Shown here: positions 1 through 64,000 of the stretch, one piece after another | Position numbering within the stretch: position 1 is the stretch's first letter | Layout of the letters: each line of letters starts with the position of its first letter | NCBI RefSeq assembly: GCF_001887355.1 | Contig: NZ_MPIN01000009.1 | Coordinates: forward strand, 310,001 to 374,000 | Direction of reading: 5' to 3' | From: Cystobacter ferrugineus | GTDB lineage: Bacteria; Myxococcota; Myxococcia; Myxococcales; Myxococcaceae | Length of the DNA: 64,000 nucleotides | Translations under genes and position numbers: made by a program | Notes under the pieces: model-generated | Databases searched by the model: none | Told to the model about the DNA's origin: nothing | Seen by the model: only the letters and a program-made list of their open reading frames with translations

Positions 1-321
1 GGCCCGCTGCGGCGACAGGACATGACGGAATTCAATGGCGAGCTGAAGCCCATCGAGCACTTCCACGTTCATGTTCACGAGGGGACTCGATGGAACGGAG
101 ACACCACCCGCCGCGAACGTATTCAACTGCTTCTGCAAGGAGCGCTTCAGCTCCGGAGAGAGACTGTCCGTCACCTCGGCTCCAGCATGCGAGACATGCA
201 ACCGGTAGACGTTCTCCGAACTCGCTGTACGCCGGAGCTTTCCGATGTACTCGGGGAGTTCAGCGGCCAATGCAGCCGCCGGAAACGCGATCACGGCGAT
301 CATCACCCAATGCAAGCGCAT
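1..321 (-). CDS. Secreted protein of unknown function (3' end outside window)
   Basis: The reading frame stays open from an ATG at 321 to the window edge, giving 107 residues. It begins with a clear Sec signal peptide (MRLHWVMIAVIAFPAAALAA, cleavage likely before Glu) and an upstream GGAGAA ribosome site. The mature part (ELPEYIGKLRRTASSENVYR...) has no motif I recognise. It lies downstream of, and in the same direction as, the larger secreted protein at 418-2178. The two may be co-transcribed and work together in the envelope, but that is inference. The C-terminus is cut off, so total length is unknown. Confidence 0.7.
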   Translation of the reverse strand, partial: MRLHWVMIAVIAFPAAALAAELPEYIGKLRRTASSENVYRLHVSHAGAEVTDSLSPELKRSLQKQLNTFAAGGVSVPSSPLVNMNVEVLDGLQLAIEFRHVLSPQRA

Positions 322-360
322 GTTCTTCTCCAAGAAGGTTGAGCCCGACACAAAGCACTT

Positions 361-384
361 GGCCAGCCCTCGAAAGGGCTGGCC
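361..384. terminator. Perfect 10-bp hairpin between two minus-strand genes
   Basis: GGCCAGCCCT and AGGGCTGGCC face each other across a CGAA loop, just after the stop of the 586-residue gene and before the start of the next gene. No T-run follows on either strand, so it may act as a weak or Rho-assisted terminator or as an RNA-processing stem. Confidence 0.4.
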
Positions 385-417
385 ACCAGACGGCATTCGA
401 TTCTCAATGGCCGTGGG

Positions 418-2178
418 TCAGATTTCGTCCGGGAGCGAGACCTCGGGAGGCGGCGGCGGGGGGTCCTCCGACTCGATGTTTCCCTGGTCGTTCACGGGGG
501 CTTCCTGGTTGCGGTGCTCCGCGCACTCTGGCGTCGTATCGTTCTCGTCGCACAGATAGGAATCCCTTGCTTCCGAATAGGCATCCTCGACAGGCTGGCT
601 CGTGGCCCACTCCGATGCGGTGCAGGCAAGGTACCGCTTCAGCCCAGGGTTCCAGGCCAGACACATGTCGGCCGTCCCCAGCTCGACGTTGATCTGCTTG
701 TTCTGATCGATGATGATCTCCTGCTCGAACTTCACCGTGTTCAAGTGCTGGATGTTCTGGGTGTTGGTGTGCCAGTAGAAGCGCGCCGCATTGGAGAAGG
801 CTCCGACGATCGTCCCGATGTACCCGAGGGTGCGCGCGCCCTCGAAGACACTGGACCATCCGCTGTTGGCACCCTGGTGACGGTGTGCCGCGATGTCCGC
901 CTGCACCTTGTCCCAATAGGTCAGCTTCTCGCTATAGGACAGGGAGACGCGCTCGAAGTACAGGTTCGTGAAGCGCTCTTGCAGCGCCACCAGGGCCTGC
1001 GCGTAGGCGAGCTGCGCCGCGCTGCCATCACCCCCCTCGACATGGACCAGGCACGGTTTGTTCGTCTCCGCCACCGACTTCGCCACCATGGAGGAATAGA
1101 TGTCATCGTTGAAGATGACCAATCCATCCTTGATGTCCGTGCGCCCCTGGACGGACCAGCCCGTGGTGAAATCACACGAGAGCCTTGCCCTCAACGCGGG
1201 CGGGCGAACCGTCAGTTGGGCCTTGAGCCCCACGGGCACGACGATGGGGGGTGGAGCGGAGCTGAGCTTCTCGGCACCGTCGAGCGTCAGGTCGAAGTTG
1301 TACGTCCCCGAGGAGCCATCCCCGCTCCCCTTCATGGAACGGAACAGCGGTACGCCGATGCGCTGTTGATCATTGCTGCCGGTCATGGTCTCCGCGAGCG
1401 AGAAGTACGAGATGCTCTGGATGGGGAGCTTGACCAGGCTCACCTGGTACAGCCCCAGCTCGGCCCGGACCTGCTTGTAGAACTTCAGGTATTCGATCTC
1501 CTCCGGTGTGAAGCCCGAATAGACGTTGCCGGAGAAGATGCCACCATTGGACTGGCTGAGATCTCCAAGCTGCTTCGTGCGCACCGACACGTCCTTGACG
1601 TCAGAGGACGAGAGAGGAAACCCGGACAAGCCGAAGAGATCCGCCATGCGGCCGTACTTGGCGTCCAGCACGTAGGCGGGCAGTTCGCTCTCGTTGTTCT
1701 GGGCGCGGGTCTTGAGTGCCTCCAACTCCGCCTGGAGCTTGGCCCGGGCGGCGTTGATGGTATCGCGCTCCTGTTGGGTCAACTTCGGATCCTGGAGCTT
1801 GGCCGTGAGGACCGAGTAGGCCCTCCGGATCGTCATGAACTCCTCGGTGGACAGCAGGCTGATTTCCTTGCTGATGGTGTCGATCTCGCTGCGGCGGGCG
1901 ATGGCCGCGCTGTTCGCGACCACGGTCGCCGCTCCCGCGGGGTTGGGTGACACCCGGAACGTGGGCGAGTAATAGAACTTCGTCGTATCCGCGTGATCCT
2001 GGTAGGTGCCCAGGCTCAGGATGAACTTCAGCGCGCTCTTGCCCTGATCCGTCTCGGCCAACTTGCGGAGGACGGTGTTCTCCTGCGGAAGTGCCTCGGT
2101 CATCGTCTTGGGTACGGCGAGCGCGGACCCCGCGAAGAGCACGACCCCCAGCACCATCAACCCCTGCTTTGCTTTCAT
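418..2178 (-). CDS. Large secreted protein of unknown function
   Basis: A 586-residue protein starts with a Sec signal peptide (MKAKQGLMVLGVVLFAGSALA). A charged, heptad-like stretch at about residues 100-165 (TISKEISLLSTEEF..., ERDTINAARAKLQAELEAL) suggests a coiled coil. The C-terminus is acidic and ends in a proline run (SEDPPPPPPEVSLPDEI). Two Cys near residues 515-550 and others could form disulfides after export. I recognise no enzyme motif. The start is backed by a GGGGAAGATG ribosome site. It may form a transcription unit with the secreted protein downstream at 1-321, separated by a hairpin. Function unknown. Confidence 0.75.
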   Translation of the reverse strand: MKAKQGLMVLGVVLFAGSALAVPKTMTEALPQENTVLRKLAETDQGKSALKFILSLGTYQDHADTTKFYYSPTFRVSPNPAGAATVVANSAAIARRSEIDTISKEISLLSTEEFMTIRRAYSVLTAKLQDPKLTQQERDTINAARAKLQAELEALKTRAQNNESELPAYVLDAKYGRMADLFGLSGFPLSSSDVKDVSVRTKQLGDLSQSNGGIFSGNVYSGFTPEEIEYLKFYKQVRAELGLYQVSLVKLPIQSISYFSLAETMTGSNDQQRIGVPLFRSMKGSGDGSSGTYNFDLTLDGAEKLSSAPPPIVVPVGLKAQLTVRPPALRARLSCDFTTGWSVQGRTDIKDGLVIFNDDIYSSMVAKSVAETNKPCLVHVEGGDGSAAQLAYAQALVALQERFTNLYFERVSLSYSEKLTYWDKVQADIAAHRHQGANSGWSSVFEGARTLGYIGTIVGAFSNAARFYWHTNTQNIQHLNTVKFEQEIIIDQNKQINVELGTADMCLAWNPGLKRYLACTASEWATSQPVEDAYSEARDSYLCDENDTTPECAEHRNQEAPVNDQGNIESEDPPPPPPEVSLPDEI

Positions 2179-2819
2179 GACATCTTCCCCATCCCCATGC
2201 CGAATTGGCTCACGCGCGTTTGCTTCGTGCGCTCACTCAACTCGATCAGCAATTCAGAGCGGCAGCCGCCTGCCCCACGAAGCAGCGGCTCCGCTCCTCA
2301 TGCGCCATTGAACTTCAGCCCATGCGAGAACTTCATTCCCCTACATCAAGCACACATGCACACCGGTTCCTACGACGCACATGGTCGACACAGAGGCCCG
2401 ATGCATCAATTCTGTTCTTCGGTGCGGATGAGTTCTCGGCCTCTGAACAAGAGGGGCGAAGGACAGGCATTGCCTCACATGTCCGAATGAGAAGCAGAGC
2501 TGGCCAGGAGATGGAATCGTCCGGGAGGGCAGCCCGGCGAGAGGGCGTTCACCGCCCGGCATCCTGTTCGTGTCCAGCAAGCTTCAGAGTCGTCACCCCA
2601 CCACTCGTTGCCACCAGGACAGATTCCTCATCCACGGGGACAGCCCTTCACCCCTCCCTGTAAACCCACCTGCCCAAGCCAGGCACGAGTGCCAACAGCC
2701 CCCCCTGCATGGACGCATGTTGACAACCCCACGCAGCGAAGAATGAGCATCCTGCCTGGCTTGAAGGTATTGGCGGATTGCTCCACAACGCGTATTGGCT
2801 ACCCACGGTGGGAGGGCTC
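2179..2819. other. Long divergent intergenic region
   Basis: About 640 bases lie between the minus-strand secreted protein and the plus-strand toxin gene. Short frames cross it on both strands, but none has a convincing ribosome site, signal peptide or recognisable sequence. It must hold the promoters of both flanking genes. I see no clear sigma-70 boxes. Confidence 0.5.
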
Positions 2820-3302
2820 ATGCGCCTCTTGGGACCTGGCAGTTCGGACATCTCGTCCAGTCGGCACATGGCAGCCGGCATTGCCCTGGTGTCAGCCTCG
2901 GGGTGTGTGGGTACGGACGCGACGCTCGTGGACGGCGAGTGCAACCAGACGGACAGCACCGTCTCCTGCTGCCTGAAGATGAACCCCGGCCAGTACGAGA
3001 AGTGCGGTGCAACGCCACCAACGCAGCAGCCGTCCCATGCTGAGACGAAACCATCTTCAACGGAGACTCAACCCCACCGCCCACAGTTGCTCATTAATGT
3101 TTCCGATGACGATGACGACGCGATGACCGACGAGGAGGTTGATAAGATGTGCCGGGAGTACTACGTGCGGTGCATCGAGAAGCGCGGGCTCAAGATCAAC
3201 CTCCAGTATGGCACGAGCCACTGCCAGAGCTGTTTCGACCTATGTAGGAAGAAGAGATATTGGCCCTGGAGTGCCAACGGCAAGCGATGCCCGGGAGGGT
3301 GA
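2820..3302 (+). CDS. Cys-rich lipoprotein, candidate polymorphic (SitA-like) toxin
   Basis: The 160-residue product starts at an ATG three bases after GGAGGG. Its N-terminus (MRLLGPGSSDISSSRHMAAGIALVSASGC) looks like a lipoprotein signal with a permissive lipobox (ASGC). A short conserved-looking module follows (CNQTDSTVSCCLKMNPGQYEKCG), then a low-complexity Pro/Thr/Glu linker, an Asp run and a Cys-rich tail of about 60 residues (CREYYVRCIEKRG ... CQSCFDLCRKKRYWPW). This design - lipid anchor, constant module, variable Cys-rich tip - matches the SitA toxins that myxobacteria pass between cells by TraA/B-dependent outer-membrane exchange. The adjacent downstream gene would be the immunity gene. 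The toxic activity itself cannot be read from the sequence. Confidence 0.6.
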   Translation: MRLLGPGSSDISSSRHMAAGIALVSASGCVGTDATLVDGECNQTDSTVSCCLKMNPGQYEKCGATPPTQQPSHAETKPSSTETQPHRPQLLINVSDDDDDAMTDEEVDKMCREYYVRCIEKRGLKINLQYGTSHCQSCFDLCRKKRYWPWSANGKRCPGG

Positions 3303-3305
3303 GTC

Positions 3306-3875
3306 ATGAAGCCCTCACGGAAGTTGTTCTGGCAGAGGATCGTCAAGGAGCGCCACGAAGCCTTCATGGCCTTTGGCCCGGGCTCCGATCGAGTTCCCTT
3401 CGAGACGGCGGAGCGCGAGTACTTGGCCCTCCAGAAGAAGCTGTTGGAGGGAGTGAAGACGGAGTGGGAGCGGCGGCACATCAAGAGGCTGATCGCCCAT
3501 GACATCCTGAACGTCGCGCATCCTCGCGCCAAGAACTGGGAGGAGTTCTCGCGGGTGCTGCGCCGCATCAAAAGGCTCGGATTCATCGACCTGGAAAATC
3601 AGATTCATACCGCCTGCCTCGCCCTGCTGTGGATGTCGAGTCACGATCGGGACCGAGTTCCAATGGCCTGGGCAATGGTGGAGGACGCGGAGCGCCGGTT
3701 GCGCCGCATCCGGCAGGGCCACTTCCGGAGGAAGGAGGGCCTGGACGCCATCGCCAGTGTCAAGCAGCAGGTGGCCAAGAAGGGCCTGACGCCACCCGCG
3801 CCAACACGGACAGTGTCCAAGCCCATGGGTGCGGCACACCGGCGAAGGGCACGCCTGCGGCTCCTCATGGATTGA
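3306..3875 (+). CDS. Candidate immunity protein for the Cys-rich lipoprotein toxin
   Basis: This 189-residue, strongly basic, mostly helical protein starts three bases after the stop of the Cys-rich lipoprotein gene, so the two are surely co-translated. It has no signal peptide or membrane segment and should be cytoplasmic, as expected for a protein that neutralises an incoming toxin in sibling cells. Its middle (KTEWERRHIKRLIAHDILNV...) and basic tail (AHRRRARLRLLMD) show no enzyme motif I know. The immunity role rests only on position and on the general layout of myxobacterial toxin loci. A nucleic-acid-binding role is the main alternative. Confidence 0.5.
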   Translation: MKPSRKLFWQRIVKERHEAFMAFGPGSDRVPFETAEREYLALQKKLLEGVKTEWERRHIKRLIAHDILNVAHPRAKNWEEFSRVLRRIKRLGFIDLENQIHTACLALLWMSSHDRDRVPMAWAMVEDAERRLRRIRQGHFRRKEGLDAIASVKQQVAKKGLTPPAPTRTVSKPMGAAHRRRARLRLLMD

Positions 3876-3944
3876 AGAGTCATCATGGCTGAGTTGGACG
3901 GGGTTGCCGCTGGTTAACTGGCCAGCGGCTCGCTGCCTCGTCCG

Positions 3945-4130
3945 GCTGGCGACCCAGCGCTGCGAGTGGTCGGGGACGGCCAGATGCACTGCTTCGTGTG
4001 TAACGAGGTAGCGGAGCACGAACTCCGGGGCCATCACAATGCGCCAGTTGGCTGAACGACCGCTCGTCCTCTTGACGCTGGCCGAGCATCTTCGAGAGGG
4101 GGTGAGACGCAGCCATCCCGGAGCCATCTC
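3945..4130 (-). pseudogene. Relic of a DUF45/YgjP-like zinc metallopeptidase
   Basis: On the minus strand, about 3951-4049 encodes NWRIVMAPEFVLRYLVTHEA followed by VHLAVPDHSQRW. This is the hallmark of the YgjP/DUF45 metallopeptidase family: an NWR-(I/L)-x-(M/L)-AP strand, the HExxH zinc helix (HEAVH) and the third-ligand motif PxHSxRxW. The rest of the domain is absent: neither the N-terminal half nor a start codon can be traced in the same frame. The surrounding frame continues into unrelated sequence. I read it as a decayed gene fragment stranded next to the toxin island and the tRNA gene. Confidence 0.5.
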
Positions 4131-4186
4131 GAAGGTGGAGGAGTCCCCTTGAAATTGGATCTGGGACAAGGGAACCCCTGTCCCTA

Positions 4187-4271
4187 GTACTACTCGGTCA
4201 CTTCGATCATTCTCCGAGGAGACTTTCCCCTCGGAGAATCGCGGTCCCCTCGAGAAGTGACCAAGTAGTAC
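4187..4271. repeat. Nested inverted repeat, 85 bp
   Basis: Outer arms 4187-4204 and 4254-4271 (18 nt, one mismatch; GTACTACTCGGTCACTTC facing GAAGTGACCAAGTAGTAC) enclose a second perfect 11-bp inverted repeat (4209-4219 with 4229-4239, ATTCTCCGAGG). The whole can fold into a long two-tier stem. It lies in non-coding DNA between the DUF45 relic and the tRNA gene. No transposase is nearby. It could be a small non-autonomous mobile element or a structured transcript end. Confidence 0.75.
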
Positions 4272-4483
4272 CCCAGCGGCCTCGGCCTCCTGGGTAGGCG
4301 CCACGCAGGCGGCCGGGCCACGCCGGAAGGGGGCGAACCCGGCGAGCGCATCCTTCTCGTTGCCCTCGGCGAACCCTGTGGTATAGAGCCGCCCGTGGTC
4401 GCGTCCGTGCCCTCCCACTCGCCCGGATTCAGTAGTTGCATGGCGGCGGGAGGAGAAGTAGAAGGGCGCCGCCATTACCTGAT

Positions 4484-4557
4484 GGCCAGGTAGCTCACCT
4501 GGTTAGAGCGGCGGTCTCATAATCCGCAGGTAGTCGGTTCAAGTCCGACCCTGGCCA
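4484..4557 (+). tRNA. tRNA with CAU anticodon (elongator Met; Ile2 possible)
   Basis: The 74-nt cloverleaf has a perfect 7-bp acceptor stem (GGCCAGG/CCTGGCC), D stem GCTC/GAGC with a GGTTA loop, anticodon loop CTCATAA (CAU at positions 34-36), perfect T stem GTCGG/CCGAC with TTCAAGT loop, and discriminator A73. CCA is not encoded. The anticodon stem has one T-T mismatch at its loop-closing pair (31-39). The CAU anticodon fits elongator methionine tRNA. Lysidine-modified tRNA-Ile2 is possible and cannot be separated by eye. Confidence 0.9.
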
Positions 4558-4560
4558 AGG

Positions 4561-4600
4561 CCCCGGAGTCACTCCCTGAGTGATTCCGGGGTTTTCTTTT
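4561..4600 (+). terminator. Rho-independent terminator of the tRNA gene
   Basis: A long hairpin (CCCCGGAGTCACTC facing GAGTGATTCCGGGG, CCTG loop, one internal mismatch) is followed directly by TTTTCTTTT. It starts three bases after the tRNA and is the clearest intrinsic terminator in the window. Confidence 0.92.
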
Positions 4601-4755
4601 GCCCGGAGCGTCAGGACAACTTCGGAGCCACTCGCCCGATCTGTACCCGTTCAGTGTCCGCGCGCTTCCGAGCCGGGCTGCGGAGCGGCCAGAATCCGGA
4701 AGGCGTAGACGCATAGTGGCCGGGGGCCTTCGCCTCCGTGGGTCTGGGGGGAACC

Positions 4756-6282
4756 ATGCGCGCTGACTCGTCTCGGGCCTCGTGGGTGGGCCTGCTGCTC
4801 GCCCTGGCCCAGTTGTCCACCGGCTGCGTGTCACTGACGCCATCGCCCGGCCGGGGGTTGAGCCTGCCCTACACGGCGCGCGAGTCTGTCCCGCCCGTGT
4901 CGGCGGCGGCGCCCAGCGTCGAGGCTCCCGGCCCCCTCCCCTCCCCGTCCGAGCCCGAGGCACCGCGGCGGCTGCATCGTCTCCCGGCCTCCCGACAGGA
5001 GGCGACGACGATAGGCCCGGATAGAGCCCAGAGAGCCACGCGGCAGAGCGCCCTCGCCGCCCAACTGGCCTTTCACCGTGCCCTTCTCGATGTGTCGGGC
5101 TCCACCCGCCGCCTCTCCGCCGAGTTCTCCAGACTCCAAGCTCCTGGGCGGGGCCTTGGCGGTGGCCACAGCGTCTTCGTCCGTTACGTGGATGACGGCG
5201 CCCGGCAACTGCGGTGGATGGACGCCCAGCTCTCCGCCGCCACCCGGCTGGCTACCGCCGCCTCCCAGGTGGAGGACCCGGACATGCAGCTCGCCATGTT
5301 GCGCCTGGCTGGCCCTCGGCTCGAGGCCACCCTGCTCGGCTCGCTCCTGCTCTCCGTCTGGCTCGACTTGCTCCACCTCGCCGACACCGTGTGCACCCAG
5401 CACTTCTATAGCGTGGAGCGAATGTTCGTGGACCTGGCGCGCTGGCAGCAGCGGCTCGAGCCCGCCATGACGGCCCTCTCCTCCCTGGAGCCCGGCCAGG
5501 TGGAGGCCGCGGCGCAAGATGTCCCCGCGCTGGTTGGCCACCTCACGGGCGAGTTCACGGCCACCCTCCAGACCGCGCGCAAGGGGGCGGAGAACGTCGC
5601 GAAGGTGCTGGTACTCAAGGAGGCCCTCGAGGCGCTCTCCCTGCTCTCGGCGTTGAAGTTCTCCCTACCCTCGGTGCCGCCGTCCGCTCCTGCCCTGCTC
5701 GGCATGAGTCTGGTGGTGGGTGGCGACGGCGTGATGATGGGCACGCGCATTGTAGCGTCCGCCGAGTGGGTGGAGATGATGCGCCACCTGGTGCGGGCAG
5801 GTGTCCTCTCCTTGCCCGTCGTCAGTGCCGCCGTGCGGATTCAGGCGGGCCAGGTGCTGCTGGCACAGGCGCACGGCGAGCTACCCAGGGGCGTGCGCGA
5901 GGCGCTCGGCGACGGGCCCGAGGTGCGGGGCATGCGCGTAACGGGTAGAGCGGGGGCCGGCATGAACGAGCCCCCGCGACACCATGTCCTGCCCAAGGAG
6001 TTCCGCGCGTGGTTCGAGAAGAGAGGCTTCACTGGCGAGATGGACATCGACCGGTTCTGCGTGGAGATGGAGCAGGCGCACCATCAGGCCATCCACGGCG
6101 GCGGTAGCTGGCGCCTCGGTCGCACATGGCCGGACGAATGGAACCAGATGATCATGAGCGTACTGAGCCAGGCTGAGGCCAAGGCAGGCCGAATGTTGAC
6201 GCCGAATGCGATCCTCAAGCTCGTCGCAAGAGAGATGAGACGCTATAAAATCCCGATGAACTTCGTCCCCGGGAGAAGGTGA
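4756..6282 (+). CDS. DUF2380-type lipoprotein toxin (intact copy)
   Basis: The 508-residue protein has a lipoprotein signal (RADSSRASWVGLLLALAQLSTGC, Cys near residue 23) and a Pro/Ser-rich linker. A long helical central region (about 100-400) includes hydrophobic stretches (LLGSLLLSVWLDLLHLADTV; PALLGMSLVVGGDGVMMGTR). The C-terminal domain (about 410-508) carries RHHVLPKEFRAWFEKRGFTG, then HHQAIHGGGSW and a WN motif. The HH...P...F/W...H..IHGG pattern is that of the Myxococcus paralogous lipoprotein family DUF2380/TIGR02269, whose His-rich tip resembles HNH/AHH-type nucleases. The family is known mainly from myxobacteria; delivery by outer-membrane exchange is inferred. The ATG at 4756 is preferred over a GTG at 4738 because copy B shares it. 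The stop overlaps the immunity start (ATGA). Confidence 0.8.
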   Translation: MRADSSRASWVGLLLALAQLSTGCVSLTPSPGRGLSLPYTARESVPPVSAAAPSVEAPGPLPSPSEPEAPRRLHRLPASRQEATTIGPDRAQRATRQSALAAQLAFHRALLDVSGSTRRLSAEFSRLQAPGRGLGGGHSVFVRYVDDGARQLRWMDAQLSAATRLATAASQVEDPDMQLAMLRLAGPRLEATLLGSLLLSVWLDLLHLADTVCTQHFYSVERMFVDLARWQQRLEPAMTALSSLEPGQVEAAAQDVPALVGHLTGEFTATLQTARKGAENVAKVLVLKEALEALSLLSALKFSLPSVPPSAPALLGMSLVVGGDGVMMGTRIVASAEWVEMMRHLVRAGVLSLPVVSAAVRIQAGQVLLAQAHGELPRGVREALGDGPEVRGMRVTGRAGAGMNEPPRHHVLPKEFRAWFEKRGFTGEMDIDRFCVEMEQAHHQAIHGGGSWRLGRTWPDEWNQMIMSVLSQAEAKAGRMLTPNAILKLVAREMRRYKIPMNFVPGRR

Positions 6283-6749
6283 TGAGCGAGGGCCGTTCCT
6301 GGCAGGGTCATTGGGCGGCCCGCCTGTATGAGCGGGTCCATGGGCGCGGTTTCAGTTCGCTCACCGCCTTCGCTGACGCACACCCGACTCTCCCACTTGT
6401 TGAGCTGGCCGAGGAACTGGGGGACGACCTCAGCGCAGTGCAGGTCTTCAAGGGACTGGTTGACGAGGCAGAGCGAAGCCATCAGGTTACGCGCTTGGTG
6501 CGCGGTCAGCTTGTACGTGAACTGTACGAGAGCTTCCCCAATGGCTGGCCGGCCGTAATGGACGACGAAGCTCGCGTGGAAGTTGCCATGGCGCTCGGCT
6601 CCTGGTTCGGATTCACCCCAGTGACTCATCGGGAGCGCGTCAATCGGGCCAGCGATTCGCTTCTCGCCACACCGCCGCCACCCGGCTGGCGCCCGCTCGG
6701 CCCCGACGACGAACTCCTGCGCACGCTCCTGCCCGACGAAGGCGTTTGA
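6279..6749 (+). CDS. Immunity protein of the DUF2380 toxin
   Basis: A 156-residue soluble protein whose ATG overlaps the toxin stop codon by four bases (ATGA), the classic toxin-immunity arrangement. It begins MSEGRSWQGHWAARLYERVH and ends in PPPPGWRPLGPDDELLRTLL. The paralogue at 25216-25686 shares both ends almost exactly but differs in the middle, so the centre probably carries toxin specificity. No signal peptide or enzyme motif is seen. Function is inferred from position and from co-duplication with the toxin. Confidence 0.7.
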   Translation: MMSEGRSWQGHWAARLYERVHGRGFSSLTAFADAHPTLPLVELAEELGDDLSAVQVFKGLVDEAERSHQVTRLVRGQLVRELYESFPNGWPAVMDDEARVEVAMALGSWFGFTPVTHRERVNRASDSLLATPPPPGWRPLGPDDELLRTLLPDEGV

Positions 6750-6916
6750 CCCACGACGCCGAGCCCGCCTCAGCAGAGGGCGTGCGCGAGGCACGGGGCA
6801 AGCCCACCCCGCCAACTGTTCACCAGGAGCAAGTGCCCGGAACAGGACCATTGCCGCCGGACACACCGGGTCGGCAGCGTGTCCGCGCTGCGACCCCGCA
6901 GCGGGAGGCGTCCACC

Positions 6917-7564
6917 ATGAAGACGGAAACGATCCACCGGGCCTATGGGCAGGCCTCGCAGTACGAGCAGGTCATGAAGACGGAGTGGGAGCCCATCACC
7001 CCCCGGGCCCAGACCATGGAGTGGCTGGAACTCCAGCCGGGAGGCCGCCTGCTGGAGGCGTGCGTGGGCAGCGGCCTCAACTTCACCCACTACCCGCCCA
7101 AGGTGAATGTCGTCGGCATCGACTTCACCCCCGAGATGCTCGCGCTCGCCGCCTCCAAGCTGCCCATCTCGGGACGGAGCATCGAGCTCATGCACATGGA
7201 CGCCACCCACATGAGCTTCGCCGACGAGAGCTTCGACGCCGTGCTGGAGACCTACGCGTTGTGCGTCGTGCCCAAGCCGCTGGAGGTCCTCCGGGAGATG
7301 GCGCGCGTCTGCAAGCGGGGCGGCAAGGTCGTCCTCTTCGACTGCATCCGCTCCGAGTTGCCCGTGGTGGCCAAGAACCAGGAGCTCATCAAGCCCTTCT
7401 GCATGGAGACGGGCATCCCCGCCGGCGTCATCGTCTGGGATCCGACCCGGGACTATCTGGAGCTGGCCCGGGACATCCCCGAGCTGGAGCTCAGCCGCAT
7501 CGTCCGCTTCAACCAGGATGACGTCTTCGCCTCCCGCTGCCTCATCCAATTCACCCGGAAGTAG
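6917..7564 (+). CDS. Class I SAM-dependent methyltransferase
   Basis: The 215-residue protein has motif I (LLEACVGSGLNFTHYP, a variant of the usual ExGxGxG), the acidic end of strand 2 (VVGIDFTPEML), a second acidic site (HMDATHMSFADESFD) and the post-motif LREMARVCKRGGKVVLFD. These mark the UbiE/Methyltransf_11 fold. The start at 6917 follows a GGGAGG ribosome site; the open frame upstream overlaps the immunity gene and is not needed. The substrate is unknown. It stands alone between the toxin cassette and an ion pump. Confidence 0.85.
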   Translation: MKTETIHRAYGQASQYEQVMKTEWEPITPRAQTMEWLELQPGGRLLEACVGSGLNFTHYPPKVNVVGIDFTPEMLALAASKLPISGRSIELMHMDATHMSFADESFDAVLETYALCVVPKPLEVLREMARVCKRGGKVVLFDCIRSELPVVAKNQELIKPFCMETGIPAGVIVWDPTRDYLELARDIPELELSRIVRFNQDDVFASRCLIQFTRK

Positions 7565-7665
7565 ACACCCCTCCCCCTGCCCCGCGCGAAGAGAACCGAA
7601 CTCCTGGTAGCACCCGATCCAGGAGCCAGGGCATCCTCGGGATCTCCCTAGACGAGGAGCGCGCG

Positions 7666-10422
7666 ATGCAGCATCCCATGACGACCCAGGAGCAGACGGG
7701 CCCCCGGCCTCCGCCGGGTACGTCCGAGCACACGGCTCCCTGGCATGCCCTCCCCCCCGAGTCCGTGCTGTCCCGGGTGGAGAGCACGGAGGCGGGGCTC
7801 ACGCACGAGCAGGCCCGGGAGCGGCTCGCCCGCCACGGACCCAATGTGCTCGAGCGCGAGCGGGGCGATGGCGTGTTGACCCTGCTGTGGCGGCAAGTGA
7901 ACAGCCCCCTCATCTGGGTGCTCATCGCGTCCGCGGTGCTCGCCGTCCTCCTGGGCAAGGTGACCGACGGGCTGGTGGTGGCCGCCGTGGTGGTCCTCAA
8001 CACGCTCGTGGGCTTCGTGCAGGAGTACCGCGCCGGCAAGGCCATCGAGGCGCTCAGCCAGATGGTGCCGCAGACCACGCCCGTGCTGCGTGACGGGCAC
8101 AAGCAGTCCGTGCCGGCCGCGGACCTGGTGCCCGGGGACGTGGTGCACCTGGAGTCCGGAGACCGGGTGCCCGCGGATCTGCGGCTGCTGCACGCGCGCA
8201 ACCTCCAGATCGAGGAGGCCGCGCTCACCGGCGAGTCCGTGCCCTCGCGCAAGCAGGTGGACGCCGTCGCGGCGGACGCGGAGCTCGGGGATCGCGCGAG
8301 CGTGGCCTTCGGCGGAACGATGGTGACGTCCGGGGCGGCGACCGCGGTGGTGGTGGCCACCGGAGGCGCCACCGAGCTGGGCCGCATCTCCCACCTGCTG
8401 GAGCAAGCCACCGATCTGCGCACGCCCATGACCCTGGCGCTCGAGCACATCGGCAAGCTCATCACCGGCGCCATCATCGTCCTGTCCGGGGTGCTGCTGG
8501 GCGTGGGGTTGCTGCGCGGCTATGACCTCAGCGAGGCCGTCCTGGTGGCCATCACCCTGGCGGTGGCCGCGATCCCCGAGGGCCTGCCCGCCATCGTCAC
8601 CATCGCGATGGCCATCGGTGTGCAGCGCATGGCGGCCCGCCGCGCCGTCATCCGCAAGCTGCCCGCCGTGGAGACCCTGGGCAGCACCACCGTCATCTGC
8701 ACGGACAAGACGGGCACCCTCACGCGCAACGAGATGACGGTGCAGGCGGTGTGGACCCCTCGCGGGCGCTACACCCTGAGCGGGGTGGGTTATGCGCCCC
8801 AGGGACAGCTCCAGGTGGAGGGCCAGCCGGTGGAACAGCCACCGGAGGACGTGCGCGCACTGCTGCTCGCGGGCGCGTTGTGCAATGACGCCGCGCTCCA
8901 CTCCCGTGAGGGACGCTGGGAGATGACGGGAGATCCCACCGAGGGCGCGCTGGTGGTGGCCGCGGAGAAGGTGGGCCTGCGCATGGAGGCGGAGCGCACG
9001 CGCCACGTCCGCGTGGACGCCATCCCCTTCGAGTCGGAGCACCAGTTCATGGCCACGCTCCACGCGGGGGAGCCCGGGGGCCGGCGCATCCTCCTCAAGG
9101 GCGCGCCCGAGGTGGTGCTGCGCCGCTGCGCGCTGGAGAGCGGCCCGGAGCCGGTGCTGGCGGAGGTGGAGCGACTGGCGCGCCAGGGCATGCGCGTGCT
9201 CGCGGTGGCCCAGAAGGCCGCGCCCTCTGCCGGGGACGACCTGCGGATGGAGGACGTGGAGGGGGGCTTCACGCTGCTCGGGCTGGAGGGAATGATCGAT
9301 CCGCCCCGCGAGGAGGCGCTCGCGGCGGTGAAGGCCTGCCACACCGCCGGCATCCGCGTGAAGATGATGACCGGCGACCACCAGGCCACGGCCGAGGCCA
9401 TCGGGGTGCAGTTGGGCATCCACGCCCCGGATCGTCCGGGGATGACGGGCGCGCGGCTGTCCACCCTGGATGACGCGCGGATGGCCGAGATCGTGGCGGA
9501 CACGAACGTGTTCGCGCGGGTGGCGCCCGAGCACAAGCTGCGGCTGGTGCGCGCGCTCCAGGCGAAGGGACAGGTGGTGGCCATGACGGGCGACGGCGTC
9601 AACGACGCGCCCGCGCTGAAGCAGGCCAATATCGGCGTGGCCATGGGCATCACCGGCACGGCGGTGTCCAAGGAGGCGGCGGACCTGGTGCTCACGGACG
9701 ACAACTTCGCCTCCATCGTCGCGGCGGTGGAGGAAGGCCGGCGCGTCTACGACAACCTCATCAAGTCCCTGGCCTTCGTGCTGCCCACCAACCTGGGCCT
9801 CGCGCTCATCCTCATGTTCGGGGTGGCCTTCTTCCCCATCCAGCACGTCGAGGGGGAGTCGGTGCCCTTGATGGCCATGCTTCCCACGCAACTGCTGTGG
9901 ATCAACCTGGTGGCCACCGTCACCCTGGCGCTGCCCCTGGCGTTCGAGGTGCGTGAGCGCGACGTGATGCAACGCCCACCCAGAGCCCCGGACGCGCCCG
10001 TGCTCAGCCACTTCGTGGTGATGCGCACGGGACTGGTGGCGCTGTTGATGGCCGCGGGAGCGCTCGGGCTGTTCCTCTGGGTGTACCGCCAGGACGGCGC
10101 CGGACAGTCCACGCGGGCCCTCGCCCGTGCGCAGACGATGGCGGTCAACACCGTCATCAGCTTCCAGATCTTCTACCTGTGGCTATGCCGCACGCTGGTG
10201 GGCTCCCTCCGGTCCGTGGGCCTGTTCAGCAACCGCACCCTCTTCGTGGGCATCGGGATACTGGTGCTGCTCCAGGCCGCCTTCATGTACGTGCCCTTCC
10301 TGCAGCGGCTCTTCGGCTCCGCGGCCCTGTCACTCGAGGATGTCGGCCTCTCGGTGCTCGCGGGAATGGTGGTGTTGCCCGTGGTGGGCCTGGAGAAGTG
10401 GCTGCGCTCGCGCGGCAAGTGA
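7666..10422 (+). CDS. P2-type cation-transporting P-type ATPase
   Basis: A 918-residue inner-membrane ion pump. In order: cation-ATPase N domain (SRVESTEAGLTHEQARERLA), first membrane pair, actuator domain with ALTGES, M4 with PEGLPA (the P2 signature), the phosphorylated Asp in DKTGTLT (Asp347), the nucleotide domain, the GDGVNDAP hinge near residue 643, and six C-terminal membrane helices with LPTQLLWINLV. This points to Ca2+ or Na+/K+ type pumps rather than heavy-metal P1B pumps, since no CPC motif or metal-binding N domain is present. The exact ion cannot be told. GAGGAG precedes the ATG. Length is normal for the family. Confidence 0.93.
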   Translation: MQHPMTTQEQTGPRPPPGTSEHTAPWHALPPESVLSRVESTEAGLTHEQARERLARHGPNVLERERGDGVLTLLWRQVNSPLIWVLIASAVLAVLLGKVTDGLVVAAVVVLNTLVGFVQEYRAGKAIEALSQMVPQTTPVLRDGHKQSVPAADLVPGDVVHLESGDRVPADLRLLHARNLQIEEAALTGESVPSRKQVDAVAADAELGDRASVAFGGTMVTSGAATAVVVATGGATELGRISHLLEQATDLRTPMTLALEHIGKLITGAIIVLSGVLLGVGLLRGYDLSEAVLVAITLAVAAIPEGLPAIVTIAMAIGVQRMAARRAVIRKLPAVETLGSTTVICTDKTGTLTRNEMTVQAVWTPRGRYTLSGVGYAPQGQLQVEGQPVEQPPEDVRALLLAGALCNDAALHSREGRWEMTGDPTEGALVVAAEKVGLRMEAERTRHVRVDAIPFESEHQFMATLHAGEPGGRRILLKGAPEVVLRRCALESGPEPVLAEVERLARQGMRVLAVAQKAAPSAGDDLRMEDVEGGFTLLGLEGMIDPPREEALAAVKACHTAGIRVKMMTGDHQATAEAIGVQLGIHAPDRPGMTGARLSTLDDARMAEIVADTNVFARVAPEHKLRLVRALQAKGQVVAMTGDGVNDAPALKQANIGVAMGITGTAVSKEAADLVLTDDNFASIVAAVEEGRRVYDNLIKSLAFVLPTNLGLALILMFGVAFFPIQHVEGESVPLMAMLPTQLLWINLVATVTLALPLAFEVRERDVMQRPPRAPDAPVLSHFVVMRTGLVALLMAAGALGLFLWVYRQDGAGQSTRALARAQTMAVNTVISFQIFYLWLCRTLVGSLRSVGLFSNRTLFVGIGILVLLQAAFMYVPFLQRLFGSAALSLEDVGLSVLAGMVVLPVVGLEKWLRSRGK

Positions 10423-10452
10423 TTCCCCACACAACAGGAGAGGTGGAGTGCC

Positions 10453-11970
10453 ATGAAACGCAGTGCATTGGTTGATCGGAAATCCCTGTTCGCGGCCCTG
10501 GGGACGCTCCTGCTTGCGGGGCCGGCCCTCGCCGAGCTGCCGCGGTACACCTTCCAGCTCCAGGCCCGGAGCAACATGGTGGGCAACAGTTCCGGGGCCT
10601 ACAACCTGGAGCCAGGCGCCCTGCTCCCCGGCAGCTATACGCTTCCCCTCACGAAGGACCGGCGGGTGGGCTTCACCCTGACCTTCACGCCCGAGGGCTC
10701 CCCGAGTCTCTGGTATGGCGTGGAGGGAAAGGGGGAGCGGATCTACACCCTGCCGAGCATGGGAGAGGATGCCCGCATGGGAGACCCCAGCCTCGACTCC
10801 CAGGGCAACGTGGTGTTCGCCGTCACCGGCGCGAATGACAACACGAACAATGGCATCTACCTGTTGAACGTGGACGATCCGAAGCAGGTCCGGGTCATCC
10901 GCGAGCCCCTGGGCGCCTCGTCCTGGTCGAGCCTCGTGCTCAACGAGGCGCAGCAGTTCGCGGCCCGAACCCGTGTCGGCATCGGCAACGCCTACGCCCT
11001 GTACACCCCTCGGGAGGGGCGCTACGAGGTGACGCTCATCGCCACGGACCGCGATCTCGACGCGGCCAGCCCCTATACCTACCTCTACTCGCCCAACCTC
11101 AACGATCTGGGACAGATCGTGGCCGCGGTGGATCTGCAGCCCGCTACCAAGGAGTGGTTCCAGGAGCTGCGCGTGTGGAACCCGGAGGGCACGTCCCACC
11201 TCATCGCGGAGTCGCGCGGGCGCAATCCCTCGTCATCCATCTACCGCTTCGCCTCGGTCCAACCCGCGCTCAACAACCACGGACAGATCGCGTTCCTGGC
11301 GTTGGTGCGCGATGCGGCGGAGAAGCAATCCACCGCGCTCTTCCTCTGGGATGGGGACGAGCTGAAGACGCTCGCGCAAGAGGGCCAGGGAGACATCAAG
11401 GAGTTGGAGATCTTCCCGCCGGACATCAATGATCAAGGGCTCGTCGTCTTCCGGGCCTTCCGCGCCGACGGGTTGCGCGCGGTGTGGGTGAGCGATGGCG
11501 AGACCCTCGAGCCCGTGGTGACGGAGCACGACATCCTCCCCTCGGATCTCGGCCCCGCGCGCGTGGACCAGGAGACGCCCTCGAATCCCGTCTTCGGCGG
11601 CGCCCCGATGATCAACAGCCGGGGGGACATCTCCTTCTGCGCGGGCCTGGCTCCGCCAAAGGACGACCAGGAGGAATGGGGCTCTGCCATCTACGTCGCC
11701 CAGTCCTCGTTCACGCCGCCGGCAGAAAGTGATGGGGGCGTGGAGCCCGACGCGGGGACGGTGCCGGATGGTGGCGACGCGCCGGACGGAGGCACCCAGG
11801 CTCCGGACGCGGGCTCCGACAACCCCGCTCCCGGCGGACCGGGCTCACCCGGGGGCTGCGGCTGCCACGCCGTGGCGTCCGCGGCGCTGTGGCCCTGGGC
11901 CCTCGTGGGCCTGCTGCGTCTGGCCCGGTCGCGGCGAGCCCGGCGCCAGGACGGCTCGCGGCTCGACTGA
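10453..11970 (+). CDS. Secreted repeat protein with MYXO-CTERM-like sorting tail
   Basis: The 505-residue protein has a Sec signal (…LFAALGTLLLAGPALA) and a body of repeated units with NDLGQI, NNHGQIAF, NDQGLVVF and NSRGDISF, as in beta-propeller-like repeat proteins of myxobacteria. An acidic, Asp/Gly/Pro-rich linker follows. The C-terminus is a tripartite sorting signal: GGCGCHA, a hydrophobic helix (ALWPWALVGLLRL), then an Arg-rich end. This resembles the MYXO-CTERM tail, predicting proteolytic sorting to the cell surface. It starts 30 bases after the pump gene with a GGAGAGG site, so the two may share a transcript. Ligand unknown. Confidence 0.75.
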   Translation: MKRSALVDRKSLFAALGTLLLAGPALAELPRYTFQLQARSNMVGNSSGAYNLEPGALLPGSYTLPLTKDRRVGFTLTFTPEGSPSLWYGVEGKGERIYTLPSMGEDARMGDPSLDSQGNVVFAVTGANDNTNNGIYLLNVDDPKQVRVIREPLGASSWSSLVLNEAQQFAARTRVGIGNAYALYTPREGRYEVTLIATDRDLDAASPYTYLYSPNLNDLGQIVAAVDLQPATKEWFQELRVWNPEGTSHLIAESRGRNPSSSIYRFASVQPALNNHGQIAFLALVRDAAEKQSTALFLWDGDELKTLAQEGQGDIKELEIFPPDINDQGLVVFRAFRADGLRAVWVSDGETLEPVVTEHDILPSDLGPARVDQETPSNPVFGGAPMINSRGDISFCAGLAPPKDDQEEWGSAIYVAQSSFTPPAESDGGVEPDAGTVPDGGDAPDGGTQAPDAGSDNPAPGGPGSPGGCGCHAVASAALWPWALVGLLRLARSRRARRQDGSRLD

Positions 11971-12325
11971 CCTCCTGGGGCGCGGGCTCATCGCGCCCTC
12001 CTGGAAGGCAATCCCCTCCCCTTCACCAGACGAATTCCCAGACGGGTCTTGAACGATTCAAGGCCCGAATGCGTCCCCGTGTCTCGAGTGTCGTTTCCCT
12101 GACGACAGGATGAGCTCGACCTCAACACCTACCACTCCAACGTAAATTTCACCACTCACTGGAATTTCCCCCATTCCAGTTCTAGCTCGTTTAACCCGAA
12201 AAAATGATTTATATGCTCCATCACACCCGCTGAAGGACATAGGCCGCGTTGCGGACAAGCAACTCTCCAACGCGACTGGTGGATAAAAGCAGGCGTGTGA
12301 CTTGCCTTACCCCCTGGAGGTCGCG
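11971..12325 (+). promoter_or_regulatory. AT-rich upstream region of the large GH87 gene
   Basis: This roughly 350-base gap holds a 7-bp GC hairpin without a T-run (11978-11984 with 11992-11998), possibly ending the previous gene. Next comes an unusually AT-rich stretch (about 12135-12225) with a 7-bp inverted repeat CTGGAAT/ATTCCAG at 12159-12179 and TTAACC...TTTATATG about 12190-12220. The AT content against the GC-rich background suggests the glucanase promoter and a regulator site. The exact boxes are uncertain. Confidence 0.4.
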
Positions 12326-15300
12326 TTGAAAGACAGGTATGCAACGAGCTGGGCCCGCACCGGGCCTGGTGCTGGATTGATTTTGCTTCAGATGCTGACG
12401 GCCTGCGGTCCCCAGCAGCAGTCGTCCACGCCCCCCGACACGGGCGTGGTGGCTTCGAAGCTGGACCAGAACGTCGCGCTCGGAAAGAGCATCACGACCT
12501 CGGGTTATACGCAGGTCTATGTCGCGGCGAACGCGAATGATGGCAACCGGAGCACCTACTGGGAGGGCGCGCCCAATGCCTATCCCAATACCCTGACGGT
12601 GAACCTCGGCGCCAGCTACACGGTCAGCGCCGTGGTGTTGCAGCTCAACCCGGACAGCGTCTGGAGCACCCGAACCCAGAACATCACGGTGCTGGGTCGC
12701 GGCTCGGCGAGCGGCACCTTCACCACCCTGGTGGCCGCGGCGGACTACACCTTCAACCCCGCGAGCGGCAATCAGGTGACCATCCCCCTGACGACGACCG
12801 CGAGCGAGATCCAATTGCGCTTCGCGTCGAACACGGGCGCCCCCGGCGCGCAGATCGCGGAGTTCCAGGTCCTCGGCTCGCCGTCCGGCGGAACGGCGAC
12901 CTATGCCCTGACGGTCAACAACGGCTCGGGCGGCGGCACCTACGCGGCCGACACCGTGGTGAACATCTCGGCCAACCCCGCCCCCGCCAACCAGGTCTTC
13001 AGCTCCTGGTCGGGTGGTGTCGCGGCCAACTTCGGCAACATCTACTCGGCGACCACCACGTACAAGACGACCGCGGCCGCGGCCACCCTCACCGCCAACT
13101 ACGTGCCGGCGGGCTCGGGCGGCTCCAAGTACGAGGCGGAAGCGGCGACCCTGAGCGGCGGCGCGGCGACCACCACCAACCACGCCAACTACAGCGGCTC
13201 GGGCTTCGTGGAGGGCTACTGGGCCCAGGGCGCGAGCACCCGCTTCAACGTCTCCGTCACGAGTGCCGGCTGGTATGACGTGGGCCTGCGCTATGGCAAC
13301 GGCTTCGCGGACTCCAACATCTCCGTCTACGTGAACGGCGCGCGCAGCGCGCAGAGCGCCCTGCCCACCACCGGCAACTGGGACACCTGGGCCACCAAGG
13401 TCGAGACCTTCTACCTGAACGCCGGTGGCAACTCGATCGCCTACCAGTACGACGCGGGCGACCTCGCGAACGTCAACCTGGACTACATCACCGTCGGAGC
13501 CACGGCCGCCAAGAAGGCCGACCTGACCGTGGCCGACATCCAGTGGAGCGCGGCGAGCAACCCGCCCAAGGAGGGCGAGGCCATCACCCTCAAGGCCGTG
13601 GTGCGCAACACCGGCACGGCCGCCAGCCCGAGTGGCGTCCACAAGGTCTCCTTCCGCGTGAACAACCAGGAGATCGCCGCCTCGACGCAGCCCACCACGA
13701 CGTCCATCGCGGCCGGCGCGAGCGCCACCCTGACGGCCAACGCCGCCTGGTCTTCCGCCAACGGCACCTACGCCATCACCGCCGTCGTGGACCCGGACAA
13801 CACCATCGCCGAGTTCAACGACGCCAACAACAGCGCCACCAAGAACCTCACGGTGACGCAGCAGCCCGGCCCGGACCTCGTGGTGAAGTCCATCTCCCAG
13901 AGCCCGGCCAACCCCTCCGCGGGCAGCCCGGTCACCTTCAACGTGACCGTCGCCAACCAGGGCCTCGACGCGGCCGGCAGCTCCGCCGCCGTCCGGCTCA
14001 CCATCGACGGAACGACGAACCTCTCGGGCGTCACCTCCACGGCGCTCGCCGCGGGCGCCTCGACCGTCGTGAGCCTCGGCGGCTCCTGGACGGCCACCAA
14101 CGGCAACCACACCCTCGCCGCGACGATCGATCCCTCCAACGCCATCTCCGAGTCCGTGGAGAGCAACAACACGCTGAACTCCAGCTTCTACGTCGGCCGC
14201 GGCGCCCGCGTGCCGTGGATCGAGTACGAGGCCGAGGACGGGACGACCAACGCCCAGGTCCAGGGTCCCAGCCGCGCGCTCGGCACCATCCCGGGCGAGG
14301 CGTCCGGACGCAAGGCCGTGGTGCTCAGCTCGACCGGCCACTACGTGCAGTGGACCACCACCGCGCCCGCCAACTCCATCGTCATCCGCAACAGCATCCC
14401 CGACGCGCCCGGCGGCGGCGGCACCCGAGCCACCATCAGCCTCTACGTCAACGGCAGCAAGGTGGACACCCTCACCCTCTCCTCCAAGGAGGCCTGGGTC
14501 TACGGTGACGACGCCACCCAGTACAACAACCCCTCGGCGGGCCCCCCGCGCCGCATCTACGACGAGTCCAGCAAGCTGCTGAAGACCACCATCCCCCAGG
14601 GCGCCACCGTCCGCCTCCAGAAGGACTCGGGCGACACCTCCCCGTACTACGCCATCGACTTCATCGACCTCGAGCTCGTCGCGGATCCGCTCCCCAAGCC
14701 CGAGGGCTACGTCGACGTCACCCAGGCGGGCAACGGCTGGGAGCCCGCCATCCCCAACGATGGCATCGCCGACGACAACGCCATCAGCCAGGCCATCTGG
14801 GCGGTCCAGGCCGGCAGGTTCAAGGGTGTGTACCTCCCGCCGGGCGTCTACGATCAGACGAACAAGATCCAGGTCAAGGGCGTCACCATCCAGGGCGCGG
14901 GCCTGTGGCACACCCGGCTCTACAACGCCAGCCTGGCCGAGGACGCGGGCTGGGGTCAGACCGGCTTCATCATCACCGGCGATGACTCGAAGTTCCGCGA
15001 CTTCGCCATCTTCGGCAACACCGACGGCCTGCGGACCCAGGGTGGCAAGGCCTGGGTGAACTCGGCCTTCAAGAACACCGTCATCGAGAACATGTGGATC
15101 GAGCACGTCCACTGCGGCTACTGGGTCGGCGGCCCCTCCGAGTCGACGAACCTGCGCATCAGCAACGTGCGCATCCGCAACACCGGCGCGGACGGCATCA
15201 ACCTGTGCAACGGCACCAAGGACAGCGTCATCGAGAACTCGCACGCCCGCAACACGGGTGACGATGCCTTCGCCATCTGGTCCGCGACCGACCTCTACCC

Positions 15301-15844
15301 GCAGCCGGACCGCAACAACGTCATCCGCAACTGCAGCGTGCAGATCGTCTGGCGCGCCGCCGCCTACGCCATCTACGGCGGCGTCGGCAACCGCATCGAG
15401 AACAGCACCGCCGCGGATGTGCTCACCTACCCCGGCCTGACCGTCAGCTCCGAGTTCAACCCCTACCCCATGGAGTCCGCGACGATCGACGGCCTGACCC
15501 TCACCCGCACCGGTGGCACCTACTGGGGTGGTCAGCAGTTCGGCTCCATCTGGCTGCGCGGCGACCAGAACCCGACCAACGGCATCACCATCAAGAACGT
15601 CGACATCATCGACCCGACCTACCAGGGCATCAGCATCCAGAACAACGGGGGCGTCTTCACCAACGTGTCGTTCGATCACATCACCATCACCAACCCCACC
15701 ACCTACGGCATCCAGGTGCTGTCCACGGCCAAGGGTGGCGCCACCTTCAGCAACGTGACGGTGAACAACGCCCCCAGCGGCAAGGTCGTCAACCAGAGCA
15801 ACGGCGGCTTCACCATCACCAACGGCGGCGGCAACAACTGGTAG
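12326..15844 (+). CDS. Multimodular GH87 alpha-1,3-glucanase (mutanase/mycodextranase type), lipoprotein
   Basis: The 1172-residue enzyme should split alpha-1,3-glucan, a fungal wall and dental-plaque polymer. TTG at 12326 is chosen because GGAGG sits five bases upstream. A lipobox (LTAC, Cys27) is followed by an F5/8C-type binding domain (about 45-190), an InlB-like repeat (190-262), a CBM6/35-type domain (KYEAEA..., 268-392), two CARDB domains (396-510, 511-625) and the GH87 catalytic part (626-1172). The latter is a jelly-roll segment then a right-handed beta-helix. Asp956 (ADGIN) and Asp979-Asp980 (TGDDA) match in spacing the three catalytic Asp of characterised GH87 enzymes. Role in fungal predation is inferred. 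Confidence 0.88.
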   Translation: MKDRYATSWARTGPGAGLILLQMLTACGPQQQSSTPPDTGVVASKLDQNVALGKSITTSGYTQVYVAANANDGNRSTYWEGAPNAYPNTLTVNLGASYTVSAVVLQLNPDSVWSTRTQNITVLGRGSASGTFTTLVAAADYTFNPASGNQVTIPLTTTASEIQLRFASNTGAPGAQIAEFQVLGSPSGGTATYALTVNNGSGGGTYAADTVVNISANPAPANQVFSSWSGGVAANFGNIYSATTTYKTTAAAATLTANYVPAGSGGSKYEAEAATLSGGAATTTNHANYSGSGFVEGYWAQGASTRFNVSVTSAGWYDVGLRYGNGFADSNISVYVNGARSAQSALPTTGNWDTWATKVETFYLNAGGNSIAYQYDAGDLANVNLDYITVGATAAKKADLTVADIQWSAASNPPKEGEAITLKAVVRNTGTAASPSGVHKVSFRVNNQEIAASTQPTTTSIAAGASATLTANAAWSSANGTYAITAVVDPDNTIAEFNDANNSATKNLTVTQQPGPDLVVKSISQSPANPSAGSPVTFNVTVANQGLDAAGSSAAVRLTIDGTTNLSGVTSTALAAGASTVVSLGGSWTATNGNHTLAATIDPSNAISESVESNNTLNSSFYVGRGARVPWIEYEAEDGTTNAQVQGPSRALGTIPGEASGRKAVVLSSTGHYVQWTTTAPANSIVIRNSIPDAPGGGGTRATISLYVNGSKVDTLTLSSKEAWVYGDDATQYNNPSAGPPRRIYDESSKLLKTTIPQGATVRLQKDSGDTSPYYAIDFIDLELVADPLPKPEGYVDVTQAGNGWEPAIPNDGIADDNAISQAIWAVQAGRFKGVYLPPGVYDQTNKIQVKGVTIQGAGLWHTRLYNASLAEDAGWGQTGFIITGDDSKFRDFAIFGNTDGLRTQGGKAWVNSAFKNTVIENMWIEHVHCGYWVGGPSESTNLRISNVRIRNTGADGINLCNGTKDSVIENSHARNTGDDAFAIWSATDLYPQPDRNNVIRNCSVQIVWRAAAYAIYGGVGNRIENSTAADVLTYPGLTVSSEFNPYPMESATIDGLTLTRTGGTYWGGQQFGSIWLRGDQNPTNGITIKNVDIIDPTYQGISIQNNGGVFTNVSFDHITITNPTTYGIQVLSTAKGGATFSNVTVNNAPSGKVVNQSNGGFTITNGGGNNW

Positions 15845-15874
15845 CCTGACTCGCCCACACCCCAGAAAAACATC

Positions 15875-15909
15875 GGGCCGCCCCTGGAAACAGGGGCGGC
15901 CCTTTTCTT
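15875..15909. terminator. Bidirectional terminator between convergent genes
   Basis: A perfect 12-bp stem (GGGCCGCCCCTG/CAGGGGCGGCCC) with a GAAA loop is followed by TTTTCTT on the plus strand and, read from the other side, by GATGTTTTTC. It lies between the stops of the glucanase and the sugar-binding protein and can serve both. Confidence 0.9.
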
Positions 15910-15925
15910 CACGCCAGAGGTGGGC

Positions 15926-17197
<1,272 letters not shown>

Positions 17198-17420
17198 TCG
17201 GTTCTGCCTCCTGTGGGGGGTAACGCGCGCGGGAGCATCCCCAATTTCCCCGGCGAACCCAACGAATTCATCTCCGGCCCATGTCAAGCGGTGGGCAGAT
17301 GCCCCTCTGGCCGCTTGCGGAGTTGACCGCGCGTGCCACTTGCCGCTCCGCGTCAAGCGCGAACGGTCACACCGGCCCGGCGGAGACCGGACCGGGAGGC
17401 CATGCTCTCGGCCGCTGGCG

Positions 17421-19202
17421 CTACCAGCCCATGTTGCCCGAGCGCTTGTCGAAGAAGTTCCCCGGCACGCCCGGGGCGTTGAGGGCGCCCTTCCCGGAGT
17501 CCTTCACCACCACGTCCTCGAAGCTCGCCCGGCCCCCCGCCCCGTCGATGACCTCGATGCCGTAGGTGCGCGAGCCCGTGACGAAGACGTTCTCGAGCAG
17601 GATGTTCGAGAACGTGGAGCCCTGGCTGTCCGGGTGGTTCTGGAACTGGATGCCCGCGAACGTCGAGTCGTAGATGTCGATGTTCTCCGCGGTGATGTCG
17701 TTGACGGGACCCTGGCGCGTGTAGAACCGGAGCGCGCCGTGGTTCATGCCAGACATGGGGCCACCCGCGCGGATGAGGGAGATGTCCTTGAGGGTCGTCG
17801 TCGGGGCGAACGGGTGCGCGTCGAACTCGTTGTCGATGAGGATGCCCGAGTAGGTCAGCACGTCCTCACACACGCTCTTCTCGATGGTGTTGTTGTAGCC
17901 CCCGTAGATGGCGAAGCAGTTGGCCCGCCAGGGCATCTGCACCGTGTTGTAGCGGTAGACGTTGTCGTGGCTCGCGGGATCGCCTGCCCCCTTGTTGGAC
18001 CACATGGCCATGGCGTCATCCCCCGTGTTGCGGAAGTGGCAGTGCTCGACCACGGAGTTGCGCGTCCCGTTGGCCAGGTTGATGCCATCCGCGTAGAGAT
18101 TGCGGAAGCGCGAGTGGCGCACCACCAGGCCATCCGTGCCGTAGGGGTCCGCGTCCGTGCCGCACCAGAAGCCCACCTTGACGTGCTCGACCCAGACGTT
18201 CTCGATGCTCGTGTTCTTGCCCACCCCTCCGTTGAAGCCATTGTTCGGGATGTCGTCGTCGCGGAAGTCGACCTCACCGAGGATGGAGAAGTCGGAGAAG
18301 CGGCAACCGCCCTCCCCCCAGCAATAGAAGGTGGCCTTCGCGCCCTTGAGGTGGGTGTACCACATGCCCGCGCCCCGGATTTCGATGCCCTTGAGCGACA
18401 GGCCCAACTGGCCTTGCTTCACCTGGTTGACGAGGTAGGTGCCCCGGGGAATCCACAACCCTTTCTTCCGTTCACCCACGGCCGCGTCGATGGCGTTCTG
18501 GATCGCCTCGCCGTCGTCCACGTTGTCGTCCGGGAGCGCGCCATACTCGGTGACGGACACCAGGTCCGCGGGCTTCTCCAGCGGCGGCGCGACCTGCTCC
18601 AGATCGATGAGGTCGATGACGTAGAACGCCGCGGTATCCTGGGCGTCCTTCTGGAGCTTCACCTCCGCGCCGGCCGGAATCGGATCGATCAGCGCCCGCG
18701 TCTCGTCGAAGAAGGCATGCGGCTCACCGGAACTGGGAGTGTTGGGGGTGCGCAGCTCCTCACCGCCGTAGACCCACGAGTAGCGTGAGGTCACCGCCAG
18801 CGACTTGACGCGCTGGCCATTCACATAGAGGCCCAGGGTCGAGTCGATGCCACCACCGTCCGGCGAGTCCGGAATCGACAGACGCACGACGATGGAATTG
18901 GCCGCCTTCTTCGCGGTGATGGCCACGTGGTCGCCCGTCTTGTCCAGGCGGACCGCCTTGCGCCCGATGGCCTCCGCCTCGATGTACGCCTGGTCATAGC
19001 GCGTCCGGTTGGGTCCGAGCACCGTCGCGTTCGTCCTGCCGTCCTCCGCCTGGTATTCCGTCCAGGGGACGTTGGCCCCCCGAGGGGCGCCCTCCGTGGA
19101 TTCGGAGCACGCACCACTGCCCAGGGAAAGCACCAGCAGGCCCGCCGTCAGAAGCTTGTGGATGGGAGCGGGGCTGGTTTCAACGCGAGTGTTTCGCTTC
19201 AT
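17421..19202 (-). CDS. Second GH87-type alpha-1,3-glucanase, catalytic module only, lipoprotein-like
   Basis: A 593-residue protein with an export signal (KLLTAGLLVLSLGSGAC, possible lipoprotein) and the same two-part catalytic region as the 1172-residue enzyme: the EYQAEDGRTNATVLGP jelly-roll, then the beta-helix with DGINLANGT (Asp372) and NTGDDAMAMW (Asp395-Asp396). The 23/24-residue spacing of the three Asp equals that of the larger enzyme. It lacks all carbohydrate-binding and CARDB domains. It may act on soluble or partly digested glucan at the cell surface while the modular enzyme holds insoluble polymer. The start at 19202 avoids overlap with the TetR gene. Confidence 0.85.
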   Translation of the reverse strand: MKRNTRVETSPAPIHKLLTAGLLVLSLGSGACSESTEGAPRGANVPWTEYQAEDGRTNATVLGPNRTRYDQAYIEAEAIGRKAVRLDKTGDHVAITAKKAANSIVVRLSIPDSPDGGGIDSTLGLYVNGQRVKSLAVTSRYSWVYGGEELRTPNTPSSGEPHAFFDETRALIDPIPAGAEVKLQKDAQDTAAFYVIDLIDLEQVAPPLEKPADLVSVTEYGALPDDNVDDGEAIQNAIDAAVGERKKGLWIPRGTYLVNQVKQGQLGLSLKGIEIRGAGMWYTHLKGAKATFYCWGEGGCRFSDFSILGEVDFRDDDIPNNGFNGGVGKNTSIENVWVEHVKVGFWCGTDADPYGTDGLVVRHSRFRNLYADGINLANGTRNSVVEHCHFRNTGDDAMAMWSNKGAGDPASHDNVYRYNTVQMPWRANCFAIYGGYNNTIEKSVCEDVLTYSGILIDNEFDAHPFAPTTTLKDISLIRAGGPMSGMNHGALRFYTRQGPVNDITAENIDIYDSTFAGIQFQNHPDSQGSTFSNILLENVFVTGSRTYGIEVIDGAGGRASFEDVVVKDSGKGALNAPGVPGNFFDKRSGNMGW

Positions 19203-19264
19203 CACTGGATGACCGTCCTTGTTGAGCTCCCCCTCCTTTACCCGAAGAGACGCGAAGGGAGTGC

Positions 19265-19885
19265 TCACCCCCGGGGAAAGCACACCAGTGAGAGCGCGGC
19301 GATCTTCCGCAGTGCCTCCTCGCTCGCGCCATCCCGGGCCTGCACGGACATGCCCTGGATGACGGCGCCATAGAACCGGGCGAGGCCCTCGGCATCCGTG
19401 GTGGAGGGCAGCTCGCCCTCGGCGATGGCCCGCTGGAACCGGGCCCGGAGCCGCTCCAACGAGGCATCACGCAACCCCGCCACATGCCGGGCCACCGGCT
19501 GGTTCTCCGTCGCGCAGTTGAGCACCGCCGTGGAGACCATGCACCCGTGTGGATGCCGGGGGTCGACGAACGCACGCGAGGCCTCCTCCAACACGCGGGC
19601 CATGAAGCCTCGCGCCGTCGGCTCCTCCACCAGGGCGGGCACGCCCGCCGACCCATGCGTCCGCTGGTAGAGATCCAGGGCTTCCCGGTACAGCTCCGCC
19701 TTGGAGGTGAAGGCCCCATACAGGCTGGGAGCGGTGATACCCATCGCCTCGGTGAGATCGGCGATGGACGCGCCCTCGTAGCCCCGCTCCCAGAACACCT
19801 CCATGGCCCGCTCCAACGCGGCGCTCCGATCGAACTCCCGTGGCCGACCCCTGCCCCGGCTCCTCGTGGGATTAGCTTTTTTCAT
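19265..19885 (-). CDS. TetR/AcrR-family transcriptional repressor
   Basis: A 206-residue regulator. After a basic start (MKKANPTRSRGRGRPREFD) the N-terminal helix-turn-helix reads ALERAMEVFWERGYEGASIA then DLTEAMGITAPSLYGAF, typical of TetR. The C-terminal ligand domain contains HPHGCMVSTAVLNCATENQP, as in the TetR_C/YcdC-like subgroup. It is divergent from the serine hydrolase gene at 19960 and sits 62 bases upstream of the small GH87 gene, so it may control either. The inducer is unknown. A GTG nine bases upstream is an alternative start. Confidence 0.88.
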   Translation of the reverse strand: MKKANPTRSRGRGRPREFDRSAALERAMEVFWERGYEGASIADLTEAMGITAPSLYGAFTSKAELYREALDLYQRTHGSAGVPALVEEPTARGFMARVLEEASRAFVDPRHPHGCMVSTAVLNCATENQPVARHVAGLRDASLERLRARFQRAIAEGELPSTTDAEGLARFYGAVIQGMSVQARDGASEEALRKIAALSLVCFPRG

Positions 19886-19926
19886 AACGATCACTCTGAA
19901 ATTCCCCGCCCCCTCTTCTATTTCCC

Positions 19927-19934
19927 GAACGTTC
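19927..19934. promoter_or_regulatory. Candidate TetR operator
   Basis: A short palindrome GAACGTTC lies in the 74-base divergent space between the TetR gene and the serine hydrolase, within CCGAACGTTCAC. Position suits autoregulation, but the site is short and could arise by chance. Confidence 0.3.
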
Positions 19935-19959
19935 ACTACGAATACAGGGAGGTTCGTCG

Positions 19960-21216
19960 ATGCGCATGAAGGTTGGAAGCTTACTCACCGCCGTCACGCT
20001 GGGGCTCCTGCTGAGCGGGCTGGCCGCCGCCGAGGAGCGTACGGTGTCGGCGCGGTTGGACGCGGTCATTGATCAGGCGCTGGCCGACAAGCGGGTGGTC
20101 GGCGCGGTGGTGCTGGTGGCTCGGGATGGGAAGGTCATCTACCACCGGGCCGCGGGAGAAGCGGATCGCGAGGCGCATACCCCCATGCGCGAGGACGCCG
20201 TCTTCCGGTTCGCCTCGATGAGCAAGCCCCTGGTGTCCGCGGCCGCGCTGGCGCTCGTGGACCAGGGCAAGCTGGGGCTGGAGGATCCCGTGACGCGGTG
20301 GCTGCCCGACTTCCGGCCGCGGCTCGCGGATGGACGCGAGGCCGTCATCACGGTGCGTCAGTTGCTGACGCATACCGCGGGACTCAGCTACGGCTTCCTG
20401 GAGCCGGAGGACGGTCCCTATCACCGCGCGGGTGTCTCGGACGGGATGGACGCGCCCGGGCTGGGCCTGGAGGAGAACCTCCGCCGCATCGCCTCGGCGC
20501 CCCTGCTCTACGAGCCCGGAACACGCTGGGGGTACTCCGTCGCCATCGACGTGCTGGGCGCGGTGGTGGCTCGCGCGGGGGGCGCCCCGCTGCCCAAGGT
20601 CGTCGAGCGGCTCGTCACCCGTCCGCTGGGCCTGCGGGACACCGGCTTCACGGCGAAGGATCCCAAGCGGCTCGCCACGCCCTACGCGGACGGCAAGCCC
20701 GAGCCCGTACGCATGGGCGAACTCCACGTCGTGCCCTGGGGCGCCAGTGGCGTGCGCTTCGTTCCCGGGCGGGTGCTCAACACCCGCTCGTTTCCCTCAG
20801 GGGGGGCCGGCATGGTGGGTACGGCCGGTGACTTCCTGAAGTTCCTGGAGGCGGTGCGCACGGGCGGCACTCCGGTGCTGAAGCCCACGACGGCCGCCCT
20901 GGCGACGACCGGCCAGATCGGCACGCTGGACATGCCCGCGAACCCGGGGTGGACCTTCGGCTTCGGCGGCTCGGTGCTCGTGGATGCCACCAAGGCGGCC
21001 ACGCCCCAATCCGTGGGCACCTGGCAGTGGGGAGGCGCCTACGGGCATAGCTGGTTCGTCGATCCGAAGCAGCGCCTGAGCGTCGTCGCGCTGACGAACA
21101 CGGCCTTCGAGGGCATGTCCGGGGCGTTCCCGGCCGCCATCCGGGATGCCGTCTACGCGGGGCTCGTGGAGAAGGACGCCGCCCAGGCGCCCACGGGAAC
21201 GACCCCCGCCCGGTGA
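19960..21216 (+). CDS. Serine hydrolase of the class C beta-lactamase/esterase family
   Basis: A 418-residue exported enzyme (signal MRMKVGSLLTAVTLGLLLSGLAAAEE). Motifs are SMSK (Ser86 nucleophile, Lys89), the tyrosine box WGYSVAID (YSV in place of YxN) and a late GAYGHSWFVDP (HxW-type box replacing KTG). This set is typical of EstB/LovD-like esterases and transesterases rather than true penicillin-resistance enzymes. It is divergent from a TetR gene, hence probably ligand-induced. The natural substrate is unknown; periplasmic esterase or D-aminopeptidase activity are both possible. Confidence 0.85.
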   Translation: MRMKVGSLLTAVTLGLLLSGLAAAEERTVSARLDAVIDQALADKRVVGAVVLVARDGKVIYHRAAGEADREAHTPMREDAVFRFASMSKPLVSAAALALVDQGKLGLEDPVTRWLPDFRPRLADGREAVITVRQLLTHTAGLSYGFLEPEDGPYHRAGVSDGMDAPGLGLEENLRRIASAPLLYEPGTRWGYSVAIDVLGAVVARAGGAPLPKVVERLVTRPLGLRDTGFTAKDPKRLATPYADGKPEPVRMGELHVVPWGASGVRFVPGRVLNTRSFPSGGAGMVGTAGDFLKFLEAVRTGGTPVLKPTTAALATTGQIGTLDMPANPGWTFGFGGSVLVDATKAATPQSVGTWQWGGAYGHSWFVDPKQRLSVVALTNTAFEGMSGAFPAAIRDAVYAGLVEKDAAQAPTGTTPAR

Positions 21217-21240
21217 GCGGGGAGGACGGCGCGCCAGGCC

Positions 21241-22488
21241 TCAGCCCTCGTGGAAGGTGAGCGCCACGCCGGAGACGGTGGCGCGCCGTTCGGTGAAGCC
21301 CCCCAGGTCCACGTGTTCCGCCAGGGCCTCGCTCAGGTACAGCCCACCCGGGCGGCCCAGGTCCTGCGCCAGCTTCGAGGCGATGTTCACCGGCACGCCC
21401 GCGATGTCCCGGCCTCCCGAGGGCAGGTCGAACAGGAGCACCGGGCCCACGTCGATGCCGATGCGGCAGGAGATGTCCTCGCGCGCGAGCTCGCGGCGGA
21501 AGAGCTGGGCGAAGCCGAGCGCCGCGGGGATGGCGTCGAACACGTAGATGCCCAGGGGCCCCACCACCTTCACCTCCTCGCCCTGGTGGGAGGCCAGGTG
21601 CCGCAGGCCCATGTCCTTCATCCTCGCGGACAGCGACAGGTTGTCGAACAGGGCCAGCTCGGGCGTCTCGGCCTGATGGGCCTCGCGCTCGATGAGCACG
21701 ACCGTCTTGTGCTGGAGGTACTTGTCGGCCAGGTGCTTGCCGAAGGCCTCGTCCTCCAGGCGAGTCTGGTAGGCGAGCAGATCCGCGTGGAAGGCCTGGG
21801 AGTACGGGATGGGATAGGGCTCGCTCGAGCGCCGGAGGTCCTTCAAGCGGGGCCCATCCACCACCACCCAGCAGGGGCCGAGCAGCGAGGGCGGCGCGTC
21901 CTTGGGTGCCAGGGTGAAGGCGTGCCCGCCCGGCAGCAACTCGCGCAGCGCCTGGGTGATGACGACTTCTCCGCCCTCGGTGTGGTTTTCGGCCAGCCCC
22001 TCGATGGCGTCGGACTGCGCGCCGTACAAGCCCCCGCTCAGGCCGTAGAACTCGCCGAAGTGCGCGCCCAGGCCGATGCGGATCTCACAGCCGCGGTGGA
22101 TCTCGTCCTGGAGCGTCAACAGCATGGACACGAGCGACTCGGGACGCACCGAGGGCGGGTAGAACATCTGGGTATTGTCGGCCGCCCAGATGCCCACGCT
22201 CCGCCCGCCCAGCGCGGTCCCCAGCCCATGGACGAGCTGCTTGGGCTGATCGATGAGCGCCAGGATTTCGATGAGTCCCCGCTGCCGGGACAAGCGGGTC
22301 AGTCCCGCCGAGTCCGAGACGACGTTGTAGCCCTTGACCTGGAAGGACTGGAGCAGGCGCAGCGCGTCCGCGTGGGTCTGCTCGCTGCCGAGCCACTGCT
22401 CGATGAGCTTGATCGGCAGGCCCCCGATGATGTCCTGCGCGACATCGAAGAGCGAGGGGGAGTACTGCCCCTTGGTGCGTCTGGCCAT
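21241..22488 (-). CDS. Protein with two tandem nucleotidyl-cyclase-fold domains, the first degenerate
   Basis: The 415-residue cytoplasmic protein contains two class III cyclase-like halves. Half one (about 55-190) keeps the metal Asp region (VVSDSAGLT) and CEIRIGLGAHFGEFYGLSGG but lacks the Asn-Arg pair (YGAQSDAIEGLAE). Half two (about 260-415) has Glu where the first metal Asp should be (VVLIEREAHQAET), keeps Lys (VKVVGPLG) and has RDIAGVPVNIASKLA, close to the DxxGxxVNxAxR consensus with Lys for Arg. Activity is doubtful; a regulatory or nucleotide-binding role is more likely. GGAGG supports the ATG at 22488. Confidence 0.6.
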   Translation of the reverse strand: MARRTKGQYSPSLFDVAQDIIGGLPIKLIEQWLGSEQTHADALRLLQSFQVKGYNVVSDSAGLTRLSRQRGLIEILALIDQPKQLVHGLGTALGGRSVGIWAADNTQMFYPPSVRPESLVSMLLTLQDEIHRGCEIRIGLGAHFGEFYGLSGGLYGAQSDAIEGLAENHTEGGEVVITQALRELLPGGHAFTLAPKDAPPSLLGPCWVVVDGPRLKDLRRSSEPYPIPYSQAFHADLLAYQTRLEDEAFGKHLADKYLQHKTVVLIEREAHQAETPELALFDNLSLSARMKDMGLRHLASHQGEEVKVVGPLGIYVFDAIPAALGFAQLFRRELAREDISCRIGIDVGPVLLFDLPSGGRDIAGVPVNIASKLAQDLGRPGGLYLSEALAEHVDLGGFTERRATVSGVALTFHEG

Positions 22489-22539
22489 GGTGGGGGACCT
22501 CCAGGAGTCGGGGACCCATACCACGCCCGGCCGATGGGA

Positions 22540-22773
22540 TCAGGGGACGCTGGGACGCTGAGGAGGCCGACGGTTCCTGGAGATCTTCACGGTGTAGGCC
22601 GCGAAGGCCACCACGGCCACGGCGAGCATCACCACCCAGGACCAGAACAGGGGACTGTGGACGACCTGCTGATTCAAGGACTCTTCACCGGTGGGCCCGC
22701 CCTGCGCGAAGGCCATCACGGGGGCGAGCAGCAACAACATCCAAACAGGGGCCGTCCGAAGTTGTCGTTCCAT
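22540..22773 (-). CDS. Small membrane protein of unknown function
   Basis: A 77-residue protein with a signal peptide or first helix (VWMLLLLAPVMAFAQ), a short periplasmic loop (GGPTGEESLNQQVVHSP), a second helix (FWSWVVMLAVAVVAFAAYTV) and a basic Pro-rich tail (KISRNRRPPQRPSVP). The 6-bp inverted repeat GTTCCA/TGGAAC at 22767-22783 overlaps the start codon and could be an operator. It is divergent from the repeat-protein gene at 22993. No family recognised. Confidence 0.6.
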   Translation of the reverse strand: MERQLRTAPVWMLLLLAPVMAFAQGGPTGEESLNQQVVHSPLFWSWVVMLAVAVVAFAAYTVKISRNRRPPQRPSVP

Positions 22774-22908
22774 ATGTTGGAACCTGGGCACGCGCCTCAC
22801 CGTTCTCAAGCACTCCGATGGGTGGATGGGGCATCCGAGAAAACAGGCCCTGGGCGGGCCCATACCCCGCCGCCGTCACCTCGTCCTGCTCGCTCCGGAC
22901 CGGACATC

Positions 22909-22950
22909 TACGAAGGGCTTCGTTGATTTCTACGAAGAAGTTCGTATATT
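22909..22950 (+). promoter_or_regulatory. Sigma-70-like promoter overlapped by two inverted repeats
   Basis: TTGATT (22923-22928) and TATATT (22945-22950) are spaced 16 bases. Two palindromes overlap them: ACGAAG-GG-CTTCGT (22910-22923) and TACGAA-GAAG-TTCGTA (22931-22946). Both share the half-site TACGAA/ACGAAG, so a dimeric repressor probably binds twice. The layout resembles BlaI/MecI-controlled promoters, but the half-sites are not the known ones and no such regulator is nearby. Confidence 0.6.
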
Positions 22951-22992
22951 GGCTCAGGTCCATCGCGGCGTCCGCCCGGAGGAGTCCGTCCC

Positions 22993-23805
22993 ATGAAAGT
23001 CACGTCCCTCTTCTTTTCGCTGCTCACGTGGGTGCTCCTCGCCGCGCCCACCGCGTTCGCCGAGCCGGCCATCACCGGCACCTGGACGGCAGACGTCAAG
23101 AAAGACACGCTCGAGCTGTTCCTGCGCACGTCGACGGAGAAGCCAAAGACAACTCAGCAGTTGAACATGACGGTGCCCCTCGCCTCGTTCCAGGGCCTGT
23201 CGACCGCGGACGGCGGCACGGCGCCCTTCCGGCTCGAGCGAGAGGCGGGGGTCTTCTCCTTCGAGGGGCGATTCTCCGACGCGAAGGGCGCGGGACACCT
23301 GCGATTCACGCCCAAGGAGGAATACGTCCGAGCGATGGCCGCGCTGGGCTATTCGGCAATTGCTCCGGACAAACACTACCTGCTGGCCGTCTTCGACATC
23401 ACCCCGGCACGGGTGAAGGAATTGTCGGCGCTCGGTTTCAAGGACATTTCCCTGGACGAGCTCGTCCAGGTAGGAATCTTCCAGGTGACGCCCGGGTACA
23501 TCCAATCTCTCGCCCAGCACGGCTATACGAAGCTGACGCTTCCGAAGCTCATCCAGTCACGCATCCATGGCGTGACGCCCGAGCGCATCCGCGCGCTGGC
23601 GGCCGAGGGCTACAAGGCCCTGGAGTTGGAGGATCTCCTCGCCATGAGCATCCACGGGGTGACGCCGGAGTTCATCCGGGAGATGCGCGAGGCGGGGTAC
23701 GCGAAGCTGACGCCGGAGGAGTTGGTGAAGTTGAGAATCCACGGCATCGACGCGAAGTTCGTGCGCGCCCTGTCCGACGGGAGAGAGACCCACAAGAAGG
23801 AGTAG
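22993..23805 (+). CDS. Secreted protein with 29-residue helical repeats
   Basis: A 270-residue exported protein (signal ends at TAFAEP). Residues about 25-110 form a beta-rich segment (ITGTWTADVKKDTLELFLR...). After that come four complete 29-residue repeats of the form TPxxIRxLxxxGYxxLxLxxLLxxxIHGV, flanked by partial units. Similar repeats occur beside BlaR1/M56-type antirepressor peptidases in Xanthomonas and myxobacteria; this link is from memory. Here no peptidase is fused or adjacent. The strong, operator-laden promoter suggests induction by a signal. Copy B of the toxin cassette begins about six bases after its stop. Confidence 0.7.
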   Translation: MKVTSLFFSLLTWVLLAAPTAFAEPAITGTWTADVKKDTLELFLRTSTEKPKTTQQLNMTVPLASFQGLSTADGGTAPFRLEREAGVFSFEGRFSDAKGAGHLRFTPKEEYVRAMAALGYSAIAPDKHYLLAVFDITPARVKELSALGFKDISLDELVQVGIFQVTPGYIQSLAQHGYTKLTLPKLIQSRIHGVTPERIRALAAEGYKALELEDLLAMSIHGVTPEFIREMREAGYAKLTPEELVKLRIHGIDAKFVRALSDGRETHKKE

Positions 23806-23850
23806 AGTGGGGCCGGGGGCCTTCGCCTCCGTGAGGCTGGGGGGGGAACC

Positions 23851-25219
23851 ATGCGCGCTGACTCGTCGCGGGCATTGTGGGCGAGCCTGCTGCTCGCCCT
23901 GGCCCTGCTGTCCACCGGCTGCGTGTCGCTGACGCCACCGCCCGGTAGGGGAATGAGCCTGCGTTACACGGCGCACGAGTCTGTCCCGCGCGTGTCGGCG
24001 GCGGCGCCCAGTGTCGAAGTTCCGGATGCCCTCCCCTGGCCTTTCGCCGTGCCCTTCTCGACGTGTCGGGCTCCACCCTCCGCCTCTCCGCCGAGTTCTC
24101 CAGACTCCAAGCTCCTGGGCGAGGCCTTGGCGGTGGCCACAGCGTCTTCGTCCGTTACGTGGATGACGGCGCCCGGCAACTGCGATGGATGGACGCCCAG
24201 CTCTCCGCCGCCACCCGGCTCGCCAATACCGCCTCCCAGGTGGAGGACCCGGACATGCAGCTCGCCATGTTGCGCCTGGCTGGCCCTCGGCTCGAGGCCA
24301 CCCTGCTCGGCTCGCTCCTGCTCTCCGTCTGGCTCGACTTGCTCCACCTCTCCCACACCGTGTGCACCCAGCACTTCTATAGCGTGGAGCGCATGTTCGT
24401 GGACCTGGGGCGCTGGCAGCAGCGGCTCGAGCCCGCCATGACGGCCCTCTCCTCCCTGGAGCCCGGCCAGGTGGAGGCCGCGGCGCGAGACGTCCCCATG
24501 CTGATTGCCCACCTCACGGGCGAGTTCACCGCGACCCTCCAGGCCGTGCACAAGGGGGCGGAGAAGGTCGCCAAGGTGCTGGTGCTCAAGGAGGCCCTCG
24601 AGGCGCTCTCCCAGCTCTCAGCGTTGAAGTTCTCCCTGCCCTCAGTGCCTCCGTCCGCTCCCGCCCTGCTCGGCATGGGCCTGGTGGTGGGGGGCGACGG
24701 CGTGATGATGGGCACGCGCATTGTGGCTTCCGCCGAGTGGGTGGAGATGATGCGCCACCTGGTGCGGGCGGGCGTCCTCTCCTTGCCCGTCGTCAGTGCC
24801 GCCGTGCGGATTCAGGCGGGCCAGGTGCTGCTGGCGCAGGCGCACGGCGAGCTGCCCAGGGGGTGCGCGAGGCGCTGGGAGACGGGCCCGAAGTACGAGG
24901 CATGCGCGTGACGAGCAGAGCGGGGGCCGGCATGAACGAGCCCCCGCGACACCACGTGCTGCCCAAGGAGTTCCGCACGTGGTTCGAGAAGCGCGGCTTC
25001 ACCGGCGAGATGGACATCGACCAGTTTTGCGTCGAGATGGAGCGAGCGCACCACGAGGCCATCCACGGTGGTGGGAATTGGAAGCTGGGCCGCCAATGGC
25101 CCGGCGAATGGAACCGCATGATCATGGAGGCGCTGCAAGAAGCCGAGGTAGCGGCTGGACGGATGTTGACGCGAAACGAGGTGCTGGACATCGTCGCGTA
25201 TCGCAGGAGAGAAAGATGA
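23851..25219 (+). pseudogene. DUF2380 lipoprotein toxin, disrupted copy
   Basis: Aligned by eye to the intact toxin at 4756-6282, this copy keeps the lipoprotein signal (MRADSSRALWASLLLALALL, STGC) but has three lesions. A deletion of about 124 bases (joint after CCCTCCCCT, near 24039) shifts the frame. A one-base deletion near 24862 (AGGGGG for AGGGGCG) shifts it again. About 36 bases are missing at the 3' end, so the tail IPMNFVPGRR is lost. The His-rich tip (RHHVLPKEF ... HHEAIHGGG) is still readable, and its final frame still overlaps the immunity start. It cannot make a full-length secreted toxin unless read through two frameshifts. Confidence 0.85.
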
Positions 25220-25686
25220 GCAACGGACGTGCCTGGCAGGGCAACGTGAAGATGCGCCTGTATGTGCGGGTTCGCGAACGTGGTTACGATTCTCTTACTG
25301 CCTTCGCTGATGCGCGCCCTGCCGTCCCGCTGTATTTGCTGGCCGAGGAACTGGGAAAGGATGACATCGCTGGGATACAGGTGTTGAGCGGTCTGCTCGC
25401 TGAGGCAGAGCGGCGTAAGCAGGTCACACGTTTTGTGCGCGATGTATTTACGCGCCTGTGGTCAGAGAGCGTCCCCGATGGTTGGCCGGTAGTGATAGAC
25501 GATGCAAACCGTGGAGAGGTTGCCATGGCTCTCGGCACGTGGGTTGCCTACACCCCGGAAACCCATAAGGAGCGCGCCGACAAAGCCGGCGACGCGCTCC
25601 TTGCAACTCCACCGCCACCTGGATGGCGCCCGCTCGGCCCTGACGACGAGTTGCTGCGCACGCTCCTGCCCGACGAGGAAGTCTGA
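25216..25686 (+). CDS. Immunity protein of the second DUF2380 cassette (intact)
   Basis: A 156-residue intact reading frame, same length as the copy A protein. The ends are nearly identical (GRAWQGNV..., TPPPPGWRPLGPDDELLRTL) while the central part differs (VRDVFTRLWSESVPDGWPVV against VRGQLVRELYESFPNGWPAV). Its ATG overlaps the toxin-remnant stop (ATGA). Base use here is a little more AT-rich than in neighbouring genes. That it is preserved while the toxin decays suggests it still protects the cell from kin that carry the active toxin. That is inference from the pattern. Confidence 0.7.
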   Translation: MSNGRAWQGNVKMRLYVRVRERGYDSLTAFADARPAVPLYLLAEELGKDDIAGIQVLSGLLAEAERRKQVTRFVRDVFTRLWSESVPDGWPVVIDDANRGEVAMALGTWVAYTPETHKERADKAGDALLATPPPPGWRPLGPDDELLRTLLPDEEV

Positions 25687-25711
25687 GCTTCACCCCTCGG
25701 TGACACAGGGG

Positions 25712-26677
25712 TCAGACACGCACGAGCAGGGCGAACTGGTGCGCGCCAATGCCCAGCCCCACCATCACCAGGTACTTCGTGCGCAGCTCGCGATGGAAGC
25801 GCGCCAGCGTCACGGGCAGGGAGGCGTGAACCATGTTGCCGAAATCCTCGTAGGTATCCAGGTACTCGCGTGGACGGAGCTGGGCGGCCCAGTGGTCCAT
25901 CAGCTTGCGCGTGGCCTGGTGGGAGATGAGTGTGACGTCGTTGCGGTGGATGCCATGTCTGGCGAGCAACCGCGCCACGAGCCTCGGCGGCCCGTCCATC
26001 CCCGAGGACAGGAAGGCCTGGATGCCCGCATCCGGAGCAATGCCATACGTGGGCTGCTCCACCCCCGAGCCAGGACGCGACGCCATGGTCATCGCGCCGT
26101 ACTCGCCGCTGAAGGTGTCCGCCGCCCAGTCCACCAGCACCAGGCGCTCGCCCGCCCCCACCACCGCCGCGCCCGCCCCATCCCCAATGCCAATGGCATG
26201 GCCCTGGCCGTAGTCCACGTTGCGCGTCCACCCCGAGCCCACCGCCACCAGCGCGTGCCGGATGCTCCCCGCCCGCAACGCCTCCCACGCCAGAACCACG
26301 CCCATCAGGAAGTTGGCGAAGTCCGCCTGCACCGGGATGACCAGCGCCTCCTGCCCCAACCCCAGCTCGCGGTGCACCGCGTAGAGCGCGTTGGGCGAGA
26401 CGAACTCCGACACGGACACGTAGCCGTAGAGCCGCTCCACCGCCTCGGGCCGCACCCCCGCGTCCTCCAGCGCCACCCGCCCCGCCCGCGCCGTCAGCGT
26501 CGCCAGCGACTCCCCGGGCGCCAGCACCCGGCGCTCCCGGTTGCCATAGAAGAGCGCATGTTCCCCTCCTCCCCGGGCGGCGGCGCGCCGTAGCGGCTCG
26601 AAGAGCGGATCGTCATTTCGGCGCACCTGCTCCGGCACCGCGGCGCCTACCCCCAACAGCGCGAAGTCACTCGACAT
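25712..26677 (-). CDS. KAS III (FabH)-like protein lacking the catalytic cysteine
   Basis: The 321-residue protein has the thiolase fold of 3-oxoacyl-ACP synthase III: LLGVGAAVPEQVRRND at the N-terminus, GIGDGAGAAVVGAGE in the middle, the catalytic His in SHQATRKLM and the Asn in FGNMVHASLP. At the nucleophile site, where FabH reads AACAGF, this protein has ADFANF, so Cys is replaced by Phe. Ordinary acyl-enzyme condensation is therefore impossible. Acyl transfer or an accessory role are possible, as for PqsB-like inactive partners. Its gene follows the ThDP enzyme after 11 bases, in one operon. Confidence 0.82.
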   Translation of the reverse strand: MSSDFALLGVGAAVPEQVRRNDDPLFEPLRRAAARGGGEHALFYGNRERRVLAPGESLATLTARAGRVALEDAGVRPEAVERLYGYVSVSEFVSPNALYAVHRELGLGQEALVIPVQADFANFLMGVVLAWEALRAGSIRHALVAVGSGWTRNVDYGQGHAIGIGDGAGAAVVGAGERLVLVDWAADTFSGEYGAMTMASRPGSGVEQPTYGIAPDAGIQAFLSSGMDGPPRLVARLLARHGIHRNDVTLISHQATRKLMDHWAAQLRPREYLDTYEDFGNMVHASLPVTLARFHRELRTKYLVMVGLGIGAHQFALLVRV

Positions 26678-26688
26678 GGTGCGCGCCC

Positions 26689-28563
26689 CTACCTGCCGTC
26701 CGAGGCCACCGCGGCGAAACGGTCCCCGTACGGCGGCACCTCGCGGTAGTCGACGCGCGCGATGATGACCTGCGGCTGCCCCAGCTCGTCCGCGCGGCGC
26801 AGCACCTCGGGCAGCAGCGCCGCGAGCTGCCCCGGCCCATCCACGGTATACGCGCGCGCACCGAGCGACTCGGCGAAGGCGGCGAGGTCCGGATCGCCCA
26901 GGCCGTAGAAGTCGTCCTCCAGGGGCACGGTGGTGTCCTGCGCGTGCTCCCCGTGGTTGACCATGCCCAGGTAGTTGTCATTGAGCACCAGCGTCACCGT
27001 GCCCACCCGGTAGCGCGACGCGGTCAAGAGCTCCGTGCCATTCATCAGGAACGCGCCATCCCCGGTGATGGCCACCGCGGCCCGCTCCGGCCGGCCCAGC
27101 TTGCCGCCGATGACGGCCCCGCAGGACCAGCCCATGGAGGACAGGCCGCACGGGAAGAAGATGCGCGTGGGAGGCGTGAGCCGCAGCAGGTGCGACGCCC
27201 AGCCCGTGCAGTTGCCCATGTCGATGTACAGATCCATGTCCGCACGCAGGTGCGCGTTCAGCTCGGCCATGAGCTGCTGCGGCTTGACCATGCCCTCGGC
27301 CTGGGGCGCGCGGGGGCTCGGCACGGGCTCGCGCAGCTCCACCATCCGCGACCAGCGCTCACGCAGCCGCTCTCCCCCGGGAGGGCCGCCGCGCCGCCCC
27401 CGCTCCACCAGTCCCGCCACCACCGAGCCCACGTCCGCGACGATGGGCAGGCGCACCGGCAGGAACTGCCCGATGTGGGCCGACTGGGCATCCACCTGGA
27501 TGACACTGTCGATGGACTGCAGGTGCTTGTTGAAGCCGCGGCTGGCCCACTCCCCCATCCGGCTGCCCAGCACGAGCAGCACGTCCACGCCCTCGCGCAC
27601 GTACGCCTCCGCGCGCCGGCTGCCCGCCAGCCCCAGCACCCCCAGCGACAGCGGCTCGTCCTCGGAGAACAGCCCCTTGCCGCGCAGGCTCGTGGCCACC
27701 GGAATCCCCTGCTCGGAGACGAAGGCGGTGAAGGCCTCGCCGTGGGTGCCCAGGGCCTCGCGCGCCCCGGAGCCCAGGACGATGAGCGGCCGGCGCGCGG
27801 CGCGCAGCAGTTGGAAGGTCTCGTCCAGATCCTCGGGAGCCGCCGCGGGCGGGCGCGCGCGGAAGGCCCCCCGGGTGGTGGGCAGCGTGGCGTGGCGGAT
27901 GCGCTGGCGCGCGATGTTGGAGGGGATGCTCAGGTGCGCCGCCCCACCGGGCAGCCCGTGCACCACGCGCAACACCCGCGCCAGCAGACGCTGGAAGCTC
28001 TGCGCGTCCACGACGCCCGCCGACACGGCGCTCGCCTGGCGGAACACCTCCACCGTGTTCACCCCGTGCGTGCCCGTGCTCTCCTGGATGGCGTTGAGGC
28101 CGAAGCGATCCGTGGCCACCTGCCCGCTGATGGCCAAGAGCGGCACGCCGTCCAGGTGCGCCGAGGCCACGCCCGTGAGCGCGTTGGTGGCCCCCGGGCC
28201 CGCCGTCACCAGGCACACGCCCAGCTTGCCCGTGGCGCGCGCATAGCCGTCCGCCATGAAGGCCGCGCCCCCCTCATGCGAGGCGATGACGAAGCGGATG
28301 GAGCCATGCTGGCGCAGCGCCTGCTGGAAGGGTGCGATGTTGCCCCCGGGAATCCCGAAGACGGCGTCGACCTCTTCCGCCTCCAGGTGCGCCACCACGC
28401 AGTCCGTGACGGACACCTCCTCCACCCGCCGGAAGCCCAGGCCTCGCGCCTCCCACTCCCGGGGAACCCCTCCCCCCGCGCCCTGGCCCTCCAAGGCGAG
28501 CAAGGCGGGGGGCAGCGCGGGGGATGAGTCGACCTGGAATTCGATGTGCGAGGAGAAGGACAT
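26689..28563 (-). CDS. Thiamine-diphosphate-dependent enzyme (acetolactate synthase-like)
   Basis: A 624-residue cytoplasmic enzyme. The Pyr domain has FGIPGGN and the activating Glu in SHEGGAAFMADGYARATG. A central DHS-like domain follows (RRPLIVLGSGARE). The PP domain carries the ThDP motif GDGAFLMNG...LNDN. This is the layout of acetolactate synthase, benzoylformate decarboxylase and acyloin synthases. No regulatory subunit is adjacent and the partner is a KAS III-like gene, so a role in secondary-metabolite acyloin formation is more likely than branched-chain amino acid synthesis. About 45 extra residues precede the domain; the ATG at 28563 is a best guess. Confidence 0.82.
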   Translation of the reverse strand: MSFSSHIEFQVDSSPALPPALLALEGQGAGGGVPREWEARGLGFRRVEEVSVTDCVVAHLEAEEVDAVFGIPGGNIAPFQQALRQHGSIRFVIASHEGGAAFMADGYARATGKLGVCLVTAGPGATNALTGVASAHLDGVPLLAISGQVATDRFGLNAIQESTGTHGVNTVEVFRQASAVSAGVVDAQSFQRLLARVLRVVHGLPGGAAHLSIPSNIARQRIRHATLPTTRGAFRARPPAAAPEDLDETFQLLRAARRPLIVLGSGAREALGTHGEAFTAFVSEQGIPVATSLRGKGLFSEDEPLSLGVLGLAGSRRAEAYVREGVDVLLVLGSRMGEWASRGFNKHLQSIDSVIQVDAQSAHIGQFLPVRLPIVADVGSVVAGLVERGRRGGPPGGERLRERWSRMVELREPVPSPRAPQAEGMVKPQQLMAELNAHLRADMDLYIDMGNCTGWASHLLRLTPPTRIFFPCGLSSMGWSCGAVIGGKLGRPERAAVAITGDGAFLMNGTELLTASRYRVGTVTLVLNDNYLGMVNHGEHAQDTTVPLEDDFYGLGDPDLAAFAESLGARAYTVDGPGQLAALLPEVLRRADELGQPQVIIARVDYREVPPYGDRFAAVASDGR

Positions 28564-28668
28564 GAGCCGGGGGGTGCCTTCGCTGGGGGTGTAAAAATCC
28601 GCCCCCAATACACCAGGCAAGCACACCCACACAAGCCGCGTCAGCATAATTTAGCGTTCTTGCTGGAA

Positions 28669-29316
28669 TCAGGACGAGGATATGCCGGGGAGATCGGCCC
28701 GCAACCCGGTGATGAGCCGCTCGAGGCCAAAAGCGAAGCGCGTGTCGAGGTCCGTGTCGAAGATGTCGTCGAGCGCCGCGAGCACGTGGGGGAAGCGCTC
28801 CTCTGGGAAGGAGGCGAAGCGCGCGCGGCTCCGGGGCAGATCCACGGGCTCGGGGTTGAAGCGCGGATCGAGCGCCTGTTCCTCCATGCTGAAGCCAATC
28901 ACATAATAGACGAGGGAGAAGCTCCCCCAGGCGGCCACGCGCGACGAGGCGCCCGCGCGCCGCAGCGCCCCCATCTGCGCCTCGCTCACACGCAGGATGT
29001 TCTCCGTGACGATGTAGGTGCCCGCGAAGACGCGCGCCCCGTCCCGGCGCGACAGCAGTGCCCGGCGCAGCTCGGTCGCCACCCGCCGCAGCACCTCGTC
29101 CCAGGGCAGCCCGGGCTCCACGTCGCGCGCCACCGGATCCACCAGCGCGTCCGCCATCCCATCCAACAACGCCTGCTTGTTGGCGAAGTGCCAGTAGAGC
29201 GACGGGGCCTGGATCTCCAGGCGCTGCGCCAGCTTGCGCATCGTCACCCCTTCGATTCCCGCCTCGTCCAGCAACACCAACGCCTCCCGCACCACCCGCT
29301 CCCTCTGAATGCGCAT
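28669..29316 (-). CDS. TetR-family regulator of the ThDP/monooxygenase cluster
   Basis: A 215-residue TetR protein: HTH helices RERVVREALVLLDEAGIEGV then TMRKLAQRLEIQAPSLYWHF. The C-terminal half resembles TetR_C of the tetracycline-repressor class (DPVARDVEPGLPWDEVLRRV). It is divergent from the FAD monooxygenase and upstream of the ThDP and KAS III-like genes on its own strand. The operator pair at 29344-29376 lies between the divergent starts, so it should repress both directions until a small ligand, perhaps the cluster product, binds. Confidence 0.9.
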   Translation of the reverse strand: MRIQRERVVREALVLLDEAGIEGVTMRKLAQRLEIQAPSLYWHFANKQALLDGMADALVDPVARDVEPGLPWDEVLRRVATELRRALLSRRDGARVFAGTYIVTENILRVSEAQMGALRRAGASSRVAAWGSFSLVYYVIGFSMEEQALDPRFNPEPVDLPRSRARFASFPEERFPHVLAALDDIFDTDLDTRFAFGLERLITGLRADLPGISSS

Positions 29317-29343
29317 GACTCCTCCCGGCTCCCGCTTGACAGC

Positions 29344-29376
29344 CTAACACTGTTAGTCCACAACTAACGGTGTTAG
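29344..29376. promoter_or_regulatory. Duplicated TetR operator
   Basis: CTAACACTGTTAG (29344-29356) and CTAACGGTGTTAG (29364-29376) are two 13-bp palindromes seven bases apart, and each is also the near-inverse of the other. They lie between the TetR start (29316) and the monooxygenase start (29390). Half-site CTAAC, and thus the AT content, stands out from the GC-rich surroundings. Confidence 0.85.
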
Positions 29377-29389
29377 ATTGGAGGCAGCG

Positions 29390-30850
29390 ATGACACGAGA
29401 GCAGGTGGAAGTGGCCGTCGTGGGTGGAGGCCCGGTGGGGTTGATGCTGGCCAGCGAGCTGGCCCTGGGGGGAGTGAAGGTGGCGGTGTACGAGCGAAGG
29501 AAGGAGCGGGTCGCCCAGTCACGCGCCCTGTCCGTGCACCCGCGCACCCTGGAGATCCTGGCGCTCCGGGGGCTGGAGCAGCGCTTCCTGGCGCGCGGCA
29601 AGTCCCTGTCGACGGGGCACTACGCCGCGCTGGACACGCGCCTGGACTTCTCGGTGCTCGACACGACGTTCCCCTATTCGCTGTTCATCCCCCAGACGCT
29701 CACCGAGGCACTCCTGGAGGAGCGCGCACGGGAGGTGGGCGTGGCGCTGCATCGCGGCCACCGCGTCAGCGGGCTGTGGCAGGACGCCGAGGGCGTGCGG
29801 CTCGAGGGAGAGCGGGAGGGCGGGACGTTCCAGGTGAGGGCCCGGTACGTGGTGGGCGCGGATGGCGCGCGCAGCGTGGTGCGCTCGCTGGCGGGCATCT
29901 CCTTCCCGGGCACCGACGTGACGACCACCCAGATGCTGGGGGATGTCATCCTCGCGGAGCCTCCCCCTCGGCCCGTGATGTCGCACACGAGCCTGAGTGG
30001 CGGCGCGATGCTCGTCCCCCTCGGAGACGGCGTCCATCACCGGATCGTCGTGGTCTCGCCCGGCCGGCAGCACGTCCCGCTGTCCGAGCCCGTCACCCTG
30101 GAGGAGCTGGCGGGAGCGGTCCGCGAGGTGGTGGGCACGGACTTCGGGATGCACTCGCCGGCGTGGCTGTCGCGCTTCGGCAACGAGACGCGCCACGCCA
30201 GCCGCTACCGCGAGGGCCGCGTGTTCCTGGTGGGTGACGCCGCCCACATCCACATGCCGGCGGGTGGACAGGGCCTCAACGTGGGGCTCCAGGACGCGAT
30301 GAACCTGGGCTGGAAGCTGGCGGGCGTGATGCGGGGCCTCGCGCCCACCTCGCTCCTCGACAGCTACCACCACGAGCGCCACCCCGTGGGCGCGCGGCTC
30401 ATCCAGAACACGCTGAGCCAGACGGCGCTCATGACCCACTTCAACCCGGCGGGAATGGCCTTGCGCGACACCTTCTGTGCGCTGCTCACCCAACCCCACG
30501 TCAACCGCATGTTCGCCGAGCAGATCTCCGCCTTCGACGTGGCCTACCCCCCCCCGCCCCTCACCGCCCCGGAGGGACTGAAGGTGGAGCCCGCCGTCTC
30601 CGGCACGCGCCTGGCCGACCAACCGCTGCGCTGCGAAGGAGGCGCCACGCGTTCGCTCTACTCCCTGCTGCACGAGGGCAAATGGCTGCTGCTGCGCCGG
30701 CCCGCCTCCGCGCGCCTGGAGCTGCCCGCCCCCTGGAGCGGCTGGACGACCCAGCTCACCGCCGAGCTGTCACGCGAAGTGCCGGGCCTGGACGCCTGGA
30801 GTTCGCTCCTGGTGCGTCCGGACGGACACCTGGGTTACGTCTCGCATTGA
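29390..30850 (+). CDS. FAD-dependent aromatic/polyketide monooxygenase
   Basis: A 486-residue flavoprotein of the PHBH/MhpA/polyketide-hydroxylase family. It has the Rossmann motif VAVVGGGPVGLMLASELAL, the conserved Arg region (SRALSVHPRTLEIL), the DG motif (YVVGADGARSVVRSLAG) and the second FAD motif (GRVFLVGDAAHIHMPAGGQG). Length is normal, including a thioredoxin-like C-terminal part. The ATG at 29390 follows GGAGG. It is transcribed away from TetR under the duplicated operator, and probably hydroxylates the product of the ThDP/KAS III-like pair. The substrate is unknown; self-resistance by drug hydroxylation is an alternative. Confidence 0.88.
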   Translation: MTREQVEVAVVGGGPVGLMLASELALGGVKVAVYERRKERVAQSRALSVHPRTLEILALRGLEQRFLARGKSLSTGHYAALDTRLDFSVLDTTFPYSLFIPQTLTEALLEERAREVGVALHRGHRVSGLWQDAEGVRLEGEREGGTFQVRARYVVGADGARSVVRSLAGISFPGTDVTTTQMLGDVILAEPPPRPVMSHTSLSGGAMLVPLGDGVHHRIVVVSPGRQHVPLSEPVTLEELAGAVREVVGTDFGMHSPAWLSRFGNETRHASRYREGRVFLVGDAAHIHMPAGGQGLNVGLQDAMNLGWKLAGVMRGLAPTSLLDSYHHERHPVGARLIQNTLSQTALMTHFNPAGMALRDTFCALLTQPHVNRMFAEQISAFDVAYPPPPLTAPEGLKVEPAVSGTRLADQPLRCEGGATRSLYSLLHEGKWLLLRRPASARLELPAPWSGWTTQLTAELSREVPGLDAWSSLLVRPDGHLGYVSH

Positions 30851-31012
30851 GGCGGCCCGCCGCCCCGTCTCTCCTTCTCTCATCCAGTCGCTGGCCAGGC
30901 CGGTAATCCCTGACATCTCGTAGAATTCCGCGTGCACGTCCGTCTGCCTTTTCCAGTCGAGGCACGGGTTGCCACACGCTTTGTCTCCCCCCTCGGGGTC
31001 CAGGCAAGCACG

Positions 31013-31034
31013 TCTCGATTTATAATTCCGCGAG
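31013..31034 (+). promoter_or_regulatory. Possible promoter of the sensor kinase gene
   Basis: An AT-rich patch contains TATAAT (31021-31026) framed by a small inverted repeat TCTCG/CGAGA (31013-31017 and 31030-31034). It lies about 90 bases before the kinase start in a 265-base gap. No good -35 box is seen. Confidence 0.4.
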
Positions 31035-31115
31035 AATATGTCATCATGGGCGGAATCTCGCCCGAGCACCCGGCCCGGGAGCACCGTATCGCTCGAGAGT
31101 CAAAGGAGAGGATGG

Positions 31116-32741
31116 ATGGGTACGACGGCGTCCGGAAGCGCTGGGTCCGAGAAGCCAGAGGGGGCCCCCCGGAGGGTCTCCTCGGAAGCAGCCCTCCACG
31201 TGCTGATGTCCAGGGGGCGGCCGGGCGTGGATCCCGCGCCCCTCCACGAGTTCGTCCAACATGTCGCCGAGGTCTTCGGCGTCACCAGTGCCGTGCTCGT
31301 GCAGTGGAGCCCCGGCGAGGAGCGGCTCCACCCCCTCGCGCTCTGGAGTCGCGGCCAGCCCCACGAGGAGCCCGCCGTCACGCCCCGGGGCAGCGTGCTG
31401 GACGAAGTGTTGCGCCAGGACGTCTTTCATTGCCCCGAGGACGCGCACGCGCGGTTTCCCGAGGATGAATGGCTGCGGCGCCTGGGCGCCCAGGGCGTGC
31501 TGGGCATGAGGGTGAGGAGCTCTCGCGAGGAAGTGCTCGGGGCCCTCGTCCTGATGCATGACGAGCCCCTGGAGGTGGCCTCCGCGGACCTCGCCTGGCT
31601 GAGGGCCTTCTGCCTGCTGGCGAGCACGTCCCTGGAGCATCTCCAGACACGGGCCGAGCTGGACGAGGCACGTGACTTCCTGCACAAGACGCTCGACGCC
31701 ATCCAGAAGCCCATCTTCGTGAAGGACCGGGCGCACCGGTTCGTCTTCACGAACGAGGCGTTCTGCCACTTCATGGGCAGGCCCGAGGAGAAGCTGCTCG
31801 GCAGGTCCGACCGGGACCTCGTGCCCGCCCACGAGGCGGACATCTTCTGGCAACAGGACGAGCGGGTCTTCACCACCGGCCAACCCAACGAGAACGAGGA
31901 GACCCACACGGACAGCACGCGGGGCACCCGCACCCTCGTCACCCTGAAGGCGAGCTTCACCAGCGCCAGGGGCCAGCCCTTCCTCGTCGGCGTCATCCGC
32001 GACGTGAGCGAGCACAAGCGCATGGAGGCCCGTCTGAGGATGGCGGACCGGATGGTGACCGTGGGCACCATGGCCGCGAGCGTCGCGCACGAAATCAACA
32101 ACCCGCTGTCCTATGTCAACGCGAGCCTCAACTTCCTGCGCGAGCAACTCGCCCAGGAGGACGTCACGCGGCTGTCCCTGGACGAGCTGCGCGAGGCGGT
32201 GGCCGATGCGCTCGAGGGCACCGGGCGCGTGCGCACCATCGTGCAGGACCTGAGGACCTTCGCCCGCGCGGATGACGAGCGGGTCGAGCCCATGGACATC
32301 CATCAGGTCATCGGCAGCGCGCTGCGCATGGTGCGCCACCAGCTCCAGGAGCACGCGCGCTGGGAGCTCGAGCTGGAGCCGGTGCCGCAGGTGCTGGGCA
32401 ATCCGGCCCGCCTGGGCCAGGTGGTGGTGAACCTGCTGGTCAACGCGCTCCAGGCCTTCGTCCAGAGCGATCCCCAGCACAATCGGATCCGCATCGCGTC
32501 CCGGGTGAGTGACACGGGCCAGGTCGTGGTGGAGGTGGAGGACAATGGGCGGGGCATGGCCCCCGAGGTGCTCGCACGCCTCTTCACCCCCTTCTTCACC
32601 ACCAAGCCCACGGGCGAGGGCACGGGACTGGGGCTCACCATCTCCCAGTCCATCATCCAGGCCATGGGGGGACGCATCGAGGTGAGCAGTGCCCTCGGCC
32701 AGGGCAGCACCTTCCGGCTGCTGCTGCCCCGCCTCTCGTGA
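31116..32741 (+). CDS. Soluble sensor histidine kinase (GAF-PAS-HisKA-HATPase)
   Basis: A 541-residue cytoplasmic kinase. Residues about 45-190 form a GAF-type domain (FVQHVAEVFGVTSAVLVQW...). A PAS domain follows (TLDAIQKPIFVKDRAHRFVF ... GVIRDVSEHKRMEARL, about 200-320). The H box is MAASVAHEINNPLSYVNASL and the ATPase has N, G1 and G2 boxes (VVNLLVNALQAF; VEDNGRGMAPEVL; GEGTGLGLTISQSI). There is no receiver domain and no response regulator beside it, so it is an orphan kinase. AAGGAGAGG precedes the ATG at 31116. The signal is unknown. Confidence 0.9.
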   Translation: MGTTASGSAGSEKPEGAPRRVSSEAALHVLMSRGRPGVDPAPLHEFVQHVAEVFGVTSAVLVQWSPGEERLHPLALWSRGQPHEEPAVTPRGSVLDEVLRQDVFHCPEDAHARFPEDEWLRRLGAQGVLGMRVRSSREEVLGALVLMHDEPLEVASADLAWLRAFCLLASTSLEHLQTRAELDEARDFLHKTLDAIQKPIFVKDRAHRFVFTNEAFCHFMGRPEEKLLGRSDRDLVPAHEADIFWQQDERVFTTGQPNENEETHTDSTRGTRTLVTLKASFTSARGQPFLVGVIRDVSEHKRMEARLRMADRMVTVGTMAASVAHEINNPLSYVNASLNFLREQLAQEDVTRLSLDELREAVADALEGTGRVRTIVQDLRTFARADDERVEPMDIHQVIGSALRMVRHQLQEHARWELELEPVPQVLGNPARLGQVVVNLLVNALQAFVQSDPQHNRIRIASRVSDTGQVVVEVEDNGRGMAPEVLARLFTPFFTTKPTGEGTGLGLTISQSIIQAMGGRIEVSSALGQGSTFRLLLPRLS

Positions 32742-32767
32742 CAGGAGCCGGACCCGCCCCCCAGTGC

Positions 32768-34630
32768 CTAGTAGGCCAGGGCCACCCCATCCTTGCGCAT
32801 CTCCGTGGCCGCGCCGTAACGGCCCGGCCGGCGCTCGATGCACTGGTAGCCGCCAAAGCCCCCATCCGGCTCGCCCAGCTTCCACCCGAGCGCCGCCAGG
32901 GCCTTGCGCGTCGCCTCGGGCACGCCCGTCTCCAGCCGCAACAGGCCCGGCGTCTGTTGCGCCTCGCCCGTGGGCTCGGACGAGCCCTCGTGGTGCCAGC
33001 GGGGACTGTCCCCCGCTGCCTGCAAGTCCAGGCCGTAGTCCACCATGTTGATGATGATCTGCGCCTGTCCCTGGGGCTGCATGTCTCCCCCCATGACGCC
33101 GAACGCCAGCCACGGCTCGCCCCCGCGCACGGCGAATCCCGGGATGATCGTCTGGAAGGGCCGCTTGCCGGGCGCATACAGGTTGGGATGCCCGTCGGTC
33201 AGCGAGAACAACTCACCCCGATCCTGGAACATGAAGCCCAGGGTGGGATGGCCCGTGCCCGTTCCGTCCGGCACCAGGCCCGAGCCCATGCCACGGAAGT
33301 TCGACTGGATGAGTGACACCATCATCCCGTTCTTGTCCGCGGTGCACAGGTAGGTGGTGTCGCCCCGGCTCGGCGCGTCCATCGGCATCACGCGCTCCAT
33401 CACCCGGTCGGCACGGATGAGCTTCGCGCGCTCGGCCGCGTAGGCGGGGCTGTTGAGCTGCTCCAGCGGCGCGCGGAAGAAGTTGGGGTCGGCGAAGTAG
33501 CGGGCCCGGTCCTCGAACGCCAGCCGCTTGGCCTCCACCTGATGATGGATGGATTGAGCGCTCTGGAAGCCCATGCCACGCAGGTCGAAGTGGCGCAGGA
33601 TGCCGAGCATCTGCAGGGTGCTCAGCCCCTGGCTGTTGGGCGCCAGCCCATAGACATCCACGCCGCGGTAGTCGGTGGACAGCGGCTCGGTCCACTCCGC
33701 GTGGTGGGCGGACAGGTCCGCGCGGGTCATCCAGCCACCGATGCGGCGGAAGTAGCGCTCGATGGCCTGCGCGATCGGGCCCGCGTAGAATGCCTCCCTC
33801 CCACCCCGCGCGATGAGCTTGTAGGTGCGTGCCAGATCCGGGTTGCGCCAGACGTCACCCTCGGCGGCCGCGGCGCCCGGGCCGTAGACACGCTCGGCGT
33901 TGGCCGTCTCCTCGACTCCCGAGCCCGGCTTCAGGAAGCGCGCGAGGTTGCGGCCGAGGTAGTAGCCGATCGTCTGCACCTGGGGGACTCCCGCCTGAGC
34001 GTGGGCGATGGCCGCCTGGAACAGCTCCGCCCACTTCAGCCGGCCATAGCGCTGGTGCAGGGACCACCAGGCATCCACCGCGCCGGGAACACTGACCGAC
34101 GTCATGCCCACCCGGGGCACGAACCCATTCACCGCGCGCCGGCGCACCTCCTCCAGGGACAGGCCCCGGGGCGAGCGGCCCGAGCCATTCAGCCCCACCA
34201 CCTTGCGCGTCTTGGGATCCCACAGCATGGCGAAGCAGTCCCCGCCAATTCCGCAGCTCACCGGCTCCACGAAGCCCAGCACCGCGTTGGCGGCGATGGC
34301 CGCGTCCACCGCCGAGCCCCCCGCGCGCAGGATGTCGATGGCGGCCAGGGTGGCCAGGGGATGCGCCGTGGCGGCCGCGCCATTCACGCCCCATGCGGCC
34401 GAGCGGCTCGCGTAGCTCGCCCCGGCGATCCGATCTCCGGAATGCACGTCGGGCCGCTTCAGGTTCGGGTTCACGGCTCCGGCCTCGGCACGGGAGGGAG
34501 CCGGCGCGGGGGCGTCATCGGTGGTGCGAGTGGGCGCGGCGGGAGGCGTGGACGCGGGCTGCTGCGACGTCGCATGGGCGACGGCCGAGAGACCCACGGG
34601 AAGAGCGGCGAGGAAGGTGCGGCGGCGCAT
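32768..34630 (-). CDS. Gamma-glutamyltransferase-family Ntn hydrolase, exported
   Basis: A 620-residue precursor with a twin-arginine-like signal (MRRRTFLAALPVGLSAVAHA). Motifs of the GGT fold are AHPLATLAAIDILRAGGSAV, EPVSCGIGGDCF, and the autoprocessing/nucleophile Thr in SRGDTTYLCTADKNG (about Thr425), which would split the chain into large and small subunits. GMGSGLVPDG and MGGDMQPQGQ are also family marks. True GGTs have TTHxSVxD; this DTTYLCTAD variant suggests a relative with a different substrate, such as cephalosporin-acylase-like or glutathione-derivative hydrolases. A stretch rich in Pro, Thr and Ala links signal and enzyme. Confidence 0.85.
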   Translation of the reverse strand: MRRRTFLAALPVGLSAVAHATSQQPASTPPAAPTRTTDDAPAPAPSRAEAGAVNPNLKRPDVHSGDRIAGASYASRSAAWGVNGAAATAHPLATLAAIDILRAGGSAVDAAIAANAVLGFVEPVSCGIGGDCFAMLWDPKTRKVVGLNGSGRSPRGLSLEEVRRRAVNGFVPRVGMTSVSVPGAVDAWWSLHQRYGRLKWAELFQAAIAHAQAGVPQVQTIGYYLGRNLARFLKPGSGVEETANAERVYGPGAAAAEGDVWRNPDLARTYKLIARGGREAFYAGPIAQAIERYFRRIGGWMTRADLSAHHAEWTEPLSTDYRGVDVYGLAPNSQGLSTLQMLGILRHFDLRGMGFQSAQSIHHQVEAKRLAFEDRARYFADPNFFRAPLEQLNSPAYAAERAKLIRADRVMERVMPMDAPSRGDTTYLCTADKNGMMVSLIQSNFRGMGSGLVPDGTGTGHPTLGFMFQDRGELFSLTDGHPNLYAPGKRPFQTIIPGFAVRGGEPWLAFGVMGGDMQPQGQAQIIINMVDYGLDLQAAGDSPRWHHEGSSEPTGEAQQTPGLLRLETGVPEATRKALAALGWKLGEPDGGFGGYQCIERRPGRYGAATEMRKDGVALAY

Positions 34631-34814
34631 GGTGGCTCCCATCAAGAGGGCCACCACTATAGGGGCAGGCAGGCGGACAGCGCCTCGCCGACCCCCCGGC
34701 ATCGCTTGCCGTGTGGGTGCCATGCGAAGCCCCCTCCCGACGACAAGCCCGCGCGGGACAAGTCACCCCAGGGCGGGTGAAGCACGGGGAGACGAGCCAC
34801 GCGCCCGCCGTGGA

Positions 34815-36230
34815 TCACCTGACAGGCGCCGGACGACCCTGGGATGCCATCTCCAGCAGGGCGGCCCAGGCGATCTCGATGTCCCGCTCCGTGGTCCTCC
34901 AGTTGGAGAGAGCGGCACGCATCCCCGGCACCCCGTTCAGGACGGTCGGCGAGAGGAAGAGCCGCCCATCATCGCGGAGCCGATCCAGGAAGGCCCGGAT
35001 GTCCTCCTGGGTGGCGCCCCCCTGCTGGCGCAGGGTGAAGCAGACGATGTTCAGCCGCACGGGAGCCAGCAGCTCGAACGCGGTGGAGCCCGCGATGCGC
35101 TCGCCCAACATGCGCGCGAGCCGGCAGTTGCGCTCGATGATGTCCCGATACCCCGAGCGGCCATAGGCCATCAGGGTCAACCACGCGGGCAACGCCCGGA
35201 AGCGGCGCGAGTTCTCCGGCCCCTGGTCCGCGAACGGGGCGGGCCCCTGCCGCACATCGAGGTACGGCGCGTTGTTGCGGAAGATCTCGAGCAACAGCTC
35301 CGGGTGGCGGGTGAACTGCAAGGCGGAGTCATACGGGACGTTCAGCCACTTGTGCGCGTCCACCGTCACCGAGTCCGCCAACTCCATGCCGCGCGTCAGA
35401 TGGGCGAGTTCGGGCGAGCACGCCGCGAGACCTCCGAAGGCGCCATCGACATGCAACCAGAACGGATGGCGCTCCTTGAGCCGGCCAATCGCCTCCAGGT
35501 CGTCGTAGTCCCCGGTGTTCACCGTCCCGGCGCTGGCCACGACGATGCAGGGCTTGCCACCCAGGGCGTCGAGCTGGACGCGGAGCGCCTCGACATCCAT
35601 GGCTTCCCGCCCGGGCCAGGCGCGCACCCGAACCACACAGCCACGTCCCATGCCGAGCATGGACAGCGCCTTGAGGGTGCTGGAATGAGGCGTGGCGCTC
35701 AGGGTGGGAATGGGCCCCAGCGCGTACAGACCCTTCTCGGCCACGTCCACGCCGAGTTGACGGGCCACCCATTGCCTCCCGCAGGCCAGGCCCACGAAGT
35801 TCGACATGGTCGCCCCCGACACGAAGCCGCCGGAGAAGGTCTCGGGCAGGGCCAGGAGCTGGCGCAGCATCTCGAGCGTCTCCTGTTCCACCTGGGGCGC
35901 GGCGGAGCTTCCGGGATGAGAGGAGTTCAAATCGAACGTGCTCACCATCCAATCCCCCGCCAGGGCCGCGGGGGTGGTCCCGCCCTGGACGAAGCCAAAA
36001 TAGCGAGGCCCCGTGCTCCCTCCCAGCTCCTGCCCATACCGCTCCATGAAGAGACGCAGGGACGGCTCCGCGCCCAACCCCTGCTCGGGCAATGACAGGG
36101 CGTCCCGGGGCGTGGCCTTCACCGCGGGAGGCAGCTCGTCGAGCCGGTTCAGGAACGAGGACGCCTCTGTCTTCACCTGCTCCAACAACGCCTCCAACCC
36201 CCGCAGGTCCGCAATCAGGTTCTTGTCCAT
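34815..36230 (-). CDS. PLP-dependent group II decarboxylase
   Basis: A 471-residue cytoplasmic enzyme of the glutamate/aromatic-amino-acid/cysteine-sulfinate decarboxylase family. The PLP Lys is in DAHKWLNVPYD (Lys294), preceded by the Asp motif HVDGAFGGLAACSPE and by SGATMSNFVGLACGR. The RYFGFVQGGTTPAALAGDWM segment near residue 77 resembles the substrate loop of this class. Length is typical. The substrate cannot be decided from sequence. It is divergent from the UbiB-family gene, with about 90 bases between them that hold an AT-rich patch (TATACCGTCTATAT). No Shine-Dalgarno sequence is evident. Confidence 0.87.
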   Translation of the reverse strand: MDKNLIADLRGLEALLEQVKTEASSFLNRLDELPPAVKATPRDALSLPEQGLGAEPSLRLFMERYGQELGGSTGPRYFGFVQGGTTPAALAGDWMVSTFDLNSSHPGSSAAPQVEQETLEMLRQLLALPETFSGGFVSGATMSNFVGLACGRQWVARQLGVDVAEKGLYALGPIPTLSATPHSSTLKALSMLGMGRGCVVRVRAWPGREAMDVEALRVQLDALGGKPCIVVASAGTVNTGDYDDLEAIGRLKERHPFWLHVDGAFGGLAACSPELAHLTRGMELADSVTVDAHKWLNVPYDSALQFTRHPELLLEIFRNNAPYLDVRQGPAPFADQGPENSRRFRALPAWLTLMAYGRSGYRDIIERNCRLARMLGERIAGSTAFELLAPVRLNIVCFTLRQQGGATQEDIRAFLDRLRDDGRLFLSPTVLNGVPGMRAALSNWRTTERDIEIAWAALLEMASQGRPAPVR

Positions 36231-36322
36231 GGAGGATTTCTATACCGTCTATATGTTCACCAGGAACGAACCCGTGGCGGAGCACGAGCGCCCCAAGGAC
36301 ATGGGGTGAGCGGAGGTTGGGC

Positions 36323-37678
36323 GTGAAAGAGGATGATCAGGCGAAGTCGCTTCGGGAGCGGCTGCTCGGAACGGAGCGGACGCTGACCCGCTCTGGCGCC
36401 GAGCGGTTGTGGAAGACGGGACGCGGGGCCGCGGGGCTGGCGTTCTCGGCGCTCGGCGGCCGGCTGCGCGGCAAGGGCGAGGGACTCGGAGCGGCGGATG
36501 CGCGCGCCGTCGCTCAGCTCGTGTCGCGGCTGGGCGAGCTGAAGGGCCTCGCGATGAAGGCCGGTCAGATCCTCGGCTACATCGATCCGACGCTCCCGGA
36601 GGAGCTTCGCGGACTGCTCTCCGTCCTGCAGACGGCCTCTCCCGCCAGCCCGTTTCCCCAGGTGGAGGCGGAACTGCGCACGGCCCTGGGGGCGCGCGCG
36701 GACCTGCTGCTCGCCGGACTCGAGCGCCAGCCCATCTCCGTCGCAAGCATCGGGCAGGTCCACCGGGCACGTCTTCCCGAGGGCACCGAGGTCGCGGTGA
36801 AGGTGCGGCACCCCGGCATCGACGAGGCATTCCGGAGTGACTTCCGGACCGCGGGCGCCGGCTCTACGTTCGCGGCGCTGCTCGTCCCCGGGGCCGCCTC
36901 GTCCGTGCGCGGCTTCATCGAGGAGGCGCGCACCGTCATGCTCGAGGAGTGTGACTTCGCTCTGGAGCGCGAGCGGCAGGCCACCTTCGCACGGCTGCTG
37001 GCGGACGATGAGACACTCCTCATCCCCGCCGTCGAGCCCGACTGGTGCGCCCGCACCGTGCTCACCACCCGCTGGACGCCCGGGCGCTCCCTCGACGCGT
37101 TCCTGGAGGCGAATCCCTCCCAAGAGGTTCGAGACCGGATGGGCATCGCGCTGTTCTCGTTCTACGTCGGGATGCTCTACCGGCACGGCCTCTTCCACGG
37201 GGATCCACACCCGGGCAACTACGCATTCCGAGAGGATGGCCGTGCCGTCGTCTATGACTTCGGCTGCGTCCGCCACTTCGAGCCCGCGACGGTGCTCGCC
37301 TTCTCGACGCTCCTCGAGGCCGTGCGCGCCGACGAGACTCCGAGGATGAGCGAGGCCCTGGAAGCACTCGGCGCCAGGCCTCCCACCGACGCGGAGGGAC
37401 GGGCGATGCTGCGCACGTTGCTGCGCGGCTTCTTCGCGCCACTGCTCGAACACGGTGCCCACCCCATGCACCCGGGCCCGGGCCTGGAGGCCCAGCAACT
37501 CCTCCGGGACAAGCGGTTCCTCGCGAAGCTCTCGCTCCCCGGCCGCTTCCTGTTCCTGTTCCGCTTGCGCTTCGGTTTGTACGCGGTACTCGCGCGGCTG
37601 GGCTCCGTCGTGGATTGGGGCACGCTCGAGAGCCGGTGGGCCGAGGAAGCCCAGCAACGCGGCGGCACGAGCGCATGA
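36323..37678 (+). CDS. ABC1/UbiB-family atypical kinase
   Basis: A 451-residue protein with all family motifs: KxGQ (LAMKAGQILGYID), an Ala-rich loop (SVASIGQVHRARLPEG), the Lys in VAVKVRHPG, the acidic patch EECDFALERERQ, the catalytic HGDPHPGNYAF and metal-binding YDFGCVRHFE. Such ATPases support ubiquinone or menaquinone and lipid metabolism in bacteria, but this one is outside any quinone operon. A GTG at 36323 with GGAGG six bases upstream is chosen over ATGs far upstream. No transmembrane anchor is obvious, apart from a moderately hydrophobic C-terminus (GRFLFLFRLRFGLYAVL). Confidence 0.88.
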   Translation: MKEDDQAKSLRERLLGTERTLTRSGAERLWKTGRGAAGLAFSALGGRLRGKGEGLGAADARAVAQLVSRLGELKGLAMKAGQILGYIDPTLPEELRGLLSVLQTASPASPFPQVEAELRTALGARADLLLAGLERQPISVASIGQVHRARLPEGTEVAVKVRHPGIDEAFRSDFRTAGAGSTFAALLVPGAASSVRGFIEEARTVMLEECDFALERERQATFARLLADDETLLIPAVEPDWCARTVLTTRWTPGRSLDAFLEANPSQEVRDRMGIALFSFYVGMLYRHGLFHGDPHPGNYAFREDGRAVVYDFGCVRHFEPATVLAFSTLLEAVRADETPRMSEALEALGARPPTDAEGRAMLRTLLRGFFAPLLEHGAHPMHPGPGLEAQQLLRDKRFLAKLSLPGRFLFLFRLRFGLYAVLARLGSVVDWGTLESRWAEEAQQRGGTSA

Positions 37679-37732
37679 GGTCCCCCCCTGCTTCCGGGCC
37701 GGAGGGCAAACCGTCTAGTGTTGTCCGGGCCC

Positions 37733-40700
37733 ATGCTCTGTCTGACCTGCGCCGAACCCCGCATCGAGGCGCCCGAGTCCACCTGCCCGGTGTGTGGCGC
37801 CCCTCTCCAACCCCTCACCACGGACAGCCTGGAGTCGCTCGTCCAGGAGAGGCTCCAGCGGAAGATCTCCGCCCTGCGGGCCACGCGGCTGATCGATGAG
37901 CCCACCGCGACCCGGCTCTCCGATGCCCTGGTGAGCGCCACCGCGGTGAGCGTCGCGGCGCCCCTCCCCGAGGCGCCCCTGACGCTGGAGCAGAAGGCCG
38001 ACGCGCTCGCCGACAAGCTCGCGGCGCTCGAGGACTGGCGCCCCACCTGGGGCCGCTCGTTCTTCCAGTCGCTGGAGGACAGGGCCCGCGAGGAGCGCGA
38101 GGCCCGGCACCAGACGCTCCGGCGCGAGCACCGTGCCCCCCGTGGAGAAGACGAACTCGATCTCGCCTCGGACTCGGGGCAGGCGCTCTTCCACCGCGTG
38201 GACGCGGGCGCGCTGGGCGGGCTGGAGGCCATGGCCGCGCTCGATGGCGACACGGCGGACACGAGCGACTCCGCGCCCAAGCTGCACGAGTATGTCTGGT
38301 GGTTCCTCGGCGCGGTGCTGGTGCTCGGCGGCTCGTTGATGGGCGTGCGCGAGGCGTGGCGGGCGCTCGGAGGCGTCCCCCGGCAGATGCTCGTGACGGG
38401 CGCCCTCTTCGCCTACCACGCGGCCTTCGTCGGGCTCGGCGTGTTCCTCTCCCGGCGCTCGGCCTCGGTGGGCCGGGTGCTCGCGAGCATCGGCATCGCG
38501 CTGCTGCCGGTCGTCTACGTCGCGCTGTCCTCCCTCGTGGCGCTAGAGCCCCTGATGGGAGGCGTCGTGGCCACCGGGCTCACCGGGCTGTGCCTCGTCA
38601 CCCTGCGGCCCACGGCGCGGCTGCTGTACGGAGCGTCTCCGGTGTCGCTCGGGGGAGCGCTGATTCCCTCGCTCCTGGCCGGACTGCCGTTGATGGCGTT
38701 GGATGAGGCTCCTCAATCCCGCACCCTTTGCGCCTTCGTGGGCGTGGCGGCGCTGGTGGCCGCGGCGTGGCGCGTCCGGAAGGAAGCCGCGCGCCGGGCC
38801 ACGCTGGCGGTCCTCTCCACCGGCCTCTATGGCGCCGCCGCCCTGGCGCTCTTCACCGTGGCGAGCGCGCCGGAGGGCTTCGCCGCCCTCTCCCCGGGCA
38901 ACCCCCTCCTGAGTGGCATGACGCTCTGGGGTATGGCGCTCGCCGCGGTGGTCGCGGGCGTATCGGGCCAGCCGAGGGCGCACGAGTTCCATCCGCGAGC
39001 GGCCCCCGTACTGGCGACGATCGCGCACGCGGGGGTGGCCTGCGGGGCGCTCGCCAGTGCCTCCGTGGCCCTCGGCCTGACACCCGGAGCGGCCCCCAAC
39101 GTGGACCTCGCCTCGGCCCTCACCCCCCTGGTGGCGGCGCTGGCCTTCTTCGTCCTCGAGCCCCTGCGCTCCGCGCTCGTGCATCCCGGGGTGCTGTCCC
39201 TGGCACTGGCCAGCATCCTGCTGGCACGGTTGGGGACCCCCGAAGAGCCCCGCGCGTGGATGGTGGGACTCGCGATCGTGGGCGCGGGTCTGCTGCCCGT
39301 GGCGCGCGTGAGTGAACTGAGTAGCCTGCGCGCCCGGTTGCTGGGTTGGGGCGTGGTACTCTCGGTGGCCTCGCTGGCCCTGACCTCGTTCGATGTCCTG
39401 GGCGAGGGCTCGGACACTCCAAGGCCATCCATCGTGGCGGGCGCGCTGGTGGCCCTCTCCGCGCACCTCACGGGAGGCCACCGCTGGAGGGGCCTGCACT
39501 ACCTGGGAGGACTGGGCGCTCTGGTGAGTGGGCTGGCGCTCATCGACGTGCTCGGGGCACCCGGCCCTGCTCCGGCCCTGGGGCTGCTCGGCGTGATGGC
39601 GGCGATCTACGCCGGAGCCGGATTGCTCCAGCACGCGTGGATGCGCCGCGCGGGCCGACCGGATGAACTCCTCCCCCTGGATGACCTCTCGCTCGCGGTG
39701 GCCGCGCTGGGTGCCCTGCGCTCCACGCTGTTGCTCGATGTGGACGCGGAGAAGATCCTGCCGCACGCGCCCTTCACGATGGATGCCCTCCAAGAGGTTG
39801 TCCTGGGTTGCGCGCCGGCCCTCTTGCTCTCGGGGCTCCTGCTGCTGCGGGCGAGACGGGATCACAGCCGGCTCGTCAGTGCCCTGGCGGCCTGGGCGCT
39901 CGCCACCGCGGTCTGGCTACCCCTCGTCCGCTTCGTCCCGGTGGGGAGGCTCCTCGACGTCCGCGCCCTGCACTTCGCGGGAGTGGCGCTGGGGTTCTCC
40001 ATCATCGCGTCGCTGCGTCACTGGGAGGCCGGTTCCCCGGACCCTCGCTCCAAGGGCCGGCGGCTGATCGGATGGATCCGGCTGCCGTTCCCCGAATCCG
40101 GCCGGGCGCTCTACACCGATGGCTTCGCCTCCGTGGCCCTCGTGGGAAACGTGTTCTCCCTCCTGTTGCTCGCGACATGGATGGCGTTTCCCACGGAGCA
40201 GGGCCGCCCCCACGTCGTGCTCGCGGGCGCGCTGCTCGTGGCGGGCGCGGCGCTGGCCTTCCTGTCGCGAGGCTTCGTCACCTGGCGTCTGCGCGGCTCG
40301 GTGGGAACGCTCGCCGCCGTGGGGCTCTTCATCGCGCTCACCGCGGTGCTCAACCGCCTGGGGCGCCCGCTGCCTCCCGACGCGGTCGCCCTGCGGCTGA
40401 CGTGCATCGGCGGAGGGCTCTGGTTGCTGGCGCTCGCCACGCGGCGCTTCGGCCCGGCCCTGGGACTCCTCCTGGAGAACGAGCGCCATGGCCCCCTGTA
40501 CCAGTACGTCCCCTTCGCGGGAGTGGCCGTGCTGGGGGTGCTGCTCGCGGGAGATCCCCTGCTCGTGGGAGGGCCCGTCCCGTCCCGCGCGATGACGGTG
40601 GTGCCGCCCCTGTTCCCCCTGGGGGCCGCGCTCCTGGCCCTGCTGCTCGCCACGGCCTTCGAGTCACGGCCGCTCGTGAAGGCGGCCCTGCTGCTGGGAC

Positions 40701-42745
40701 TGCCAGGCGCCGCGCTGTGGGCCGTGCAGGGCACTCCCCTGGGTCATGCGCTCGTGGCGATGGATCCACCGGGAGGCCGGTGGGTTCGCGCCGACACGCT
40801 GGAGCTCGCCCGGAACCTGTCGTGGCTCGCCCGCGAGGCGTGGCTGGAGTCCGGGGAGACCGTCGCCTCGGTGTGGTACCGCGCCTTCGGGGGACTCGCC
40901 GCGGCGGGGTTCGCCTATGCCTGCGTGGGCCAGGTACTCACCCGGGTGGAGGCGCGGCATCGCTTCCTTCCCAGTCTCGCCAACCTCTTCCAGCGGTGGG
41001 CGGGCATCGCCGCGGGGCTCGTCTTCGTGGCGGCGTTCTTCCAGCCCGGGCTGGAGGCGGCCGTGCTCACGCTCGGAGCCGGACTGCTGCTGCTGAGCGC
41101 GAGCCGGGCACGGGCCCTGGGTCGTCTGGTGTGCGGAGGGGGACTGCTGTTGCTCGTCCACTCCCTGGCGCACCGTGAGCCCCGGTTCGCGGTCTGGCCG
41201 GGGCCGGTGCTCGCGCTCGTGGGGCTGCTGGCGGTGCTCCTGAGTCCCCACGTGGCCCGGTGGAGGAAGCACGACCCGGAGCGAGCCCGGATTCAGGCCC
41301 AGCTCGGAGCGCTGTTCTACGGGGTCCACGCGCTGCTGTACGCCCTGGCCACCGGGGGAAGCCCGAAGCCGGAGGTGGCCATGCCCCGGGTGCTGCTCGA
41401 GGCCCTCATGCGGAGCTGGGACGCATCCTGGAGCCAGAGCGTGGCCCTGCCCGTGACCACGGCGCTGCTCGCCACCACGCTCTTCATCGGCGCGACGCAG
41501 TGGAAGGGCGCCCTGGCCGGCCTGGGCGCGGCGTGGGGCACGATGATGGCGGGCCTCGCGGGGGTGACGGGACTCTCGGTGGCGCTCGTGGCGTTCGTCG
41601 CCGGGTTCGAGAACGGCAACGAGTACACGGACCTTCTCTCCCTCCACGGCCCCGCGCTCACGCTCGGCGTGGCGGGAGTCGCGGCGCTCGCGCACACCGC
41701 GAACCGCTGGCTGCGCGCCACCCGGGAGGATCTCGCCGGGGGACTCGCCTGGGGCCGGGACGCGTGGCTGATGATGACCGGGGCGCTGCTCGCGCTGACG
41801 GCGGCCCAGGGAAGCCCGCCGGACGAGCACGCCCTGCCGTTGGCGTTGGCCGCCCTTGGACTCGCGGTGGCGGTGGCGCTGCACTGCGCCTGGCGCGAGC
41901 GGACGGGCCGGCACGTGTACTTCGTGCAGGTGGCCGCGGTGGGGGTGTACGCGCTCGTGCGGCTCTTGTACGCCCGAGGCCTGCGCCCCGAGCACGATGC
42001 GCTCTTCGCCCTGGTGCTCGGCTTCGTGCTGGTGGGAGTGACGGTGCTGGCGCGGCGGGCGGGCATTCCGCCGGTGGCGCGGGCGACGCGCCGGTTCGCG
42101 GCGCTGCTGCCCCTGGGCATGGCCCTGGTGCTCCCCAACGAGGCCACCGGCGAGGCGGCGCTGCTGGCGGGCGGCTCGAGCCTCTTGTACGCGGCGCTGG
42201 GCACGGTGGAGCGCAGCCGTCTGTTCGGCTCGCTCGCGGCGGCCGCCTGCAACGCGGCGCTGCTCGTGGGCGCGCTCTCCATGGATCTGGAGGGCGTCGA
42301 GGTCTACCTGGCGCCGCTCGGCCTGCTGCTGTTGATGATGGGCCAGCTCTTCACGAGCAGCCTGCCCCAGGCGGCGAGGAACGCCGTGCGCGTGGTGGGC
42401 GGCCTGCTGTTGTACGTGCCCGCGGCGGCGAAGCTGACGCTACGGCTCGGGCTCGCCGAGGACGGGACGTACGCCGTCCTCTTCGGCGCGGTGTGTCTGC
42501 TCGGGGTGATGGTGGGCATGGCGCTGCGCATCCGCGCCTACCTGGCGCTGGGCACGCTGTTCCTCACGCTCGACGTGGCGGCCACGCTCGTGCACGCCGG
42601 ACTGAGGGATCACCGCGTCGGCTTCGGGGTGATGACGCTCACGGGGCTCGTCATCGTGGGGGGCCGGGTGCTCGCCACCCTGCACCGCCAGCGGGTGGAC
42701 CTGCTGTGGCGGCGCGCGAGCGTGGCCCTCAGGGGGTGGGACTGA
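37733..42745 (+). CDS. Giant polytopic membrane protein with N-terminal zinc ribbon
   Basis: A 1670-residue protein. It opens with a CxxC...CxxC zinc ribbon (CLTCAEPRIEAPESTCPVCG), then a charged helical cytoplasmic region to about residue 180. From there to the end are dozens of hydrophobic helices (VWWFLGAVLVLGGSLMG, ALLPVVYVALSSLVAL, and so on), likely 40 or more. I know no enzyme motif in it. Proteins with a zinc ribbon followed by very many helices occur in actinobacteria and myxobacteria without known function. The start has no clear ribosome site. Its last 17 bases overlap the end of the convergent bestrophin gene. Confidence 0.72.
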   Translation: MLCLTCAEPRIEAPESTCPVCGAPLQPLTTDSLESLVQERLQRKISALRATRLIDEPTATRLSDALVSATAVSVAAPLPEAPLTLEQKADALADKLAALEDWRPTWGRSFFQSLEDRAREEREARHQTLRREHRAPRGEDELDLASDSGQALFHRVDAGALGGLEAMAALDGDTADTSDSAPKLHEYVWWFLGAVLVLGGSLMGVREAWRALGGVPRQMLVTGALFAYHAAFVGLGVFLSRRSASVGRVLASIGIALLPVVYVALSSLVALEPLMGGVVATGLTGLCLVTLRPTARLLYGASPVSLGGALIPSLLAGLPLMALDEAPQSRTLCAFVGVAALVAAAWRVRKEAARRATLAVLSTGLYGAAALALFTVASAPEGFAALSPGNPLLSGMTLWGMALAAVVAGVSGQPRAHEFHPRAAPVLATIAHAGVACGALASASVALGLTPGAAPNVDLASALTPLVAALAFFVLEPLRSALVHPGVLSLALASILLARLGTPEEPRAWMVGLAIVGAGLLPVARVSELSSLRARLLGWGVVLSVASLALTSFDVLGEGSDTPRPSIVAGALVALSAHLTGGHRWRGLHYLGGLGALVSGLALIDVLGAPGPAPALGLLGVMAAIYAGAGLLQHAWMRRAGRPDELLPLDDLSLAVAALGALRSTLLLDVDAEKILPHAPFTMDALQEVVLGCAPALLLSGLLLLRARRDHSRLVSALAAWALATAVWLPLVRFVPVGRLLDVRALHFAGVALGFSIIASLRHWEAGSPDPRSKGRRLIGWIRLPFPESGRALYTDGFASVALVGNVFSLLLLATWMAFPTEQGRPHVVLAGALLVAGAALAFLSRGFVTWRLRGSVGTLAAVGLFIALTAVLNRLGRPLPPDAVALRLTCIGGGLWLLALATRRFGPALGLLLENERHGPLYQYVPFAGVAVLGVLLAGDPLLVGGPVPSRAMTVVPPLFPLGAALLALLLATAFESRPLVKAALLLGLPGAALWAVQGTPLGHALVAMDPPGGRWVRADTLELARNLSWLAREAWLESGETVASVWYRAFGGLAAAGFAYACVGQVLTRVEARHRFLPSLANLFQRWAGIAAGLVFVAAFFQPGLEAAVLTLGAGLLLLSASRARALGRLVCGGGLLLLVHSLAHREPRFAVWPGPVLALVGLLAVLLSPHVARWRKHDPERARIQAQLGALFYGVHALLYALATGGSPKPEVAMPRVLLEALMRSWDASWSQSVALPVTTALLATTLFIGATQWKGALAGLGAAWGTMMAGLAGVTGLSVALVAFVAGFENGNEYTDLLSLHGPALTLGVAGVAALAHTANRWLRATREDLAGGLAWGRDAWLMMTGALLALTAAQGSPPDEHALPLALAALGLAVAVALHCAWRERTGRHVYFVQVAAVGVYALVRLLYARGLRPEHDALFALVLGFVLVGVTVLARRAGIPPVARATRRFAALLPLGMALVLPNEATGEAALLAGGSSLLYAALGTVERSRLFGSLAAAACNAALLVGALSMDLEGVEVYLAPLGLLLLMMGQLFTSSLPQAARNAVRVVGGLLLYVPAAAKLTLRLGLAEDGTYAVLFGAVCLLGVMVGMALRIRAYLALGTLFLTLDVAATLVHAGLRDHRVGFGVMTLTGLVIVGGRVLATLHRQRVDLLWRRASVALRGWD

Positions 42746-43628
42746 CCTGGGGCGCGGACCCGTCGGCGGGCAGGAGCGCCGTCAGGTTCTTCTGGATGGT
42801 GTCGCAAATGCGCTCCAGGGGCAGATCGTTGTCGTCGTTGCCGAAGGGATCCTCGATCTCCACGCCGATCTCCTCGATGCCGAAGAAGAGGTAGGCGACG
42901 ACGAACGTGGCCGGCACCGTGGCCCACCCGAACACGTCCACCAGGGCCAGGGGCAGCGAGAAGCAATACAAGACGAGCGCCCGGCGCAGGTGCAGCATGT
43001 ACGCGAAGGGCATGGGCGTCTTGTGGATGCGCTCACAGCCGCCCAGATAGTCGATGAGCAACTGGACGTTCTGGTCGAGCTGCAACTGGACGTATTCGGC
43101 GTAGTAGCCGCGGCGCCGGCCCTCGTCGAGCAGCTCACTCATCCGCCGAGCCACGGCGAGCGGCACGTGCTGGGCACCACGCACCTGTGCCACCTGCTCG
43201 GGCGGGAGTTCGGCCGCCCTGGGCCCCAGATCAGCCGAACTCCCCCGGAGCGCCGCGGCGGACGCGTAGGGGAAGGCCGTGGTCCAGCGCAGCAGCGCGC
43301 CATAGAGGGCGGCGTCGCCGCGCAGGAAGACGCCGGCGGCGCGTGCCAGGTTGCGCGTCTCGTTGACGATGCCGCCCCACAGCTTCCGCCCCTCCCAGAA
43401 ACGGTCATAGGAGGAGTTGGTGCGGAAGACGAGCAGGAGGCTGAGCGAGATGCCCGCCAGCGTGTGCACGGTGGGCTGGATATCCATGGGCCGCACATGG
43501 AGATGGACGGCCACCACCCCCACGGACCACAGGACGCAGGCCATCACCCGGTAGACGATCTCCTTGATCATCGAGCCCCGGAGGTAATGGAAATACGTCC
43601 ACCAGCGATGCGGGTCGTAGTCGATCAT
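42729..43628 (-). CDS. Bestrophin-family anion channel (YneE/UPF0187)
   Basis: A 299-residue inner-membrane protein. Family marks are WWTYFHYLRGSMIKEIVYRV at the N-terminus, LLLVFRTNSSYDRFWEGRKL (the conserved RxNxxYDRWWEGR-like signature) and the late IEDPFGNDDNDLPL acidic belt before the last helix. Four membrane helices are visible. Bacterial bestrophins form pentameric channels for anions or, in some cases, cations. The gene ends inside the 3' end of the convergent giant membrane protein gene (17-base overlap), so transcripts of the two must collide or be antisense to each other. Confidence 0.9.
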   Translation of the reverse strand: MIDYDPHRWWTYFHYLRGSMIKEIVYRVMACVLWSVGVVAVHLHVRPMDIQPTVHTLAGISLSLLLVFRTNSSYDRFWEGRKLWGGIVNETRNLARAAGVFLRGDAALYGALLRWTTAFPYASAAALRGSSADLGPRAAELPPEQVAQVRGAQHVPLAVARRMSELLDEGRRRGYYAEYVQLQLDQNVQLLIDYLGGCERIHKTPMPFAYMLHLRRALVLYCFSLPLALVDVFGWATVPATFVVAYLFFGIEEIGVEIEDPFGNDDNDLPLERICDTIQKNLTALLPADGSAPQVSPTP

Positions 43629-43672
43629 GCGTGGGTATGCCTATGCCGTGTCCGCTCGCGTCATGGCAAGCC

Positions 43673-45619
43673 TCAAGGCGCCAGCCGCAGCCACAGCGTG
43701 TCCGAGTCCTCAACAGGGATGTACGTCGTACCGGCGAACGTCATCGGCCCATCGAAGGCGCCCCCGGCGAGCGTCTCGCCCGAGGGCTGGACGCCCAGCA
43801 GGGAGGGCTCCATCCACGAGTTCAGGCTCCGGGACCAGCGGTGCTCGCCGGTGGGGCCATAGCTGGCCACGAAGCCGTGGGTGTCATACCAGGAAGGGCT
43901 GATCGGTCCGCCCCCGAGGTCCGCCACGCCCGAGGCGACCCCCATCACCACGAGGTTGCCCGCCGCGTCCGAGCCCAGCCGCCGCGGGTATTCCGAGGCC
44001 TCCTCCCCTCCATACCGGCGGGCCCAGCGCTCCGTGCCCTGTGCCTCCAGGATGCCCAGCATGAGGTCCGACGAGGGGGTGCTGGACACCGCCTGCTCAT
44101 TGAAGGTGAAGGTTCCGCTGAACTGCCCGGTGAAGGCCACCGCGTCCTGGGCCAACACCGCCAGCCCCTTCACGAGCCCGCTGGCGCCATTGAGCGGCCG
44201 TGACCATTGCAACTGGCCATCGGCCGGGGAGAAAGAGGCGATGAACGGGGTCCGCGTGCCCGTGACTCCCAGCTCGCTGGAGCCGGTGGTGAAGTCCGGG
44301 CTCGCCACGCCACCGAGCAACACGTTGCCCGCGCTGTCCGTCGCCAGCGCATGCCCCTCGGTGCCCAGACTGCCCGCGTCCCAGGCTCGGGACCAGAGGT
44401 GCTCACCCTCCCAGGAGAACCGGGCGAGGAACATCCCCGGAAGCAGGTAGGGCTCACGGCTGCGGCTCCCCGCGTCCAGGGTGTCACCGCCCAGGTTCAT
44501 GGCGCCGTGGAAATAACCGGCGACGAGCAGGCTGCCCTGGGCATCCGTGGTCACGGCGAAGGCGAAGATGGGCGAGGGCTTCTGCCCATCACTCGCGCTG
44601 AATCCCTTGAGCCACACGGGCCTGCCATGGGGAGTGAACTTGGCGATGAAGAGGTTGTAGCCCATGGCGGCGGGGAGCGGCCCGGTGCCCAGATCGGGCG
44701 AGCCCGAGTACGTGCCCACCACGAGGATGTTGCCCAGGGGGGTGATCGTCACCCGGGAGGGATCCAGAGACGAGCCGTCCTCGAGGGGGAAGACGCGCGA
44801 CCATTCCTGGGCACCATCGGCGCGATAGCGCGAGAGCGTCAATCCCAGACGGTCCGTGCTGGACTCGCCCGCGATGACGAATCCCCCGTTGGCGTCCATG
44901 GCCATATCCCTCGCCTGCTCATCCCCCGGGCCACCCTCTCGCGAGACGCCGGTGACGGCCCCCCCGCTGCCCTGACGGGTGCAGGCGCTGGTGGTGAAGG
45001 TGAGCACGAGCACCGGCTGCAGCTCGTACCGAGGCTCCTCCTTCGAGTAGAAGTCCGTGCCATCGCCGCTGTCGGGCACGAGGACGAAGGCATGGGTGTT
45101 GCCCCCGTCCCGTACGGCGGCGGTCACGTCGTATTCCACCCGGGCTCCCGCGGAGACGGCGCCCAGGTTGCCCAGGGCTTGCCCTCGCGGAGCCGGACGC
45201 GTGTGCCACGTCAGCGAGTTCTCGTCCCAGGTGGGCTCGGTGGCATACAGCGCGGGGCCATCGGAGGAGCCGTCCGCGACATGGAGGATCAGCCGTGCCC
45301 GCTGGAAGCCCTTGGCGGCGGTGGAGAAGCGCAGGTACGCCTCCTGCCGGGGATTGGCGTCGGACAGGAGCGTCCGCGACAGGCCGAAGAACGAGGCGGG
45401 AGCATCCGCGGTGACAGAGGTGTCATCCGAGGGATGAACCTGGACCTCGTAGGAGAAGGTCTCGGGCTCGCACGCCGGGACTGGCGTGCCGCTCCTGGCC
45501 TGCGCCTGGGACTTCAGCGAGTCCAGCGCCTCCTCTGGCGAGGCACCTTCTCCACAACCCCCCAGCAGCGCCAGTCCCCACGAAATCCCCACCGCCCGTG
45601 CCCACGCCCTCACGCGCAC
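43673..45619 (-). CDS. Lipoprotein with DNRLRE domain and beta-propeller repeats
   Basis: A 648-residue surface protein starting at a GTG preceded by GGGAGG. The signal ends in LALLGGC, a good lipobox. Residues about 55-210 form a DNRLRE/CBM96-like domain (VHPSDDTSVTADAP, QEAYLRFSTAAKGFQRARLI, WDENSLTWHTRPAPRG), a module found in extracellular fibres and glycan-active proteins. After a short linker come at least six propeller blades of the SBBP type (DANGGFVIAGESS, TPLGNILVVGTYSG, DSAGNVLLGGVASPD, DAAGNLVVMGVASG). No catalytic motif. Likely a scaffold or ligand-binding protein on the cell surface. Confidence 0.78.
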   Translation of the reverse strand: MRVRAWARAVGISWGLALLGGCGEGASPEEALDSLKSQAQARSGTPVPACEPETFSYEVQVHPSDDTSVTADAPASFFGLSRTLLSDANPRQEAYLRFSTAAKGFQRARLILHVADGSSDGPALYATEPTWDENSLTWHTRPAPRGQALGNLGAVSAGARVEYDVTAAVRDGGNTHAFVLVPDSGDGTDFYSKEEPRYELQPVLVLTFTTSACTRQGSGGAVTGVSREGGPGDEQARDMAMDANGGFVIAGESSTDRLGLTLSRYRADGAQEWSRVFPLEDGSSLDPSRVTITPLGNILVVGTYSGSPDLGTGPLPAAMGYNLFIAKFTPHGRPVWLKGFSASDGQKPSPIFAFAVTTDAQGSLLVAGYFHGAMNLGGDTLDAGSRSREPYLLPGMFLARFSWEGEHLWSRAWDAGSLGTEGHALATDSAGNVLLGGVASPDFTTGSSELGVTGTRTPFIASFSPADGQLQWSRPLNGASGLVKGLAVLAQDAVAFTGQFSGTFTFNEQAVSSTPSSDLMLGILEAQGTERWARRYGGEEASEYPRRLGSDAAGNLVVMGVASGVADLGGGPISPSWYDTHGFVASYGPTGEHRWSRSLNSWMEPSLLGVQPSGETLAGGAFDGPMTFAGTTYIPVEDSDTLWLRLAP

Positions 45620-45790
45620 ATGCGCCTCCCGGATGCTCGTCCGTCCGGCGGCCGATGCACTTGAAGTGCCGTGAGCGCCCCACCCCTCTCACTGGGAGCG
45701 AACAGGGCCCTGGGAAATCCATTGCCCTGTCGAAAGACATTTCCTACCCACGAAGGGCTCGCGGAGGGAACACGCGAGCCCCCGCGTTGC

Positions 45791-46570
45791 CTACTTCGCG
45801 AAGGCCTCGGCGAAGAAGTTGTTCATCGCCAGGTAGGCGCGCCTGGCCACCTTGGCGTTGTACTGGAACTGACCCGGGGCGTTGGCGTCGACGTCGGTGA
45901 AGCTGTGCACCGCGCCGCCGTAGGACACCAGCTCCCAGTCGGCCTTGGCCTTGCGCATCTCCTCCTCGAAGCCCTTCACCTCGGCGGGGGGAACGAAGGG
46001 ATCCTCGGCCCCGTGCAGCGCGAGCACCTTGGCGGTGATGGAGCCCTCGGCGGCGGGAAGGGGCGCGTCCAGGCCACCATGGAAGGACACCACGCCCGCC
46101 ACGGGGGCGCCGCTGCGCGCCAGCTCCAGCGCCGCGGTGCCGCCCAGGCAGAAGCCGATGGCGCCCAGCTTCTTCGCGTCGAGCTTCACCGCCTTGCCCT
46201 CGGTGCGCAGCACGTCCAGGGCCTTGTTCACGCGCGCACGCAGCAGGTTGCGATCGCCCTTCACCGTGCCCGCGGCCTTGGCCGCCTCGTCGGTGTTCTT
46301 GGGGCGCACGGCCTGGCCGTACAGGTCGGCGACGAAGATGACGTACTGCTTGCCGGCCACCTGGACCGCCTGCTTCACGTTGGGATCGTTGACGCCCAGC
46401 CAGTTGGGAACCAGCACCAGCCCCGGACGGGGGGTCTTCACGGCGTCGTCATAGACGAGCACGCCCTCGAACTTCGTTCCCTCCAGCTCATACACCACCG
46501 GCTTCTGCACGGGCTTGGCCGTCGCCGTCAGCGCCAGCAGTCCCGCCAGTACGCCCAGCACTCGCTTCAT
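45791..46570 (-). CDS. Dienelactone-hydrolase-family enzyme, exported
   Basis: A 259-residue alpha/beta hydrolase with a signal peptide (MKRVLGVLAGLLALTATAKP). The nucleophile is Cys in GFCLGG, followed by Asp in GAEDPFVPP and His in GAVHSFTDVDA: the Cys-His-Asp triad of dienelactone hydrolases. NWLGVNDPNVKQAV matches the oxyanion region. Export is unusual for a catabolic dienelactone hydrolase; a periplasmic esterase role is more likely. GAGGAG precedes the ATG at 46570. It stands alone, about 114 bases downstream of the DyP operon on the same strand. Confidence 0.87.
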   Translation of the reverse strand: MKRVLGVLAGLLALTATAKPVQKPVVYELEGTKFEGVLVYDDAVKTPRPGLVLVPNWLGVNDPNVKQAVQVAGKQYVIFVADLYGQAVRPKNTDEAAKAAGTVKGDRNLLRARVNKALDVLRTEGKAVKLDAKKLGAIGFCLGGTAALELARSGAPVAGVVSFHGGLDAPLPAAEGSITAKVLALHGAEDPFVPPAEVKGFEEEMRKAKADWELVSYGGAVHSFTDVDANAPGQFQYNAKVARRAYLAMNNFFAEAFAK

Positions 46571-46684
46571 GTCGTCATCTCCTCGGGTGGGAAAAGCGCG
46601 CGATTGAGTGTTCCGGGCCCACCCGGTTTGCAAGCGGATTCATCACGGAAGGAGCGCGCCATGTGCCCCTTGCCGCCGGCCTTT

Positions 46685-48022
46685 TCAGGTCCGAAGGTCG
46701 GCGAGCCAGCGCAGGGCGCGCAGTCCGGGCATGAAGCCGTACTCACCGCCCCGGGTGACGACGAACCGCGGCAGGCCCTGGAGGCGCCTCGGAATCGGCC
46801 GGCGTGGGATGGAGAAGACACCAGCACCGTCGCTGGCTCCGACAACGGGATCCTTCACGGTCCCCAGTCCGAGGAAGTCACCGCTGTTGACCCACTCCGA
46901 CTGGACGAACTCGAACTGCCGGTCCAGGTGGGTCCCGATGAAAGCGAACATCAATCCCCGGTCGGCGCCGTCATCCTCGGTGACGCCTTCCGGGAGCAGT
47001 GGGCCGTAGGCGGTTCCGCGGCGGATCATCCGGTGCAAGCGGACGACGCCGGCCACGGAAGCGTCTCGCGGATTCGCCCGCCGGATGTGCGCTCCAGGGG
47101 GAGTCACATATCCCGTCGGATCCTCCTGCCGGTAGAGGAAGTCATTGTTGCGTCGAGGGTCGGCACCCAGTTCGGGGTCGTCATGGAACGGGCAGCGCGC
47201 CAGGGGAGCGCCGCTGCGCCAGCGCCCCATCAGCTTGGCCGCGAGGAGCTCCTCATCCTCGGGGCTGGAGGCGTTCGCCCGCAGGTATTGGCGGAACGCC
47301 GCCACGCGCTGATGCAGCTTGCGGAAGGCGACGTACGTCCCGTTACGCCCCAGGATCTCGGGCTGGGGCATCGGGGGCAAACCACCCATCTCGTCGGGGT
47401 AGCCGAGGACGAACTCACCGGCCTTCAACGGGCTCTCCCGGGGGTTGGTCCCGGGGATGCCGCTCCCCTCGATGGCGGGGTGGCTGATGCCATCCCGGAA
47501 CCCGAAGGGCTCCCGCTGGGTGGGCAGCGCATGGCAGTCCTGGCGCCAGATCACCTCGACCCCGTCCAGCGCCTCGAGCGCCTTCCGCGCGCGCGCGAGC
47601 GCCGTTTCCAACCGCTGCGCGTCCGGTGCGACGGCCACGAGCACGACGTGGACGTCCGGCGTCCCGAGCGGCTTCTCCCAGTTCTCGGGACTGCTCTCGC
47701 CCGTGTCTCCCAGCGCCTTGGCGCGCGCGGCCATCCCCTGCGTGAACTCCCACGGGAAGCTGTCGAGCGAAGCCCGTGGGACCCCCAGGGCCTCCAGTCC
47801 GTGGAACGTGAGCGCGACGCTCAACCAGGTATCGCCCGCCAGGCTGCGCGGGTTGCCCGCCGAGGCCACCGCGGTGCTCAGCCGATACATCAGCTTGCGC
47901 CCCGCCTCGCGGTCGTCGATCCGGAGCAGGAGGTAGGTCGCTGCATACGGCGTGGGCCGGGGGCGGAGGATTCCGCTCTGGATGTCATCCAGCTCGAGAG
48001 GTGTGTCCGCGACGTCGCTCAT
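46685..48022 (-). CDS. Dye-decolorizing (DyP-type) heme peroxidase
   Basis: A 445-residue peroxidase. The distal motif GFRDGISHP (Asp177 as proton acceptor) and the proximal His in PGAHIRRANPRD identify the family. A distal Arg is present in the segment RRGTAYGPLLP. The length and the insertions put it near the larger class C/D enzymes. There is no Sec or Tat signal, so it is cytoplasmic. DyPs oxidise dyes, phenols and lignin-like compounds, and their natural substrates are mostly unknown. It is the last gene of a three-gene operon, 14 bases after the 337-residue protein. Confidence 0.92.
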   Translation of the reverse strand: MSDVADTPLELDDIQSGILRPRPTPYAATYLLLRIDDREAGRKLMYRLSTAVASAGNPRSLAGDTWLSVALTFHGLEALGVPRASLDSFPWEFTQGMAARAKALGDTGESSPENWEKPLGTPDVHVVLVAVAPDAQRLETALARARKALEALDGVEVIWRQDCHALPTQREPFGFRDGISHPAIEGSGIPGTNPRESPLKAGEFVLGYPDEMGGLPPMPQPEILGRNGTYVAFRKLHQRVAAFRQYLRANASSPEDEELLAAKLMGRWRSGAPLARCPFHDDPELGADPRRNNDFLYRQEDPTGYVTPPGAHIRRANPRDASVAGVVRLHRMIRRGTAYGPLLPEGVTEDDGADRGLMFAFIGTHLDRQFEFVQSEWVNSGDFLGLGTVKDPVVGASDGAGVFSIPRRPIPRRLQGLPRFVVTRGGEYGFMPGLRALRWLADLRT

Positions 48023-48036
48023 GGACCGTCCTGGCG

Positions 48037-49050
48037 TCAGCTCGCCGTGGCGAGGTTCCTCCAGAAGCGCTCCAGGCTCTCATCGTGGCCGAACAGGGTG
48101 CTGAAGACCGTGGAGTCGGCCACCAGCACATCCCCGCCCCGGTCGCCGCTCGGCGGCATCCAGACGAGCGCATTGAACTCCCGGTTGCCGGCCAGCGTGA
48201 ACGGATGCGGCCTGGACATCTCGATGGGCTGCCTGGCCAGGACATGGATGGCCTGGGTCGCGCCCTCCGTCACCGCGTAGTGCGGCAGATGCTGGTGGAA
48301 GTTGAAGTTCGTGACTCCCGTGAGCCAGCCGCGCGTATCCAGCTCCCTCATGACCGTCAGCGGAGCAATCCGACGGCTCTCGGCCATCACCGCGGGGCGC
48401 AGACCGTGTCGATTCTCGACGGGGATTCCGAGCCCCCGCATCAGCGAGCGTGTGTACCGCCCGAACCGCTGCTGGCGGGGCACCAGCGCGTCGCCATGGT
48501 GGGCGTACTCCATCGCGCGCTCCTGCATCTCCGGCGAGGCCCCAACGTCGTGGTGGGGGCCGATGATGAGGCAGGTGCCCTCTCGCTCGAGGAAGTTCCG
48601 GACGGCCTCGAGCTCCTCCGGGGAGGCCTCCTGCTCCGTGACCATGTGGTCCAGCCCGAAGACCAGCAACGTGTCGGCGTCGGCGAGGACCCGCTCGTCG
48701 AGCGGGAGCCTGAAGCCGGCCTGATCGACGCGCTGGAACACGGGGACCCCGTGTCCGGTGGTCTCCTGGATGACCTGTTGGAACCGCACCCAGGCCCAGA
48801 AGAACAGCTCCAGCGAGCCCGCGATCCCCTGCTGGAACATCAACGGATCCGCGAACCTCGGTGACTCATAGTCGGGCCAGAGCACCCGGCGGACCTCGGT
48901 CATGGTCGAGTAGCGGTTGTCCATCTCGGTCACATCCCGGTTGGCTTCACCCGGATAGCTCCATGAGATGTAGACGCTGACGCGGCGCCGGCCCTTGACG
49001 TACTTCCGCGGCACATGCTCCTGGTTGTACGTCCGCGCGGGTTCGCTCAT
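48037..49050 (-). CDS. Unknown protein of the DyP operon (possible GATase1-like domain)
   Basis: A 337-residue cytoplasmic protein with GGAGG before its ATG. The section ADTLLVFGLDHMVTEQEA then LEAVRNFLEREGTCLIIGPH looks like the alternating strand-helix core of glutamine-amidotransferase-like (ThuA/DUF4350) folds, but the nucleophile Cys is absent. The N-terminus VSVYISWSYPGEANRDVTEM may bind a ligand; TNFNFHQHLPHY is His-rich. Position between a small protein and a DyP peroxidase suggests it helps heme loading, substrate supply or product handling. Real function unknown. Confidence 0.65.
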   Translation of the reverse strand: MSEPARTYNQEHVPRKYVKGRRRVSVYISWSYPGEANRDVTEMDNRYSTMTEVRRVLWPDYESPRFADPLMFQQGIAGSLELFFWAWVRFQQVIQETTGHGVPVFQRVDQAGFRLPLDERVLADADTLLVFGLDHMVTEQEASPEELEAVRNFLEREGTCLIIGPHHDVGASPEMQERAMEYAHHGDALVPRQQRFGRYTRSLMRGLGIPVENRHGLRPAVMAESRRIAPLTVMRELDTRGWLTGVTNFNFHQHLPHYAVTEGATQAIHVLARQPIEMSRPHPFTLAGNREFNALVWMPPSGDRGGDVLVADSTVFSTLFGHDESLERFWRNLATAS

Positions 49051-49080
49051 GGCCGTGTCCTCCCTGCCGGTCCATCCACC

Positions 49081-49608
49081 TCATTGCATCTGTTCGAGCA
49101 TCTCGGAGAAGGCGGCCTTGAGCTTCAGGGCCTTCTTGATTTCGTCGGAGGTGACATACGGATACTCGCCGTACTCCATGAAGCTCGGGCACTGGTGCTC
49201 CCGGACGAACTTGATGAACGCCTCGGGGTTCGTCTTCCAGTCCATCGGGAAGCCCTCGAGGTTCTCGAAGACCGTGTCGACGCCGGCCTTCTTGAAGAGC
49301 ACGATCGCGTCATCGGTGTACTTGTCGAAGTCGGTATCGAAGATGCCCTGGTACATGAACCGCGTGTCGTCGTCGAAGAGCACCCAGCGCAGGTAGTGGA
49401 GTTTGAGGGGCGCGAGCAACTCGGGGTCACCCTCCAGCGCCTTCGCCAGCTTGTGCCCATAGCCACGGATGGCCTCCGCCCTCCCCGGCTTGACATTGGC
49501 GATGAGGGTGAAGCCGTAGCACGCCGGGGTCCGCGGCCAGATGGGGCCGTACTTCCCGACCTCCCACGCGTCATCATGTTTCGGAATCAAGACCGCCGCC
49601 GGTTTCAT
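49081..49608 (-). CDS. Unknown protein, first gene of the DyP operon (possible ferredoxin-like fold)
   Basis: A 175-residue soluble protein. YGFTLIANVKPGRAEAIRGY followed by LHYLRWVLFDDDTRFMYQGI gives the beta-alpha-beta pattern of dimeric alpha-beta barrels, a fold shared with DyP and chlorite-dismutase relatives. That reading is a weak inference. The ATG at 49608 is chosen; the preceding ribosome site is poor. It lies 30 bases upstream of the 337-residue gene, and the three genes (this one, the 337-residue protein, DyP) are clearly one transcription unit whose promoter must lie in 49609-49901. Confidence 0.65.
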   Translation of the reverse strand: MKPAAVLIPKHDDAWEVGKYGPIWPRTPACYGFTLIANVKPGRAEAIRGYGHKLAKALEGDPELLAPLKLHYLRWVLFDDDTRFMYQGIFDTDFDKYTDDAIVLFKKAGVDTVFENLEGFPMDWKTNPEAFIKFVREHQCPSFMEYGEYPYVTSDEIKKALKLKAAFSEMLEQMQ

Positions 49609-49901
49609 ACCTGGGAACGTGTTGTTCTGGTCCACGTGCGTCAAGGCATGACGGCATCGATGCAGGCAATCGGTTGGCGGCGAGCCCAACGCTCGGCGGA
49701 GGTGAGCGGGGAAGCCGCGCGAGGGCGGGCGGGCGCCGACGGACCGTGAGCCCCGCCGGTTGCCAGCGCATCACGTGCCGCATGGCGCGGCCCGAGCGCG
49801 AGCAGCGCTCGGCTCTCCGTTCGCACCACCTCCCGGCGCTCCGCCCACTGCCGTGCCCGTCAGGGCGTCCATGGTTCCCCCATGCCGCGGGTGTACGACA
49901 T

Positions 49902-50486
49902 TCATTGAGGTCCGAGGGCTTGGACACCCCGCACCGCGGCCACCAGGGAGGTGATGCCGAAGATGAAGAAGAGCGTGGCGGCCGTCCAGCGCACCCACTT
50001 CATCTGGACCTTGGCCGCCAGCTTGTCGCCGAGGAACACCGCCGGAACGTTGGCGGCCATCATCCCCAGCGTGGTGCCCGCCGTCACCAGCGTCAGCGAC
50101 TGGTAGCGCGCCGCCATCACCACCGTGGCCAGTTGCGTCTTGTCCCCCATCTCCGCCAGGAAGAAGAGCACCACGGTCGTCAGGAAGGGACCGAAGCGCG
50201 CCGGGCTCTCCTCGTCCTCGATCGTGTCGGGCTTGAGCGTCCACAGACCGAAGGCGATGAAGAGCACCGCCAGGATGCCCGCCATCACCCGCGGCGGGAC
50301 ATATGAGGACACGATGTCTCCCACCGCCGCCGCCAGGGCGTGGTTGGCCAGTGTGGACACGAAGATTCCGGCAATCACCACCCACGGCTTGCGGAAGCGC
50401 GACGCCAGCGAGAAGGCCAGGAGCTGGGTCTTGTCCCCCATCTCACTGGCGGCCACGAGGATGAACGAACCGATAATCGCTTCCAT
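49902..50486 (-). CDS. GDT1/TMEM165 (UPF0016) family Mn2+/Ca2+ exporter
   Basis: A 194-residue six-helix membrane protein with the duplicated signature EMGDKTQ (SEMGDKTQLLAFSLASRF and AEMGDKTQLATVVMAARY), which defines the UPF0016 family. Members export Mn2+ (bacterial MneA, plant PAM71, yeast Gdt1). The yybP-ykoY manganese riboswitch directly upstream strongly supports Mn2+ as the substrate. ATG at 50486 is used; a GTG six bases upstream with closer AAGGAG is an alternative. Its mRNA leader shares the intergenic space with the divergent RHH gene. Confidence 0.93.
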   Translation of the reverse strand: MEAIIGSFILVAASEMGDKTQLLAFSLASRFRKPWVVIAGIFVSTLANHALAAAVGDIVSSYVPPRVMAGILAVLFIAFGLWTLKPDTIEDEESPARFGPFLTTVVLFFLAEMGDKTQLATVVMAARYQSLTLVTAGTTLGMMAANVPAVFLGDKLAAKVQMKWVRWTAATLFFIFGITSLVAAVRGVQALGPQ

Positions 50487-50576
50487 CGCCACGACACTCC
50501 TTCTTGCACCACTCGGGCCGAGGATGTCGTTGGGAGCGCTCGCGCGCACGACGGACCTCGGCCAGGTTGAACCCTG

Positions 50577-50690
50577 TCCGAAGGTCTCGTTCGCCTCGCG
50601 CGCTGGCGAGGTGGGGGCCCGGGCCCTCACGGGCCAGTGTGTCGAGCTCCCCGGCGCCGTTCACTCCCGGCGCGAACTACTCCCCTTACT
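50577..50690 (-). promoter_or_regulatory. yybP-ykoY manganese riboswitch
   Basis: Read on the minus strand the leader has AAGGGGAGTAG (50687-50677), a perfect GCGCCG/CGGCGC hairpin, CTCGACACACTGGCC, a GC-rich arm and CGAACGAGACCTT closing helix P1 (AAGG/CCTT). GGGGAGTAG and GAGACCTT are the most conserved parts of this class, which turns on Mn2+ exporter genes when Mn2+ binds. It ends about 90 bases before the exporter start. I did not fold the expression platform. Confidence 0.87.
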
Positions 50691-50753
50691 GGAATTGGCA
50701 GGTAGCAGGCGGCTCGCGCGCACGTCAAGTGCGCGTCCGGAGAAGTGGTTTTT

Positions 50754-50782
50754 TTGACGGCTCCCCTGCCTGCCCCCCTAAT
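50754..50782 (+). promoter_or_regulatory. Candidate sigma-70 promoter of the RHH gene
   Basis: TTGACG (50754-50759) and CCTAAT (50777-50782) with 17-base spacing lie 52 bases before the start codon. The -35 box ends a run of seven T, very unusual here. Confidence 0.55.
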
Positions 50783-50789
50783 GCCGCCC

Positions 50790-50809
50790 ACAGGCCGGTA
50801 GTGGCCTGT
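50790..50809 (+). promoter_or_regulatory. Inverted repeat at the start of the RHH transcript
   Basis: ACAGGCC-GGTAGT-GGCCTGT is a perfect 7-bp palindrome just downstream of the candidate -10 box. It is a good site for self-repression by the ribbon-helix-helix protein it precedes, or a leader hairpin. Confidence 0.5.
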
Positions 50810-50833
50810 AGCAGTAACGAGGAGGTAGTTCCG

Positions 50834-51067
50834 ATGCAGGATGCCAGCGCCAGCCCGATGAGCCCCGAGGCCACCCCGGCTTCGGCCGATTCGAACGGTT
50901 CCGACGCCTCGGAGTCCGTGGTTTCCACCCACGTGCTCGTCCCCATCGAACAGGTCCACAAGCTGCGTGAACTCGCCCGCCGCACCCGTATCCACCAGAG
51001 CGAGTACCTGCGCGAGGCGGTGGAGGATCTGCTCGCCAAGTACGCCAAGGATGGAGGCACTCCGTGA
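50834..51067 (+). CDS. Ribbon-helix-helix (CopG/MetJ-type) DNA-binding protein
   Basis: A 77-residue protein. A Ser/Ala/Glu-rich disordered arm of about 30 residues is followed by the RHH fold: strand STHVLVPIEQ, helix VHKLRELARRTR, and helix QSEYLREAVEDLLAKYAK. It works as a dimer binding palindromes in the major groove. GAGGAGG eight bases before the ATG is a very strong ribosome site. It overlaps the next small gene (GTGA) and heads a five-gene plus-strand run with an ABC exporter, so it may control that exporter. An antitoxin role is the alternative. Confidence 0.82.
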   Translation: MQDASASPMSPEATPASADSNGSDASESVVSTHVLVPIEQVHKLRELARRTRIHQSEYLREAVEDLLAKYAKDGGTP

Positions 51068-51225
51068 GGGCGCCCACACCGCAGACGTCCCGTCACCCGG
51101 CCATGCTCCGCGAGAAGATGCCCGTCTCCGCGGAGGTGGAGCGGCTCTTCGGCGCACGGACAGCCTCGGACCGCCCCGCCTCCCTGCGCGATGCCATCGT
51201 CCGCTGGCTCAACGAGGAGCTCTGA
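51064..51225 (+). CDS. 53-residue protein overlapping the RHH gene
   Basis: A GTG start at 51064 overlaps the RHH stop codon (GTGA), implying coupled translation. The product (MRAPTPQTSRHPAMLREKMP... ending SLRDAIVRWLNEEL) is short, soluble and helical at its C-terminus. The last third resembles the tail of an RHH-type or helical dimer partner. No family recognised. It might be a binding partner of the RHH protein. Coding nature rests on position, frame and GC pattern. Confidence 0.5.
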   Translation: MRAPTPQTSRHPAMLREKMPVSAEVERLFGARTASDRPASLRDAIVRWLNEEL

Positions 51226-51304
51226 CCGGCCCTCGCCCCCCCCAGAGCCAGGCCCTCCCCCCCCGGCTCGACAAGCGCCCACGGCCAGGAAAGACTCGCA
51301 GGCC

Positions 51305-52213
51305 GTGTCAGCCATCGAAGTGACGGGGTTGCGGAAGAGGTACCGGCGCCTGTTGCGTCCGCCGGTGGACGCCTTGCGAGGAGTGGATCTGAGCGTGCCG
51401 GAGGGCAGTGCCTTCGGGCTCATCGGTCCCAACGGCGCGGGGAAGACGACCTTCATCAAGAGCCTGCTGGGCATCATCCAGCCCACGGACGGCGCCGTGC
51501 GCGTGCTGGGAGGCTCGCCCGAGGACGCCCGCGTCCGTGCGCGCATCGGCTACCTGCCCGAGCGCCTGCACCTGCCCAACTCCTGGAGCGCCCTCGGCTT
51601 CCTGGACATGATGGCCCGCTTCAAGGACCTCGTGCCCGACGTCCGCGCGCACCAGCAGTTGCTCGAGCGCGTGGGACTGGCCGCGGCCGCGCGCCAGCGC
51701 ATCGGTGAGTTCTCCAAGGGCATGCGCCAGCGCCTGGGCCTCGCCTCCGCGCTGCTGGGCAACCCGGAGCTGCTCATCCTCGACGAGCCCACGGATGGAA
51801 TCGATCCCATGGGCCGGGTGGAGGTGCGGCGCATCCTCCAGGAGGAGGTGCGGCGCGGGGCCACGCTCTTCCTCAACTCGCACCTGCTGGCGGAGACCGA
51901 GCGGGTGTGCGATCGCGTGGCCATCCTCTCGGGAGGCCAGGTGGTACGGCAGGGCCGGCTGGAGGAGCTGCTGCGCGGTGGGGTGCGCTGGACGGTGCGC
52001 TTCGCCCCGGGCGTGGACGCGGGCGCGCTGGCGGCCGCGGGCTTCCTGCCAGGAGATGCCGAGGGCCTCTATCACCTGGAGGCACCGGGGCTGCCGGAGC
52101 TGAACGCGGCGCTGGACCGGGCCCGGGCCTCGGGCGCGCTGATGATGGAGCTGCGGCGCGAGGGGCAGGATCTGGAGCAGGTGTTGCTGTCCACCGTGGG
52201 AGTCGCGGCATGA
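51305..52213 (+). CDS. ABC transporter ATP-binding protein
   Basis: A 302-residue ATPase with Walker A GPNGAGKTT, Q-loop region YLPERLHLPNSW, signature FSKGMRQRLGLA (a variant of LSGGQ, common in drug and Nod-factor exporters), Walker B LLILDEPTDGIDP and H-loop NSHLL. The C-terminal extension (RWTVRFAPGVDAGALAAAGF) is typical of ABC-2 exporters. The GTG start at 51305 is chosen. Its stop overlaps the permease start (ATGA), so both are made in equal amounts. Substrate unknown; it is probably exported rather than imported. Confidence 0.9.
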   Translation: MSAIEVTGLRKRYRRLLRPPVDALRGVDLSVPEGSAFGLIGPNGAGKTTFIKSLLGIIQPTDGAVRVLGGSPEDARVRARIGYLPERLHLPNSWSALGFLDMMARFKDLVPDVRAHQQLLERVGLAAAARQRIGEFSKGMRQRLGLASALLGNPELLILDEPTDGIDPMGRVEVRRILQEEVRRGATLFLNSHLLAETERVCDRVAILSGGQVVRQGRLEELLRGGVRWTVRFAPGVDAGALAAAGFLPGDAEGLYHLEAPGLPELNAALDRARASGALMMELRREGQDLEQVLLSTVGVAA

Positions 52214-53046
52214 GGCACGTGCTGAGAGTGGCGCTGTACGTCCTGCGCGAGGCGCTCGCGCGCAAGCTCATCCTCGCCTTCCTCCTGGGCATCACCTGGG
52301 TGCTCATCTTGATGGCCATCGGCCTGCGGCTGGAGGTGGTGGACGGGGCCCTGGCCGCCACGCGCCTGTTCGGCGGCCCCCTCGGCATCGAGGTGAACGC
52401 GGTGGACGTGGCGCTGCGGCCCGTCTTCGTGGCCGCCGCCTATGGCCTCTTCTATTGGGGCCTGCTCTTCGGCATCGTGGCGTGCGCGGACTTCGCGCCC
52501 TCGCTGCTGTCGCCCGGCCGCATCGAGCACCTGCTCGCCCTGCCCCTGCAACGCTGGCACCTGATCGCCGGCACCTTCCTGGGTGTCATGACGCTGGCGG
52601 TGGGCGGCGCGCTCTACGGCGCCGGCGGGCTCACCGTGCTGCTGGGCTTCAAGACGGGGGTGTGGATGCCGGGCCTGCTCCAGTCGTCGCTGCTGGCGTG
52701 CGCGGGCTTCGCTCCCGTGTACGCGGTGATGCTGACCACGGCGACCTTCGCGCGCAGTGCCTCCTTGAGCGCGGCGCTCGGGCTCTTCGCGCTCGGCGGG
52801 GGCGTGGTGGCGGGCAAGCGCGACGCGATCGCGCCGATGATCAACGAGGGGCTGCTGCGCGACGGCTTCCTCCTGCTGACGATGCCCCAGCCCCGGCTGT
52901 CCACCCTGGCCTCCACCGGCGCGGCGCTGGCCGGAGCCGAGCCCCTGGTGCCCGGCGTGCTCGGGCTGCTGCTGGTGGGGGCCTTCACCTACACGCTGGC
53001 GGTGATGGGAGTGGGCTGCTGGTGGTTCGAGGGAAAGGACTACTGA
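52210..53046 (+). CDS. ABC-2-type permease
   Basis: A 278-residue membrane protein with about six helices (AFLLGITWVLILMAIGL, VFVAAAYGLFYWGLLFGIVA, LIAGTFLGVMTLAVGGALYG, and others). The cytoplasmic sequence APSLLSPGRIEHLLALPLQR, with its conserved PGRIEHLLALP, matches the coupling region of ABC-2 exporters. It overlaps the ATPase gene by four bases and is followed after one base by the membrane-anchored protein gene, forming an exporter operon. Confidence 0.88.
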   Translation: MRHVLRVALYVLREALARKLILAFLLGITWVLILMAIGLRLEVVDGALAATRLFGGPLGIEVNAVDVALRPVFVAAAYGLFYWGLLFGIVACADFAPSLLSPGRIEHLLALPLQRWHLIAGTFLGVMTLAVGGALYGAGGLTVLLGFKTGVWMPGLLQSSLLACAGFAPVYAVMLTTATFARSASLSAALGLFALGGGVVAGKRDAIAPMINEGLLRDGFLLLTMPQPRLSTLASTGAALAGAEPLVPGVLGLLLVGAFTYTLAVMGVGCWWFEGKDY

Positions 53047-53047
53047 C

Positions 53048-54157
53048 ATGAACCGGCGACGTTGGCCGTGGCTCGTCCTGGCGCTGGTGCTGCTCGCGCT
53101 GGGCATCGTCGCGATGCGCCTCACGGAGGACAAACCCCCGCCTCCGCCCCCACGCCCGGTGCGCTTCGCCGCGGCGAACTCGGACGTGGCGATGCAGCGC
53201 AGGCTCGCCCGCACCACCTATGTGCCCCCGGCCGCGCGCGACGCGGGCACCGAGCCCCCCAAACCGGTGGATCCCTTCCTCGAGGCCCTGCCGCGCGGCG
53301 AGAACCACACCGCCGTCGTCATCGAGGCCAACGCGGTGCGGCACTCACCCCTGGGGGAGATGTTGCTGGAGTGCCTGCTGATGCAGCCCCAGGCCCGCGA
53401 GAAGTTGGAGGCCTTCCGCCAGCACACGGGCATGGATCCGCTCGAGGGCGTGGACCGGGTGGCCGTCATGGATGATGGGCTCGCCATCTCCGGGCAGTTC
53501 GGCCAGGCGCGCATGGAGTCGATGCTGCCAGGGGAGTGGCGGGCCTCGGCGCATGGCGACAAGGGCCGCGTCTACGTGCCGGCCAGGCCCCTCACCCCGA
53601 GCCAGGGCGACATGGCGGCGGTGGGCACCTGGGGCGACTCGATGCTGGTGATCGGCCGGACGCCAGAGGAGGTGCACGGCATCCTGGATCGCATCGAGGG
53701 CCGGGGCTCCTCGGAGCCCCCGGTGTTCGGCGGCGCGTACGCCTATGGAGACGTGTATGGGGTGGTCTCCGTGGAGCGGCTGGCGGACAGCCTGCCGCCG
53801 GAGCAGCGGGCCCTGGGTGAGCGGCTGAAGCAACTGGCGCCCCGCGCGCACCTCAACCTGGACGTGAGCTCGGACTTCGCCCTGTCGGTGAGACTGAAGG
53901 GGCCGGACGCGGAACGGACGGCGGACATGGCGAAGGCCATCGGCGCGGCCATGGCCCTGGCTCGCTTCGAGGCCCAGAGCCAGGGTCAGACGGAGCTCGC
54001 CCGCGTCCTGGAGTACGCGGGGACGAGCGCGCTGGACGACCACCTCGGCGTCCAGCTCGCGGTGCCCCTGGAAGTCCTCCGCCAGGAACTCTCCTGGTGC
54101 CGGGGTGCCAGCGCCTCCGGGAGCACGGACGCGGGCACACCGGACGCCACGCGATGA
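53048..54157 (+). CDS. Membrane-anchored periplasmic protein of unknown function, ABC exporter operon
   Basis: A 369-residue protein. An N-terminal helix (WPWLVLALVLLALGIVAM) anchors it, followed by a proline-rich linker and a soluble periplasmic domain rich in alternating strands and helices (FLEALPRGENHTAVVIEANA, DSMLVIGRTPEEVHGILDRI, AHLNLDVSSDFALSVRLKG). It starts one base after the permease stop. Nothing resembles known enzymes. It could be a periplasmic adaptor, sensor or substrate chaperone for the exporter. The late single Cys near residue 355 has no lipobox around it. Confidence 0.7.
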   Translation: MNRRRWPWLVLALVLLALGIVAMRLTEDKPPPPPPRPVRFAAANSDVAMQRRLARTTYVPPAARDAGTEPPKPVDPFLEALPRGENHTAVVIEANAVRHSPLGEMLLECLLMQPQAREKLEAFRQHTGMDPLEGVDRVAVMDDGLAISGQFGQARMESMLPGEWRASAHGDKGRVYVPARPLTPSQGDMAAVGTWGDSMLVIGRTPEEVHGILDRIEGRGSSEPPVFGGAYAYGDVYGVVSVERLADSLPPEQRALGERLKQLAPRAHLNLDVSSDFALSVRLKGPDAERTADMAKAIGAAMALARFEAQSQGQTELARVLEYAGTSALDDHLGVQLAVPLEVLRQELSWCRGASASGSTDAGTPDATR

Positions 54158-54164
54158 GCGCCGA

Positions 54165-54187
54165 CGGCCGCCCCGTGGCGGCGGCCG
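54165..54187. terminator. Hairpin between convergent genes
   Basis: CGGCCGCC and GGCGGCCG form a perfect 8-bp stem with a 7-base loop in the 39-base gap between the exporter operon and the desaturase. It lacks a T-run, so its strength as a terminator is doubtful. Confidence 0.4.
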
Positions 54188-54196
54188 CGTGGAGGC

Positions 54197-55249
54197 TCAG
54201 CCGACGCGGGCGGCGGCGGGCAGCGGGTGCGGCACCCGCTCACCTTCGCTGAGGGCCACGGGGCAGCGTCCCCGCCAGCAATCGACGACCGTGTGGCGGC
54301 CGAGGAAGTAGCCGTCACAATGGTGACCCGCCGCGTACCACGGCAGGCTCATGCAGTAGTCGTGAGCCCGAGGCAGCGCGTGGAAGGGGATGCGCGGATC
54401 CAGGTGGTGCAGCAGGTGGTAGCCATTGTTCCGGGGGTGGAAGAAGAGCTTTCCCAGACCCGAGCGGGGCGAGTTCCGGCTGAAGCCCTTGAGCGAGCCC
54501 GGACTCAGGCCGACATGGTCGGTGATCTCCCGGAACGTGGTGATGACGTGGAAGACGGTGGCCCTGGCCACCAGCCACAGACCCAGGAACCCCGCGGCGC
54601 CCCAGGGACCCGACACCAGCGCGAGCACGCCCAGCACCACGGCCCACCACGCGGCGATCCCCGCCCTCTCCTTCCAGGAGATGCGCGGCAGATGGCCCAG
54701 CACGGAGCCCCTCCACGCCGGCCAGGAGAACACGTTGACCGCGAGAATCCTGGGCCAGGACATCTGATGGAACTCGTCCCGGTGGATGTAGTCTGGATCG
54801 TCCTGGGGCGAGCCCAGGTGACGGTGATGCGTGCGGTGACTGTCCCGATACAGGCCCGTGGAGTTGAAGAGCGCCGGCGCGAGGAAGAATCGAACCCAGA
54901 CGTCGTTCCTCGCGCTCTCGTCGGCCAGGCTCCAGTGGCCTCCATCGTGGAGGAGGTTGCCGAGCGAGCGTTGCCGGTTGCCGATGAGCAGCACGGCGAG
55001 CGGAGCCAGCCAGGGCGACACGTACACGCACGCCGCCCAGGCCGCGAAGACGAGCGCCCAGTCCACGAGGAGCGCCTGCGCCGTCTGGGCCGAGGAGCGC
55101 GCCTCGAACTGCTTCAGCCCCGCGAGCAGCCCCTGCTGCGAGAGCGCGGCGCGGAACTCGGACAGATCCTCGGTGACGCCCGCTTGATAGGGACAATCAC
55201 GCCGTTCGGCGACGGGGGTGGGATCGAAGAACGCCGGAAGGGTTTCCAT
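54197..55249 (-). CDS. Membrane fatty acid desaturase/hydroxylase family
   Basis: A 350-residue integral membrane di-iron enzyme. His boxes are HDGGHW, HRTHHRHLG and GYHLLHHLDPRIPFH, in normal spacing. About four helices surround them (LVDWALVFAAWAACVYVS, LAPLAVLLIGN, AGIAAWWAVVLGVLALVSG, GAAGFLGLWLVARATVFHVI). It introduces a double bond or hydroxyl group into acyl chains. The start at 55249 has CGAGGTTG upstream. It follows a NarL-type response regulator and histidine kinase on the same strand, which recalls the DesK-DesR control of a desaturase in Bacillus. Confidence 0.88.
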   Translation of the reverse strand: METLPAFFDPTPVAERRDCPYQAGVTEDLSEFRAALSQQGLLAGLKQFEARSSAQTAQALLVDWALVFAAWAACVYVSPWLAPLAVLLIGNRQRSLGNLLHDGGHWSLADESARNDVWVRFFLAPALFNSTGLYRDSHRTHHRHLGSPQDDPDYIHRDEFHQMSWPRILAVNVFSWPAWRGSVLGHLPRISWKERAGIAAWWAVVLGVLALVSGPWGAAGFLGLWLVARATVFHVITTFREITDHVGLSPGSLKGFSRNSPRSGLGKLFFHPRNNGYHLLHHLDPRIPFHALPRAHDYCMSLPWYAAGHHCDGYFLGRHTVVDCWRGRCPVALSEGERVPHPLPAAARVG

Positions 55250-55433
55250 GTGATTCAACCTCGAGGAAGCGGACTCCAGTGTCGCCGTTTCCCGCGCGAG
55301 TGTCTCATACACGGGCCCACCAGCTCTCTGGCCGACAACGCCTCGAGCACTCCCTCGGTGAGCGAGCGTGGAGGACATGGGAGTATCGCCTCCCTGTCCG
55401 ACGCACTGCGTCCACGTTTGCTCGGGGGTGGGC

Positions 55434-56090
55434 TCAGCGTTGCTTGAGTCCTTCACGCCAGGCGAAGGCGGCGGCCTGGGTGCGGTCCTCCACCTGGAGC
55501 TTTCCGAGGATGTTGCTCACGTGGGACTTCACCGTCTTCTCGCCAATGCCCAATCGCTGGGCGATGTCCGTGTTGGTGAGGCCGTCGGCGACGAGCAGCA
55601 GCACCTGTCGCTCCCGCTCGCTCAGTTGGGAATGAAGAGGGGGAATCTCCCGCTCCCGGGTGGGCTGGCGCAGCGAGCGGACGACCTGGCTGGCGACCTG
55701 CGGAGAGAGGGTGGCCTCGCCACTGGCCGCCTTGCGCACCGCCTGGACCAGCTCGTCGGCGCTCGCGTCCTTGAGGAGGTACGAGAGCGCACCGGCCCGG
55801 AGTGCCGGGAGGATGTGCTCGTCCTCATGGTACGAGGTGAGCATCAGGATCTGGGTGCGCGGGCTCACCTCCTTCAGCCGCCGTGTCGCCTCGATGCCGC
55901 CGATGCCGGGCATCATCAGATCCATCAGCGCCACGTCGGGTGCGTGCTCGCGCGCCAGCTCGAGGGCCTGTTCGCCGGAGCCCGCCTCACCCACGACCTC
56001 GATGTCCTCCTGCGCCCCGAGCAATGCGCGCACGCCCTGCCGGACGACGGTGTGGTCATCGATGATGAGGACGGTGATCGAAGAGGACAT
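55434..56090 (-). CDS. NarL/LuxR-type response regulator
   Basis: A 218-residue regulator. The receiver domain has the acidic pair in VLIIDDHTVVRQGV, the phosphoacceptor Asp in DVALMDLMMPG, Thr in LMLTSYHED and Lys in LLKDASADEL. The C-terminal HTH is LSERERQVLLLVADGLTNTD then IAQRLGIGEKTVKSHVSNIL. It starts four bases downstream of the partner kinase stop, so the pair is one operon. The gap to the desaturase gene is about 184 bases, so a separate promoter for the desaturase is likely. Confidence 0.93.
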   Translation of the reverse strand: MSSSITVLIIDDHTVVRQGVRALLGAQEDIEVVGEAGSGEQALELAREHAPDVALMDLMMPGIGGIEATRRLKEVSPRTQILMLTSYHEDEHILPALRAGALSYLLKDASADELVQAVRKAASGEATLSPQVASQVVRSLRQPTREREIPPLHSQLSERERQVLLLVADGLTNTDIAQRLGIGEKTVKSHVSNILGKLQVEDRTQAAAFAWREGLKQR

Positions 56091-56094
56091 GGGT

Positions 56095-57570
56095 TCAGCT
56101 CCCGTCTGCCTGGGCGTGGAAGGTCACCTGGAGCCGAACGCCCTTCCGCTCCTCGGATCCGATGGAGAAGCCTCCCCCCGGAAGCGCCTCGGCCCGCTCA
56201 CGCATGATGTCCAGGCCCATGCCGCCCGAGCGGGTGGCCGGCAGCCCCCGGCCATCGTCCTCGATCTCGAGGGTGTAGCGCGACGGACCCGCGCGCTCGA
56301 GCGACACCCGCGCACGGGACGCCCCACTGTGACGCGCGATGTTGGCCAGGCCCTCCTGAACGATGCGGGTGAGGGCCTCGGCGACGTGCGCGGGCAAGGC
56401 GTCCTCGGACAGGCGCGTCTCGGCGCTGATGCCGGTGCGCCTGGACCAGGTCTCCACCTCGCGGGACAGCTGCGTCGTCCAGGACTCCCGTTGAGCGGAG
56501 GGCCGAAGCTGCCGCAGGATGGCCATCAGGTCGCGCTGCGACCCTCCCACCAGCTCGCTGGCCTGTACCAGGTGGGCCTCCGCCTTCTCCGGATTGCGCG
56601 GCAGCAGCGTCCGGGCGGCGCCGAGCTGCATCGCGGTGGCGAACAGCCGCTGTTTCACCGTGTCGTGGAGGTCGCGCGCGAGGCGGTTGCGCTCCTCGCT
56701 CGCGGCGAGCTCCTGGCGCAGCGTCACCAGGGTCCTCAGCTCACCGGCCATCTGGTTGAGATGCTCGGCCAGCGCCGCGAGCTCGTCCCCTCCCGGCACC
56801 CGGGCCACCGCCTCGAAGTCCCCTCGAGCCCAGGCGCCGGTCGCGTCGATCATCGGCTGGAGACGGCGGACGAGCCGGCGCGTGATGAACGCGCCGAACA
56901 GCAAACTGGCCAGCCCGCTGAGCAGCGCGAGCATCACCCCACTGGAGGTGATCACCCTCACCACGGACGCGGCGAAGTCACCCATTGCGAAGGGAGCATC
57001 GAGCCGCACCACCACGGCCCCGAGCACCCGGCCGTCCTGGCCGCGGATGGGTGTGGCGAAGCACATGCCGCCGTCCTCGCCGCGTGAAGCCAGGCGCTCG
57101 GGCTCGCTCGCTCCGCTCAAGGCCCGCTCGAGCAGGAGCGTCTCCTCGGCGGTGCGCGCCGACGCGGCGACCCGGACCAGCGCCTCCGGTTCGACCGAGA
57201 GCGTCAGCACCTCGCCACCGGAGGAGTCGAACACGCGCGCGACCCCCCGGCGAGGACCCGCGACTTCCAGCCTCACCTCGAGTGGACCCTTGGGAAGGTC
57301 GGTGGCCCGGACCCGGGCGAACTCCCGCGAAAGCTGCTGCTCCAGGGCCGCCACATCGGGAGGGCGCGTCACCATCGCGGGTGCCAGCCGCGGCGCGAAC
57401 GCCAGCGTTTCCTCCGCCATCCCGATGACCGGGAGATCGGTGCGAAGCAGGAGGTAGCCCAGCCCCATGAGCAGCGCGAAGAGGAGCAACACCGTGGCCC
57501 CGAGCGTCGCCCCCGCATAGGCGAGCGTCAGCCTCCATTGGAGGCGGTGCCATGGACGGACGGAACGCAT
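56095..57570 (-). CDS. NarL-type (HisKA_3) sensor histidine kinase
   Basis: A 491-residue membrane kinase. Two helices (LTLAYAGATLGATVLLLFAL and VITSSGVMLALLSGLASLLF) enclose a periplasmic sensor of about 170 residues. A HAMP domain follows (RRLVRRLQPMIDATGAWARG). The dimerisation helix carries ERNRLARDLHDTVKQRLFAT (phosphorylated His), and the ATPase has a G1-type box EIEDDGRGLP and SGGMGLDIMRERAEAL. The sensor domain has no motif I know. It differs from DesK, which has several helices, but pairs with a desaturase-linked regulator. Start at 57570 has no clear ribosome site. Confidence 0.9.
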   Translation of the reverse strand: MRSVRPWHRLQWRLTLAYAGATLGATVLLLFALLMGLGYLLLRTDLPVIGMAEETLAFAPRLAPAMVTRPPDVAALEQQLSREFARVRATDLPKGPLEVRLEVAGPRRGVARVFDSSGGEVLTLSVEPEALVRVAASARTAEETLLLERALSGASEPERLASRGEDGGMCFATPIRGQDGRVLGAVVVRLDAPFAMGDFAASVVRVITSSGVMLALLSGLASLLFGAFITRRLVRRLQPMIDATGAWARGDFEAVARVPGGDELAALAEHLNQMAGELRTLVTLRQELAASEERNRLARDLHDTVKQRLFATAMQLGAARTLLPRNPEKAEAHLVQASELVGGSQRDLMAILRQLRPSAQRESWTTQLSREVETWSRRTGISAETRLSEDALPAHVAEALTRIVQEGLANIARHSGASRARVSLERAGPSRYTLEIEDDGRGLPATRSGGMGLDIMRERAEALPGGGFSIGSEERKGVRLQVTFHAQADGS

Positions 57571-57728
57571 CACGGCGGGAGCTTGCCACGCGAGCGCCGG
57601 GCCGCCCACCGTCTCCGGGCGGGTGCGACACTCCGCCTCCAGACGGAGCGGCGGCCCGGCCCGGGCCCGATGTGCGGCCTCGCCGACGCTGGCAGGGTTC
57701 GCGGCGGGCTGGGGGAGGTCAGCTCCAC

Positions 57729-60671
57729 ATGAACCGATTGCTTTTCACCAGTCTCCTGCTCCTCGCCGCGTTCGGCTGCGCCGGACCCAGACTCCCGCAG
57801 CACGTGACGACCCGCTTCGCACGCGAGGACGTACGCAAGCTGGAGACCCCGAATCTCGACGTGTACTACGTGGCGAGCCAGAAGGAGAACGCCTACCGGC
57901 TCGTGGCGAAGCTGGAGCGGTGCCTGAAGCCCCTGCGGGCGCATGCCCGAAGCGGCTCCAGGAGAGCCAAGCCGGTGGTCTACCTGACCCCCGCCGTGCT
58001 CAACAACGCGAACGTGCAGCCGGCCGCGTTCGGCTTGTTCGAACACATGGTGCTGAACACCTCCGTGAATGCGGAGCAGATCATGCTCCTCGGCGTCCCA
58101 TTGACGCACATGGAGGCCGTCGCCTGCCACGAGGCGGTCCACTACGTGCACCTGCAGCAGACCGACGGGCTGTGGAGCGCGGTCAACCTGGTCACCGGCA
58201 ACGTCTGGTCGCCCAACACCGTGCTGGATGCCTGGTTCAGCGAGGGGCTGGCCACCTGGTACGAAGCCACCTTCACGGAGGGCATGGGGCGCCTGAACAG
58301 CCCGATGTGGCGCGGGTGGTATCGCTCCTTCCTGCAGCAGCGCGGAGGCCGCATCGGCGCCGGAGACCTGCTCGGGGCCCGCGACGTCCCCAATGGGCCC
58401 TACCTCGCCGGGAGCTACTTCATTGACTTCCTCGCCCGGAAGTACGGCGAGGAGAAGCTCTGGGAGTTGATCGATCTCCAGGGCCACTCCATCTTCTCCC
58501 CGCTTGGGGTGACGCTGCGGTTCTCGAAGGTGTACGGCAAGACCATCGGCGAGCTGCTCGAGGAGTACAACCAGGAGCTCGCCGGGACCTTCCATCCGCG
58601 CACGCGCCCCGCGGAGCAGCGCGTGCTGGAGGCCTCGCTCGGAAGAGAAGCCCGGCTCGCCGTGTCGCCCGCGGATGGCGCGGTGGCGCTCATCCGCTCC
58701 GGCCTGGACGCGACGGCCACGCTGCGCATCCAGGAGCGGTCGGGGGCCATCCGCTTCGAACGGCCCCTGAGGCCCATCCTTCCGGGGCGCCGCTGGATCG
58801 CCGCCGGGCCCACGGCGACGAGCGGCATGAGCTTCACCGCCGATGGCCGCTGGCTGTTCTTCGTCAGCGCCGACTTCTCCGAGCTGGGAGACTTCACCGC
58901 CCGGCTCTGGAAGGTGGACGCGAGGAGCGGGGAGGTGGTCCAGCTCTGGGATGGGATCGAGGGCATCGGTGGCGCGGTCCACCCGGAGGGCTCGTCGTAC
59001 GTCTACGTCGAGGTGAAGGGAGACACCGCCAACCTCGTGAAGCTGGAGCTCGCGACCGGGGCGCGCACGTCCTTGACGGACTTCACCGGGACGGAGTCGC
59101 TCGCGGCGCCAGCGTATTCGCCCACGGGCGACCGCATCTCCTTCTCCCGCTGGACGGGGCGCGGCTTCGACCTCTTCGTCCGCGGACCGGACGGCGCGCT
59201 CGAGCAACTCACCTTCGATGGCCGCTTCAACTTCGGGTCGCGCTGGGTGGATGAACGCCGGCTGGTGTTCCTGCGCGAGCACGAGGAGCTCGCCCAGGTG
59301 CATCTGCTCGATCTCGAGGACCGACACGTCCAGCGGCTCAGCGACGCGCCGTGGATCGCGCTGGATCCCTCGCCGATCGACGGGTCCCGCGTGCGCTTCC
59401 TGAACCGGGAGGGCCTGGACTGGTCGCTGGACGAGATCGCCCTTCCCTCCCCCACGTCCTCGACTCCGCCCCCGGCGGCCCCTGGCTCGGGGAGCCTCGG
59501 CGCCGAGGTGCTGTCCAGGGTGCTCGGCGCCAGTGGCGCCATCCCGAATCACGCGCCTGCCGAGGTGGAAGTCCGCTCCGACGAGCCGTACGCGCCACTG
59601 GACGGGCTGTTGCGTCCGACGATGCACCTGCCCCTCATCGGCCTGTGGAACACGCAGGCACCGGACGGGTCCGTGCGGTGGAACCGCCTCGTGGGCATGG
59701 CGCGGCTTCAGGGAGCGGACCGGCTCGGGCTTCACAACTACCTCGCCCAATTCTCCTTCGACTCGGAGAACACGCGGACGAACCTGTCGCTGAGCTATGG
59801 CAACTACCAGCTCGCGCCGTGGTACCTGGACGTGAGCGGCGGCCGGAGCACCGATGGCACCCTGCTCGACTGGACGGCGAGCCTCTCCGCTTCGAGATCC
59901 TGGTGGAACTCCATCGACGTGCGGTTCGCGGGGGAGTTCCTCGACCGGACGCTCGGCGCGACGGAGGGTGCATCCTCCCGGCACGTGCGTCTGGCCGGAC
60001 CCCGGCTGTCCGCGGGCTATTCGGCGGTGGACTCCACCACGTATGTGAATCGCCGCGGGCTCGTCCTCACCCTGTCCGGTGCGGCGTTCCCCTCCCAGGT
60101 GAGCACGGAGGGCCTGTTCGATCTACGCGGGGCGATGACCGCCTTCCTGCCGCTTCCCATCCTGCGGCGCGACGAGCTGGAGCTCACGGTGACGGCACGT
60201 GCCATGCCGGGCTCGAGCCAGGAACTGCTCCAGCTCGGAGGGTTCGCCCGGGGAATGAGCCTGTACAACATCGGGGCCGCCCCGCCACAGGCGCCGCGGG
60301 ACACCTTCCTTCCACCGGGCGCGACATTCCAGGAGCCGCTTCGCGGCTACGAGGACTTCTCCCTGTTCGTCAACCACGCGGCGGTTGGTGGGGTGCGCTA
60401 CAGGGTGCCGCTGATCATCGACCGGGGGTGGACCTCGTTGGCGTACCTCTTTCCATCGGTGCACTTCCGTGAGCTGGATCTGGAAGGCTTCGCCCAGGCC
60501 GCCCTGGCGGTCGACAATACCGGGAGACGCTGGCACCGCGTTGCCGGCGGGGCCGCGTTCTTCCGCCTCAACGTCGGCGGATACTTCCCGCTCAGCCTCT
60601 ACTACCAGTTCGCTCACCGGTTCGATGACGGGTTGAAACCGTTGCACACGTTCGGGCTGAGCTTCGACTAG
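57729..60671 (+). CDS. HEXXH-peptidase / TolB-like propeller / beta-barrel lipoprotein
   Basis: A 980-residue outer-membrane protein. The signal ends LLLLAAFGC (weak lipobox). Residues about 25-320 hold a zinc-peptidase-like region with VACHEAVHYVHLQQT (HEXXH) and WFSEGLATWYEATFTEGMG, whose Glu would be the third zinc ligand, as in M1-type gluzincins. About residues 330-600 form TolB-like propeller repeats (GMSFTADGRWLFFVS, GAVHPEGSSYVYVEV, APAYSPTGDRISFSR). About 620-980 form a barrel with many amphipathic strands, ending in LYYQFAHRFDDGLKPLHTFG. GGGGGAGG precedes the ATG at 57729. Substrate unknown. Confidence 0.75.
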   Translation: MNRLLFTSLLLLAAFGCAGPRLPQHVTTRFAREDVRKLETPNLDVYYVASQKENAYRLVAKLERCLKPLRAHARSGSRRAKPVVYLTPAVLNNANVQPAAFGLFEHMVLNTSVNAEQIMLLGVPLTHMEAVACHEAVHYVHLQQTDGLWSAVNLVTGNVWSPNTVLDAWFSEGLATWYEATFTEGMGRLNSPMWRGWYRSFLQQRGGRIGAGDLLGARDVPNGPYLAGSYFIDFLARKYGEEKLWELIDLQGHSIFSPLGVTLRFSKVYGKTIGELLEEYNQELAGTFHPRTRPAEQRVLEASLGREARLAVSPADGAVALIRSGLDATATLRIQERSGAIRFERPLRPILPGRRWIAAGPTATSGMSFTADGRWLFFVSADFSELGDFTARLWKVDARSGEVVQLWDGIEGIGGAVHPEGSSYVYVEVKGDTANLVKLELATGARTSLTDFTGTESLAAPAYSPTGDRISFSRWTGRGFDLFVRGPDGALEQLTFDGRFNFGSRWVDERRLVFLREHEELAQVHLLDLEDRHVQRLSDAPWIALDPSPIDGSRVRFLNREGLDWSLDEIALPSPTSSTPPPAAPGSGSLGAEVLSRVLGASGAIPNHAPAEVEVRSDEPYAPLDGLLRPTMHLPLIGLWNTQAPDGSVRWNRLVGMARLQGADRLGLHNYLAQFSFDSENTRTNLSLSYGNYQLAPWYLDVSGGRSTDGTLLDWTASLSASRSWWNSIDVRFAGEFLDRTLGATEGASSRHVRLAGPRLSAGYSAVDSTTYVNRRGLVLTLSGAAFPSQVSTEGLFDLRGAMTAFLPLPILRRDELELTVTARAMPGSSQELLQLGGFARGMSLYNIGAAPPQAPRDTFLPPGATFQEPLRGYEDFSLFVNHAAVGGVRYRVPLIIDRGWTSLAYLFPSVHFRELDLEGFAQAALAVDNTGRRWHRVAGGAAFFRLNVGGYFPLSLYYQFAHRFDDGLKPLHTFGLSFD

Positions 60672-60684
60672 CGGAGGTGCGTGT

Positions 60685-62220
60685 ATGAAAAAGGTGGAGG
60701 GTGCGTTTGTCCTGTGGATGGGCATCGGCTGGCTCAGCGGCTGCGGCGGCTCCGGAGAGACGGAGCCGCCAGACGATCGCTGTGTGGCAACGGTGGGAGT
60801 GGATATCCTGCCAGGGCAGTTCCCGAACGAAGTCGATCTCCAGTCCGACGCGAACCTGGAGGTGGCGGTCCTGTCCACGGATGGGTTGGCCGCGGGGGAG
60901 GCCGACCCGCGCACCGCGACCCTGGAGAGTCCAGACGGCTCCAGGACGGCGAGCGCGCTCGAGACGCTGGAGCAACGGGACGTGAACGCGGATGGCCACC
61001 CCGACCCGGTGCTTCGCTTCTCGATTCCCACCCTGGTGGACGCGGGCGTGCTCCACCCCGACGCGGCTCGCCTGACGTTCAGGATCAGCACCACCTCGGG
61101 AGAGCGGCTCACCGGCTGTGATCGCATCGTGGCGGCCGGTCGCGCGCACGTGAGGCTACCCATGCCAGGAGGCGTTCACGAGGTGGGCACGACCGTCTAC
61201 CATTGGGAGGACGCGGCACGCCGGGAGACCTTCAGTGGGGCCGTCCACGAGAACCGCGAGTTGATGGTCCGGTTCTGGTACCCCTCGGTCCCTCAGCCGC
61301 ACGCACAGCCGGGCTCGTACTTCCTCGACACGTACGAGGGGGCGTTGGCGGCGACGTCACAGAAACTACCAGCACGGTTCTTCGATTTCTTCTACGGCCA
61401 CGCCGTGCTCGAGGCTCCGCTGGCGGGCTCGTCCGAGAGGTTCCCCGTTCTCGTCCTGTCTCCCGGATACGGCATGTCGCCCGCGTTGTACTCCGGTTTC
61501 GCCGAGGAGCTCGCGAGCCGGGGGTACGTGGTCGCGGCCATCTCGCACACACATTCCAGCGGCCCGGTGGTCTTCCCCGACGGCCGCGTGGCTCGGCGGA
61601 CCGTCGAGCTCGGGCTGTTCAACGCGAACCCTGTGGCCGATGTCTGGTTGGCGGATGCGCGATTCGTACTCGACCAACTGGAGCGGATGGATGGCTCGGA
61701 TCCGCGGGGGCGGTTCACCAAGAGGCTGGACCTCGACCGGATCGGGATGCTCGGGCACTCATTCGGTGGAGCCACCGCGGGGAACATCTGCGTGAGCGAC
61801 GACCGGGTGAAGGCCGGCGCGAATCTGGATGGCACGTTCCAGGGCAACGACTACACGCGCGGCTGCGACGAGCCCTTCCTGCTCATGCATGCGGGACAGA
61901 AGGACGGAACGCACCAGGACTTCCTCCACGCGCTTCGCGCGGTCGGCTACGAGCTGACGTTCCCCACGGCCGGACACGCCAGCTTCAGCGACCTCCCATT
62001 CGGGATCGAGCTGATGCGGAGCTTTGGTGCCAATCCGGGAGACGAGCTGGAAATCGGAGCGCTCGATGGAGCGCGCGGTCTCGGGCTGATGAGGGAGTAC
62101 CTGGTGGCCTTCTTCGACAAGCACCTGTCGGGCGTGCCGAGCCCACTGCTCGAGGGCGGCTCGGTGGATCGCGGCGACGTGAGACTCACCGTCCACGCAC
62201 GCCCACGACGTCGCGGATGA
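60685..62220 (+). CDS. Lipoprotein alpha/beta hydrolase, PAF-acetylhydrolase-like
   Basis: A 511-residue exported protein starting 13 bases after the previous gene with GGAGGTG upstream. The signal ends at WLSGC, a good lipobox. An N-terminal beta domain (about 30-150) precedes the hydrolase: the oxyanion region FPVLVLSPGYGMSPALYSGF, nucleophile elbow GMLGHSFGGAT and, near the end, FPTAGHASFSDL for the His. The order and the long insertions match platelet-activating-factor acetylhydrolase-type esterases. Likely a surface phospholipase or ester hydrolase in the same transcription unit as the peptidase/propeller/barrel protein. Confidence 0.85.
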   Translation: MKKVEGAFVLWMGIGWLSGCGGSGETEPPDDRCVATVGVDILPGQFPNEVDLQSDANLEVAVLSTDGLAAGEADPRTATLESPDGSRTASALETLEQRDVNADGHPDPVLRFSIPTLVDAGVLHPDAARLTFRISTTSGERLTGCDRIVAAGRAHVRLPMPGGVHEVGTTVYHWEDAARRETFSGAVHENRELMVRFWYPSVPQPHAQPGSYFLDTYEGALAATSQKLPARFFDFFYGHAVLEAPLAGSSERFPVLVLSPGYGMSPALYSGFAEELASRGYVVAAISHTHSSGPVVFPDGRVARRTVELGLFNANPVADVWLADARFVLDQLERMDGSDPRGRFTKRLDLDRIGMLGHSFGGATAGNICVSDDRVKAGANLDGTFQGNDYTRGCDEPFLLMHAGQKDGTHQDFLHALRAVGYELTFPTAGHASFSDLPFGIELMRSFGANPGDELEIGALDGARGLGLMREYLVAFFDKHLSGVPSPLLEGGSVDRGDVRLTVHARPRRRG

Positions 62221-62311
62221 CCTGGGCCCGCGGGAGCGGCTCACCGTTGGGGCCGAGAGTGACATCCCCGAAGGTGTCCAATCCGAGTCCCAGAGGTCTT
62301 GCCATGCGAAG

Positions 62312-63346
62312 TCAGGCCAAGGGCAGCGAGGAGGCCTGCTGCTCCTTGTTCAGCTTGCTGGCGATGTCCTTGAAGGACTGGTGGCCCACGGACATCAGCA
62401 GGAGACCGAAGCCCACCTGCTGCAGCGTCTGGCACAGCCACAGCACGTTCGCATACGCCAGCCCGCTGCTGTTGACCACCGAGGCGGGGAGGAACAGCGA
62501 CAGGCCCACCTTGATGGCGGCCTGGAAGGTGCCGAGCATGCCGGGCGCGGCGGGAATCATCACCCCCACCACCAGCACGCAGTTGAGCACGTAGGCCTGG
62601 AAGAGCGACAGGCTCATGGAGCCGAACGCGCGCGACAGCACGGCCATGCCCGCGCCGTTGAGCGCCCAATACAGGAGCGTGTAGAGGAAGAAGCCCGCCA
62701 TCTGGCGCCGGTTGGGCAACTGCCGCATGGCGCCCACGAACGAGTCCACCACGTCCGCCATCTTGTCCGCGAGGCCCGGCACCACCCGGCCCACCGTCTC
62801 GCGGACCAGCCGCACCGCGCGCTCCTGGTGCCACAGCGCGAACAGAAGGAAGACGAGCAAGCCCCCGAACCCCGCGAACATCAGGTTGGCACCCAGCTTC
62901 ACGTAGCGCATCCCGGGCACGTTCGTCGGCACGAAGAAGAGCAGCAGGCGCATCATCACGGCCACGAACATGCCATCCGTGATGCGCTCGAGCACCACCG
63001 AGGTCATCGCCGCGCTGCGCCGGATGGAGCTGCGCTGGGCGATGAGCAGGGGCCGGGCGAACTCACCCAGCCGGAAGGGCAGCACCAGCAGCATCATGAA
63101 GCCAATGCCCGAGGCCTCGTTCAACTTGCCGAAGGGCACCCGCTCCATCCCCGACAACAGGCAGCCCCAGCGCAGGGTGCGCGCCAGGTGGATGAGCGTC
63201 AGGATGCCGAAGTACGGCACCACCCATGCGTAGTTGGCCGACTTCAGGCTGGACAGCTGTGACTCCCAGTTCGTCTCCCGAAAGGCCCACCAGGAGAAGA
63301 GCAGGGTCACGACCAGACTGGCGACGAGTTTCACGGCACGTTTCAC
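62312..63346 (-). CDS. Flippase-like membrane protein (lysylphosphatidylglycerol synthase TM family, UPF0104)
   Basis: A 344-residue protein with eight or so helices starting at a GTG. Typical marks are WAFRETNWESQLSSLKSANY near the start, LRLGEFARPLLIAQR-like LPFRLGEFARPLLIAQRS, ERITDGMFVAVMMRLLLFF, and the glycine/proline-rich IPAAPGMLGTFQAAIKVGL. This is the flippase domain of MprF without the synthase part; such stand-alone members are thought to move lipids or lipid-linked molecules across the inner membrane. Confidence 0.88.
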   Translation of the reverse strand: MKRAVKLVASLVVTLLFSWWAFRETNWESQLSSLKSANYAWVVPYFGILTLIHLARTLRWGCLLSGMERVPFGKLNEASGIGFMMLLVLPFRLGEFARPLLIAQRSSIRRSAAMTSVVLERITDGMFVAVMMRLLLFFVPTNVPGMRYVKLGANLMFAGFGGLLVFLLFALWHQERAVRLVRETVGRVVPGLADKMADVVDSFVGAMRQLPNRRQMAGFFLYTLLYWALNGAGMAVLSRAFGSMSLSLFQAYVLNCVLVVGVMIPAAPGMLGTFQAAIKVGLSLFLPASVVNSSGLAYANVLWLCQTLQQVGFGLLLMSVGHQSFKDIASKLNKEQQASSLPLA

Positions 63347-63459
63347 GTCCGCCCGTATACCGCCCCCCTCGCCCGGACTCCAGGGGTTCCCTGTCTATTG
63401 CGCTTCCAGGAGACCAGGGCCGTGGCGGCGGGGCCCCCCAACGGTCAACCGACCACGCC

Positions 63460-63669
63460 TCAAGCGTCTCCCGGGGTCCGGTCCGGATGCTGATCCGACG
63501 GCAGCTCGTCCTCCTGCTCGTCCACCTGCCGGTCCGGGACCCGGTACTCCTCGCCGAGCCAGCGCCCCAGGTCCACCATGCGGCAGCGCTTGGAGCAGAA
63601 CGGAAACGCCGGGTTCTCGGCACGCGGAGCGACCGGCTTCCGGCAGATGGAACACTCTCGAACATTCAT
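63460..63669 (-). CDS. yacG: DNA gyrase inhibitor YacG-like zinc ribbon protein
   Basis: A 69-residue protein with the YacG zinc finger: CSICRKPV ... FPFCSKRCRMVDLGRWLGEE, four Cys as CxxC...CxxxC, then the conserved DLGRWL and YRVP. An acidic tail (EQEDELPSDQHPD) follows. In E. coli YacG binds GyrB and blocks gyrase. Length is normal for the family. The start is ATG at 63669, divergent from the CBS-domain gene. Confidence 0.88.
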   Translation of the reverse strand: MNVRECSICRKPVAPRAENPAFPFCSKRCRMVDLGRWLGEEYRVPDRQVDEQEDELPSDQHPDRTPGDA

Positions 63670-63730
63670 GGCCACGGCGTACTCATAAGCCTTGATCCCG
63701 CCCACGGCCAGCGCGTTTAGAGTCCCGCGC

Positions 63731-64000
63731 GTGGACGCTCCCGGTGAAGCGCACTTCCTCCTGCAAGGTGACCGGCTCTCCCGCGACTTCGTCTCGGTGG
63801 GCGTCGAGGACACCGTCGCCCAGGCGCTGGAGAAGATGCGCGCGGCGCCCGGCAGCAACGAGATCTTCTACTGCTACGCGTGCGATCCACAGGGCCGCCT
63901 GGTGGGCGTGGTGCCCATCCGCAAGCTCATCCGCGCGGCGCCCGACGAGCACATCGCCTCGCTCATGTTCACCCGTGTGGTGAAGCTGCCGGTGGACGCG
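63731..64000 (+). CDS. CBS-domain protein, N-terminus only (possibly MgtE-type Mg2+ transporter)
   Basis: Open to the window edge (90 residues visible). From a GTG at 63731: a short lead (LLQGDRLSRDFVSVGVED), then TVAQALEKMRAAPGSNEIFY, CDPQGRLVGVVPIRKLI and PDEHIASLMFTRVVKLPVDA. This is the CBS pair region as found in MgtE (…DPEGRLVGV...RDLLLADPD), but the MgtE N-terminal superhelix is missing. Whether a transporter domain follows lies outside the window. The start codon is uncertain because the frame is open farther upstream. Confidence 0.65.
   Translation, partial: MDAPGEAHFLLQGDRLSRDFVSVGVEDTVAQALEKMRAAPGSNEIFYCYACDPQGRLVGVVPIRKLIRAAPDEHIASLMFTRVVKLPVDA

Follow-up and report, generated by a model that had tools for sequence, protein, structure and literature searches.

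A ketosynthase-fold protein with a Phe-His-Asn site is co-inherited with an HKA-synthase-like ThDP enzyme in Cystobacter ferrugineus and its relatives

Which genes at this locus of Cystobacter ferrugineus function together, and what might a KAS III-type protein do without its catalytic cysteine? The window, by which we mean the whole 64-kb stretch of DNA that was analyzed (64,000 nucleotides), contains neighboring genes for a ThDP enzyme, a KAS III-fold protein, a TetR-family repressor and an FAD monooxygenase. The initial annotation had described these as one small cluster in which the flavoprotein acts as a pathway member, the TetR protein serves as the cluster's own repressor, and the product is a small acyloin-derived compound.

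Gene layout

The reading frames and our Pfam search confirmed the positions and families of the four genes, and the starts of the ThDP and FAD genes were corrected. The features of the locus are as follows.

25712-26677, minus strand: KAS III-fold protein, 321 aa, second gene of the pair (Pfam PF08545/PF08541 above cut-off; AlphaFold model)
25835-25837, minus strand: Asn281 codon, KAS III catalytic Asn retained (alignments; codon checked)
25919-25921, minus strand: His253 codon, KAS III catalytic His retained (alignments; codon checked)
26318-26320, minus strand: Phe120 codon, at the KAS III catalytic Cys position (alignment with PqsD; codon checked)
26689-28563, minus strand: ThDP enzyme, HKA-synthase-like (frame listed to 28647; Pfam; BbmA best in PDB)
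26950-26952, minus strand: Gly566 codon, ThDP pocket Gly as in paired ThDP enzymes and BbmA (codon checked)
28669-29316, minus strand: TetR-family repressor, module 2 (Pfam TetR_N and TetR_C_1)
29344-29356, no strand: probable TetR operator 1, 13-bp palindrome CTAACACTGTTAG, between tetR and the monooxygenase gene
29364-29376, no strand: probable TetR operator 2, 13-bp palindrome CTAACGGTGTTAG, between tetR and the monooxygenase gene
29390-30850, plus strand: FAD monooxygenase (PRK08244 / rifampin-monooxygenase-like), the partner of TetR (Pfam FAD_binding_3 and Rng_hyd_C)

On the minus strand, transcription proceeds from TetR through the ThDP enzyme to the KAS III-fold protein, and the FAD monooxygenase gene diverges from TetR on the plus strand. 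Only 21 bases separate the TetR frame from the ThDP frame as listed. In a sister genome, a TAA precedes the Met that matches Met29 of this ThDP frame; Met29 (base 28563) is therefore the probable start, and residues 1-28 are probably not translated. The monooxygenase probably starts at the ATG at 29390, which has a GGAGG in front of it. A search for sigma-70-like promoters from 25600 to 31100 found none. In agreement with the initial annotation, the Pfam scan of 30 window proteins gave no match to PKS or carrier-protein families; a CoA-ligase gene was likewise unmatched among these 30 proteins. Elsewhere in the window, two alpha-1,3-glucanase genes (12302-15844 and 17421-19283) lie on either side of a gene for a solute-binding protein (15926-17356) and may serve in breaking down fungal walls.

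The KAS III-fold protein and the ThDP enzyme

Both Pfam families of the KAS III fold scored above their cut-offs (ACP_syn_III, 29.5 bits against 24; ACP_syn_III_C, 40 bits against 26.6), and the AlphaFold model (pLDDT 90.5) had the KAS III fold, placing the protein in the KAS III (FabH) superfamily, of thiolase-type fold, at the fold level. Comparison of the model with PDB structures put PqsD on top (Z 39.0, rmsd 2.1, 303 aligned), with FabH entries tied at 38.3; by sequence, PqsD scored 77 bits versus 65 bits for FabH. The likeness to PqsD and FabH lies in the fold, the His and the Asn; however, the window protein is only ~19-27% identical to them and lacks the Cys nucleophile. The catalytic Cys of PqsD aligns with Phe120, which the AlphaFold model places at the start of the helix where the nucleophile belongs, and there is not a single Cys in the 321 residues, so that the protein was correctly recognized at the outset as Cys-less. 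His253, Gln254 and Asn281 are retained, and the Asn of the FabH HQAN motif is replaced by Thr. The site thus reads Phe-His-Asn instead of the Cys-His-Asn triad of KAS III enzymes, and it did so in all 16 clade members inspected by alignment (18 full-length sequences exist). Nine of these 18 contain no Cys, and no Cys is invariant across the clade.

The association of a ThDP enzyme with a KAS III-like protein is, as first proposed, a recognized biosynthetic pairing. According to the literature, CybE/CybF-type pairs make butenolides and participate in the biosynthesis of cyanobacterin, a furanolide, and co-localized homologues occur in Plesiocystis and Enhygromyxa (PMC8777810, PMC12395478). CybE-type enzymes are described there as forming alpha-hydroxy-beta-keto acids (HKAs), and CybF as performing a decarboxylative O-acylation, a Morita-Baylis-Hillman step and a hydride shift (PMC12395478, PMC13288894, PMC8777810). 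The xenocyloin cluster of Xenorhabdus, the comparison drawn in the initial annotation, likewise combines a ThDP enzyme with KS enzymes; PMC4578411 reports acylating activity for the KS enzymes of xenocyloin, cervimycin and nonactin. Among the papers listed in our literature search, none was recognized as one that describes a Cys-less KAS III protein paired with a ThDP enzyme; the pair may be named in Table S6 of PMC8777810, which covers cybE/cybF homologues of other myxobacteria.

When the paired KAS of G185 was used to search the 195 Myxococcota genomes, 30 loci were obtained, comprising 17 with a ThDP gene alongside, 10 with FabH-like proteins and no ThDP gene in the flanks, and 3 cut by contig ends. 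At the position of Phe120, the paired KAS proteins have Cys (15 of 17) or Ser (2 of 17), whereas the window clade has Phe. Among the 13 rows tabulated, the column of the FabH Asn held Ser in seven and Asn in two, and 11 had an Asn five columns further on, while the window clade showed the FabH arrangement. In Myxococcota, it is common to find ThDP/KAS III pairs of the CybE/CybF type in which the Cys or Ser is intact. These 17 other pairs (L134-L140, L143-L150, L161 and L163) represent a possible reservoir of butenolide or acyloin loci. At L150, L161 and L163, as well as at L151, where the flank is cut, the paired KAS has the Cys and lacks the catalytic His.

In the KAS tree, a branch set off each of three groups, namely the window clade (on a very long one), the paired KAS proteins and FabH; the tree omits CybF itself and, being unrooted, is silent on which two of the three groups are sisters. 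The paired KAS proteins were grouped with a support of 96/92, and the window clade fell outside. Proteins with the Phe-His-Asn site form a separate and highly divergent branch that, as sampled, is not part of the CybF-like clade, yet they occur in the same kind of gene pair. Of the known systems, the CybE/CybF pair of the furanolides was the nearest that could be set against the window locus, on the ThDP side. The window locus resembles it in that a ThDP enzyme is followed by a KAS III-type protein and in that its ThDP member lies nearest to BbmA, which is an HKA synthase like the CybE-type enzymes. The KAS-fold protein differs from CybF-like proteins in its Phe for Cys, its FabH-like Asn position and its separate clade.

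The ThDP enzyme contains three ThDP domains (Pfam), and its best sequence match in the PDB was BbmA (326 bits, 35% identity), compared with 208 bits for the best AHAS. Its AlphaFold model (pLDDT 83.9) retrieved the two BbmA entries (8x3x and 8xod, 'ThDP-dependent HKA synthase') first (Z 46.3, rmsd 2.4, 524 aligned; next family, 43.8), a likeness that is nevertheless one of distant relatives. CsmA (8x3z) matched by sequence and was absent among the best 50 matches of the model. BpmA of the literature is presumably the BbmA of the PDB. An identity as AHAS (acetolactate synthase) was rejected, the score being about 306 bits against a curated cut-off of 538.35; the AHAS of this genome is a different gene (743.1 bits). 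In the ThDP tree, a support of 93/95, below the starred level, united the window clade with the paired ThDP enzymes and one unpaired sequence (L133) and separated it from AHAS and other paralogues. Its nearest solved relative being an HKA synthase, and its grouping being with the paired ThDP enzymes apart from AHAS, the protein was classified as a probable CybE-type enzyme. At L133 (8818-11177), the gene after the unpaired HKA-synthase-like ThDP gene appears citrate-synthase-like by eye.

A pocket Gly was common to 8 of 8 sequences of the window clade and 16 of 17 other paired ThDP enzymes; it occurred in none of the five unpaired sequences, where the residue is L, E, A or, in two near-identical sequences, K. 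The residue numbering suggests that this position corresponds to G484 of BbmA, which entry 8xod carries as a Phe mutant, and we take it to be that of Trp464 in AHAS II; in the model, the stretch around it has a pLDDT below 50. BbmA shares the pocket Gly.

Inheritance of the pair and of the TetR-monooxygenase module

The KAS-fold gene (E <= 1e-20) was present in 16 of 98 relatives, and the ThDP gene (E <= 1e-150) in the identical 16. In the 195 Myxococcota genomes, a sample that includes many of the 98 relatives, 28 carried the ThDP gene (at least 65% identity) and the same 28 carried the KAS-fold gene (at least 69%); the KAS gene was cut by a contig end in three of these carriers, and the ThDP gene was split over two contigs in one. 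Weaker matches were not counted (ThDP, 35-36%, in G110 and G185; KAS, 30-31%, in G110, G027 and a second place in G010). These counts are not independent, because the carriers belong to five genera of one family. G001, a member of the window's genus, has neither gene above the identity limits. The two genes lie side by side in the window's genus, g26 (Corallococcus) and g17, and apart in seven genomes (six g8, Archangium, and G006); in G010, a genome of one contig, their coordinates are 7.5 Mb apart. Such co-retention without linkage is hard to explain unless the two proteins have a joint function. Two alignments of the unlinked g8 pair genes revealed no shared promoter motif by eye.

The dN/dS ratios between sister species (three pairs) were 0.05-0.07 for the KAS-fold gene and 0.11-0.18 for the ThDP gene, and those within Archangium (three pairs) were 0.06-0.07 and 0.20-0.35, respectively. 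The KAS-fold gene is therefore under strong purifying selection, stronger than that on the ThDP gene, and the low ratios indicate that the Cys-less protein is actively maintained. In the best trees, the pair genes of the window's genus grouped with those of Corallococcus, whereas rpoB placed the genus with Archangium (19 rows, of which L071, L077 and L084 were far off, probably through a wrong frame, and were disregarded). We do not claim horizontal transfer of the pair into the genus, because a forced Archangium placement was weakly rejected for KAS (p-AU 0.038) and was not rejected for ThDP (0.318).

A small 143-aa protein, h3, was considered as a candidate third member of the pathway. It is encoded divergently from the ThDP gene in g8, G006, g26 and g17, whereas its gene lies at another place in the window's genus.

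L060:11598-12029, plus strand: h3-type small protein (about 140 aa); in the window's own genome, G000:C8:339539-339958, minus strand

Among the 98 genomes, the 16 carriers of the pair all have h3, and so does one more, the pair-less G001. Searches with h3 gave no Pfam match up to E 0.01 and one PDB match that was not meaningful (E 0.98). A POT-family transporter gene adjoins the ThDP gene in all seven g8/G006 contexts (L056-L062; Pfam on one), and in the window's genome a homologue (L063:10167-11693) lies next to h3, with no ThDP gene beside them.

The FAD monooxygenase gene (E <= 1e-120) also occurred in 16 of the 98 relatives; however, this set differed from that of the pair. Both were present in 11 genomes, the monooxygenase alone in five (four g15 genomes and G001) and the pair alone in another five (G006, G019, G034, G040 and G047). 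The 11 shared genomes count against full independence of the two modules; in eight of them (six g8 and two g26), the monooxygenase match was 58-61% identical and located on other contigs or far from the pair. No TetR or monooxygenase matches of at least 60 bits were detected in the flanks of the pair genes at the Corallococcus and Archangium loci (up to 10 kb, several shorter), a result that counts against the flavoprotein as a pathway member.

Eight of the 16 monooxygenase loci were examined (three pair-holding loci of the window's genus, G001 and four g15), and each had a diverging TetR homologue and two CTAACNNNGTTAG palindromes 19-20 bp apart, including the five without the pair. The CTAACNNNGTTAG pattern had no match in 1.26 Mb of other DNA, a comparison set that contains overlapping loci and leaves out seven loci overlapping the window or its sisters. 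Within the 64-kb window, it appeared only between tetR and the monooxygenase gene. Since TetR and the operators travel with the monooxygenase, and the operators lie only there in the window, TetR very probably controls itself and the monooxygenase, reaching the pair at most via read-through. Next to the pair, TetR and the FAD monooxygenase seem to constitute a module of their own that regulates itself, and the idea of a repressor belonging to the cluster found no support, given that TetR and the monooxygenase occur together, with their own operators, in five pair-less genomes. Scattering of the genes in relatives, which the initial annotation had named as evidence against its cluster, was found for both TetR and the FAD monooxygenase. 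The four genes as a conserved unit were rejected, as the distributions of the pair and of TetR/monooxygenase differ among the 98 relatives. Module 2 resembles TetR-controlled FAD monooxygenases (PRK08244 and rifampin monooxygenase) in family; however, the monooxygenase scored 573 bits to PRK08244 (curated cut-off 644) and 402.6 bits to rif_monoox NF033145 (800), which does not make it a rifampin monooxygenase, and TetR scored 153 bits to the Tet repressor model (265). No drug substrate can be named, because all three NCBIfam scores are under the curated cut-offs.

Possible function of the pair

Judging from its relatives, the ThDP enzyme probably has HKA-synthase chemistry. It would decarboxylate one alpha-keto acid to an enamine, which would add to the keto group of a second alpha-keto acid, and the resulting HKA would be released, as by CybE-type enzymes. 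The predicted small acyloin-derived product was therefore partly upheld: a product of two alpha-keto acids is likely because the nearest solved relative is an HKA synthase, and an acyloin is plausible.

We tentatively favor a reading in which the ThDP/KAS pair is the functional unit and the KAS-fold protein decarboxylates the HKA to a defined acyloin, although this is less than an even bet. Co-inheritance with and without linkage, the low dN/dS of the KAS-fold gene, the BbmA likeness, the pocket Gly and the constant Phe-His-Asn site speak for this reading; the position of the KAS protein outside the CybF-like clade, the 93/95 support of a ThDP group that takes in the unpaired L133, the low pLDDT around the pocket Gly and the confinement of carriers to one family speak against it. 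Even if HKA-synthase chemistry is granted, the assignment as HKA decarboxylase is possible rather than expected. With Phe120 at the nucleophile position, no acyl-enzyme could form at the usual place, and the acyl-enzyme steps of CybF fall away because the protein has no nucleophile. The His-Asn dyad of KAS III enzymes promotes decarboxylation, and we propose an HKA decarboxylase because this dyad could still promote CO2 loss and guide protonation. The protein would bind the HKA directly and remove CO2, with His253 and Asn281 controlling protonation of the enediolate, without covalent catalysis, to give a defined acyloin. This division of labor would be the same as that between acetolactate synthase and acetolactate decarboxylase, the job of the latter being carried out by a re-purposed ketosynthase; the fold of acetolactate decarboxylase is unrelated to that of the ketosynthase-fold protein. 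Acetolactate decarboxylase (PF03306) was missing in all 16 carriers, which is weak evidence for the decarboxylase role, as it was also missing in 11 of 14 control genomes. Moreover, a dedicated HKA decarboxylase may be unnecessary, because HKAs also decarboxylate spontaneously, as described for the CybE product in PMC8777810.

Alternatively, the KAS fold might bind an acyl-CoA and, with His253 as the base, pass its acyl group directly to the oxygen of the acyloin; this would be the first CybF step without a Cys and would give an O-acyl acyloin or a butenolide precursor. The decarboxylative O-acylation described for CybF in PMC13288894, the acylating KS enzymes mentioned above and the nucleophile kept by all 17 other paired KAS proteins, which raises the possibility of an acyltransferase ancestor, are in line with such a non-covalent acyltransferase; but the nucleophile is gone, Thr replaces the Asn of HQAN and no CoA-ligase gene was matched among the 30 window proteins scanned, and we consider this activity rather unlikely. 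The loss of the nucleophile together with the strict co-retention with the ThDP gene would also suit a pseudoenzyme, that is, a KAS-fold protein without catalysis of its own on which the ThDP enzyme depends as an obligate scaffold or subunit. Retention of His253 and Asn281 in all 16 sequences inspected would be superfluous for a mere scaffold, however, and we regard this role as unlikely.

KSQ domains, which have His and Asn without Cys, decarboxylate malonyl thioesters. The window site follows a similar logic, and C112Q FabH structures exist, to judge from entry titles, so that a malonyl-type decarboxylase passing a carbon nucleophile or an acetyl group into the ThDP product can be conceived; the site is Phe, not Gln, and no carrier protein was detected among the 30 window proteins, making this activity improbable. 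Still more improbable is a four-gene cluster in which TetR would act as repressor of all the genes and the acyloin would be modified by the FAD monooxygenase. The 21-base spacing, the adjacency of all four genes in G002 and G003 as well, and a monooxygenase match somewhere in the genome in 11 of the 16 pair carriers speak for it. It conflicts with the five genomes in each direction that have one module without the other, with the constant company of TetR and operators at the eight monooxygenase loci, five of them without the pair, and with the confinement of the window operators to the tetR-monooxygenase interval.

ThDP/KAS III pairs make acyloins and butenolides by a compact route, and the version in the window retains the second enzyme save its nucleophile, under stronger selection than the ThDP enzyme. 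The new element is this conserved Phe-His-Asn ketosynthase tied to a predicted HKA synthase. The earlier guess from adjacency is corrected in that the repressor and the flavoprotein look like a separate module; therefore, derepression of TetR probably would not reveal the product of the pair. It is a rather doubtful prospect that, in Corallococcus, Archangium and the window's genus, a ketosynthase fold serves as a non-covalent HKA decarboxylase obligately coupled to an HKA synthase, yielding an enantiopure acyloin, perhaps a signal or a volatile, without a CoA thioester, carrier protein or acyl-enzyme. If catalytic, the KAS-fold protein would reveal the capabilities of the His-Asn half of a ketosynthase on its own, and the pair would constitute a two-enzyme, CoA-free route to chiral acyloins.
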